A stretch of 39,879 bases of DNA from NCBI GenBank assembly GCA_900290305.1, contig OMOG01000285.1, positions 1 through 39,879 of the forward strand, given 5' to 3'. This document shows, one piece after another, positions 1 to 39,879 of this stretch. The notes beneath the pieces are model-generated. The model had not been told where the DNA came from, did no database searches, and saw only the letters and a list, made by a program, of their open reading frames with translations. Within the stretch, counting starts at the first letter, position 1; the number at the start of each line of letters is the position of its first letter. A program made the position numbers and the translations under genes. This DNA comes from Candidatus Sulfopaludibacter sp. SbA4 (GTDB lineage Bacteria > Acidobacteriota > Terriglobia > Bryobacterales > Bryobacteraceae).

Positions 1-1
1 C

Positions 2-403
2 ACCATGGCGCAGACCAACGACCAGCGCTGGCAGGGATTCTATGCCAACATCCGGCGCTACTTCCCCTCGCCCGGCGCCTGGAAGCCGGAGTACGAACAG
101 TACGTGCGCATTCTGTACGCGCCCACGCTCTCCGGCGATTGGCCGCGCCTCGCCATGGTCCGCTCCATCTACCAGCAGATCCTGTACCTCGATCCCGTAG
201 TGTATGACTGGGCCAAGATCAAGGTGAAGACCCTGGTGATCGGAGGAGAGAAAGACGGCCAGGATTTTCCCAAGCTGGCGAAGCACATCGCGGACACGAT
301 TCCGGGCGCGGAGTTGGTGATCATTCCGAATGCCGGCCACGTGCCGCACCTGGAAGTGCCGGACATCTTCTACCGGGAGCTGTTGAAGTTCTTGAAATCG
401 TAA
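2..403 (+). CDS. alpha/beta hydrolase, C-terminal part (5' end outside window)
   Basis: The frame is open from the first bases of the window, so this is the 3' part of a longer gene. An ATG at position 5 need not be the start. The visible ~130 residues look like the cap region and last third of an alpha/beta hydrolase. A strand ends in VIGGEKDG, the usual place of the catalytic Asp, and is followed by IPNAGHVPH, the usual place of the catalytic His. The nucleophile Ser and the oxyanion-hole loop must lie upstream. Family knowledge gives ester, epoxide or C-C bond hydrolysis, but the substrate cannot be read from this part. Confidence in the fold is good; confidence in the function is low. Confidence 0.8.
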   Translation, partial: TMAQTNDQRWQGFYANIRRYFPSPGAWKPEYEQYVRILYAPTLSGDWPRLAMVRSIYQQILYLDPVVYDWAKIKVKTLVIGGEKDGQDFPKLAKHIADTIPGAELVIIPNAGHVPHLEVPDIFYRELLKFLKS

Positions 404-483
404 GCGAGCCCTGACTCTGCCTGCTCTACGTGCTCTCACCGGCCACACCGCCCGGCTGGCCAATACGGGCGAGTCAGCTCGCT

Positions 484-541
484 CTTCTTTCTCTCGGGCC
501 TCCTCCGCGTCTTTCTCCGCGGCCCCGCGGCTCCGCGTCAA
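484..541 (+). repeat. dispersed CTCCGCG-type repeat, copy 1 (short)
   Basis: This intergenic pyrimidine-rich stretch contains the blocks CCTCCTCCGCGTCTTTCTC and CTCCGCGTCAAAA. The same blocks, in the same order, recur at 15362-15455 and (inverted) at 15247-15336; a more divergent version is at 31441-31543. This copy is the shortest and sits between the 3' ends of the two convergent hydrolase genes. It encodes nothing recognisable. Confidence 0.6.
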
Positions 542-546
542 AATCG

Positions 547-2016
547 CTACTCCCCCGCCTTGCTCTGTTTCACGAAGAAGTCCAGCATCGGCCCAAACTG
601 CGGCGCGGCCACACTCACGTGGCTGCCGCCCGGGATCTCGTGATAGTCAATGGTGGCGCCGGCCTGCTTGCCCGCCTCCACCATGCGGCGCGATTGCGAG
701 ACGTTCACCGTGCGGTCGTCGTCGCCGTGCACCACGTATTCCGGGATCTGCTTGATCTTCGCCATGCCCGTGGCATCGCCGCCGCCCGAGATCGGCCCCA
801 GGGCCGCGAAAACGTCGGGATGCGCCATGGCGATACTCCACGTGCCATACCCGCCCATGGAATGGCCCATGAGGTAGATGCGCCTGGCATCGATCTTATA
901 ATCGCGCTCGACTTCCGCCAGCACATCCATCACGTCCTGCTCCGCCGTGCCGCGGTACATGGAGGCCGAGTCGCGCCCTTTGGGGCAAACCACCATGACA
1001 CCCACCCGCTCCGCCTCGCGCTTGAGCGTGCCGCTGTACTGATCGAGCATGCTGCTCTCATCGCCGCCCATTCCGTGCAGCGCCACCACCAGCGGCCACG
1101 GTTTGCCGTCATACGACGCGGGAATGAAGAGCCGGTAAGGCTGCAGCGTGTTGTCTACCGCGGAGCGATAGGCCTTCCGCAGGTCGCCCCGCTTGCCTGC
1201 GAATGGGTCGCGGCCCGCGTCCAGCGCGTCGAGAATCGCATTCGCCGAGGCGAACTCATCGCGAAGATTGAGGCGCGCCGGGCTGATGTCGCCGGAGTCG
1301 GCCCGGTCGTACAGCGCCAGCGCGTATTCCGCGGTGGGCATCGCCGAACCGCTCTTCTTCCCAACCTTGGCCAGCCGGGCACGCAGCCGCGCCACACCGT
1401 CCGAGAGCGCCTCGATGTGCATCGGCAGCGCCTTCACGAAGGCCGCGCGCGCGGCCCCGGCGGGCACCTCTCCATCCGAGGCCAGCCGCACTTCCAACGT
1501 ATAGTCGCCCACCGGCGCGTCCGGCAGCGTGACCTTGGTGGTGAACGGCAGCGCCGCGGCATCCACAGCCACGCTCGCCCCCAGGCTCTTTTCCGCCGCG
1601 CCTTCTTTCTTCACCGGGACGAGAACCAGCGTAGCGTTCATCTTGATTCCCGCCGCGCGATCGCTGCTGTATAGGGGCGCGAGCGTCACCGTGACCGGCC
1701 TTCCCGGCTCCACGATGGCGTGATCCAACCGGCCTTGCAGCGACGACGCCACCTCGAACGCCGGTGTCCAGGGCACGTTGCGCATCACCGCCAGGCCCTG
1801 GTAGTAATCGCGCATGGCCTCGCCGTACTTGCGCGCCTGTGACGCCTGCTGCGCATCGCGGCCAAGCTGGTCCGCCTTCTGGCGCTGCTCGTCGTTGAGC
1901 TGCAGGGTGGCTTTTTGGGTGTTGTAAGTGACCGAGGTGCGCAGCACCATGCCGGCATCCTGGGCGTAAAGAACCAGTCCCCAGACGAAGAGGATCGGTC
2001 GTACGAGTCGCAGCAT
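547..2016 (-). CDS. secreted esterase / prolyl-oligopeptidase-like alpha/beta hydrolase
   Basis: A 489-residue protein with a signal peptide (hydrophobic LFVWGLVLYAQ near residues 9-19). The first ~250 residues are a helical and beta-rich N-terminal region. The C-terminal half is an alpha/beta hydrolase of the kind annotated as PHB depolymerase-like or prolyl oligopeptidase-like. Visible catalytic elements are the oxyanion-hole region VVALHGMGGDES, the nucleophile elbow GHSMGGYG (Ser about 386), the acid in VHGDDDRT (about 433) and the His in PGGSHVS (about 466). It probably hydrolyses an ester or peptide bond in the periplasm or outside the cell. The start is supported by a GGAGG Shine-Dalgarno 7-8 nt before ATG and by a TATACT -10-like box further upstream. 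It is divergent from the enoyl-CoA hydratase gene. Confidence 0.85.
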   Translation of the reverse strand: MLRLVRPILFVWGLVLYAQDAGMVLRTSVTYNTQKATLQLNDEQRQKADQLGRDAQQASQARKYGEAMRDYYQGLAVMRNVPWTPAFEVASSLQGRLDHAIVEPGRPVTVTLAPLYSSDRAAGIKMNATLVLVPVKKEGAAEKSLGASVAVDAAALPFTTKVTLPDAPVGDYTLEVRLASDGEVPAGAARAAFVKALPMHIEALSDGVARLRARLAKVGKKSGSAMPTAEYALALYDRADSGDISPARLNLRDEFASANAILDALDAGRDPFAGKRGDLRKAYRSAVDNTLQPYRLFIPASYDGKPWPLVVALHGMGGDESSMLDQYSGTLKREAERVGVMVVCPKGRDSASMYRGTAEQDVMDVLAEVERDYKIDARRIYLMGHSMGGYGTWSIAMAHPDVFAALGPISGGGDATGMAKIKQIPEYVVHGDDDRTVNVSQSRRMVEAGKQAGATIDYHEIPGGSHVSVAAPQFGPMLDFFVKQSKAGE

Positions 2017-2045
2017 CGAATGACCTCCAAAACGGGATTGGGCCT

Positions 2046-2051
2046 AGTATA
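2046..2051 (-). promoter_or_regulatory. -10-like box for the secreted esterase gene
   Basis: TATACT on the minus strand, about 30 nt before the ATG at 2016, which also has a GGAGG ribosome site. No convincing -35 box is seen at the usual distance. The call rests on the hexamer and its position only. Confidence 0.4.
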
Positions 2052-2073
2052 ACCTGCCGGCCGGCCCGCACGC

Positions 2074-2120
2074 GGTTTACAATTGCGCGCGCGGTTTACA
2101 ATTACCGCGGGGTTTACAAT
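2074..2120 (+). promoter_or_regulatory. triplicated GGTTTACAAT boxes before the enoyl-CoA hydratase gene
   Basis: The decamer GGTTTACAAT occurs three times (2074-2083, 2093-2102, 2111-2120), at spacings of 19 and 18 nt. Each copy carries the -10-like hexamer TACAAT. For the last copy the expected transcription start, 6-7 nt downstream, coincides with the ATG at 2127, and no Shine-Dalgarno precedes that ATG. This fits a leaderless mRNA. The array may be stacked promoters made by local duplication, or a binding site for a regulator. Confidence 0.5.
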
Positions 2121-2126
2121 CATGGG

Positions 2127-2957
2127 ATGCCAGATATTCTGTATGAAGTCTCGGGACGCGTGGCCACCATCACGCTCAACCGCCCGGAGAAGCTCAATGC
2201 CTGGACCCGCGCCATGGAACAGGAGGTCCGCCAGGCCATGCACGAGGCCGGCCGCGACGACGACGTCCGGGTGATCGTGCTCACGGGCGCCGGCCGGGGC
2301 TTCTGCGCCGGCGCCGATATGAGCCTGTTGAGCGACGTGGCCGAGCGCGGCGTGCCGCCGGAGCATCCGCTGCCCAACTCGGCGGCGGCAAGCGACGCCC
2401 GATCCGCAATAGACGTGCGGCCCGATTTCGAGCGCCAGTATTCGTACTTCCCGGCCATTCCCAAGCCCATCGTCGCGGCCATCAACGGGCCGGCGGTGGG
2501 GCTCGGCCTGGTGATCGCGATGTACTGCGACTTGCGGTTCGCCTCCGAGAGCGCCCGCTTCGGAAGCGCCTTTGCGCGCCGCGGCCTGATCGCCGAGTAC
2601 GGCCTGGCGTGGCTGCTGCCCAAGGTAATCGGCCATGCCAACGCCATGGACATCCTGTTATCGGCGCGCGTCCTGGATGCGCAGGAGGCGCTCCGCATGG
2701 GGCTGGTGAACCAGGTGTTCGCGCCGGACGTTTTCCTGGATCGTGTGTACGCCTATGCTAACGACCTGGCCCACGGGGTGAGCCCGCGCTCCATGCGCGT
2801 GATCAAGCGCCAGGTGTACGACGCCATGTTCCAGACTCTCGGAGAAGCCGTGGACGCCGCAGCCGTGGAGATGAGGGCGAGCTTGCAGTGCGAGGATTTC
2901 AAGGAGGGGGTGGCGCACTTCCTGGAGAAGCGCGCGCCGGCGTTCACAGGGCGTTAA
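2127..2957 (+). CDS. enoyl-CoA hydratase/isomerase (crotonase family)
   Basis: A 276-residue crotonase-fold protein of normal family length. The N-terminus VATITLNRPEKLNAW is the classic crotonase start. The oxyanion-hole and CoA-binding loop GRGFCAGADMS lies near residues 57-67. The second signature, PKPIVAAINGPAVGLG, is followed by GLIAEYGLAWLLPK, which holds the usual catalytic Glu position. Crotonases of this class hydrate or isomerise enoyl-CoA thioesters in beta-oxidation or related acyl-CoA routes in the cytoplasm. The exact substrate is not readable. An insertion with PEHPLPNSAAAS near residues 75-90 is longer than in short-chain enoyl-CoA hydratases. The gene stands alone, with a triplicated TACAAT promoter-like array upstream and no ribosome site. 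Confidence 0.88.
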   Translation: MPDILYEVSGRVATITLNRPEKLNAWTRAMEQEVRQAMHEAGRDDDVRVIVLTGAGRGFCAGADMSLLSDVAERGVPPEHPLPNSAAASDARSAIDVRPDFERQYSYFPAIPKPIVAAINGPAVGLGLVIAMYCDLRFASESARFGSAFARRGLIAEYGLAWLLPKVIGHANAMDILLSARVLDAQEALRMGLVNQVFAPDVFLDRVYAYANDLAHGVSPRSMRVIKRQVYDAMFQTLGEAVDAAAVEMRASLQCEDFKEGVAHFLEKRAPAFTGR

Positions 2958-3385
2958 GTTGAGGCGTCCATGGTGCGGATGTCGTAAGCCATGATGGCCG
3001 GGTCGGCGGTGACCAGGGTGAGGTCTTCGCATTGGGCTTGCGCGACGAGCATGCGGTCGAAGGGGTCACGGTGATGAAGGGGCAGCGTTCGTACCGCGAA
3101 GGCGTGAGCGAACTTGACAACCAGGGGTGAACAGCCCTGCTCCAACAGGAAAGAGATTCGCTCTTCGGCTGTTTCCGAGATTTTCAGACGGTTGAGGCTG
3201 GTCTTGATGGAGATCTCCCAGACAGAGATGGCACGGATCCAGATTCTGGTGTCCGACTGTTCCAACAGGACTCGGGTGCTGCTGCCGAGGCGCCCTCTGT
3301 CGTCAAACCACCATGCGTGTTGCCACAACCCGGATTTCCGGAGCGACGGTGCGGAGCTGATCGGGTGTTCCGGCGCGCGCCGCAA
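2954..3385 (-). pseudogene. VapC-like PIN-domain toxin, N-terminally truncated
   Basis: From the residues HAWWF (about 3319) onward this reads as a PIN/PilT ribonuclease. It has ISVWEISIKTSLNRLKI in the middle, then LPLHHRDPFDRMLVAQA and LTLVTADPAI, which hold the later conserved acidic residues. In intact members HAWWF is preceded by a strand ending LLDT, which supplies the first catalytic Asp. Here it is preceded by SGLWQ, and the upstream codons belong to the decayed ATPase gene read in another frame. The metal site is therefore incomplete, and no VapB-like antitoxin is visible. It is best read as a dead toxin gene cut at its 5' end by a deletion. It overlaps the stop of the enoyl-CoA hydratase gene by 4 nt, convergently. 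Confidence 0.65.
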
Positions 3386-4530
3386 GGAGCGCTTCGTAAA
3401 TTGGCCGCCACCAGTCCTTGGCGCCGGTCCGTTCGAGGATGGCGATAGCTTCGTCCAGGTGTCTCGTTTCGACTACGGTCCTGAAAAAGCCTATTGAGAA
3501 ATCGGCGGACTCCTTGGCCGCGACGGCTTCCCGGATATGGCTGGCTGGCGGCCATTTTCCGATCAGTGCGAGAATCCGCGCGGCTAGAAATTGCGTCGCC
3601 GTATGATCGGGCGCGAGTTGGCGGGCTCTCTGCGCCAGCTTCAGGATTTCTGCAAGATCGCTTCCCGATTCGATCAGTCGATTACCGGCGCGAAGAAACT
3701 GGTCCAGGTCCCAAGAGCGCGATGAGTCAATTTCAAAGGCGCGAAGGTAGCAGTGCGCTGCCTCATGGTCCCGTCTCGAAAGTCGTTCCAGCAAACGGCC
3801 AAGATCGAGGTCGGCTGCGATCAGCGGATCCCAATGGATGGCCATGGCATCCACCACCTGCTGCGCCTGCGGAGCCAGTTCTTCGAAGCGCGCCTTGTAG
3901 AGCGCTGTGTAGTCGTCCAGAAGCTGTTCGATATCGCGCTGGACATCTCCTTCGGGTCCTTGGGCCAGCACTTTGTAAAGCAGCACAAGCGCCCGCGGGT
4001 TGCCGCCGGCGAGCACATGGCAAGGCTTTGATGCGGCCGGGTTGGCTGCGGACCAGTTGGACCACGCGCGCATCGCCAGACTGTTCGGCGAGTTTCGAGA
4101 GCGTGGAAATCGTTTCCACTTCGTCGAACCCCTTCAGCTCGTGAACCTGGAAGAAGTCGTAGAAGGCGCGGCCATATTCATACAGAGCTTCCAACACGCG
4201 GCTGGAGGCGCCCATGAAGTGTAGCCCGCGTTCCTGCGAAATCACGCGCCGGAATTCCCACTCCTCCTCTTTCTTCAAACGATCGAGGACGATATCGAGG
4301 TTATCGACCAGTAGTAGAATCCGGCGGCCCAGGCGCGCGGACTCTTCGAGCAGGAGATTCAAGGCCCTGCTGGAACGGTCCGCGCCGACGGGCGGAATTT
4401 TTTCCACGCGGGCGTCCAAGGACTCCGAGGCCTGGCGAAAGCCTTCGCGGTCCAACGCATCGCTTAAGGCGTCCACGCCGGCCCCCTCCCGGTGTAAAGT
4501 AGATGAAACTCCGGAGTGGAAAAATCTCAT
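3303..4530 (-). pseudogene. remnant of an AAA/STAND-type ATPase with TPR-like C-terminus
   Basis: Two overlapping frames on the minus strand join into one protein. The upstream frame (from 4530) carries RRILLLVDNLDIVLDRL, a Walker-B-like strand, and later HFMGASSRVLEALYEYG, a sensor-1-like strand, up to SQPGRIKAL. The downstream frame continues with HVLAGGNPRALVLLYK, then AQQVVDAMAIHWDP and TPR-like helices, and stops at 3303. One extra C near 4020-4021 accounts for the frame change. No Walker A lies upstream because the frame abuts the GatC-like gene. The step from HWDPLIAADLDLG to RRDHEAAHCY looks like an internal deletion. All of this points to a decayed gene. Its original role (signal-transducing NTPase or defence-related STAND protein) cannot be decided. 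Confidence 0.7.
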
Positions 4531-4549
4531 GAAAAGACCAGGAGGTGTC

Positions 4550-4723
4550 GTGAAAGACTGGAGAGCGATGGCGAAGGCCGGCGGGCTTGAAGTTTCGGAG
4601 CGGGACCTCGAGCGAATTGCCGGGCCGCTGGAAACACTGGAGGAGGCCTTCCGGCCGCTGGCGAAGGAACTGAAGGCGGAAGACGAGCCGGCGACCGCGT
4701 TCCACGCCGAGGAGACCGAATGA
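4550..4723 (+). CDS. GatC-like small subunit paired with the amidase
   Basis: A small protein of about 57 residues. The GTG at 4550 is preferred because AGGAGG ends 4-5 nt before it; an in-frame ATG at 4529 would add seven residues without a ribosome site. The sequence LERIAGPLETLEEAFRPLAK followed by DEPATAF matches the C-terminal pattern of GatC-like proteins, where an amphipathic helix precedes an (E)PA-x-x-F motif. GatC stabilises the amidase GatA in the tRNA-dependent amidotransferase. Here no gatB is visible, so it more likely assists a stand-alone amidase. Its TGA overlaps the amidase ATG (ATGA at 4720-4723), which implies translational coupling. It is too short for firm homology by eye. 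Confidence 0.6.
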   Translation: MKDWRAMAKAGGLEVSERDLERIAGPLETLEEAFRPLAKELKAEDEPATAFHAEETE

Positions 4724-6121
4724 CCATCCGGGAAGCCGCTGAATCGCTGCGCGCGCGCCGGTTCTCCTCGGTGGAACTGACCACGTCCGCGATCGGCCGC
4801 ATCGAGAGCTGCAACCCTGAGCTCAACGCGTTTATCACGATCACGGCGGAGCGGGCGCTGGATCGCGCGCGCCTGGCCGACATCGAGTTAGCCGCCGGCC
4901 GCGACCGGGGGCCGCTGCACGGAATCCCCATCGCGCTGAAGGATCTGTTCGCCACCCGCGGGGTGCGCACTACGGCGGGCTCCAAGGTGTACGAGCACTA
5001 TGTGCCGGGCGCGGACGCGACGGTGGTGGAGAAACTGGAGGCCGCGGGGGCCGTGAGCCTGGGCAAGCTGAACCTGCATGAGCTGGCCTATGGAATCACG
5101 TCGGCCAATCCGCACTTCGGGGCGGTCCGCAACCAACCCGTGGAATGCGGAGCACACTCCCGGCGGATCGAGCGGCGGGTCGGGCGCGGCAGTGGCCGCG
5201 GGGCTGGTGTACGCCGCCATGGGCACCGATACGGGCGGCTCCATCCGCATTCCGGCGTCCTTCTGCGGGACCGTGGGGTTGAAGCCCACCTACGGCCGGG
5301 TGAGCCGTCACGGGGTTTTCCCGCTTGGGTACAGCCTGGACCACATGGGCCCGCTCACGCGATCGGTGCGCGATGCCGCGATGGTGTTGAACGCCATCGC
5401 CGGACACGATAGCCGGGACCCGGCTTCCTCGCGGCATCCGGTGGTGGATTACGTTCCCGATGACGGGTGCGGCATCCGCGGCCTGCGCGTGGGGTTTCCG
5501 GAGAACTTCTACTTCGAGCGGCTGGATGGCGATGTGGATTCCGCGGTTCGCGGCGCGATCGCGCGTGCCGAGTCGCTGGGGGCCGAGGTGAAGCGCGTGG
5601 CGGTGCCGGATATTGCGGCGTTAAATGCGGTGGCGCGCGTGATTTTGCTGGCCGAAGCGTCGGCCGTGATGGAGCCGCACCTGGAGAAACGGGACCGCTT
5701 CGGCGCGGACGTGCTGGCCCTGTTCGACCAGGGACGCCTGCTGCCGGCCGTGGACTACGTGAACGCGCAGCGCCTGCGGCGCCGGATGCAGCGTGAATTC
5801 GCCAAGGTGTGGTCCGATGCAGACTGCCTGTTCATGCCCGCTACGCCCAACACGGCTCCGGGGATCGGCGAGACCACCGTCCGGCTGGGAGGGCGCGAAG
5901 AAGATGTCCGCCTGGCCACCACTCGCCTGGTGCGCGGCATCAATGCCTTGGGATTGCCGGCGCTTTCGATGCCCTGCGGGTTGAGCGCTTCCGGGCTGCC
6001 GATCGGGCTGCAGATCGTGGGACCCCCTTTTGAAGAGGCGCTGATTTTGAGGATGGGCGCGGCACTGGAAGACGGTGGGGTGGGGATCTCCCCGTGTCCT
6101 TTCCCTCGCGTTGAGTCATAG
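4720..6121 (+). pseudogene. amidase-signature hydrolase broken by a 4-bp duplication
   Basis: The two halves of an amidase-signature enzyme lie in different frames. The first frame starts at 4720 and contains the catalytic Lys in IALKDLFAT (Lys74); it leaves the family pattern after GAVRN. The second frame resumes exactly at PWNAEHTPGGSSGGSG, which holds the cis-Ser, then GTDTGGSIRIPASFCG, which holds the nucleophile Ser, and runs to the stop at 6121. Removing one copy of the tandem AACC at 5131-5138 restores a single ~466-codon reading frame with all three catalytic residues. The enzyme would hydrolyse an amide in the cytoplasm. Near-perfect conservation after the break suggests either a very recent mutation or a sequencing/assembly error. 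The upstream GatC-like gene is translationally coupled to it. Confidence 0.85.
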
Positions 6122-6124
6122 CAC

Positions 6125-6162
6125 CCAGTTCCTGGATCAATATCCGCCCGGAACCTGGTTTT
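6125..6162 (+). terminator. possible terminator after the amidase
   Basis: CCAGTTCC (6125-6132) can pair with GGAACCTGG (6150-6158) with one bulged base, followed by TTTT. The loop is long (17 nt) and the T-tract short, so this is a weak candidate. Confidence 0.3.
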
Positions 6163-6337
6163 GGCGCCCCCTATTTCTGCGGCGTGTAGCCCATAGTGTC
6201 CCTGGTATCCATCAAAAATGACCCTTAACTCCCGAAAACCATAGGATTCGGTTATCGTTTATTGGATTTTTCGGCAGTTTTATGTAAATTGATCGTTTAA
6301 AACCTCTTTATCTTTAATATTCGAGAATCCTGTCGAC

Positions 6338-6354
6338 TTGGATACGAAGTTGCT
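6338..6354 (+). promoter_or_regulatory. candidate sigma-54 promoter for the TonB-dependent receptor gene
   Basis: Within the AT-rich 370-nt gap before the receptor gene, TTGG (6338-6341) is followed after exactly 8 nt by TTGC (6350-6353). This gives the invariant GG-N10-GC spacing of sigma-54 promoters. The middle bases match the consensus poorly. The box lies about 140 nt before the ATG, which has its own GGAGG ribosome site at 6474-6478. The rest of this gap is AT-rich and holds no open gene that I can support. Confidence 0.35.
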
Positions 6355-6490
6355 AGGCATTCTGTGAACAGCTTCACATCGTTACGGACTCTTTCCCCCG
6401 GCGTAGGGGGCAGCTTTCAATTCGAGAGAACATCATGGACGGTTAACTCGCCATGAGACTCTCAACACCTGATGGAGGTACTCAAACAAA

Positions 6491-9400
6491 ATGAGACTGA
6501 GGAATAGTGTGCTCCTCATGTTGATTGTCTTGCTTTCGGCGGGCATTTCGATTTTCGCCCAAGTCGTCAGCGGCAATCTCACAGGCACGATCTACGACGC
6601 CAGCGGCGCCACGGTGCCGGGCGCTTCGGTGGTTGCGAGGAACGATGCCACAGGCATCGAAACCACCGCGAAAACCGGCGCGATCGGTGAATATCGAATT
6701 AACAATCTCGCGGTTGGAACGTACACGGTTACCGTGACGGCTTCCGGGTTCAACAAGGCCCAGCTCAAGAGCGTCGGAGTCGAGTTGAACAAGATCGCCA
6801 CAGCCAACCTGAAACTGGATGTCGGCACGAGTGTGGAGACGGTGGAAGTCAGCGCCTCGGCGGCGGTCATCGACACCACCACGTCTCAGGTGCAGACTTC
6901 GTTCGAGCAAAGGCAGTTGATGGATCTTCCCAGCACCTCCAGCGGCAACGGCGTGCTCAATCTGTCGCTGCTGAACGCGGGGGTTTCGACGAGCGGTGCG
7001 ACCGGACTCGGCACCGGCCCATCGATCGGCGGACAGCGGCCGCGCAACAACAATTTCACTATCGAAGGAATCGATAACAACAGCGACAGCGTTACCGGCC
7101 CGGTGGTTTCGGTGCCCAATGACGCGGTCGCCGAACTCACGGTGCTGCAGAACCAGTTCTCGCCGGATTTCGGCCACTCCTCGGGCGGCCAGTTCAATTC
7201 CATCGTCCGGAGCGGCACCAATCAGATCCACGGATCCGCCTACGAGTACATGACCAACCGGAATCTGAATGCGGCCAACAATCTCGACGCGGTCGACCAG
7301 AATCCGCTGCATCCGCGCTACGACGACAACCGTTTCGGCGGGCAAGTCGGCGGACCGATCAAGAAGAACAAGCTCTTCTATTTCCTCAACTACGAGTATG
7401 AGCCCACCGGGTACGCCGGCAATGCCGGCTTGTTGTACGCGCCGACCTCCGCGGGCTGGAGCACGCTGGCGGGAATTCCGAACATCAATCAGAACAACCT
7501 GAGCGTGCTCAAGCAGTACCTGGGCACGGCAGCCTCCGCAGCGCCGGCCGCTTCCACTCCCAACGGAGCCTATCCCCTGATCAACCCCATCAACCAGGGC
7601 TACCTCGGCGCCGCTTCCACGGGCACGTCCATCCCCATCGGGCAGGTTTCGTTTACCGCACCCGCCTTTACCAACGGCGAGCGCGCCGTCGCGGCCATGG
7701 ATGCCAACTTCTCCGAAAAGGACAGCTTGCGCGGGCGCTTCATCCTCAACCGCTCGGGTGGCATTGACACCAACGCCAGCCTGCCGACCTTCTACCAGAC
7801 GGTTCCCAACAACGGCTACGTGGTCACCGTGTCGGAGTTCCACACCTTTTCTCCGGCCCTCACCAACGAGTTCCGCATCGGATACAACCGGTCGTCCAGT
7901 ACCACGCCCGCCGGCAGCTTCAAATTCTCGGGCCTCGATATGTTCCCGAACATCGACCTGTTCGACATTGGAGCGCAATTGGGCCCCGACCCCAACGCGC
8001 CGCAGTTCGGCATTCAGAACACGTACCAGTTGACCGACAGCGTGTCCTGGACCAAGAGCTCTCACAGCTTCAAGTTCGGTTTCGACGGAAGCAAGCTGAT
8101 CTCGCCGCAGAGCTTCACGCAGCGCGCGCGCGGCGATTATGAATGGAGCTACCTGTCGGACTACCTGTACGACTACACTCCGGATTATCTTGCGGAACGC
8201 ACTCTCGGCAACGTGATCTACTACGGCGACCGCATCACCACCGGCCTGTACGCCAACGACACCTGGAAGATTTCCCGGAACCTTACGGCCAACATCGGCG
8301 TGCGATGGGAATACCAAAGCCTGCCGTACACCGAGCGCCTGCAGTCCATCAACTCCGTCTCGAGCGTGCCTGGCCTCATCAGCTTCAACGCGCCGGCGGC
8401 GCAGAAGAGGAACTTCATGCCCCGGCTGGGCCTGGCCTACTCTCCGGGCAACAGCGGGCGCACTTCCATCCGCGCCGGCTTCGGCACCAACTACGACGTG
8501 TTGTACGACAACCTGGGCCTGCTTTCGCTGCCGCCGCAGGACACCATCACGGTGGATCAGGGCGGCGAGAATGGCACCAACTTCCTGAAGAATGGCGGCA
8601 TCCCACCCAACGCATCGGCCTCGGGCCTTACCCCGGCCCAAGCGCGGGCCGCCACCGGCGGCTACGTCCCCGACCAGAAGCGCCCGAAGTCCATCCAGTG
8701 GAACTTCGGTATTCAGCACGTGTTCCACAACGACTACACCATCGAGAGCCGCTACATGGGTACGCACAGCTCCAATCTGACCGTGCAGGATCGTATCGAT
8801 ATTCAGAACGTCGTCAATTCATCGGACGCCCTGCCGGTATACTTCACCGCTCCCTCGCAGGCGACTCTGAATGCCCTGCCCAACACTTTGACTTCCCTCA
8901 ATAGCCTGCTCTCCGCGGGTGGGAACTTCGTGCCGGCCTATAAGGCTGCCGGGTTCCAGAGCAATCTTGTCGGCTTCATGCCCTACGGCCGATCCTTCTA
9001 TGATGGCTGGGCCAACCAGTTGACGCGGCGCTTCTCCAACGGCCTGCAGTTCATCGCCGCCTACACCTGGAGCCACAACATCGACGACTCCACCGCCGAC
9101 GTGTTCAGCACCTACACCACGCCGCGCCGGCCGCAGGATTTCCAGAACGTTCGCGGGGACACCTCCGATTCGGCCCTCGATCACCGTCAACGCTTCAGCT
9201 ACCAGGTGCTGTACGACGTGCCGTTCCTCAAGAAGGACAGCAATTGGTTCAAGCGCAATATCCTGGGCAGTTGGGAAATCGCTCCCATTTACCAGTATCA
9301 AATCGGCACCTGGGTTACCGTGCAGAGCGGCGTGGACAGCAACATGAACGGCGACTCCGCAGGCGACCGCACCATCGTGAATCCCAGCGGAAACAACAGC

Positions 9401-9808
9401 ATCGGCAGCGGCACGACGGCGCTCACCAACAGCTCCGGCGCCACCGTGGCTTACCTGGCCAACAATTCCAGTGCCGGTTACATTGTGGCGCCCAAGGGCA
9501 CTATCGCCACCGGCGGCCGCAACACGATGCGCGTGAACCCCATCGACGATGTCGACATGACCATCGCCAAGTACATCGGGTTCGGCAAGGAAGACCGCTA
9601 CAAGCTGCGCTTCGATTGCCGTTTCTTCAACATCTTCAACCACCCGCAGTACGTCGCCGGCAACATCAGCGACGTGGCTTCAGTGGGCTTCACCGGCACC
9701 GCCGTGCACAACGCGCTGATACCCAATCAGACGCTGTTCGGCCAGTGGTCGCAGGTATTCTCGAGCAATCCGCGCAACATTCAACTCTCGCTGAAGCTGA
9801 CATTCTAG
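6491..9808 (+). CDS. TonB-dependent receptor-like outer membrane protein with carboxypeptidase-regulatory domain (Oar-like)
   Basis: A 1105-residue protein. A signal peptide (MRLRNSVLLMLIVLL to about residue 24, ending FAQ) is followed by a beta-sandwich carboxypeptidase-regulatory domain (residues ~28-110: GTIYDASGATVPGASV and GEYRINNLAVGTYTVTV). A plug-like region comes next (GQRPRNNNFTIEGIDNN, near 178-194), then GQFNSIVRSGTNQIHGSAYEY and a long beta-barrel. The C-terminus, NIQLSLKLTF, ends in Phe as expected of a beta-signal recognised by BAM. Proteins of this build are abundant in Acidobacteriota and are thought to take up or bind large organic substrates. No substrate can be assigned, and no TonB box is obvious. 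The start is supported by GGAGG 12 nt upstream. A strong terminator hairpin follows. Confidence 0.9.
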   Translation: MRLRNSVLLMLIVLLSAGISIFAQVVSGNLTGTIYDASGATVPGASVVARNDATGIETTAKTGAIGEYRINNLAVGTYTVTVTASGFNKAQLKSVGVELNKIATANLKLDVGTSVETVEVSASAAVIDTTTSQVQTSFEQRQLMDLPSTSSGNGVLNLSLLNAGVSTSGATGLGTGPSIGGQRPRNNNFTIEGIDNNSDSVTGPVVSVPNDAVAELTVLQNQFSPDFGHSSGGQFNSIVRSGTNQIHGSAYEYMTNRNLNAANNLDAVDQNPLHPRYDDNRFGGQVGGPIKKNKLFYFLNYEYEPTGYAGNAGLLYAPTSAGWSTLAGIPNINQNNLSVLKQYLGTAASAAPAASTPNGAYPLINPINQGYLGAASTGTSIPIGQVSFTAPAFTNGERAVAAMDANFSEKDSLRGRFILNRSGGIDTNASLPTFYQTVPNNGYVVTVSEFHTFSPALTNEFRIGYNRSSSTTPAGSFKFSGLDMFPNIDLFDIGAQLGPDPNAPQFGIQNTYQLTDSVSWTKSSHSFKFGFDGSKLISPQSFTQRARGDYEWSYLSDYLYDYTPDYLAERTLGNVIYYGDRITTGLYANDTWKISRNLTANIGVRWEYQSLPYTERLQSINSVSSVPGLISFNAPAAQKRNFMPRLGLAYSPGNSGRTSIRAGFGTNYDVLYDNLGLLSLPPQDTITVDQGGENGTNFLKNGGIPPNASASGLTPAQARAATGGYVPDQKRPKSIQWNFGIQHVFHNDYTIESRYMGTHSSNLTVQDRIDIQNVVNSSDALPVYFTAPSQATLNALPNTLTSLNSLLSAGGNFVPAYKAAGFQSNLVGFMPYGRSFYDGWANQLTRRFSNGLQFIAAYTWSHNIDDSTADVFSTYTTPRRPQDFQNVRGDTSDSALDHRQRFSYQVLYDVPFLKKDSNWFKRNILGSWEIAPIYQYQIGTWVTVQSGVDSNMNGDSAGDRTIVNPSGNNSIGSGTTALTNSSGATVAYLANNSSAGYIVAPKGTIATGGRNTMRVNPIDDVDMTIAKYIGFGKEDRYKLRFDCRFFNIFNHPQYVAGNISDVASVGFTGTAVHNALIPNQTLFGQWSQVFSSNPRNIQLSLKLTF

Positions 9809-9837
9809 CCGGGCGGGAGGTGCATTCGCGCACTTGC

Positions 9838-9862
9838 GGGGAGCCTTCGGGCTCCCCTTTTT
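9838..9862 (+). terminator. rho-independent terminator of the receptor gene
   Basis: GGGGAGCC (9838-9845), a TTCG tetraloop and GGCTCCCC (9850-9857) form a perfect 8-bp hairpin followed by TTTTT. It sits 30 nt after the receptor stop codon and just before the convergent 3' end of the next gene. This is one of the clearest regulatory elements in the window. Confidence 0.9.
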
Positions 9863-10257
9863 CATTTTGCGCCAGGCGGTATGGCGGCCAACTGATTCTC
9901 GAACTGCTGCAGGTCCCAGTAGTCACGCCAGGCAGCGATCTTTCCGCCGCGCAGTTCGAAGATGCCCATCGAAGGAACGCTGACGCGCGTCTCCCCGGCC
10001 AGAAAGTGGTCCACCCGCTCCACCATCACGACCTCGCCCGCGGCCACGATATGCCGTATCTCCCAAGGCAACGCAACCATGCGCTCCGCTCCGCGGCGCA
10101 ACGTCTCGCGGATGGCCTCACGGCCTTTGACAGGTTTCCACGGGGCATTCCACCATGTCGCATCCTCGGTAAAGTAGCTGGCGAACTCTTCCGGGTCAGC
10201 CCGGACACACGCCTCGAGAAAGCGCCCGATCAGAGCGATGCTGTCTCCACTGCCCAC
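9862..10257 (-). CDS. SnoaL/limonene-1,2-epoxide hydrolase-like protein (NTF2-like fold)
   Basis: A 131-residue single-domain protein with the NTF2-like cone fold. Family features include FLEACVRADPEEFASYFTEDATWWN near the N-terminus, GREAIRETLRRG, the strand VVMVERVDHF (the E/R-x-D pattern typical of limonene-epoxide hydrolases) and the C-terminal KIAAWRDYWD. Asp, Arg and Asp residues at those positions form the epoxide-opening triad in limonene-1,2-epoxide hydrolase; the substrate here is unknown. It starts at GTG (10255-10257), chosen because GGAGG lies 7 nt upstream. A good sigma-70-like promoter is found 40-68 nt before the start. It is monocistronic and convergent with the receptor gene. 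Confidence 0.82.
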   Translation of the reverse strand: MGSGDSIALIGRFLEACVRADPEEFASYFTEDATWWNAPWKPVKGREAIRETLRRGAERMVALPWEIRHIVAAGEVVMVERVDHFLAGETRVSVPSMGIFELRGGKIAAWRDYWDLQQFENQLAAIPPGAK

Positions 10258-10296
10258 AATGCTGCCTCCACAAGATCAACTGGAGAACACGCAAGA

Positions 10297-10325
10297 ATTA
10301 TACGGCGGGACGGTCGCTACGACAA
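10297..10325 (-). promoter_or_regulatory. sigma-70-like promoter for the SnoaL-like gene
   Basis: On the minus strand TTGTCG (10320-10325), 17 nt, and TATAAT (10297-10302) form a near-consensus promoter. The expected start is near 10290, giving a ~33-nt leader with GGAGG before the GTG at 10257. The rest of the 199-nt gap up to 10456 holds nothing else that I can support. Confidence 0.7.
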
Positions 10326-10456
10326 CTGGGGGCCGAGAGCCCCATCAATCGCCGCCTGAAGCGCGGCAGAGCCCCCGGGAGCTGCAATCCAGACTGACTG
10401 TGCCGCGCGGTAGTCCGGCGGTTGGATCGCGAATTCAGCGGCGGCAAGGCGCGCGG

Positions 10457-11947
10457 TCACCGCCGCAGGTCGGCCGCATCCACGGTATAGGCGGTGAAGC
10501 TCTCCTGCGCACTGTGCAGTTTGGCGGCGCGAGCCCTGGCTTCCATTCGATCCGCCTCCTGCCTGCGCTTCATCAGGCGCAGGACGCGCGCGTATTCCAG
10601 CATGGTGCCGGCGGTATTGGGATGCTCCGGGCCGATGCTCCCGGCTTGAATGGCGAGCGCACGTGAGAGCGCAGCCTCGGCATCCGCATAGCGGGCCTGG
10701 GCCCGGTAGACGACGCCCAGATTGGTCAAGGTCGCCGCCAGATCCGGATGCTCCGGCCCGAGAGCCTTCTCCTTCCAGTCGAGCGAGCGCGTCAGCAACT
10801 CCTCCGCCTCGCGATACCGGCCTTGATAGTAGGCGGCGAGGCCAAGGCTGTTGAGGCAGGACATAGTGCGCGGATGGCGTGGTCCGAGCGAGTCCTCCAG
10901 AATCTCCAACGCCCGCCGCAGGCCGGCCTCGGCCTCCGCATAGCGCCGCTCGCGATCGAGCACCGCGGAGCGATTCACCAGGAGCGCGGCGACATCGGGA
11001 TGCCTGGAACCGAGGAGGCTCTCGGTCAATGCGAGAGATTGGGTGAAGAGCTTTTCAGAGTCCGGGTAATGGCCCTGGTGGAGGCGGAGATCGGCGAGGC
11101 TGTTGTAGGCGGCCGCCAGGCGTGGGCCATTCTCACCCGGCGCCTTCTCCCAGATGGCGAGCGCCTGGCGGATCAGCGGCTCCGCATCCGGGTATCGGCC
11201 CGACACTGTGTAGACCTTGGCCAGGTTGAGCAGGGCGGCCGCGAGATCGGGACTGTCCGGCCCGGCGGCCGCCCGAATCAGTGCCTCCGATTGCGAATAG
11301 AACGCCGTCGCCTCCTGGTTCCTTCCCGCGGCGCGTGCCAGTTCGCCGAGGCTGTTCCGCACGCGCGCTTCGAGCATGCGGTCCGGATCTTTTTCGGCGA
11401 TGGCCAGTGAGCGTTCGAGCACCGGGGCCGCCTCGGCGTATTGGCCTTCGCCTGCGTATGCCTGTCCGAGATTCAGCAGATTCGCAGCCAGGCCGCGATC
11501 TCCGGGGTCCTGCGCGCGGAACCCCAGCGCGCGCTGTAACAACTGTTCCGCCTCCGCGTACTTGCCCTGTACGAGAAGCAGCGAGCCGAGATTGTCGAGG
11601 ACGATGGCCTTGCCGTCATCCTGGCCGGCTTCATCGAGCGCCTGGCGCAGAAGGGCTTCCGCCTCCCGGTAGTGGCCGGTTTCGCGCAGATGGATGCCTT
11701 CCGTGGTGCGTCGTTGCCATTGCCCGGGCTCGGTATCCGCCGCCAAAGCCAGAGATGTTACAGCCATGGCGGCGAAGAAGCAAAGCGGCGTCGAAGTCCA
11801 CGGATTGCTCTTCTTCGCCCTAAAGACAAAGGTTGGAGACAGTTGTCCAGACAGGATCCCCTCAAAAGTGTGCACAAGTGCTTGGGAGTATGTCACGCCT
11901 TGGAGTCCGATGTCAACGGGAACTCGGGCCGGATCGGGCCTGAACAC
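10457..11947 (-). CDS. tetratricopeptide-repeat protein (kinesin-light-chain type)
   Basis: Up to 496 residues. From about residue 75 to 470 it is a run of ~42-residue TPR units of the kinesin-light-chain type, for example EAEALLRQALDEAG, LLNLGQAYAGEGQYAEA, LGPRHPRTMSCLNSLGLAAYYQGRY and LGPEHPDLAATLTNLG. Such arrays are protein-interaction scaffolds. The start is uncertain. The longest frame begins at 11947, but the hydrophobic PLCFFAAMAVTSLALAADTEP (about residues 54-74) looks like a signal peptide, so the real start probably lies between ~11830 and the ATG at 11767. No catalytic domain is attached. It is divergent from the receptor gene at 12007. Export and a scaffolding role are inferences. 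Confidence 0.82.
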   Translation of the reverse strand: MFRPDPARVPVDIGLQGVTYSQALVHTFEGILSGQLSPTFVFRAKKSNPWTSTPLCFFAAMAVTSLALAADTEPGQWQRRTTEGIHLRETGHYREAEALLRQALDEAGQDDGKAIVLDNLGSLLLVQGKYAEAEQLLQRALGFRAQDPGDRGLAANLLNLGQAYAGEGQYAEAAPVLERSLAIAEKDPDRMLEARVRNSLGELARAAGRNQEATAFYSQSEALIRAAAGPDSPDLAAALLNLAKVYTVSGRYPDAEPLIRQALAIWEKAPGENGPRLAAAYNSLADLRLHQGHYPDSEKLFTQSLALTESLLGSRHPDVAALLVNRSAVLDRERRYAEAEAGLRRALEILEDSLGPRHPRTMSCLNSLGLAAYYQGRYREAEELLTRSLDWKEKALGPEHPDLAATLTNLGVVYRAQARYADAEAALSRALAIQAGSIGPEHPNTAGTMLEYARVLRLMKRRQEADRMEARARAAKLHSAQESFTAYTVDAADLRR

Positions 11948-12006
11948 TCGGCATCCCTTTCCATCGAGCGCGCCACCAGCTATGCTGAACGGTAGCGCTG
12001 CGGTTC

Positions 12007-14487
12007 ATGTTCTCGAGATCTCACGTCAGGATGGCTTTTCTGGTATCGGCGCTGTTATGCGCGGGTCTCCAAGCTCAAGTCTCCGTGACCGGGCGCGTGA
12101 TCGACGACACGGGTGCGGGCGTTGCCGGCGCGCGCATTGAAGTGCGGCCGGCGGCGGGAGGCGGACCCGTTGCGGTGTCGTCCGACCTGGCCGGCAAGTT
12201 CAGCCTGAGCCTGGAGGCTGCCGGCGACTACACCATACGGGCCGAGCGGCTCGGCTTCTACCTCTATCAAGGGCACGCCCGGACGTTGAACGAGGGCGCG
12301 ACGGAGATCACCATCACGCTGAACCATCTGCAGGAGTTCTCCGACCGGATCGACGTCACCTACTCGCCGCCGGCCATCGATCCGCAGCAGCCGGCGGAGC
12401 GCAAGGAACTCGACAACACGGAGATTCAGGCGGTCCCGTACCCGGCGCCGCAGGACTACCGCAACGCCTTGCCTATGATCGACGGCGTGGTCCAGGACAA
12501 CGCCGGCCGCGCCCACTTCAACGGCGGCGACACCAGCCAGACCAACTACACGCTCGACGGCTTCAATATCTCCGACCCCGTCACCGGCCGGCTCGAAACA
12601 CGTGTCAACATCGAGACCATCCAGTCCATGAGCGTGGAAAGCGCGCGCTTCTCCGCCGAGAACGGGAGGGGCTCGGCCGGCGTGCTCGATCTGGAGACCA
12701 AGATGGGCGACGACCGCCTGCGTTTCGGCGGCACCAACTTCATCCCCGGGGTTTCCACCGACGGGGGCATCCACATCAACAAGTGGACGCCCCGCCTGGA
12801 GTTTTCCGGACCGCTGGCCAAAGGCCGGGCGTGGTTCCACAACGGCCTCGATCTTTTCTACAGCAACGATGTCATCCACGGACTGCCAACCGGCCAGAAC
12901 CGCACCTCGGGCCTCACCGGCAGCGACCTGAGCCGCTTCCAGGTGAATCTGACGCCAACCAACATTCTGACCGGGAGCTTCCTGGTGAACCTCGGCGACA
13001 CCACGCGCTCGGGTCTCAGTTTCCTCAATCCGGTGGAAGCCACCACCAATCTCCACCAGATGCTCTACATGAGCACGGTGCGCGACCAGGCGTACCTGGG
13101 CGGGGCCCTGCTGGATGTAGGTTTTGCCGACTCGCGCGGGTACCTGCGCAATACGCCGCAGGGAGACGCGCTGTACCAGATCACGCCCTTCGGCAATCGC
13201 GGGAACTACTTCTCGAACCAGGACCGCCACTTCTACCGGCAGCAGTGGATTGCCAACCTGTTCGCGCCGACGCGGCACCTGCTCGGCACCCACCAGTTGA
13301 AGTTCGGAATCGATTTCGAGCGCGAGGCCTTCCATCAGAAGGTCGACCGCCACGACTACGAAGTTCTGCGCGACGACAATTCGGTGGCCCGGTACGTGAC
13401 TTTCGCGGGCAGCCCCTTCACCGCGCGCAAGAATTTCGAAGACGCCGAGTACGTTCAGGACGCCTGGACGCCGCGCGACGGACTGATGGTGGAAACGGGG
13501 ATTCGCGTGGAGTGGAACGAGATCGTGCGCGATCTGGAAATTGCGCCGCGGGTGGCCGTGGCTTGGGCGCCGAAGAGCCTTCCCGACACCAAGTTCTCGG
13601 CGGGCTGGGGTTTGTATTACGACGCCATCAGCCTGGGCATCGTCGCGCCGCAGACGGACCAGGTGAGCCTGTCGACATTCTACTTGCCGGGAGGCGGCAC
13701 GGTGGGTCCGGTAGCGACCTCGTTCCTGGTGAACGACCATACGCTGGCAGCGCCGTATTCGCAGAGCGCGAGTTTTTCCGTGGAACGCAAGCTGACGCAT
13801 GGCTTCTACCTGAAGTCCGGATACACCCGGCGTGCGGGCAACAGCGGGTTCACGTTCATGCCGCCGCCGCTTGTGCCGGTGAACATGCTTGCCGGCACGA
13901 TCAACTTCCAATTGGTCAACACGCGCCGCGAGCGCTACGATGCCGTCGATGTGTCGCTGCGGCACACGTTCGCGGGCAAGTTCGAGTGGTTCGCGGGGTA
14001 CACCCGGTCGAGCGCGCGTTCCAACGCGGCGGTGGATTACAGCCTGGAGAATCCGATCTTCGGCGCGCAGGGGAGCGGACCCTTCCCCTGGGACACGCCC
14101 AATCGTTTTCACATGTGGGGCTGGGCGCCGCTTCCGATGCAGATTCTGCCGCACCGCATGCAGTTTCTGACCCGCAACACAACCGCGGCGTACCTGGTGG
14201 AATACCGAACCGGTTTTCCGTTCGAGGTGGTGGATGAAGACGGCAACCTGGTGGGACGTCCCAACTCGGCGCGGCTTCCCGACTACTTCAACATCAATCT
14301 GCACCTGGAGCGGCAGTTTCGCGCGCTGCACTATCTGTGGGCGTGGCGCTTCGGTTTCAACAATCTCACCAACAACGGGAATCCCAACGTAGTGAACAAT
14401 GTCATCGGGACCCCGCAGTTCCTGACGTACGGAAGGGGACAGGTTCGTGCCTTCAGCGTGCGGCTGCGCCTGCTGGGACGTAAGTAA
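12007..14487 (+). CDS. TonB-dependent receptor-like protein with carboxypeptidase-regulatory domain
   Basis: An 826-residue outer-membrane protein related to, but shorter than, the one at 6491. Residues 9-23 (MAFLVSALLCAGLQA) form a signal peptide. A regulatory beta-sandwich follows (VTGRVIDDTGAGVAGARIEV and AGDYTIRAERLGFYLY). The plug-like part includes GRAHFNGGDTSQTNYTLDGFNISDPV near residues 161-186, and a beta-barrel fills the rest, with no C-terminal Phe (it ends RLRLLGRK). The missing terminal aromatic residue is unusual for a BAM substrate. The start may be 12007 or the in-frame ATG at 12031; neither has a clear ribosome site. A TATGCT box (11981-11986) with TTTCCA 17 nt upstream could be its promoter. 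The ligand is unknown. Confidence 0.87.
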   Translation: MFSRSHVRMAFLVSALLCAGLQAQVSVTGRVIDDTGAGVAGARIEVRPAAGGGPVAVSSDLAGKFSLSLEAAGDYTIRAERLGFYLYQGHARTLNEGATEITITLNHLQEFSDRIDVTYSPPAIDPQQPAERKELDNTEIQAVPYPAPQDYRNALPMIDGVVQDNAGRAHFNGGDTSQTNYTLDGFNISDPVTGRLETRVNIETIQSMSVESARFSAENGRGSAGVLDLETKMGDDRLRFGGTNFIPGVSTDGGIHINKWTPRLEFSGPLAKGRAWFHNGLDLFYSNDVIHGLPTGQNRTSGLTGSDLSRFQVNLTPTNILTGSFLVNLGDTTRSGLSFLNPVEATTNLHQMLYMSTVRDQAYLGGALLDVGFADSRGYLRNTPQGDALYQITPFGNRGNYFSNQDRHFYRQQWIANLFAPTRHLLGTHQLKFGIDFEREAFHQKVDRHDYEVLRDDNSVARYVTFAGSPFTARKNFEDAEYVQDAWTPRDGLMVETGIRVEWNEIVRDLEIAPRVAVAWAPKSLPDTKFSAGWGLYYDAISLGIVAPQTDQVSLSTFYLPGGGTVGPVATSFLVNDHTLAAPYSQSASFSVERKLTHGFYLKSGYTRRAGNSGFTFMPPPLVPVNMLAGTINFQLVNTRRERYDAVDVSLRHTFAGKFEWFAGYTRSSARSNAAVDYSLENPIFGAQGSGPFPWDTPNRFHMWGWAPLPMQILPHRMQFLTRNTTAAYLVEYRTGFPFEVVDEDGNLVGRPNSARLPDYFNINLHLERQFRALHYLWAWRFGFNNLTNNGNPNVVNNVIGTPQFLTYGRGQVRAFSVRLRLLGRK

Positions 14488-14535
14488 ACAGCCGGTGGCG
14501 AGGAACTTGCTCACTGATCAGAACGGAGGTCCACA

Positions 14536-15237
14536 ATGAAAAGCTTGGCAGTTGCAGTGTGCTTCGGCTTGTCGGCGGCGGCGCTTATGGCCGAGACGGG
14601 GCCGGAGCGCCTGGCCACATCGGCGAGCGTCTTCTCCGAGATCATGGGAGCCCCGGATAAGGGAATTCCCCAGGATCTGCTGGAGAAATCGCAATGCATC
14701 GTGATTGTTCCAGGATTGAAAAAGGCGGCGTTCGTCGTTGGTGGCGAATTCGGCAAAGGTTTCGCCGAATGCCGCAACCGGGGCGGCACTGGCTGGGGCG
14801 CTCCGGCGGCCGTTCGCATGGAAGGCGGCAGTTTCGGTTTGCAGTTGGGCGGCTCCTCCACCGATCTTATAATGCTGGTGATGAGCCAGAGGGGCATGGA
14901 TAAGTTGCTCGAAGACAAATTCACGGTAGGAGCGGATGCGTCGGTAGCGGCTGGTCCGGTGGGGCGGACAGCGGCTGCCGCCACCGACGTGCAGATGCAC
15001 GCCGAGATTCTGGCCTGGTCGCGATCGAGGGGATTGTTCGCCGGCGTCTCGGTGAACGGCGCAACGCTGCGCAACGATCTGGATCAGAACGAGGAACTCT
15101 ACGGCCGGAAGATGACCAATAAAGAAGTCATCCTGGGCCATGTGGAGCCGCCGGCGTCGGCGCGCCGCTTGATTGCGGAGCTGGATAGGTACTCGGTGCA
15201 CAAGGAAGGCGCCAGCGACCGGAGCGTTAAGCACTGA
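14536..15237 (+). CDS. SYLF-domain (Ysc84/DUF500-like) lipid-binding protein
   Basis: A 233-residue protein with a short signal peptide (MKSLAVAVCFGLSAAALMA). The SYLF domain covers most of the rest: QDLLEKSQCIVIVPGLKKAA, FVVGGEFGKGFAECR, GFGLQLGG-like glycine-rich strands, and TVGADASVAAGPVGR. SYLF domains bind phosphoinositides in eukaryotes. Bacterial versions are secreted or periplasmic proteins of unknown role. Its ATG is preceded by GGAGG at a good distance, and it lies 48 nt after the receptor gene on the same strand, so co-transcription is possible. Confidence 0.87.
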   Translation: MKSLAVAVCFGLSAAALMAETGPERLATSASVFSEIMGAPDKGIPQDLLEKSQCIVIVPGLKKAAFVVGGEFGKGFAECRNRGGTGWGAPAAVRMEGGSFGLQLGGSSTDLIMLVMSQRGMDKLLEDKFTVGADASVAAGPVGRTAAAATDVQMHAEILAWSRSRGLFAGVSVNGATLRNDLDQNEELYGRKMTNKEVILGHVEPPASARRLIAELDRYSVHKEGASDRSVKH

Positions 15238-15246
15238 GGGGCGCTA

Positions 15247-15336
15247 CCTTGACGCGGAGGCGCAGAGACGCGGAGCAGGACGCGGAGAAAACAACCAGGA
15301 GAAAGTCAAAACCTGAGTGAACGGAGGATGCGGAGG
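15247..15336 (-). repeat. dispersed CTCCGCG-type repeat, copy 2a (inverted)
   Basis: Read on the minus strand this gives a pyrimidine-rich series: TCAGGTTTTGACTTTCTCC, TTTTCTCCGCGTCC, then TCTGCGCCTCCGCGTCAAG. It matches 31441-31543 closely and is inverted relative to copy 2b. The two form a large, imperfect inverted repeat with a short spacer. The remaining gap to 15814 holds copy 2b, the short palindromes at 15611-15655, and no gene that I can support. Confidence 0.75.
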
Positions 15337-15361
15337 TACCGCCGCACAGGAGACGCGCACC

Positions 15362-15455
15362 GCAGCGCCCTCCGCCTCCTCGACGCCCTCAGATTCTGAC
15401 TTCTCTTGATTTTCTCAGCGTCTTCCTCCGCGTGCTCCGCGCCTCCGCGTCAAGT
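15362..15455 (+). repeat. dispersed CTCCGCG-type repeat, copy 2b
   Basis: The sequence runs through GCGCCCTCCGCCTCCTCGACG, CTCAGATTCTGACTTCTC, TTTTCTCAGCGTCTTCC and ends GCGCCTCCGCGTCAAG. It aligns block by block with 31441-31543 and with the complement of 15247-15336. Copies 2a and 2b face each other. Confidence 0.75.
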
Positions 15456-15610
15456 ACACAGCTTCCTCTGGCTATCGCCGCCGCGGGAAGAGAGACCGGA
15501 CGGCGAGAATGTGCGCCGGCCCTTGTGCATCGTTATAGAAGCCCACCGTGCAGACTAGAGTCGTCTCGACACCTTCTCGCGGTTGTGACACAGTGTCGAA
15601 GCCAAGCGTC

Positions 15611-15655
15611 GGCATGAGTGCCCGTCCCAGAGGGTACCCCGGCAGGCACGAGTGC
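15611..15655. repeat. pair of short palindromes GGCAtgagTGCC / GGCACgaGTGCC
   Basis: GGCATGAGTGCCCG (15611-15624) and GGCACGAGTGCCCG (about 15645-15658) are two near-identical imperfect palindromes about 34 nt apart in the gap before the GGDEF gene. They resemble small REP-like elements. No gene is visible around them. Confidence 0.45.
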
Positions 15656-15814
15656 CCGCGCCACGTCGCCGCAACCGAACCCTTGCGAGAAATGGGGGTT
15701 AATTAACCGTTCTGAGGATTTCGCAACTCATTCGCGGAAACCGCTCTGTTGCGGATGGTGCGTGCTTTCAGAAGCACAGACACCGATCGTCTCGGTCCGT
15801 GCAACGGAACACAC

Positions 15815-16858
15815 TCAGTGGCGGTCAACGGCCAGGGCGAGACTCGGCAGATCGGCATCGCCCGCGGCCGGCGGTTGTGCAGCGGCCATTTCGACGCGAT
15901 TGCGTCCGCGATCCTTGGCACAGTACAGGGCCAGGTCGGCGTCGCGGACGAGGCTGTCGGTATCCGAAATGCCCGGCCGGCCGCGCCAGGAAGCACCGAT
16001 ACTGCAGGTGACGGACACCGAGTCGGCGCCGGAAGTGAATGGACTGGCGGCGAGGGACTCGCGGACGCGCTCCGCCTGGAGGCGGGCAGTTTCGCCCTCG
16101 CAGCCAGGCAGCAGGATGAGAAACTCTTCGCCCCCGTAGCGTCCGATGGCGTCGTAGCGGCGGATGGCGGATTTCATGCGGCGCGCGGCTTCGCGGAGAA
16201 CCGCATCGCCGGCGAGATGGCCGTGGGTATCGTTGATGTTTTTGAACCGGTCGAGATCGACCATGAGCAGCGAGACGGGCTGGGATTCGCGGTCGGCGCG
16301 GGACAGTTCGTTTTGCAGCGCCTGGAGGATGGAGGCGCGGTTGAGAAGGCCGGTCAGGCTGTCGTGGGTGGCCTGTTCGCGGAGGGCCTCGCGGGCCACC
16401 AGCAGTTCCTCCTGCAGATCGAGAATGCGGCTGCCGGCCCGCAGGCGCACGCGCAGCTCGTGGGCGTTGAAGGGCTTGGTCAGGTAGTCATCGGCCCCGG
16501 CATCCATCCCTTCCACGATGTCCTGGGACTCGGTGCGGGCGGTCAGCAGGAGGATGTAGATGTACGGTTCGCGGTCGGCGGCGCGGACACGGCGGCAAAC
16601 TTCGACGCCATCCATGCCGGGCATCATCCAATCGAGAATGGCGAGGCGGGGCGAGTCAGGCGCCTGCAGGATTTGCCAGGCCTCCACGCCGTCACGGGCC
16701 ATCACGGCCTCGTATCCCCACTTCGTCAACATGGTGCGCAACATCGATTGAAAGACGGGATTATCCTCGGCGGCGAGGACTCGCTTGGGTCGGCCGCTCG
16801 ATTGGGGACCGGGCCCCAGGGCGGTTCGCGGTCGCGGCTCTGTGATGTCTGGGCTCAC
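15815..16858 (-). CDS. response regulator with GGDEF diguanylate cyclase output
   Basis: A 347-residue two-domain cytoplasmic signalling protein. The receiver domain (residues ~25-145) has the acidic pair ED at 31-32, phospho-acceptor Asp76 in LAILDWMMPGMDG, Thr in LLTAR and Lys128 in LTKPF. A short coiled linker follows. The GGDEF domain (~163-325) contains DSLTGLLNR, DLDRFKNINDTHGH and GGEEF (242-246), the active form of the signature. The product-inhibition I-site RxxD is present five residues before it (Arg233-Asp236). The protein should make cyclic di-GMP from GTP when phosphorylated, as in PleD/WspR-like regulators. It starts at GTG (16856-16858) with AGAGGAG just upstream. No partner kinase gene is adjacent. 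Confidence 0.92.
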   Translation of the reverse strand: MSPDITEPRPRTALGPGPQSSGRPKRVLAAEDNPVFQSMLRTMLTKWGYEAVMARDGVEAWQILQAPDSPRLAILDWMMPGMDGVEVCRRVRAADREPYIYILLLTARTESQDIVEGMDAGADDYLTKPFNAHELRVRLRAGSRILDLQEELLVAREALREQATHDSLTGLLNRASILQALQNELSRADRESQPVSLLMVDLDRFKNINDTHGHLAGDAVLREAARRMKSAIRRYDAIGRYGGEEFLILLPGCEGETARLQAERVRESLAASPFTSGADSVSVTCSIGASWRGRPGISDTDSLVRDADLALYCAKDRGRNRVEMAAAQPPAAGDADLPSLALAVDRH

Positions 16859-16876
16859 GTGCTCCTCTAGTGGGTC

Positions 16877-18157
16877 TTATCGGCCTTTTAGAGAAGATTC
16901 TGTAGGTGGAACCAGTACTAGGGGTTCGGGGAGGCGGCCGGTCCAGTCGCACCATGCCCAGGCTAGGGCGGTCAGGGAGCCGAAGGCGCCGGCCACGAGG
17001 CCGATGGTCCTGGGGCTGACGTACTGGGAAGCGATGCCGGCGGCGGCCATGGAGACGATCATGACGGACCAGCGCAGCGATTCCATGGTGGCGAAGACGC
17101 GGCCGCGGAAGCGGTCGGGAGTGTGGCGGAGGAGCTGGGAGTTGTTGAGGACGGAGGTAACGGCCATGCCGACGCGCGAGAACATCATCGAGACCAGTGC
17201 CGCGGCGTAGGATTCCACCTGGCTGAAGAGCATGTAGGTGGCGCCGTGCACGATATACGAAATGGTGACGGCGCGCTTGTATCCGGCGAAATCGACGCGG
17301 CGTCCGGCGAGGTGGCCGATGGCGCCGCCGAGCAGGAGGCCGATGCCGGCGAAGCCCCAGATGGAGCCGATGCCCGAGGCGCCGCGGTGAAATACGCGCT
17401 CTCCGAACAGGGCGAAGAGGATCTGGGCGGCGCCGCCTCCCAGGGCCCAGCCGACCGAGATCATGGCGATCCCCATCATCAGCGGAACGGAGCGCATGTA
17501 GGCGAGCCCTTCGCGATAGTCGTGCCAGGGGCGGAGGTCGGATTGCGGGCGTCCGGCGGCGCGCGGGGCCCGGAATCCGTCGGGCGCGGAGATGCACCAG
17601 ATGGACCAGGCGGAGAACAAGAAGGAGAGCGAATTGATGATGAACGCCCAGTGATAGCCGAAGCGCGCGGCGCTGTATCCGGCGAGCAGGGTGCCGGCGG
17701 TGAGGGTGGCCCATCCGGTGGTCTGGGTGAGGGAGTTGGCGGTGTGCAGCTCGTCGTCGGTGGCGATGGTGGGAAGGATGGCGGCGCGTCCGCTGGTGAA
17801 GAAGGGCGAGGCGAACATGAGCGCGGCGCTGAGCAGGTAGAGCAGCCAGGGACGCGGCTGGTGGATGGTGAGCACGAAGGCCAGGGCGACGGCGGCGCGG
17901 ATGAGGTCGCTGGCGATCATGATGCGCTTGCGGTCGAGGCGGTCGAGGAGAACGCCGGCCACCGGACCGGCGAGGACGGCGGGGATGGCGCGGGAGAGCA
18001 TGACGCCCGAGACCACCAGGCCGGAGCCGGACTTTTCCATGACCAGCGCGATGACCGCGATGTTGTTGAAGTAGTCGCCGATTTCGCTGACCACCTGCCC
18101 CATCCAGGTGTACCGGTAATTGCGATTCTGGCGCAGCAGCGCCAGCAGGGTGGTCAT
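16877..18157 (-). CDS. MFS transporter (EntS/MFS_3-like exporter)
   Basis: A 426-residue integral membrane protein with about 12 hydrophobic segments. The N-terminus RQNRNYRYTWMGQVVSEIGDYF and the loop LLDRLDRKRIMIASDLIRA, a version of the MFS loop 2-3 motif, place it with the EntS-like drug or siderophore exporters. The substrate is unknown. It ends 18 nt before the GGDEF gene on the same strand, so the two may be one operon. There is no ribosome site; a TATCAT box (18167-18172) lies so close that the mRNA would have a leader of only a few nt. Part of this gene is duplicated in broken form at 18365-18450. Confidence 0.88.
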   Translation of the reverse strand: MTTLLALLRQNRNYRYTWMGQVVSEIGDYFNNIAVIALVMEKSGSGLVVSGVMLSRAIPAVLAGPVAGVLLDRLDRKRIMIASDLIRAAVALAFVLTIHQPRPWLLYLLSAALMFASPFFTSGRAAILPTIATDDELHTANSLTQTTGWATLTAGTLLAGYSAARFGYHWAFIINSLSFLFSAWSIWCISAPDGFRAPRAAGRPQSDLRPWHDYREGLAYMRSVPLMMGIAMISVGWALGGGAAQILFALFGERVFHRGASGIGSIWGFAGIGLLLGGAIGHLAGRRVDFAGYKRAVTISYIVHGATYMLFSQVESYAAALVSMMFSRVGMAVTSVLNNSQLLRHTPDRFRGRVFATMESLRWSVMIVSMAAAGIASQYVSPRTIGLVAGAFGSLTALAWAWCDWTGRLPEPLVLVPPTESSLKGR

Positions 18158-18166
18158 GGCGATTTC

Positions 18167-18172
18167 ATGATA
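18167..18172 (-). promoter_or_regulatory. -10-like box immediately before the MFS gene
   Basis: TATCAT on the minus strand ends about 9 nt before the ATG at 18157, so the predicted start is about 3 nt upstream of the ATG. No Shine-Dalgarno fits in between. A -35 box is not clear. Confidence 0.4.
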
Positions 18173-18232
18173 ACAGCCGGGGCCGGAGTGACGAGGGTAT
18201 TTGGGGGTTTTGTCAGCCCTGCGATTTCGCGA

Positions 18233-18450
18233 TCAGCTCTCAACTCTTGGCAGGAGGGCGCGAGGAACATTCATGACTGTCTCGGAGGACTCGATGCCCG
18301 CTTCGTCCTCCGCTAAGGCCTCGTCCTCGGTCTGTTCCTGGTAGTGGGCAAGTACCCGTTGTACTCTGGCGGGGCGCGGCTGGTGAATGGTGAGGATGAA
18401 GGCGAGGGCGACGATGGCGCGGATGAGATACCGATAGTTGCGATTCTGGC
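18233..18450 (-). pseudogene. chimeric remnant: MFS fragments joined in frame to an antitoxin-like C-terminus
   Basis: On the minus strand the frame reads QNRNYRY, which copies residues near the start of the neighbouring MFS protein. It jumps to LIRAIVALAFILTIHQPRP, which copies an internal helix of the same protein (LIRAAVALAFVLTIHQPRP). It then continues as RVLAHYQEQTEDEALAEDE and MNVPRALLPRVES before the stop at 18233. The last part resembles small antitoxin-like proteins ending in an EEEAxAEDE stretch and an MEVP-x-xLVP motif. The product makes sense only as pieces of at least two genes. It is best read as a decayed tandem duplicate of the MFS gene fused by deletion to an antitoxin remnant. 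Confidence 0.6.
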
Positions 18451-18502
18451 GAGCCGGCGAAAAACCGCTATGATGGAATCATTCGAGAGAGGAGAAGGCC
18501 CG

Positions 18503-19024
18503 ATGTTCCTGCTTCGCGGTGCCACGGTTCTCTTGGCTGCGTCGACCCTGCTGGCGCAGTCGCCGTTTCAATCCATTCCGCCGGCTGTTTCCGACACGCT
18601 CAGTTTCCGGACTCCGCTGGCCGATTTCGAGGCTAAAGACATCGGCGGCAAGACCTGGCGCCTGGCGGATCTCCAGGGGCGGCTGACCGTGATCAGTATT
18701 TTTGCCGCCTGGTGACTTCCGTGCCGGGCGGAGGCTCCGTCCATACAGGCCCTGTACGACGAAATGAAAACGAACGGCAAAATCCAGGTGCTCACCTTCA
18801 GCATCGACCGCGATCCCGAGCTCGTCCGGTCTTTTATGAAGGAGAAGGGATACGCGTTCCCGGTAATCGTCGCTCCGGATTTGGAGCAGAGGCTTTTCCC
18901 CCAGGAAGGCGGCATCCCGAAGACGTGGGTCATCGACCGCCAGGGCCGCAGGTCCGACGCGTTTCGGGCTTGGACCTTCGGCCGGATCGTTATCGAAGTC
19001 GAAAAAATCGCCAAGGGCGATTGA
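18503..19024 (+). CDS. candidate selenoprotein: TlpA/redoxin-like thioredoxin-fold protein with UxxC (in-frame TGA)
   Basis: Read through one TGA (18713-18715), this is a 173-residue exported protein. A signal peptide (MFLLRGATVLLAASTLLAQ) precedes a complete TlpA/AhpC-TSA-like thioredoxin fold. FEAKDIGGKTWRLADLQG starts the domain, LTVISIFAAW precedes the active site, and the cis-Pro loop is GGIPKTWVID. The active site should read W-C-x-x-C. Here it is W, TGA (residue 71), L, P, C, R, so TGA replaces the first, attacking Cys. Homology continues without loss of frame on both sides. Two readings are possible: selenocysteine insertion (supported by a hairpin at 18726-18742) or a nonsense mutation or sequencing error. 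The start at 18503 has GGAGAAGG upstream and a TATGAT box at 18469-18474. The gene lies 6 nt before a GH106-like gene, so the two are probably co-transcribed. The partner and substrate are unknown. Confidence 0.65.
18726..18742 (+). promoter_or_regulatory. candidate bacterial SECIS hairpin
   Basis: GGGCGG (18726-18731) pairs with CCGTCC (18737-18742), with one G-U pair, around the 5-nt loop AGGCT. The loop begins 16 nt after the in-frame TGA and has G as its second base. Bacterial SECIS elements lie inside the coding region just after the UGA, with a small apical loop carrying an early G about 16-37 nt downstream. The fit is at the short end of that range. The stem is only 6 bp in this GC-rich DNA, so chance is possible. 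Confidence 0.5.
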
Positions 19025-19030
19025 ACAGTC

Positions 19031-21283
19031 ATGCGCTGCGTAATTCTGGCTCTCCTGCCCGCTGCCCTGTTCGCGCAGCCGGCCTCCCGGGATTTCGATC
19101 CTGCGATCTTCAAAGCTCCACCGGCCGAGTATCGCGGCCACGCCATGTGGAGTTTCAACCTCACCACGTTGAATGAGAACGCCATCGTCTCCGGCATCCG
19201 CGAGATGGCGAAACTGAACTACGGCGGATTCTTCATCGAGGCGGGCGGCGGGCCAATTCCCGGCCGCACTCCGCCCGGTCCGGGGGTGGCGTTTCTCAGT
19301 CCCGAATATTTCCGCTTCTACAAGCTTGCGCTCGAGGAGGCCAAGCGGCAGGGCATGGAAGTCATTCTCTACGACGACTATCGCTTTCCGACGGGCACCG
19401 TCGGCGGACAGATGGCCATGCAATACCCGCAGTACATGGCCAAGAGTCTGAACATGGCCGAGAAGGACGTGACAGGCCCGGCCCACGCGGACCTGGCGAT
19501 CCCGCAGGGCATTTACGTGGGCGCCGTCCTGATGAACCGGGATACCAACGAACTCGTGGACGTCAGCGGCCGGCGCACGGGCGACCGAGTGGCCACCGAC
19601 GTCCCCAGGGGCAACTGGAAGCTGATGGCCTTCTACCTCGCCGAGGGCCGTGCGCGCGTGGTGGACTATCTCGATCCGGAAGCCATGACTAAGTTCATCT
19701 CCATGACTTACGACAAGTACGCGGAGAACTTCGGAACTTACTTCGGCAACCTGATCCGGCAGACGTTCTACGACGAGCCCTCCATGCACCACGCCGACCG
19801 CATGTGGACTCCCGGGTTCAACGCGGCATTCGAGAAGCGCTACGGCTACTCGCCGATGAAGAATTACCCCGCGCTGTGGTACGACATCGGCCCGCGGACG
19901 GCGGCCGCACGCAATGCGCTGTTTGGCTTCCGCGCGCAGCTCTTCTCGGAGAACTTCATCAAGCGCCTCAACGACTGGTGCGCCGCACATCACCTGGTAT
20001 TCGGCGGGCACCTCGACCAGGAAGAGCCGCTCAACCCCACGCCGCTCAATGGCGACCTCCTGAAGGTCTTCGAATACCAGTCCGCGCCGACCGTCGACGA
20101 CATCTGGTGGTACGGACGCTCCAACCCGTCGTACAAAATCGTGACTTCGGCGGCCTTCAATTTCGACCATCCCATCGCGCGCGCCGAGACCTACGCCGCC
20201 TACCGCGTGCTGGACGGGAAGATCGCGTTTCAGGTGGCCATGGACCAGTTCGCCATGGGAATCAATTTCCAGATCCCCGCGCTCACGCCGCAGCCGAAAC
20301 GCCCCGAGCTGAACGATTACGTTGGGCGGCTCAGCTACCTGCTGCAGCACGGGCGGCACGTGGCCGATATCGCGGTGCTCTACCCCATCGCGTCGTTGCG
20401 CGCGCAATATCACAACATCGGCGGCCAGCAGTTCGCGATGGCGGAAGGCGAGCAGCCGCCGCAGATTGCGGAGAACGTGTACGCCCGCGAGGGCGGCCCC
20501 GCGCATGGCATCGATTACCAGGGCGTGGGCGATGCCCTCTACCGCAGCCTGCGCGTCGATTTCACCTATCTCCATCCCGAAGTATTGGTGGATCGATGCA
20601 TTCTCGACGGCAACAAGCTGGTTCTCGACAACCGCGAGAATCGCGAGGAGTACCGCGTGCTGATTCTGCCTTCGGGCGACGTGCTGTCCGCGGCCGCGGC
20701 CGCCAAGATCAAGAAGTTCTACGACGCGGGCGGCATGGTGATCGCGACCGGAGCGCTGCCCACGCGCTCCGCGGAATTCGGCAAAGACAAAGAAGTGCAG
20801 CAGGCCATCGCCGATGTCTTCGGCGTCTCGCCCGGCGAGCCCTTGAAGGCCGATGTGCGGCGCGCGCAGGACCGGCAGAATTTCTACGTGTTCTGGTACT
20901 ACACGAAGAAGAACAAGGCCGGAGGGAATGCGATTTTCCTGCCCGTGGTCGATCCGTGGCTGATGGACTTCGCGTTGAAGTTGGTGCTGCCCGCGCGGGA
21001 CGTGGATATCCAGGAGCCGCTGGGCGCGATCCGCACGGGAAACGAATACGAAGGCGCCCTCACCTATATACACAAGGTGAAGGGCGGCCGCGACATCTAT
21101 TTCTTCGCGAACTCGTCCGCAAAACGGATCGACACCAAAGTGGTGCTGCGCGGCCAGAAGAGCCTCCGGATCTGGAATCCGCATACCGGCGAGCAGCAGC
21201 CGGCCGAGTTCACACAGGGCGAATCCAGCACGACGGTGCACCTGGTGCTGCCTTCGGTATCGTCACTGTTCTATGTCGAGTAG
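19031..21283 (+). CDS. GH106-like glycoside hydrolase (rhamnosidase-type)
   Basis: A 750-residue secreted protein with a signal peptide (MRCVILALLPAALFAQ). The N-terminal barrel begins with FKAPPAEYRGHAMWSFN and LNYGGFFIEAGGG. It continues with VILYDDYRFPTGTVGGQMA, the counterpart of the YDE-x-x-xPSG-x-GG strand of GH106 alpha-L-rhamnosidases, and QTFYDEPSMHH, a likely site of acidic catalytic residues. A glutamine-amidotransferase-like linker (REEYRVLILPSGDVLSA, then KKFYDAGGMVIATG) and a C-terminal beta domain follow. GH106-like enzymes remove rhamnose from plant or microbial polysaccharides; activity on another sugar is possible. It starts 6 nt after the thioredoxin-like gene and overlaps the GNAT gene by 11 nt, so the three form an operon. 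Confidence 0.78.
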   Translation: MRCVILALLPAALFAQPASRDFDPAIFKAPPAEYRGHAMWSFNLTTLNENAIVSGIREMAKLNYGGFFIEAGGGPIPGRTPPGPGVAFLSPEYFRFYKLALEEAKRQGMEVILYDDYRFPTGTVGGQMAMQYPQYMAKSLNMAEKDVTGPAHADLAIPQGIYVGAVLMNRDTNELVDVSGRRTGDRVATDVPRGNWKLMAFYLAEGRARVVDYLDPEAMTKFISMTYDKYAENFGTYFGNLIRQTFYDEPSMHHADRMWTPGFNAAFEKRYGYSPMKNYPALWYDIGPRTAAARNALFGFRAQLFSENFIKRLNDWCAAHHLVFGGHLDQEEPLNPTPLNGDLLKVFEYQSAPTVDDIWWYGRSNPSYKIVTSAAFNFDHPIARAETYAAYRVLDGKIAFQVAMDQFAMGINFQIPALTPQPKRPELNDYVGRLSYLLQHGRHVADIAVLYPIASLRAQYHNIGGQQFAMAEGEQPPQIAENVYAREGGPAHGIDYQGVGDALYRSLRVDFTYLHPEVLVDRCILDGNKLVLDNRENREEYRVLILPSGDVLSAAAAAKIKKFYDAGGMVIATGALPTRSAEFGKDKEVQQAIADVFGVSPGEPLKADVRRAQDRQNFYVFWYYTKKNKAGGNAIFLPVVDPWLMDFALKLVLPARDVDIQEPLGAIRTGNEYEGALTYIHKVKGGRDIYFFANSSAKRIDTKVVLRGQKSLRIWNPHTGEQQPAEFTQGESSTTVHLVLPSVSSLFYVE

Positions 21284-21767
21284 TATCGGCCCGATCGCGG
21301 CGGGCGACTGGCCGGCAGTTCGCGACATCTACCTGGAAGGGATCGCCACGGCCGATGCGACGTTCGAGACTTCGGCGCCCGATTGGGAAACATGGGACGC
21401 GAAGCACCCGCCGTGCTGCCGCCTGCTGGCCCGGACCGGAGAAGAAGTGCTCGGCTGGGCGGCGCTGAGCGGCGTGTCCGCACGGGCGGTGTACGCCGGC
21501 GTCGCGGAGGTCAGCGTGTACGTGGCCGCGCGGGCGCGGGGGCGCGGCGTGGGAAGTCTGCTGCTTCGCGCATTGGTAGCGGCGTCGGAGGAGAATGGCA
21601 TCTGGACGCTGCAGGCGGGGATTTTCCCTGAGAATCGGGCCAGTATCGCGGTGCACGAGAGAGCCGGTTTCCGCGTGGTGGGGACCCGCGAGCGCATCGG
21701 ATGCATGGACGGGCGGTGGCGCGACACGGTCCTCATGGAACGGCGGAGCGCTGCGGTGGGGGTGTGA
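21273..21767 (+). CDS. GNAT N-acetyltransferase (phosphinothricin/amino-acid acetyltransferase-like)
   Basis: A 164-residue cytoplasmic GNAT protein. The N-terminus IGPIAAGDWPAVRDIYLEGI and the early ATADATFET match the Pat/MnaT-like subgroup. The acetyl-CoA loop is ARARGRGVGSLLLRAL (motif A), followed by LQAGIFPENRASIAVHERAGFRVVGTRE (motif B) and WRDTVLMER. Such enzymes acetylate amino acids or toxic analogues. The ATG lies inside the 3' end of the GH106-like gene (11-nt overlap), so translation is likely coupled. Why it follows a glycosidase is not clear. Confidence 0.88.
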   Translation: MSSSIGPIAAGDWPAVRDIYLEGIATADATFETSAPDWETWDAKHPPCCRLLARTGEEVLGWAALSGVSARAVYAGVAEVSVYVAARARGRGVGSLLLRALVAASEENGIWTLQAGIFPENRASIAVHERAGFRVVGTRERIGCMDGRWRDTVLMERRSAAVGV

Positions 21768-21839
21768 GGGGCGGCGGCCGCCAGCCACCGGTTACCTCGG
21801 CAAACCCCGCGCCGAATGCCGGAAGTGAAGCGAATCGGC

Positions 21840-22036
21840 GTATGCACCAACTGACGCACACCGGGCCGCCCAGCCACCGGACTACCGATGTACGGAAAAG
21901 TCTTCAGTAGATCGAGGTGGGTCAGAATCGCGTTGCCGAATCGCTCCGTGGTCGCAGGAAAGTGGGCCCAGAAGTAAGCGAGGATATCCTCGAAGTCCAC
22001 TAGCGGGGCTTCTGCGATTCGAATTTGGAAATCCAC
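21840..22036 (-). pseudogene. ParE/RelE-like toxin, C-terminally truncated
   Basis: The minus strand from GTG (22034-22036) reads MDFQIRIAEAPLVDFEDILAYFWAHFP-like sequence, then LLKTFPYIGSPVAGRPGVR and LVHTPIR. This is the pattern of ParE/RelE-family toxins up to the strand before the catalytic C-terminus. After VHTPIR the expected YYRV-type strands are missing, and the frame runs on into the antisense of the GNAT gene until 21329. The toxin therefore lost its 3' end, probably when the GNAT operon was joined here. Its antitoxin overlaps it just upstream and is also broken. Confidence 0.65.
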
Positions 22037-22180
22037 TGGGGGATCATCTTCCGGACTTCGTCAAATGGAGACCGTGCGCCCGTCGTCGGCATCTTTGATC
22101 CCTCGATCGATGGCGGTTAGAGTCTCGGAGTCTACCTCGACATCTTCCGTCACCGGCACCTCAAGCTTCAGGTCAACCAT
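22015..22180 (-). pseudogene. antitoxin gene of the ParE-like module, frameshifted
   Basis: From ATG (about 22178-22180) the minus strand reads MVDLKLEVPVTEDVEVDSET, then LTAIDRGIKDADDGRTVSI and a TGA. One extra T just before that TGA puts the next codons out of frame; in the shifted frame they read DEVRKMIPQWISKFESQKPR and stop. That tail is typical of small antitoxins paired with ParE/RelE toxins and would overlap the toxin start, as in intact modules. The original antitoxin was thus about 59 residues, inactivated by a single-base insertion. A sequencing error cannot be excluded for this base alone. Confidence 0.6.
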
Positions 22181-22272
22181 ACCCTTACAGTAACCTGGAT
22201 CCAGGCCGGACGCAAACTGCCGGCCCGCCCTCTGCAACCATGCAGCACTTAGAGCGGCGTGATCAGCGGCGG

Positions 22273-22460
22273 CTAATCCCTCACGAATTCGATCGCCACC
22301 ATCTTCTTCGAGTCGACGACTTGGCGGCTGGAAATGCAGTGCACCCGAAAGCCGGGCAGGAAGAACTCGAGCGGGCCGGGGCGTATCGCGTCTACCAGGA
22401 CCCTCGCGACTTACTCGATCATCGCGATGAAATTGGCGTCAGGATGTCCAGTGGAACGGC
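22273..22460 (-). pseudogene. unidentified gene remnant with an in-frame TAA
   Basis: On the minus strand, GHPDANFIAMIE is followed by TAA and then, in the same frame, by VARVLVDAIRPGPLEFFLPG and FRVHCISSRQVVDSKKMVAIEFVRD before a stop at 22273. The composition looks protein-like and the end is well defined. The frame has no start and is interrupted. I do not recognise the family. It fills most of the gap between the toxin-antitoxin remnant and the S9 peptidase. Confidence 0.3.
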
Positions 22461-22498
22461 ATGATCGCTGCCCGCCATCCGCGGGCGATCCCTCGGGA

Positions 22499-25000
22499 CT
22501 ATCGGTTTGCGGTGCTTGCGCTCGCGGGCATCTCCCACAGGAACTTGTGCAGGAACGTTTCCATGCGGCCCAGCGTGTACATCCACCGGCTGTGCAGCAG
22601 CGATTCGTGCACGTCATCCGGAAAGACGATGAGCTCGAAGTACACGTCGCGCTGGCGCAGGAGTTGCACCAGGCCGGTCATCTGCTGGAACGCCACGTTG
22701 CGGTCGTCGTCGCCCTGGATGAGCAGCACCGGCGACTTCCAGCCATCGATCGCCCCAATGGTCGAGGACTTGTAGGAGACCGCGGCCGGATCGAGCGAGC
22801 TTCCAAACAGGTGCACGCCCGCAAGGTCGACGCCAGCCTTGAAGAGATCCGAGTTGCGCGCCAGGGCCTGTGACGTGAGCAGGCCCCCGTACGACAGTCC
22901 CCAGATTCCGATTCGGTTCGGATCCACATCGGGTCTGGTCTGCAGATACTTGCCGCCGGCCACCACGTCCTGGTACTCGCTGTTCCCGGCGCCGCCGGTA
23001 TTGGGCGCCGTGCGGAACGACCGGCCGTAGCCCACGCCGCTGCGGTAGTTAATCGACATCACGACATAGCCCTGGCTGGCCAGCCACTCATTGATGCCGT
23101 ACGCCCAATGGTAGAACTGCATGTAGTGATAGGCCGGCAACATCTGCCGCACGGGTCCGCCGTGCACGAAGACGATGGCGGGACGCCGGTCGCCAGGTTT
23201 CAAGTCACTGGGCAGGAATAGTTGATTGTGGATCTCGAGGCCGTCGGCGGCCTTGGTGATCACAATCTCCGGTTTCACGTGCGCATCCATGGGAAAGCCC
23301 GGCCGCGATTTCGGGAAGATGATCTGCTGCGCCGCCGCGCCCGCCGATCCCTCCTTTCCAATCTTCCACACGCCCAGCGATTGCGGCATGTTCCAACTGG
23401 CGCTCAGCGTCACCAGGTACTTGCCCGACGCCAGCGGAGCCGGATATGTCTCGACGCCCTCGCCCACCGTGATCTGCGTTGGAGTGCCGCCGCTGGCCGC
23501 GACCGCCCAGATGTGGCGCCGCTCGATGTCCCTGGCGTTGGTGCAGTAGTAGAAGGTCTTGCCGTCGGCCGAGACGGCGGCCGCCGTCTGATTTTCGATG
23601 AGTCCGTCGGTGGTCGTCAGCAGCACTGGACGCGCGGACGGATCCATGACGTTGAGCGCGTAGTAGCGGTCCCATTCGTCTGCGGGCGCCTGGCCTTGCG
23701 GAGGCCCCTGGCTTTGCGGAGGTCCCTGGCTTTCGACCGGCTCGGCCGGCGCGCCGCCGGCTCGCCCTCTGCCGCCGCGTCCGCCTCTGCCGCCGCGTCC
23801 GCCGCCCACGGCCGACGGGAAGATAACCAGATTGCCCGCCAGGCGCGCGTTCCCCAGGTTGACGGCGATGGCATCCTTGGGCTGGTTGTGCCAGGTTTCC
23901 TGTGCGTCGCCCGTCGTGACGTCGGCCTTGTAAAGGGCCAGCGTGTAGCCGCCTTTGAACGTGGCTTGCATTAGTCCTGGAGAGTTGTTGGTGACCGCTG
24001 GGCTGGCGGCGCCCTGACTGCTGACCGCACCTTGCCCGGTGGCCGCTGGAGTGGCAGGGCCCTGACTGGCGACCCCTGGGCCGGGAACGCCCTGACCGCC
24101 ACGCCCACGGCCACGCCCGCCAGGCGCTGCCGCCGTGGAGGCCGGCTGCGTCGTGGGCGTCTGCGCCGCCGGTCCGTTCGGCTGACCGAGACCGCCCGCG
24201 CCCTGTTGCGCCTGCTGCCCAAACGGCAGGCCCGGCTGCCGCAGGAATATCAGGTGCTTGCTGTCGGGCAGCCACATCGGCGTCGTGTCGAAGTCCACGC
24301 TCGGCGACATGTACTTCACCGATCGCGCCGCCATGTCGTACACCGCGATGAAGCTGTGATCGGTGCGCGTGCTCACGAACGCGATCTTGCGGCCGTCGGG
24401 CGACCACTTCGGCTCGCTCTGCACGCCCCACTCGGTGATGAACGCCTTCTCACCGCGATCCACCTCGCTTGCCGGCTTCGCAGGCGTGACTTTCGCGCGA
24501 AAGATCTGTCCCCCCTTGACGAACAGAATCGCGCTGCCATCCGGCGCCAGTTCGGGGTTGGTGGCGTCGGCCACCCGCCACGCGCCGCCGATGCCGCTCG
24601 TGCGCGCCGCCCAGACCGCGTGTTCCGGCCCGTTGGGGTCGGCCGAGGGATTGGCCGGCCAACCCTCGCGGTTCGGTCCCCCGCCGCGCAGGAACACGAC
24701 CGTGCTGCCGTCGTCCGAGATCCGAATCCCCGACATCATGATGCCGTCATCCTTCTCGAAGTTCGTCAGCCGCACGGGCGCGAACAGAGGCGCCGCCGCG
24801 GTATAGGCGTTTCGCTTCCCCTCGGCATAGTCCACCCAGGCGATCCGGTCGACCTTTCGCGCGGCGACCACCTCCTGCGGCGACGCCGGACTCAGGAACT
24901 GTTGGTACGAGGGAACTTTCGGAGGAGCGGAAATCAGCGGCATCGAGAGAAGGGCGATGGCCGCAATCGAGACGACTGAGAGACGGGTCGGGGAGCGCAT
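22499..25000 (-). CDS. secreted S9-family prolyl oligopeptidase-like peptidase
   Basis: An 833-residue protein. A signal peptide (MRSPTRLSVVSIAAIALLSM) is followed by a beta-propeller of TolB/DPP-like blades (for example SEPKWSPDGRKIAFVSTRTD, and PMWLPDSKHLIFLRQPG). The C-terminal alpha/beta hydrolase has Ser703 in GIWGLSYGGLL, an Asp in QGDDDRNV (about 764-766) and His798 in DDVHESLLHSR. This is the S9 catalytic triad, which cleaves peptides in the periplasm or outside. The propeller is interrupted by Gly/Arg/Gln/Pro-rich stretches (residues roughly 330-390, and GGRGGRGGRGGRGRAGG followed by SQGPPQSQGPPQ). The start is set to the ATG at 24998-25000 because a signal peptide follows it and AGAGG precedes it. 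The frame is open ~390 nt further upstream, but that part is antisense to an integrase remnant. Confidence 0.88.
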   Translation of the reverse strand: MRSPTRLSVVSIAAIALLSMPLISAPPKVPSYQQFLSPASPQEVVAARKVDRIAWVDYAEGKRNAYTAAAPLFAPVRLTNFEKDDGIMMSGIRISDDGSTVVFLRGGGPNREGWPANPSADPNGPEHAVWAARTSGIGGAWRVADATNPELAPDGSAILFVKGGQIFRAKVTPAKPASEVDRGEKAFITEWGVQSEPKWSPDGRKIAFVSTRTDHSFIAVYDMAARSVKYMSPSVDFDTTPMWLPDSKHLIFLRQPGLPFGQQAQQGAGGLGQPNGPAAQTPTTQPASTAAAPGGRGRGRGGQGVPGPGVASQGPATPAATGQGAVSSQGAASPAVTNNSPGLMQATFKGGYTLALYKADVTTGDAQETWHNQPKDAIAVNLGNARLAGNLVIFPSAVGGGRGGRGGRGGRGRAGGAPAEPVESQGPPQSQGPPQGQAPADEWDRYYALNVMDPSARPVLLTTTDGLIENQTAAAVSADGKTFYYCTNARDIERRHIWAVAASGGTPTQITVGEGVETYPAPLASGKYLVTLSASWNMPQSLGVWKIGKEGSAGAAAQQIIFPKSRPGFPMDAHVKPEIVITKAADGLEIHNQLFLPSDLKPGDRRPAIVFVHGGPVRQMLPAYHYMQFYHWAYGINEWLASQGYVVMSINYRSGVGYGRSFRTAPNTGGAGNSEYQDVVAGGKYLQTRPDVDPNRIGIWGLSYGGLLTSQALARNSDLFKAGVDLAGVHLFGSSLDPAAVSYKSSTIGAIDGWKSPVLLIQGDDDRNVAFQQMTGLVQLLRQRDVYFELIVFPDDVHESLLHSRWMYTLGRMETFLHKFLWEMPASASTANR

Positions 25001-25023
25001 AGGAACCTCTGTACCGATGGAGG

Positions 25024-25032
25024 AGTATATCA
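25024..25032 (-). promoter_or_regulatory. extended -10 promoter for the S9 peptidase
   Basis: TGATATACT on the minus strand: a TG-N extension directly before TATACT, about 24 nt before the ATG at 25000. Extended -10 promoters can work without a good -35 box, and none is evident here. Confidence 0.45.
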
Positions 25033-25074
25033 CGAGATTGCCTGGCTGGTGTGATGCTGACGGCGGCCCCTCAA

Positions 25075-25500
25075 AACGTGGCGCTACCGCGGGCAGGTAC
25101 GTCCCGATGCCTCCCGAGTTGGCCGCGGAGTTCAAACGGTATCCGGCGGTTCTTGGGGAGGATCGGATCCTTCCTCCAGAACCGGGTGCCAAGCGCGAAC
25201 GCCAGACGGTGGACAAGAGCTTTGACCCATCCTGGACCTGGCGGGGATCAAGAACTTCCGTTTCCACGATCTCCGCCATACGTTCGCGTCCTGGTACCTG
25301 ATGAACGGCGGGGATCTGTACGAACTCGCCAAGATCCTGGGCCACTCCAACATCAAGATGACGGAACGCTACGCGAAGCTGGCGAAGAGCCATATTGCGA
25401 GGACGGGCAGCACGGCACGCGAGATGTGGAGGTTGATGGAAGGCAAGAGCGGGATCAACTTCAGGGAACCGTTTGAATGTTCCCTTATTGTTCCCTCGAC
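25075..25500 (+). pseudogene. tyrosine recombinase (phage-type integrase), 5'-truncated and frameshifted
   Basis: The first frame reads RYVPMPPELAAEFKRYPAVL and KRERQTVDKSF. A one-base deletion near 25223-25227 shifts to a second frame with LDLAGIKNFRFHDLRHTFAS, GGDLYELAKILGHSNIKMTERYAKLA and REMWRLMEGKSG. This covers the catalytic domain with the second Arg in HDLRH, the LGH histidine and the Tyr nucleophile in TERYAKL. The N-terminal DNA-binding domain and the first catalytic Arg are missing, and no proper stop is met before the tRNA gene. It is the residue of an element that integrated beside tRNA-Phe; no other element gene is visible. The 3' limit is not exact. Confidence 0.75.
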
Positions 25501-25542
25501 TAAAAACCCATGTTCCTGGTCGCCGCCAAGTTGTTTGGAATA

Positions 25543-25618
25543 TGGTGGCCAGGGACGGAATCGAACCGCCGACGCCAGCCTTTTCAGGGCTGCGCTCTAC
25601 CAGCTGAGCTACCTGGCC
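25543..25618 (-). tRNA. tRNA-Phe (GAA)
   Basis: The minus strand reads GGCCAGGTAGCTCAGCTGG, then the anticodon arm CAGCC-CTGAAAA-GGCTG with anticodon GAA (25583-25585). The T arm contains GGTTCGATTCC, and the acceptor strand CCTGGCC plus ACCA ends at 25543. The 7-bp acceptor stem is perfect and CCA is encoded. Its 3' end faces the decayed integrase about 45-80 nt away, the usual arrangement at a tRNA attachment site. Confidence 0.95.
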
Positions 25619-25664
25619 GGGGAAACTTCAGTGTACCAACCCCTTCGCGCCTTCCGCAACGCAT

Positions 25665-26159
25665 TCACTTCTTCCCCTTCGCTCTCTTATACTCCTCGCG
25701 GATCTCCTGCAGCCGGCGCGCATGCGATTCCGCGTGGCCGGCATACTCTTCCAGCAACTCGCCCAGGGTCACGCGGCCGCGTTCGCTATGGTTGCCGGCC
25801 CGCGCGAACGCTGTCTCCGGCAACGCTTTGAGAAGCTCGTAGTTCTCCGCGCGGATGCGGCGGAATGTCTCCAGCGATTGTTTCGGCTTGCGCCGTGCGT
25901 AATCCAGGTTGGCCGTCCATCGATCCTGGTCGTACGCGATCAGCGTGGGATCGTCTTCCGCGATCACCTGGCGAAACCGATGCGCGCCCACCAGTTCCGC
26001 ATCGGCCAGGTGAGCCACGATCTGCCGGATGCTCCACTTGCCCGGCGCGAGCGCGAATTCCTCTTCCTCGCCGAAAACGCCGGTCAGCACCACGGCCAAC
26101 AATTCCGCGCCCCGGCGGTACCGCTCCAGTAAAGTTGGGATGTCGGACATGACCTTCAC
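25665..26159 (-). CDS. DinB-family protein
   Basis: A 164-residue four-helix-bundle protein of the DinB/DUF664 type. Metal-binding histidines are expected in the helix WSIRQIVAHLADAELVGAHRF and in the C-terminal GHAESHARRL; GNHSERGRVTLGELLEEYAGH is also typical. Members include thiol-dependent transferases and many of unknown role. The usual start is 26159, or MSDIP at 26150. It lies 5 nt after the small zinc-ribbon gene on the same strand, so the two are probably one transcript. Confidence 0.85.
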   Translation of the reverse strand: MKVMSDIPTLLERYRRGAELLAVVLTGVFGEEEEFALAPGKWSIRQIVAHLADAELVGAHRFRQVIAEDDPTLIAYDQDRWTANLDYARRKPKQSLETFRRIRAENYELLKALPETAFARAGNHSERGRVTLGELLEEYAGHAESHARRLQEIREEYKRAKGKK

Positions 26160-26312
26160 TCAATAGTAATCCGCGCAGCTCAGGTAGTAGCCGCATTGCT
26201 CGCAGAAGAGCTTGCACCGGCGTTCGGCCAGGCGCGTCGAGCACACGGGGCAATACAAAATCGGCTCGCCCTCGTCCCTTCGCGTCACCGCTTCCGATTC
26301 GGATTCCTTCAC
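26160..26312 (-). CDS. small zinc-ribbon protein (about 50 residues)
   Basis: GTG (26310-26312) opens a 50-codon frame reading KESESEAVTRRDEGEPILY, then CPVCSTRLAERRCKLFCEQCGYYLSC and a short tail before TGA at 26160. The CPVC pair plus CEQC and nearby cysteines form a plausible zinc ribbon. Family and role are not recognised; similar tiny zinc-ribbon proteins are often nucleic-acid or protein binders. A TATAAT box lies so close that the mRNA would have a leader of about 4 nt, with no room for a ribosome site. It stands just upstream of the DinB gene and divergent from the gamma-glutamyltransferase gene. Confidence 0.6.
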   Translation of the reverse strand: MKESESEAVTRRDEGEPILYCPVCSTRLAERRCKLFCEQCGYYLSCADYY

Positions 26313-26322
26313 GGATGAAAAG

Positions 26323-26350
26323 ATTATACCGCCCGCGAGCCGCCGTCCAA
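26323..26350 (-). promoter_or_regulatory. promoter of the zinc-ribbon/DinB operon
   Basis: TTGGAC (26345-26350), 16 nt, and TATAAT (26323-26328) on the minus strand. The predicted start falls about 4 nt before the GTG at 26312, implying a near-leaderless mRNA. Confidence 0.6.
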
Positions 26351-26355
26351 TCCCC

Positions 26356-26361
26356 TACAAT
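26356..26361 (+). promoter_or_regulatory. -10-like box of the gamma-glutamyltransferase gene
   Basis: TACAAT ends 14 nt before the ATG at 26376, giving a predicted leader of 7-8 nt and no Shine-Dalgarno. It is the same hexamer as in the triplicated boxes at 2074-2120. It is divergent from the TATAAT at 26323-26328. Confidence 0.45.
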
Positions 26362-26375
26362 AGAAATCAATCGAT

Positions 26376-28196
26376 ATGAAACTCAGACTGGCGGTTCTTT
26401 CACTGGTAGTGATGGCAGGCTCGGCCCAGCGCCAGCCTCCCAACCGGCCCGTGCGCCTGCCCTCCCGAGGCACGCGCGGCGCCGTGGCGTCCGGCACCGA
26501 GTTCGCCACCGAGGCCGGCATGCGCATGTACTTCACCGGCGGCAACGCCGTGGACGCCGGCATCGCCGCCATGCTGGCCGATTCGGTGACCGAGTCCTCA
26601 CATTTCGGATTTGGCGGGGAAGCCCCCATCCTGGTGCGCACCAAGGCCGGCAAGGTCTACGCCATCGCCGGAGTCGGCACCATGCCGAAATTGGCCACCG
26701 CCGATTTCTTTCGTAATCACAAGGTTCAGCCCCTGGAGATGCGCGACGCGCCCGAACCGAAAGGCCTCAAAGACTGGGTGCCCACGGCCGGCATTCTGCC
26801 CGCGCTCGTCCCCGGAATGGTGGAGGCGGCGCTGGTCACGCTGCGGGAATTCGGGACCAAATCGTTCTCCGAGGCCATACAGCCGGCCATCGAGCTGGCC
26901 GACGGCTATCCCATCGACGAACTCCGATACTATGCGCAATGGGTGAAGTACCTGGAGGCGTGGCCGGCATCCAAGAGCGTGTTCCTTGCCAATGGCAGGG
27001 TGCCGGGAGTCGGCGAGATTTTCCGCCAGCCGGACCTGGCGCGCACCTTGCGCTCCATGGCCGAGGCCGAGAAGAAAGCGTTGGCGGCGGGCGCCAGCCG
27101 GGCCAAGGCCATCGACGCCGTTCGCGACTGCTTTTACCGCGGCGACATCGCCCGCCGCATCGGCGAGTTCTCCAAACAGAACGGCGGCCTGCTGCGGTAT
27201 GAAGACATGGCGGCCTTCCACGTGGAACCCGAGGAGGCCGTCTCCACCACGTTCCACGGCTACACCGTCTACAAGCCCGGCTTCTGGAGCCAGGGCCCCT
27301 CGATGATCGAGACGTTGAATATCCTGGAGGGCTACAATCTCCGGGAGCTCAAGCTGAATTCCGCGGATTACATCCATACGCTGGTGGAGGCGCTGAAGCT
27401 GGCTTATGCCGACCGCGACACTTATTACGGCGATCCGAAATTCGTGAAGATCCCCATGGAGCGCCTGCTCTCGAAGGATTATGGAGTGGAGCGCCGCAAG
27501 CAGATCGCCAATGAGGCCTCGCTCGATTTTCGTCCGGGAGACGTGGAGCCGAACCCGCCCAAGCATCCCTTCTTTTCGCAGTTCGCCGGCGTCAAGCCGG
27601 AGGGCTCCCCGCTGGCCAAGGACACCACCTGCGTCGACGCCATCGACAAAGACGGCGTCGCCATCTCCATCACGCCCTCGGGCGCCTGGATGCCGCAATA
27701 CATCGCCGGCGACACGGGCATCCCGCTCACCGCGCGCGCGCAGAGCTTCCTGCTGATTCCCGGGCATCCCAATGAATTGGCCGGCGGCAAGCGGCCGCGC
27801 GTGACCCTGAGCCCCACCCTGGTGGTCGGTCCGGGTAATCAGATCCTGACGACTTCCACGCCGGGCGGGGACAACCAGGAGCAGTCGCTGATCCAGGTGC
27901 TGTTCTACGCGGCGGAGTTCGGCATGGACGCCGAACATGCGGTGGAAGCGCCGCGCTTCCAGACGGAGCACCTGGTCGAGAGCTTCGACAATCACGCCAT
28001 GAATGCGGGCAGCCTCCTGCTCGACGAGCGCACGCCCCCCGCGGTGGTGGCCGAGTTGCAAAGGCGACACCACGTGGTGGAGATGCGCGACCGCTATTCC
28101 AGCGGCGCCGCGCCCGTGCTGATCCGCCTGTACCCCAACGGGATGATCGAAGCCGGGGCCGACCCCTACTTCTTCCGCTCGGCGCAGTCGTGGTAG
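26376..28196 (+). CDS. gamma-glutamyltransferase family protein (Ntn hydrolase)
   Basis: A 606-residue exported protein with a signal peptide (MKLRLAVLSLVVMAGSAQ). The N-terminal part has the family elements GNAVDAGIAAMLADSVTESSH, GFGGEAPILV and GILPALVPGMVEA. Self-cleavage should occur before Thr417 in KDTTCVDAIDKDGVA, which becomes the nucleophile of the small subunit. STPGGDNQEQSLIQVLF near the C-terminus is the usual oxyanion region. Gamma-glutamyltransferases cleave or transfer the gamma-glutamyl group of glutathione in the periplasm. The CVDA after the Thr pair, in place of H-x-S-V, suggests a divergent subgroup with an unknown substrate. Its stop overlaps the start of the DUF72 gene. 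Confidence 0.88.
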   Translation: MKLRLAVLSLVVMAGSAQRQPPNRPVRLPSRGTRGAVASGTEFATEAGMRMYFTGGNAVDAGIAAMLADSVTESSHFGFGGEAPILVRTKAGKVYAIAGVGTMPKLATADFFRNHKVQPLEMRDAPEPKGLKDWVPTAGILPALVPGMVEAALVTLREFGTKSFSEAIQPAIELADGYPIDELRYYAQWVKYLEAWPASKSVFLANGRVPGVGEIFRQPDLARTLRSMAEAEKKALAAGASRAKAIDAVRDCFYRGDIARRIGEFSKQNGGLLRYEDMAAFHVEPEEAVSTTFHGYTVYKPGFWSQGPSMIETLNILEGYNLRELKLNSADYIHTLVEALKLAYADRDTYYGDPKFVKIPMERLLSKDYGVERRKQIANEASLDFRPGDVEPNPPKHPFFSQFAGVKPEGSPLAKDTTCVDAIDKDGVAISITPSGAWMPQYIAGDTGIPLTARAQSFLLIPGHPNELAGGKRPRVTLSPTLVVGPGNQILTTSTPGGDNQEQSLIQVLFYAAEFGMDAEHAVEAPRFQTEHLVESFDNHAMNAGSLLLDERTPPAVVAELQRRHHVVEMRDRYSSGAAPVLIRLYPNGMIEAGADPYFFRSAQSW

Positions 28197-29143
28197 GTCC
28201 GCTCTTCGAAGATCCCAGCTCGTTCGATCGCAGCGGGCTCGCCGCCAAACTGCGCACGCTCGCGGACCGGAACATTTACATCGGCGGCAGCTCCTGGAAA
28301 TATGAAGGCTGGCTCGGCCAGGTCTACAGCCGCGAGCGATACCTCTCGCGAGGACGTTTTTCCCAGAAGCTCTTCCAGGCCGAATGCCTGCGCGAGTACG
28401 CCGAAACCTTTCCCACGGTGTGCGGCGATTTCGCCTTCTACCAGTTCCCCGCCGAAGATTTCTGGCGCCGCCTGTTTCAGCAAACGCCCGCCGGCTTCCG
28501 GTTCGCCTTCAAAGTGCCGGAACAGATCACCTGCAAAGTGTTTCCGGCCCACGCCCGCTACGGACCCCAGGCAGGCAAAGAAAACGAGGCATTCCTGGAC
28601 AGCCGGATGCTTCACGAAATGTTCCTCCGGCCCCTGCTGCCCTACCGCGAAAAGACCGCGGTCCTGATCTTCGAGTTCGGCGCGTTCGGCCACCGCAGCT
28701 TCGCGTCGCCACGCGAGTTCGCGGACCGCCTGGACCCGTTCCTTTCGAGCCTCCCGCCGGAATTCCGCTACGCCGTCGAGATCCGCAACCCCGAGTTCCT
28801 GGACCGCGACTATTTCGCCTGCCTGCGCCATCACCGCGTGGCGCACGTGTACAACGCGTGGTCCAGGATGCCGGAGCTGCGCCATCAAATCTCTATTCCC
28901 GATTCCGCGACGGCAAATTTCCAGGTATGCCGCGCGCTGCTTCGCCGCGGACGGCTCTACGAGAATGCCGTGGAGACATTTTCGCCCTACACCGAAGTGA
29001 AGGATCCCAATCCGGAGGCTCGCGAGTCCATGCGGGTGCTGATAGGCCGCGCGCGGGAGAACCACGAGTTTCTGTTCCTCTTCGTGAACAACCGGCTGGA
29101 GGGAAACGCACCCACCACGATTCTTTCGCTTGTGGAGCCGTAA
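28190..29143 (+). CDS. DUF72-domain protein (TIM-barrel, YecE-like)
   Basis: A 317-residue cytoplasmic protein. The N-terminus NIYIGGSSWKYEGWLGQVY is the DUF72 signature; inner features include FRFAFKVPEQIT, YAVEIRNPEFL and the final LFLFVNNRLEGNAPTT. DUF72/YecE proteins are TIM barrels of unknown enzymatic function. It begins at GTG (28190-28192) inside the last codons of the gamma-glutamyltransferase gene, which implies coupled translation, though no functional link is known. It is longer at the N-terminus than YecE. Confidence 0.85.
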   Translation: MVGPLFEDPSSFDRSGLAAKLRTLADRNIYIGGSSWKYEGWLGQVYSRERYLSRGRFSQKLFQAECLREYAETFPTVCGDFAFYQFPAEDFWRRLFQQTPAGFRFAFKVPEQITCKVFPAHARYGPQAGKENEAFLDSRMLHEMFLRPLLPYREKTAVLIFEFGAFGHRSFASPREFADRLDPFLSSLPPEFRYAVEIRNPEFLDRDYFACLRHHRVAHVYNAWSRMPELRHQISIPDSATANFQVCRALLRRGRLYENAVETFSPYTEVKDPNPEARESMRVLIGRARENHEFLFLFVNNRLEGNAPTTILSLVEP

Positions 29144-29152
29144 CGGGCGCGG

Positions 29153-29158
29153 TATCCT
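29153..29158 (+). promoter_or_regulatory. -10-like box of the STAS gene
   Basis: TATCCT ends 13 nt before the ATG at 29172, giving a predicted leader of about 7 nt. No ribosome site precedes the ATG. It lies just after the stop codon of the DUF72 gene. Confidence 0.35.
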
Positions 29159-29171
29159 AAACCAACGTACT

Positions 29172-29531
29172 ATGCTGCTTCAAATTGAGGAAAAACGGAT
29201 CGACCCGGACATTACGGTCATCGAGTTAGTCGGAAAACTGGCCTTGGGCCGAGAGAGCCAGCGCATCGAAACCATTGTCGACGAACTGCTGAAGAGCGGC
29301 TGCATGCGTGTGATCCTGGACATGACGGGTGTGGATTACATCGATAGCGCGGGCGTCGGCCTGGTGGCCCTGGTATCCGGCAGGCTAAAAGAGGCGGGCG
29401 GAAAGCTGGTCGCGGTAGCCCCGGAAGGCCGCGTGCTCGCGCTCCTCAAGATGACACAGATGACCCTCATCGTGACCGTTTGTCCGACCGTCGCCGAGGC
29501 CACGGACTTGCTCCGCCAGATACCCCGGTAA
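29172..29531 (+). CDS. STAS-domain anti-sigma factor antagonist (SpoIIAA/RsbV-like)
   Basis: A 119-residue single STAS domain. ITVIELVGKLALGRESQRI leads to the phosphorylation loop VDYIDSAGVGLVAL, in which Ser of DSAG is the usual site for an anti-sigma kinase. GGKLVAVAPEGRVLALLKMT completes the fold. In the SpoIIAA/RsbV system the unphosphorylated form binds the kinase and frees a sigma factor. No kinase or sigma gene is adjacent. The ATG at 29172 is preferred; the frame is open upstream to 29130, inside the DUF72 gene. Confidence 0.88.
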   Translation: MLLQIEEKRIDPDITVIELVGKLALGRESQRIETIVDELLKSGCMRVILDMTGVDYIDSAGVGLVALVSGRLKEAGGKLVAVAPEGRVLALLKMTQMTLIVTVCPTVAEATDLLRQIPR

Positions 29532-29589
29532 CGCCGGGCGCTTGTATTACAACACTCTCAAGCCGTCGCGGCCTGCGACGAACTGGCGG

Positions 29590-29704
29590 GGCGGACCCCC
29601 TGGGGGGTACCCTCTGGGTCCGCCGACCCCCCGGTCGGCCTTTGGTTGCGGCTGTGCTGCTCTGTGGGGCAGCCAATCGTGGCTGCCGCCGGCTTCAGCC
29701 GGCG
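29590..29704. repeat. cluster of four hairpin-forming palindromes
   Basis: In the 224-nt gap before the GH28 gene there are GGCGGACCC/GGGTCCGCC (29590-29624), GCCGACC-CCCC-GGTCGGC (29622-29639), GGCAGCC-AATCGT-GGCTGCC (29668-29687) and CGCCGGC-TTCA-GCCGGCG (29687-29704). They follow one another almost without spacers and encode nothing. They may be REP-like elements or transcript-stabilising or terminating structures; no T-tract follows any of them. Confidence 0.6.
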
Positions 29705-29734
29705 CCATTTTCCCTCAATATTATCGCTAAAGCG

Positions 29735-29743
29735 TGTTACATT
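29735..29743 (+). promoter_or_regulatory. extended -10 box of the GH28 gene
   Basis: TGTTACATT has a TG-N extension on the hexamer TACATT, which ends 12 nt before the ATG at 29756. The predicted leader is about 6 nt and no Shine-Dalgarno is present. Confidence 0.45.
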
Positions 29744-29755
29744 CCTTGGTAAGCC

Positions 29756-31411
29756 ATGTCCAGCCAAAGCGAAAACCCCTTATCGCGGCGCGCGTTGGTG
29801 ACCGCCGCCGGCGCCGGCCTGCTCGCGCAAGCCCCCCTTGCCTCTCAGCCCACTTCCGAAATCCTCGGCGCCCGCACCTACAATGTCCGCGATTTCGGCG
29901 CCAAGGGAGATGGCCAGACGCTCGACACCTCCGCCGTCCAGTCGGCCATCGATGCGTGCAATAAGGACAAGGGCGGCACCGTCGTCATTCCCGCGGGCGA
30001 TTTCGTCGTCGGCACAGTCGAGCTGAAAAGCAACGTCACCCTGCACGTCTCTCCGGCCGGCCGCCTGCTGGGATCGGGCAAGCCCGAGCACTACACCGCG
30101 GGTAAAGGCGTTCCTCCCGGCAACGGCAACGTGGTACTGCTCTACGCCGTCGATGCCGACAACGTCACTATCGAAGGCCGCGGCGCCATCGACGGACACG
30201 GCGACCTGTTCTATACCGGCAAGGGTGACAACACCGGGCCCGGCGGCAATCGCGCGGAAGGGTATGTCGCGCGCCCCCACCTCGCCATCTTTTACCGGTG
30301 CCGCAACCTGTTGGTCCGCGACGTCTTCTTCACGCGCAGCGCCTATCATTGCATGCGCATTCTCGAGTGCCGCTACGTGCACCTGGATGGCGTGCGCATT
30401 CACAACCGCGTCAACCTCAATAACGATGGCTTCCATATCAACAGCTCCCAATACGTCAACATCGCCAACTGCAACGTCATGTGCCAGGACGATGCCTGCG
30501 CGCTCTTCGGGAGCAACAAGTTCGTCACCGTCACCAACTGCACCTTCAGCACGCGCTGGTCGATCTTCCGCTTCGGCAACGGAGAAGCCGAGAACATCGC
30601 CATTTCCAACTGCGTCATCTACGACACCTATGGCTGCGTCATCAAGATTCGGATCGGGTCCGGCGCGCGCATCGAGAATGTGGCCTTCTCCAACCTGGTG
30701 ATGAACAACGTGACCGGCCCCATCTCCATTGGCCTGGACTCGTCCCGCCGCCCCGGACAGCCGCCGCCCGCCAACCCCCGGCCCAACGGGATCGTGCGCA
30801 ACCTGACCTTCAACGGGATTCGCGCCACCGTGGTTTCCGAAGGCCGCCAGTTCGCCGATATGCCCTTCAAGAACAACTTCCGGCCCGGCGAGACGCGCAC
30901 CTGCATCACGCTCAACGGCGTGGGCGGCGAGTTTCTGGAAGGGATCACGTTCCAGGACATCCACGTCACCTACGGCGGAGGCGGCACAGCGGAAGAGGCC
31001 GCCAGGCGCGACGTCCCCACGATGGCGGGAGAATACTTCGAGCTGGGCACTCTGCCCGCCTACGGCATGTACGCCCGCAATGTGCGCGGGCTTTCGATGA
31101 ACAACGTGCGGTTCGAGGTGGCCACGCCCGACCTGCGGCCGGCCATGGTCTTCGACCACGTGGAAGATGCCGCCGTGAACGGCTTTAGCGCGCAGGGGAA
31201 CCCGAACGCCGAGTCGCTTTTGCGCTTCAGCGATTCGCGGGATATTCTTCTCACCGCGGCCCGCGTCCTGACGCCGTCCGCCGTGTTTCTCCAGGTGGAA
31301 GGCGCCGGAAATCAGGGCATCGCCATCGACGGCGGCGACCTGTCCAAGGCCGCCAAGCCAGTAGCCTTCGCCCACGGCGCCACCAGCCAGTCAGTCAAGC
31401 TGCGTGGCTAA
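29756..31411 (+). CDS. GH28-like glycoside hydrolase (polygalacturonase type), Tat-exported
   Basis: A 551-residue protein beginning with a twin-arginine signal, NPLSRRALVTAAGAGLLA (about residues 6-23). The parallel beta-helix starts TYNVRDFGAKGDGQTLDTSAVQ, the usual pectate-lyase/GH28 entry. Further features are VTIEGRGAIDGHGDLFY, NNDGFHINSS and CQDDACALF, which supplies the paired Asp residues of GH28 catalysis, then CVIKIRIGSG near the usual R-I-K region. Family enzymes cleave galacturonan or related glycans; the altered motifs leave the substrate open. It is monocistronic, with an extended -10 box very close to the ATG and a palindrome cluster upstream. Confidence 0.85.
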   Translation: MSSQSENPLSRRALVTAAGAGLLAQAPLASQPTSEILGARTYNVRDFGAKGDGQTLDTSAVQSAIDACNKDKGGTVVIPAGDFVVGTVELKSNVTLHVSPAGRLLGSGKPEHYTAGKGVPPGNGNVVLLYAVDADNVTIEGRGAIDGHGDLFYTGKGDNTGPGGNRAEGYVARPHLAIFYRCRNLLVRDVFFTRSAYHCMRILECRYVHLDGVRIHNRVNLNNDGFHINSSQYVNIANCNVMCQDDACALFGSNKFVTVTNCTFSTRWSIFRFGNGEAENIAISNCVIYDTYGCVIKIRIGSGARIENVAFSNLVMNNVTGPISIGLDSSRRPGQPPPANPRPNGIVRNLTFNGIRATVVSEGRQFADMPFKNNFRPGETRTCITLNGVGGEFLEGITFQDIHVTYGGGGTAEEAARRDVPTMAGEYFELGTLPAYGMYARNVRGLSMNNVRFEVATPDLRPAMVFDHVEDAAVNGFSAQGNPNAESLLRFSDSRDILLTAARVLTPSAVFLQVEGAGNQGIAIDGGDLSKAAKPVAFAHGATSQSVKLRG

Positions 31412-31440
31412 GCCGAAATCACCAGAGCCTCCCACGCGAA

Positions 31441-31543
31441 GCGCGGTTTTCTCAGCGCTCTCCGCTTCCTCGGCGCTCTCAGGTTTTGATTTTCTCCTGG
31501 TTTTCTCCGCGCTGATCTCCGTGCCTCTGCGCCTCCGCGGTGA
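31441..31543 (+). repeat. dispersed CTCCGCG-type repeat, copy 3
   Basis: GCGCTCTCCGCTTCCTCGGCG, CTCAGGTTTTGATTTTCTCC, TTTTCTCCGCGCTGATCTCC and TCTGCGCCTCCGCGGTGA align in order with copies 2a and 2b in the 15.2-15.5 kb gap. The open frames through it (such as SALSASSALSGFDFL) are low-complexity by-products of the repeat. It fills most of the 232-nt gap between the GH28 gene and the first permease gene. Confidence 0.75.
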
Positions 31544-31643
31544 ATTTTGTTTTTTTTGGGGAGCCCTAAGAATTCCGGGAATCAAACGTCCTTATTAAAG
31601 GGGAACAACCGCCGCCGAAAGTGCGTCTCCCTATTGGACACCC

Positions 31644-32897
31644 GTGGCCCAATCTCGCCAGATCCGTCTCAGCGCTTCCTTCTGGGAAGCCACCCGCATC
31701 GCATTGGATTCCTTGCGAAAAAATAAGCTCCGCAGCTTCCTGACCCTGCTCGGCATCATCCTCGCCACTACCACCCTCATCGCCGTGACCTCCCTCATCC
31801 ACGGTATGAATCTCTACATCGCTGAAAAAGTCTCCAACATGGGCTCCGACGGATTCCGTGTCGTCCGTATGGCCTGGTTCGGACCTTGGGACCCGAAAAA
31901 GTTTTTTGAGATGCAGAAGCGCAACCCCCAGATCCGGCCCGACGAGTACGAGTTCGTCAGAAGCCAAGCCGTCCTGGTGAAGGACATCGGCATGATGGCC
32001 TCCCGCCAGGAGCGCGTCTCCTACAAAGGCGATTCCATGGAGGACGTGGATCTTGAGGGCGTAACCGAGAACATCACCGCGATCAACAACGTCCAGGTCG
32101 ACCTCGGACGCGGGATCACTTATGAGGAAGTGCGGCGCCACGCGCCGGTCGTCTTCATCGGCAGCGATATCAGCAAGCGTTTCTTCCAGGGCAAGGACCC
32201 CTTGGGCAAGACGATCGCCATCGGGGGAAATCCATTCGAAGTGGTCGGAGTCGCCAAGGAATTGGGCAGCGTATTCGGCAACTCCCAGGACAACTTCGTC
32301 ATGATCCCCATCGAGAGCTACTTCAAGACCTACGGCAGTCGCAACGGAATCCGCATCATCGCCAAAGCCAGCGACCAGATGCGCCTGGCCGAAGCGCAGG
32401 ACGAGGTGCGCGTGCTGCTGCGCTCGTACCGCCACCTGGGGCCCGGGCAGGACGATAACTTCAGCATCTTCGCCTCCGACACCATCGTGAGCCTGTGGGA
32501 GCGCCTCACCGCGACGATCGCGGCCATGGCGGTGGGCATCGTTTCGGTCTTCATGATAGTGGGCGGTATCGTCATCATGAACATCATGCTGGCGGTGGTC
32601 ACCGAGCGCACCCACGAAATCGGAATCCGCAAATCCGCCAGGCGGGCCGACATCCTGAGTCAGTTCCTGGTGGAATCCTCGGTGCTGTCGGGCTCGGGCG
32701 GGATGTTCGGCGTGTGCGTCGCCTGGGTGCTGGCCGTCGTGGTGCGCAATCTGACATCGGTGCCCATGGCGTTGCCGTGGACCTCCATCCTGATCGGCGT
32801 CGGGCTGTCGGCCACCGTCGGCCTCTTCTTCGGCATCTATCCGGCGCGCCGGGCCTCGCGCCTGGATCCCATTGAAGCATTGCGCGTCGAAAGATAA
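31644..32897 (+). CDS. MacB-like ABC transporter permease (FtsX/DUF214 family), first of two
   Basis: A 417-residue inner-membrane protein. A first membrane helix (SFLTLLGIILATTTLIAVTSL) is followed by a large periplasmic MacB-type domain (residues ~65-270) and three C-terminal helices (near 290-310, 335-360 and 375-395), ending RRASRLDPIEALR. MacB-type permeases act as mechanotransmitters that push substrates through an outer-membrane exit duct. The usual coupling sequence GIRKSLGARRADIL is shortened here to GIRKSARRADIL. It begins at GTG (31644-31646) and lies 3 nt before the second permease gene. No ABC ATPase or membrane-fusion protein gene is visible in the window. Confidence 0.88.
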   Translation: MAQSRQIRLSASFWEATRIALDSLRKNKLRSFLTLLGIILATTTLIAVTSLIHGMNLYIAEKVSNMGSDGFRVVRMAWFGPWDPKKFFEMQKRNPQIRPDEYEFVRSQAVLVKDIGMMASRQERVSYKGDSMEDVDLEGVTENITAINNVQVDLGRGITYEEVRRHAPVVFIGSDISKRFFQGKDPLGKTIAIGGNPFEVVGVAKELGSVFGNSQDNFVMIPIESYFKTYGSRNGIRIIAKASDQMRLAEAQDEVRVLLRSYRHLGPGQDDNFSIFASDTIVSLWERLTATIAAMAVGIVSVFMIVGGIVIMNIMLAVVTERTHEIGIRKSARRADILSQFLVESSVLSGSGGMFGVCVAWVLAVVVRNLTSVPMALPWTSILIGVGLSATVGLFFGIYPARRASRLDPIEALRVER

Positions 32898-32900
32898 CCC

Positions 32901-34139
32901 ATGACGAAGCTTTCCTTCCTCAACGGCATCGTGCTGGCCTTCGAAACCATCCGTACGCACAAACTGCGCGCCTTCCTCACGGTGCTCGGAGTGATCATCG
33001 GAACCGGGACCATCATCGGGGTCAGCGCCATTCTCACCGGGTTCGATGAGTCAGTGGCCGGGGTGCTGCGAAGCTTCGGACCCAATTCGATCATCGTCTT
33101 CAAGTTCCCGGTCGGCCCGCGCACCTCCAGGCTGACTCCGGAGGAGCGCACCCGCAAGAATCTGACCTACCAGAATGCCGCCGAAATTCGCGAGCGCTGC
33201 AAGTCCGTGGAAGACGTGTCCACCATGCTCTTCCCCAACGGGGGACCGATCAATGTCCACTATAAGGGCAACGACATGTACGACGTCAACCTGTTCGGTG
33301 TGGAAGAGGCTTACGCGCGGGGTGGACAGGTGGACCTGCACCTCGGCCGCTTCTTCACCGACGAGGAGAGCCGCCGCAAGTTGCCGGTGGCCGTGATCGG
33401 CCAGGACCTGGAGAAGGGACTGTATGCCAACGTCGACCCCATCGGCAAGCCCATCACGGTGGATGGCCACGAGTTCCAGGTGATCGGCACCATGCTGCGC
33501 CCCGCGGCGTCGTTCTTCGGCGACACCGACCAGCGCGTGCTCCTGCCCTACGGCACCATGCAGAAGATGTACCCCAACGCGCGCGAGAACGCCATCGTGG
33601 TGACCGCCCGCAGCGGCATGCTCCCTCAAGCCCTCGACGAGGTCCGCACCGTGCTGCGCATCGACCGCCGTGTGCGTTACGACAAGCCCGACAACTTCGC
33701 GCTCTCCACCGCCGAACAGATGGTCTCGGACTTCCGCCAGATCACCGCGGTGACTTTCCTGGTCATGGTGGTGCTCAGTTCCATCGGGCTGCTGGTAGGC
33801 GGCATCGGGGTCATGAACATCATGCTGGTATCGGTAACCGAGCGGACCTACGAGATCGGAATCCGCAAGGCTCTCGGCGCGCGAAGGGCCGACATCCTGA
33901 TTCAATTTCTGATCGAAGCGGCCTCGCTGACCGGCCTCGGAGGGCTGGTCGGGATCGCCTTCGGCTGGCTGATCTCACTGATCGCGCGGCTGGTGTGGGA
34001 GTCGCTGCCGGCCAGCGTCCCCATGTGGGCAGCGGCCACCGGCATCGTGATGTCGGTGAGTGTAGGACTGTTCTTCGGAATCTGGCCCGCCAATAAGGCT
34101 GCCCGCCTCGATCCGGTGGTAGCGCTCCGGTACGAGTAA
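32901..34139 (+). CDS. MacB-like ABC transporter permease, second of two
   Basis: A 412-residue paralogue of the preceding protein, with the same order: a first helix (LRAFLTVLGVIIGTGTIIGVSAI), a large periplasmic MacB-type domain (GKPITVDGHEFQVIGTM near its end), and three C-terminal helices with the intact coupling sequence GIRKALGARRADILIQF. It ends AARLDPVVALRYE. The tight spacing suggests a heterodimeric permease. The matching ATPase must be encoded outside this window. No role (drug, lipoprotein or peptide export) can be assigned. Confidence 0.9.
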   Translation: MTKLSFLNGIVLAFETIRTHKLRAFLTVLGVIIGTGTIIGVSAILTGFDESVAGVLRSFGPNSIIVFKFPVGPRTSRLTPEERTRKNLTYQNAAEIRERCKSVEDVSTMLFPNGGPINVHYKGNDMYDVNLFGVEEAYARGGQVDLHLGRFFTDEESRRKLPVAVIGQDLEKGLYANVDPIGKPITVDGHEFQVIGTMLRPAASFFGDTDQRVLLPYGTMQKMYPNARENAIVVTARSGMLPQALDEVRTVLRIDRRVRYDKPDNFALSTAEQMVSDFRQITAVTFLVMVVLSSIGLLVGGIGVMNIMLVSVTERTYEIGIRKALGARRADILIQFLIEAASLTGLGGLVGIAFGWLISLIARLVWESLPASVPMWAAATGIVMSVSVGLFFGIWPANKAARLDPVVALRYE

Positions 34140-34159
34140 TCCCCTTATTTCGCGGGCTG

Positions 34160-34507
34160 TCAGCAGGACGGACGATTCACCCGAACCAAGACGCCGCACA
34201 GGTCCCGATGCGCACCAAGCGCCTCATGAATTCTCTGCGCCTGGCCCGCAAAATCGACATCGAACGTGCACACCACGACGCCCGCGTGCCCGGGCCTCCG
34301 GTTGTGCAGAGCGATGAAGTGTCTCCGATTGAGGGTCAGGACAGCCCGCTTTTCCGAAATGGCAAACTCCAGAATCTCGCGGTCCGAGGTCGATCGGTTC
34401 GCTTTGCCGGCTTCCTGGACGGTCAGAACGTCGTGACCGAGACGTCGGAGTTCCGCGACGACGAGAAAAGGAAAGTTTTCGTTTGCGTAAAGCCGCGCCA
34501 TGCTCAC
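34160..34507 (-). CDS. DUF5615 PIN-like protein (toxin component of a DUF433 pair)
   Basis: A 113-115-residue protein. MARLYANENFPFLVVAELRRLGHDVLTVQE is the DUF5615 start, with early acidic residues of a PIN-like fold. DREILEFAISEKRAVLTLNRRHF supplies the next conserved acidic and basic positions. DUF5615 proteins are predicted Mut7-C/PIN-like nucleases and are usually paired with DUF433 antitoxins. The start is GTG (34505-34507), overlapping the DUF433 stop (GTGA), or ATG at 34501. The arrangement is a complete, apparently intact toxin-antitoxin-like operon. The toxic activity is predicted, not shown. Confidence 0.82.
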   Translation of the reverse strand: MSMARLYANENFPFLVVAELRRLGHDVLTVQEAGKANRSTSDREILEFAISEKRAVLTLNRRHFIALHNRRPGHAGVVVCTFDVDFAGQAQRIHEALGAHRDLCGVLVRVNRPSC

Positions 34508-34833
34508 GCGCTCTCGTTGTCGCGGATCTGTTTTTCAATCTCGAGGCGATGGGACCGGACGTAAGCCCATGCGTTGGCGAGGTCATCGGCCCGAAGCGTG
34601 GGGTAGGAGCGCAGCAGTTCCTCTTCGGTCGTCCCCAAGCGACGCGCTTGTTCCAGCACCCACACGGGAATGCGGGTGCGGACCAGGCAGGGCTCGCCCC
34701 CACACACTCCCGGTATCGACTCAACACCCGGGAAGGCATCGTCCAAATCCTGCACAACCATGCGCAGCAACTGGGCCTTCTCCGACCGCGTGAGAGCCGG
34801 CAACAAGTCCTCGACCTGACGCAAAGCGCCCAT
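34504..34833 (-). CDS. DUF433 protein (putative antitoxin)
   Basis: A 109-residue protein. After a helical N-terminal region, SIPGVCGGEPCLVRTRIPVWVLEQ and RRLGTTEEELLRSYPTLRADDLANAW form the DUF433 winged helix-turn-helix. It is followed by an extension that could bind the partner. It probably represses its own promoter and neutralises the DUF5615 partner, whose start overlaps its stop. The ATG at 34831-34833 is preferred because GGAGG lies ~10 nt upstream; the frame is open to 34959 across the divergent promoter region. Confidence 0.82.
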   Translation of the reverse strand: MGALRQVEDLLPALTRSEKAQLLRMVVQDLDDAFPGVESIPGVCGGEPCLVRTRIPVWVLEQARRLGTTEEELLRSYPTLRADDLANAWAYVRSHRLEIEKQIRDNESA

Positions 34834-34849
34834 GGTGTACTCCGCCTCC

Positions 34850-34886
34850 AGTATATCCGATGATGGTTCACCAGTATTCGTATAAT
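34850..34886. promoter_or_regulatory. divergent promoter region between the toxin-antitoxin pair and DUF29 genes
   Basis: TATACT on the minus strand (34850-34855) serves the DUF433/DUF5615 pair, and TATAAT on the plus strand (34881-34886) serves the DUF29 genes. The boxes are 25 nt apart and no strong -35 is seen for either. A DUF433 repressor bound here could control both directions; that is inference. Confidence 0.45.
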
Positions 34887-34924
34887 GGCTTCGTAAGCAA
34901 GCGCGCCGGCAGTCAGGAGTTGAC

Positions 34925-35368
34925 GTGGAAAAGTTGAAGAACCTCGAAGACGGATACAAGTGGGCAAAGGAGACTGTTCAGGCTCTCAAGGCCGGCAATC
35001 TTGCGGCCGTAGACATGGATGCCCTGGTAGACGAAATCGAATCCGTGTACACCGGGCTGGAGCGGCAACTTGAGGAGTACCTGGAGGATCTCCTGAAAGG
35101 CAAGCTGCGTCTGCGATACACGGCGACCGATCGCAAGGAGAGCGAGTCGCTGGTGGCCGGAGCCCTGGTTCAACTGAGCATCCTATTCAGAACTGCCCCC
35201 AGCATTCGCGATGCTCTGAGCGACCAGGTGATCGACGAAGCTTACCAATGGGTTCGGCAGAACGTCGAGCGGGATAGCGGAACTCCGCTACCCGAGCGGT
35301 GTCCGTATTCCCGGGACGATCTTCTGACCTCCATCCAAACGTTGGAGATGGACGATGTTGAAGTTTGA
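34925..35368 (+). CDS. DUF29-domain protein, first of a tandem pair
   Basis: A 147-residue protein. YKWAKETVQALKAGNLAAVD and MDALVDEIESVYTGLERQLEE are the DUF29 signature, followed by a helical region and the C-terminal pattern PLPERCPYSRDDLLT. DUF29 proteins are common in soil bacteria and cyanobacteria and have no known function; many occur in tandem or near toxin-antitoxin genes. The start is GTG (34925-34927), with AGGAG 5 nt upstream. It overlaps the next DUF29 gene by 14 nt. Confidence 0.8.
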   Translation: MEKLKNLEDGYKWAKETVQALKAGNLAAVDMDALVDEIESVYTGLERQLEEYLEDLLKGKLRLRYTATDRKESESLVAGALVQLSILFRTAPSIRDALSDQVIDEAYQWVRQNVERDSGTPLPERCPYSRDDLLTSIQTLEMDDVEV

Positions 35369-35723
35369 CGAGCACCTCGCCGAGATGAGTCGAAGCGATC
35401 AACATGAGGCAGAGAGCCGTCTGATCCGCGCCTTGGAGCACCTTCTGAAGATGCGTTGCGAGCAGATTCCGGAGGCCGTCCGCGAGCGAAATGCGCGTGG
35501 CTGGCAGGGCACCATTGACGAGCAGCGGCGCCGATTGCTTCGCCTGATTCAAATGCATGGGAGTCTCAAGCCCCATCTTCGTAACATGGATCTGAGCAAG
35601 GCGCACCGGGAAGCATTGAAGGCCCTCCACGTGGAATGGCCTTCGGTTGACCTCCCCGGAAATTGTCCCTTCACCCTCGAAGAGATCGTCGGCGAAGAGG
35701 TGATGAAGGAGTTGCGAGAATAG
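35355..35723 (+). CDS. DUF29-like protein, second of a tandem pair
   Basis: A 122-residue protein sharing the DUF29 C-terminal pattern (DLPGNCPFTLEEIVGEEV) and a central helical region (RLIRALEHLLKMRCEQIPEA, then GWQGTIDEQRRRLLRLIQ). It lacks the N-terminal tryptophan-containing motif, so it is shorter than its neighbour. The 14-nt overlap implies coupled translation, and the two may form a heteromer. Function is unknown. It is convergent with the spermidine-synthase-like gene, 8 nt apart. Confidence 0.72.
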   Translation: MLKFDEHLAEMSRSDQHEAESRLIRALEHLLKMRCEQIPEAVRERNARGWQGTIDEQRRRLLRLIQMHGSLKPHLRNMDLSKAHREALKALHVEWPSVDLPGNCPFTLEEIVGEEVMKELRE

Positions 35724-35731
35724 CCTCGTCC

Positions 35732-38245
35732 CTACTGACTCACCTGCTGCATCGCCACCTCCAGCGCCTGCAGCCGATCCTCCGACCCCACAAACAAATT
35801 CCGCGGAGGTCTCCGGTAATTCAAAATATCGTTGTAAATCGCCCCCTCCATGCTGGTGTTCAAAGCCAACCCCGCCAGGTACTGCAGCCGCAGATTGCCG
35901 TCGCGATTGATCTCCGCCCCCGCCAGGTACGGCCGCAAATCCGACTCCTGCCCGGCGTAATTGGCCAGCAGGCCAGTCAGTGAGTTGAATCCCACGTCGT
36001 TCAGTGACTTTGCCACGGCGGCGTGGTCGGGCTGGTCCGCGCGCCTCTGCAGGGCGTCCAGGTCGATCTTCGTCGGTTCAACCTGCCCCATCACGACGGT
36101 ATCGTACCCTCCGCCGTTCGAATTGCCCCATACCGTGCCATTGGGAAACACCTCGAAGAAGGTGGCCAGTTCGCTCTTCACCGTCGCCGCGTCGCTTTCG
36201 TACAGCGGCACCCACTGAGTCACCAGTCCGCCCGGATTCAGGTGCTCCTTCACCAGCTCGAAATACTCCTTCGAGTAGAGCGTCGCGCTGCCCTTCACCC
36301 ACGGATGAATCGGGTCGGACGTGATGATGTCGAACTTCTCGCGCGTGGTCAGCACGAAGTGCCGCGCGTCGTCGTAGACAATCTGCACCCGCGGGTCGTG
36401 CATCACGTTGTAATTCTCCTTGCCGAAATACTCCGTGGCCGTCGGCGGGATGAGAGGCTCCATCTCGCAGATCACGATCCGCTGGATCTCGGGGTAAAGC
36501 ACGAATGTCCCCGCCGTCACGCCCGCCCCGAACCCCACGATCAGCACCGAATGCGGATTGGGATGGAGCAGCCCCGGCAAGTGGCCCAGCATCCGTTGCA
36601 GCCGCATATCGTAAGGCTCGGTCGACGCCTCCACCTTGCCGCTCACGTGGAACTGCACCGCCCCGTCATCCCACTTCGAGATCGCGATCGACGAGTTCAT
36701 ACCCTCGCCCGCGTACAAGATTTGCGAGCGGTTCATCGAGGTCATGATGCGCCGGCCATACGCGATCAGCATCGGGGGCGCGCCCGAAACATTGGATGCC
36801 AGCACCCCCGCCACCACCAGCGCGGCCGCCAGGCCCAGCGAACCGGCCACCGTCCTCGACCGCACCACCAGCGGCGTCAGCACAAACAGCGCGCTCACGG
36901 CCGCCAGCACGATCAACAGGCGCTCGCATCCCTGCGTGCCGATCCACGGCACCAGCACCAGGCTGAAGATCAACGCGCCCACGATGGCGCCCGCGGTGTT
37001 GGCGGCGTAGATGCCGCCCACCAGGCTGGCCGAATCCTCCTCGCGCGACGCCGCGGATGCCAGCGCCAGTGGAAAGCTCGCGCCCCACAGCAGCGTGGCC
37101 GGCAGAATCGCCCAGATGCACCGCACCAGGTCCACCTGAAACGTGTACCAGAAGCTGGTGGAAAGCAGCGGGTTGATAGGCCAGTAAGGCAGTGACTTGC
37201 TCAGCATCACGGCGGTCCACGCGATCGCGCCCACCAGCGCCAGTTGGCTCAGTCCGAGCGCCAGCCGCGGCTTCACCATCCGCGAGAGCATCGACCCGTT
37301 GAAGCTGCCAATGCCTAACCCCACCAGAAACACCGCCAGGATGATCGAGAACGTGTAGACCGTCGCGCCCAGCATCAGGCCCAGCAGCCGCGTCCAGATT
37401 ACTTCCGCGCCCAGCGCCGTGGCGCCCGAAAGCCCGATGGTCACGTACACCGGCCAGTAGCCGGGCTCGCCTGTAGCACGATCGGTAACCGGCGCGTCCC
37501 CCGCGGCGCGCTGCGGTGTCCGCCGGGCCAATGAAAAACTCACCAGCGCGACCGCCACATTAATCGCCGCGGCCGCGAACGTGGCCGTCCCCATATCGAA
37601 CTCGCGCAGCAGGTAGAAGCCCGCCAGCACGCAACCCAGAACCGCGCCCCCGGTGTTCGCGCCGTAGAGCAGCCCCATCCACGAAACGCCTTCCGGATTG
37701 GTCTCGAGCCAGCGTGCCGCGGCCGGCAGCGACGCGCCCATCAGGAACGTCGGAGGCAGCAGGCACAGCGCGCACACCAGCGCGCGCAGCAGAATCGCCG
37801 GCAGCCCGTGGCCCACCGCCGCCGTGTAGACGCCGTCCAGAAGCGGCATCGCCAGCAGCACCAGCACGCCGCAGATGGCGATCCCCACTTCTACCTTGGC
37901 GTAAACCCGCAGCGGGTGCTCCTTGCGCGCGGAGAGAATCCGTGGCAGCGCCAGGCTCCCCAGGCACAGCCCGCCCATGAACGTGGCCAGCAGCACCCCC
38001 AGCGAAATGGCCGTCGATCCGATCACCAGTTGCAGCAACTGGTACCACACGACTTCATAAATCAGCGCGGAGCATCCGCTGCCCGCGAACAATACCAGCA
38101 GCGGCCAGCGGGCCAAGCCTCCTCGTTGTGGCACAGGCATTCCTGCCTGTGTTCCTGGCTTTTCCGCCGCTATCCTGTCCGCCGCTACCGGGCGTACCGT
38201 TCCGGCAGGCTCCGCCATCTTCGGTTTCACGTCTTGTTTGGGCAT
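35732..38245 (-). CDS. fused MFS-like membrane protein / spermidine-synthase-like methyltransferase-fold protein
   Basis: An 837-residue fusion. Residues ~45-500 contain about a dozen hydrophobic segments, starting PLLVLFAGSGCSALIYEVVW, the usual start of this family. From ~565 there is a Rossmann domain like that of spermidine synthase: VLIVGFGAGVTAGT (SAM-type loop), the acid in IVICEMEP, and ITSDPIHPWVKGSATLYS near 645. Polyamine synthesis is not assured, because the usual substrate-binding acidic residues are altered and such fusions have unknown substrates. The first ~38 residues include AEKPGTQAGMPVPQRGG, encoded by a palindromic repeat, so the real start may be the internal ATG (MPVPQ) or the protein carries an inserted repeat. 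It is convergent with the DUF29 genes. Confidence 0.82.
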   Translation of the reverse strand: MPKQDVKPKMAEPAGTVRPVAADRIAAEKPGTQAGMPVPQRGGLARWPLLVLFAGSGCSALIYEVVWYQLLQLVIGSTAISLGVLLATFMGGLCLGSLALPRILSARKEHPLRVYAKVEVGIAICGVLVLLAMPLLDGVYTAAVGHGLPAILLRALVCALCLLPPTFLMGASLPAAARWLETNPEGVSWMGLLYGANTGGAVLGCVLAGFYLLREFDMGTATFAAAAINVAVALVSFSLARRTPQRAAGDAPVTDRATGEPGYWPVYVTIGLSGATALGAEVIWTRLLGLMLGATVYTFSIILAVFLVGLGIGSFNGSMLSRMVKPRLALGLSQLALVGAIAWTAVMLSKSLPYWPINPLLSTSFWYTFQVDLVRCIWAILPATLLWGASFPLALASAASREEDSASLVGGIYAANTAGAIVGALIFSLVLVPWIGTQGCERLLIVLAAVSALFVLTPLVVRSRTVAGSLGLAAALVVAGVLASNVSGAPPMLIAYGRRIMTSMNRSQILYAGEGMNSSIAISKWDDGAVQFHVSGKVEASTEPYDMRLQRMLGHLPGLLHPNPHSVLIVGFGAGVTAGTFVLYPEIQRIVICEMEPLIPPTATEYFGKENYNVMHDPRVQIVYDDARHFVLTTREKFDIITSDPIHPWVKGSATLYSKEYFELVKEHLNPGGLVTQWVPLYESDAATVKSELATFFEVFPNGTVWGNSNGGGYDTVVMGQVEPTKIDLDALQRRADQPDHAAVAKSLNDVGFNSLTGLLANYAGQESDLRPYLAGAEINRDGNLRLQYLAGLALNTSMEGAIYNDILNYRRPPRNLFVGSEDRLQALEVAMQQVSQ
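38132..38151. repeat. palindrome CACAGGCA-TTCC-TGCCTGTG inside the 5' end of the fusion gene
   Basis: A perfect 8-bp stem with a TTCC loop lies in frame within codons ~32-38 of the spermidine-synthase-like gene. Its translation, GTQAGMPVPQ, is unlike the rest of the protein. Similar GGCAGG/CCTGCC palindromes are frequent intergenic repeats in Acidobacteriota-like genomes (my recollection, not checked here). Confidence 0.6.
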
Positions 38246-38297
38246 TCAAATGAGGCTTATTAGGCGTCCTTCTGCCATCATACGTTACCGCGGGGCG

Positions 38298-39719
38298 TTA
38301 CCGCGGGTCTGGCACGCGCGGCACCGTATACACCTTCTTCAAAGCCTCCTGGTATTCGCCGAACAGCGCCTTGATCCCCTCGAATTCCTTCTTTACCGCG
38401 GCGCGATAATCGGCGTGCGTGGCGAAGTCGAACAACAGCGCCGCCATGGCCTGGGCATCCACCACGAAGCCCTGATGACCCACCTCGGCCAGCGCGTCAG
38501 TCTCCATCTCGTAGGTGTGATTGGCGGCCGTCGAAGTGCGCGCGCTGAAGCCCATTCCCGGGATCGCGCTCGATACCGTGCCCGTCTCCTCGTAGCCCTG
38601 CGGCTTGCCCGGCGCGTCCGCAATCTGCGTGGCGCCGAAGCGCTTCATGTGCGCGAAGCCCACCTCGTCCAGCGTGCCCACCGAGACACCGTCGCGGAGC
38701 TGCCCGTAATTGTCGATCTTCACCTTCGTGCCGGTGGCCAGCGCGGCCGCGCGGGCCGCATTATCTACGGCCTCGCGCACCTGCGCCAGGTAAATCGCGT
38801 CCGGGTACCGTATGTAGAAGTCGGCGGCGGTGCGGTCGGGCACCACGTTGGGCGCGGCCCCACCCTCCGTGATCACGCCCTGTATGCGCGCTTCCGGCCG
38901 CATGGTGGTGCGCGCCGCATCGATATTGTTGAACAAGTGGATCACCGCTTCGAGCGCATTGCGCCCCGCCCACGGCGTCATCTGGTGCGCCGGCGCGCCG
39001 GAGAACGTGTACTTGACTCCGTCAATGTTCAGGCAGCAGGTGCCGAATCCCGGCGCGGGCCGGCTGCTCGCGCTCGTCGAATGGCTGCGCACGATGATAT
39101 CGGCGCCGTTGAAGACCCCCGCCTTGAACATATCGGTTTTGGCCACCGGCGGCATCATCTCTTCGCCCGGAGTGCCGTACACCACCACGCTGCCCGGAGC
39201 GTGGCTGCGCTCCAGGTACTCCGCCATCGCGATGGCGGCCGCCATCCCGATCGGCCCCTGCGTGCTGTGCTGATCGCCGTGAAACGCGCCCTGCGTGCCG
39301 CGCAGCGCATCGTATTCCAGGATCACTCCCAGCACCGGCGCCCCGTTATTGCCCTTGTAGCGGCCCACGAAGGCCGTCGCAAGACTCGCAACTCCCATCG
39401 TGATCTCGAAACCGTGGCGCTTCAGATACTCGGTCAGCACCTCGACCGAGCGTTTTTCTGCGAAGCCGATCTCGGGATGTTTCGTGATGTCGTCACCCAT
39501 CGCGAGCAGCTCGCTATCCATGAGCTGCTTCGCCCGCGCGGTCACCTGGTCGCGCGCCGGATTGGCCGCGCTCAGCCGCGTCACCCACCCCGAGACGTCC
39601 ACCGATTTCTCCAGCTCCCCCATCTTCTTGAGAACGTCGCGGGCCGCTTCCCGCTCCGTCGGAGTTTCCTGGGCGAAGAGCCCCGCGGTCACCAGCGCCG
39701 CCAGAACCAACAGTCGCAT
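38298..39719 (-). CDS. M20-family amidohydrolase/aminoacylase-like peptidase (AbgB-like), secreted
   Basis: A 473-residue protein with a signal peptide (MRLLVLAALVTAGLFAQ). The M20 metal-site pattern includes HPEIGFAEKRSV, LGVILEYDALRGTQGAFHGDQ and YGTPGEEMMPP, with the paired acids that hold zinc and the base Glu in the GEE position. The lid domain contains YTFSGAPAHQMTPWAGRNALEAVIHLFNNI. The C-terminal VSSAIPGMGFSA and ANHTYEM supply the last metal ligand. The pattern is closest to AbgB-type p-aminobenzoyl-glutamate hydrolases and amidohydrolases; the substrate is not readable. The ATG is supported by GGAGG 7 nt upstream, and TACATT upstream could be a -10 box. Confidence 0.87.
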   Translation of the reverse strand: MRLLVLAALVTAGLFAQETPTEREAARDVLKKMGELEKSVDVSGWVTRLSAANPARDQVTARAKQLMDSELLAMGDDITKHPEIGFAEKRSVEVLTEYLKRHGFEITMGVASLATAFVGRYKGNNGAPVLGVILEYDALRGTQGAFHGDQHSTQGPIGMAAAIAMAEYLERSHAPGSVVVYGTPGEEMMPPVAKTDMFKAGVFNGADIIVRSHSTSASSRPAPGFGTCCLNIDGVKYTFSGAPAHQMTPWAGRNALEAVIHLFNNIDAARTTMRPEARIQGVITEGGAAPNVVPDRTAADFYIRYPDAIYLAQVREAVDNAARAAALATGTKVKIDNYGQLRDGVSVGTLDEVGFAHMKRFGATQIADAPGKPQGYEETGTVSSAIPGMGFSARTSTAANHTYEMETDALAEVGHQGFVVDAQAMAALLFDFATHADYRAAVKKEFEGIKALFGEYQEALKKVYTVPRVPDPR

Positions 39720-39825
39720 CGCACACCTCCAGGCGAATGTAACACAGGTGGGACAAGCGATCGTTTTTGTCGCCTGTCACTTGCCTGGCCCGGCAGGTAA
39801 AGACGCGAGCGGAGCGAGCCACCTT

Positions 39826-39879
39826 CCCCAACCCCCAACCCCCAACCCCCAACCCCCAACCCCCAACCCCCAACCCCCA
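39826..39879. repeat. (CCCCCAA)n tandem repeat at the window edge
   Basis: About seven consecutive 7-nt units of CCCCCAA run to the last base. The minus strand is (TTGGGGG)n, which can form a G-quadruplex. The window stops inside the array, probably where an assembly broke. The gap from 39720 to here holds the M20 upstream region and no other gene. The full length of the repeat is unknown. Confidence 0.85.

Follow-up and report, generated by a model that had tools for sequence, protein, structure and literature searches.

The window (the whole stretch of DNA that was analysed, 39,879 nucleotides) corresponds to contig C687 in a draft genome of 10.1 Mb. At positions 18503–19024 of the forward strand, to which all features of the gene described below belong, it carries a gene for a predicted exported TlpA/ResA-like thiol-disulfide oxidoreductase of 173 amino acids. 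The frame (18503–19021) is open except for a single in-frame TGA at 18713–18715 and is followed by the terminal TGA (19022–19024). When read through, it comprises 173 codons (M...WULPCR...GD) and gives the product MFLLRGATVLLAAS...IFAAWULPCRAEAP...GGIPKTWVIDRQG..., in which the internal TGA is taken as selenocysteine (Sec, U). A putative Shine-Dalgarno-like stretch is located at 18490–18496 within GAGAGGAGAAGG, with a good GGAG immediately upstream of the ATG, inside AGAGAGGAGAAGGCCCGATG. The product probably begins with a signal peptide, MFLLRGATVLLAASTLLAQ (18503–18559), as judged from the letters alone; the confidence of the structural model is low in this region.

According to the homologue alignment, the in-frame TGA encodes residue 71 and occupies the column of the first Cys of the WCxxC motif. 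The codons of the second (resolving) Cys of UxxC, residue 74 (18722–18724), and of Pro139 in the loop G-I-P-K-T-W (18917–18919) both fall in invariant columns; by analogy with the family, the peptide bond of Pro139 is presumably cis. The first-pass annotation had described a fold open on either side of one TGA lying at the first Cys of W-C-x-x-C, with the second Cys and the Pro loop intact in the same frame, and the frame, the Pfam matches and the alignment are all in agreement with this description. The Pfam families found in the read-through product are AhpC-TSA (1.3e-16), Redoxin (7e-12) and Thioredoxin_8 (3e-6). The NCBIfam scores are all below the curated cut-offs: 59.2 bits against 170 for ResA, 53.2 against 230 for TlpA and 30 against 123 for DsbE. 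Judging by these scores, the protein is best placed in the broad TlpA/ResA fold family and outside the named ResA, TlpA and DsbE groups; it has the thioredoxin fold, the WCxxC position and the invariant Pro before the last strands that characterize the broad family. The structure predicted from a 26-row alignment (mean pLDDT of 86) matches 3kcm, ResA and TlpA, the closest solved structures, and its helix 72–88 starts one residue past U71, where it is to be expected in a thioredoxin CxxC. Of 932 TGA triplets counted over all six frames of the window, the one at 18713 is the only one for which the list of motifs, screened by eye, showed a redox motif recognisable as part of a known fold.

The next gene, encoding a GH106-type rhamnosidase, begins six bases past the stop of the TlpA gene and may be co-transcribed with it. 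The closest homologue of the TlpA gene (in genome G221) does not have this neighbour on its short contig, so no functional link is claimed. The terminal TGA and the start codon (ATG) of the GH106-like gene share one reading frame (19022–19031), and a second read-through would fuse both genes. This possibility was rejected: no hairpin of the SECIS-like kind was found after the TGA at 19022, which is taken as a real stop, and the next gene has a signal-like start of its own. Elsewhere in the window, an amidase gene (4720–6121) extends over two frames covering positions 1–119 and then 117–445 of PF01425, which by its sequence is a frameshift originating either from mutation or from assembly.

Selenocysteine machinery of the genome

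The first-pass annotation had noted that no sel genes are visible around the TlpA gene. This is correct for the window but not for the genome, where selA, selB, selD and tRNA-Sec, the four components it had proposed to look for, are all present. The scores of SelA (494.8 bits), SelB (352.7 bits) and SelD (359.8 bits) are far above the curated cut-offs. The tRNA-Sec (GGAAGCC...GGCTTCCGCCA, 74.6 bits) has the anticodon TCA according to ARAGORN and an encoded CCA end. The draft assembly is 84% complete, consists of 790 contigs and shows 4% contamination, so the membership of a contig in the genome is not certain; the GC content of the sampled contigs is alike (0.61–0.64).

The SelD gene (G000:C353:5784-6704, L023) is itself interrupted by a single in-frame TGA, which lies in the motif G-U-A-S-K and is accompanied by the hairpin GTCCAA-AGTTG-TTGGAC. 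This position is occupied by Sec or Cys in many SelD proteins. SelD of this genome is thus probably a selenoprotein itself, as the TGA and the hairpin suggest. Furthermore, one in-frame TGA is found in five of the 32 AhpC-TSA matches of the genome, the window gene included. The other four are a peroxiredoxin with the motif T-G-G-U (G000:C370:43983-44366, L072), two Prx-like proteins with WUPxC (G000:C602:17846-18235, L073, and G000:C42:8345-8740, L075; motifs W-U-P-L-C and W-U-P-F-C) and a deiodinase-like protein with T-U-P-P-F (G000:C77:1087-1470, L093). Each of these genes has a SECIS-like hairpin 3' of its TGA, and these four redoxin-type genes are likely to encode selenoproteins as well.

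The SECIS-like hairpin and the TGA homologues

A SECIS-like hairpin, GGGCGG-AGGCU-CCGUCC, is located 10 nt past the UGA of the TlpA gene (18726–18742), as indicated by folding, covariation and a published model. The model of the bacterial SECIS (PMC13188914) comprises a loop of 3–9 nt with a G within its first two positions, a stem of 4–16 bp, 16–37 nt between the UGA and the loop, and an energy of at most -7.5 kcal/mol. The hairpin of the window agrees with the model in every respect (6 bp, loop AGGCU, spacing of 16 nt, -9.5 kcal/mol); if the A-U pair closes, it has 7 bp and the loop GGC at 17 nt. The loop AGGCU also matches the pattern N-G-[G/U]-N-N. In the same genome, the hairpins of the SelD gene, of one of the Prx-like genes and of the deiodinase-like gene resemble it but are weaker (-5.5 to -6.4 kcal/mol) and fall short of -7.5, so this line is not absolute.

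When the 53 nt from the UGA are folded alone, a competing hairpin (-18.1 kcal/mol) that pairs the bases right after the UGA is preferred; when the UGA and the next ten bases are held unpaired, as in the ribosome, the SECIS-like form is the optimum. The plain minimum-energy fold of these 53 nt is unremarkable (z-score of -1.2) and was set aside as evidence. When the window gene is recoded at random with synonymous codons, 0.03% of the sequences reach the observed energy at this spacing. Among the ordinary codon positions of window genes, about 1% are followed at the same distance by a hairpin just as good.

Among 237 genomes of the family, a search at the protein level revealed four other TlpA domains with TGA exactly at the first active-site Cys (W-U-G-A-C, W-U-K-P-C, W-U-S-F-C and W-U-G-Y-C). 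A DNA pattern permitting TAA, TAG, TGA or TGG at the active-site codon was then applied to these 237 and to 396 genomes of the phylum; it returned the same five TGA genes in the family and five more in the phylum (two W-U-G-P-C, one W-U-G-G-C and two W-U-G-A-C). The nine TGA domains other than that of the window span seven genera. Neither TAA nor TAG was found at the active-site codon in the pattern searches of the 237 and 396 genomes. Two further TGA matches (G072, G129) and three TGG matches (G185, G569, G297) lie in frames too short for a thioredoxin fold and were regarded as chance matches; the TGA of G158:C656 is outside the active site, the codon of which is TGC, and was excluded from the count. 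SelA is present in all ten genomes with a TGA TlpA gene and tRNA-Sec (E < 1e-9) in nine of them, no match at E below 1e-9 being found in G228 (91% complete). SelA is encoded by 189 of the 237 family genomes, so its co-occurrence alone is a weak argument.

The same hairpin lies at the same distance from the TGA in all ten TGA TlpA genes. In these ten sequences all 60 pair cells are standard, ten of them being altered on both sides; the two-sided changes affect two of the six pairs (U-A/C-G/G-U/G-C and C-G/A-U). None of 500 shuffles pairs as well, and no slid register comes near. Of the six pairs, just one is prescribed on both sides by the DNA search pattern, and the protein search had already yielded four of the nine other TGA genes before the pattern was used. 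The best hairpin energy is -7.7 to -9.5 kcal/mol in the five TGA genes of the family, and none of 29 Cys homologues reaches -7.5 (Mann-Whitney p = 6e-5).

The complete Sec machinery of the genome together with the hairpin in the gene means that the in-frame UGA is almost certainly read as Sec. The best surviving alternative is that a chance nonsense mutation hit the Cys codon of the active site and that the gene is freshly dead. The window does contain another damaged gene, the frameshifted amidase, and the nearest homologue (G221, 55% identical) encodes Cys in a genome that has both SelA and tRNA-Sec, which means that the closest kin do not share Sec at this site. But the same codon is TGA in nine other genomes and never TAA or TAG, the hairpin accompanies each of these nine TGAs, and the genome decodes Sec. 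Besides, the identity to the G221 protein is 55% upstream and 60% downstream of the TGA and on either side the changes are concentrated at third codon positions, which argues that the part 3' of the TGA is still constrained as protein. The genes of the relatives are intact rather than decayed, and TGA/Cys pairs do occur at the active-site column, which is what the comparison of homologues suggested in the first-pass annotation was to reveal. A dead gene is thus very improbable. A sequencing or assembly error hiding a real TGC or TGT is slightly less probable still: the 790-contig draft, in which the frameshift of the amidase may be such an error, would allow for it, but an error would not create a hairpin found solely with TGA homologues, and its recurrence at the same codon in nine other genomes is not expected. 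That TGA, the codon concerned, is reassigned genome-wide to Trp or another residue is hardly credible, since other genes stop at TGA (e.g. at 19022–19024), the homologue column is Cys and not Trp, and SelA, SelB, SelD and tRNA-Sec are present.

Proposed function, relatives and evolution

The gene is therefore best read as encoding an exported TlpA/ResA-like oxidoreductase with a nucleophilic Sec (W-U-L-P-C-R), the UGA being decoded by means of the hairpin and the Sec machinery; from the sequence evidence we give this reading a probability of about 0.94. In the proposed scheme SelA would make Sec-tRNA(Sec) with selenophosphate from SelD, SelB carrying this tRNA would be recruited by the hairpin 18726–18742, and Sec would be inserted at the UGA at 18713, where translation would otherwise end. 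After export to the cell envelope, a disulfide of the substrate would be attacked by U71 in its selenolate form, and C74 would set U71 free again via a selenylsulfide. The open frame, the machinery and the hairpin, which covaries in the TGA homologues and is lacking in those with Cys, are seen in the sequences themselves; from them we infer that the UGA is decoded in vivo, that the enzyme is exported, and the chemistry and direction of its redox reaction.

Bacterial UxxC selenoproteins of the TlpA/AhpC-TSA fold have already been catalogued, namely the thiol-disulfide isomerase-like (cd02966) and the Prx-like thiol:disulfide oxidoreductase (PF00578) proteins, as well as a redoxin family protein (PF08534) and a UGC form of TlpA (PMC9312934, PMC1088965), and the selenoproteins of Acidobacteria, the phylum to which the first-pass annotation assigned its relatives, have been counted since 2006 (PMC1794560). 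The window protein thus adds to a known class. It shares with the isomerase-like UxxC proteins (cd02966; Sargasso Sea, PMC1088965; PMC13188914) the thioredoxin fold, Sec at the first position of CxxC and a SECIS 3' of it. Those proteins, compared here by description only, are marine, whereas the host of the window belongs to another lineage and its predicted SECIS is a short hairpin of 6 bp with a 5-nt loop common to ten TlpA genes of the phylum. The Prx-like selenoprotein (PF00578, UxxC/UxxU) has an AhpC-TSA domain with UxxC in common with the window protein, but the best NCBIfam scores of the latter are those of ResA and TlpA, and the Prx-like WUPxC genes of this genome (contigs C602 and C42) are separate. 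The UGC-containing TlpA (WAxxUGC_long, NF041054) combines a ResA-like fold with Sec as well; its motif is U-G-C in contrast to U-L-P-C, and the window protein, which scores 31.5 bits where the cut-off is 300, falls outside this group. The ResA/TlpA thiol-disulfide oxidoreductases of known structure (PDB 1st9, 1jfu, 3kcm) share the fold, the CxxC position and the invariant Pro, and have Cys where the window protein is predicted to have Sec. Standard gene callers halt at TGA and would therefore annotate the gene of this enzyme as truncated. Its presence would point to the use of selenium in envelope thiol chemistry by this lineage.

The window protein adjoins the Cys protein of G221 in a tree of 46 domains (support 87/75) and is separated from the remaining Sec proteins. 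To place the Sec label on this tree, a minimum of four changes is required, and well-supported branches force two of them; many forks are weak. This pattern suggests that Sec and Cys forms of TlpA domains have probably replaced each other repeatedly, as was described for bacteria in general (PMC1794560). It is possible, though the odds are somewhat against it, that the TlpA domains of the phylum switched between Cys and Sec several times and that each Sec form acquired its near-identical short SECIS from the codons of the conserved R-[AE]-E-x-P that directly follows the active site, a motif which perhaps pre-adapts these genes to gaining a SECIS by few mutations. Ten Sec and many Cys versions, with the hairpin accompanying Sec only, form a natural series for the change of a Cys codon to a Sec codon, and the same series suits the study of SECIS origin within a coding sequence.

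Two minor observations were made among the genomes searched. In one homologue (L029, G222:C29:22202-22699) the fold is still matched and both active-site Cys are gone, N-Y-G-M-A-N standing for W-C-x-x-C. One genome of the phylum, G438, has two full-length SelA genes (G438:C23:82892-84256 and G438:C19:231471-232814).
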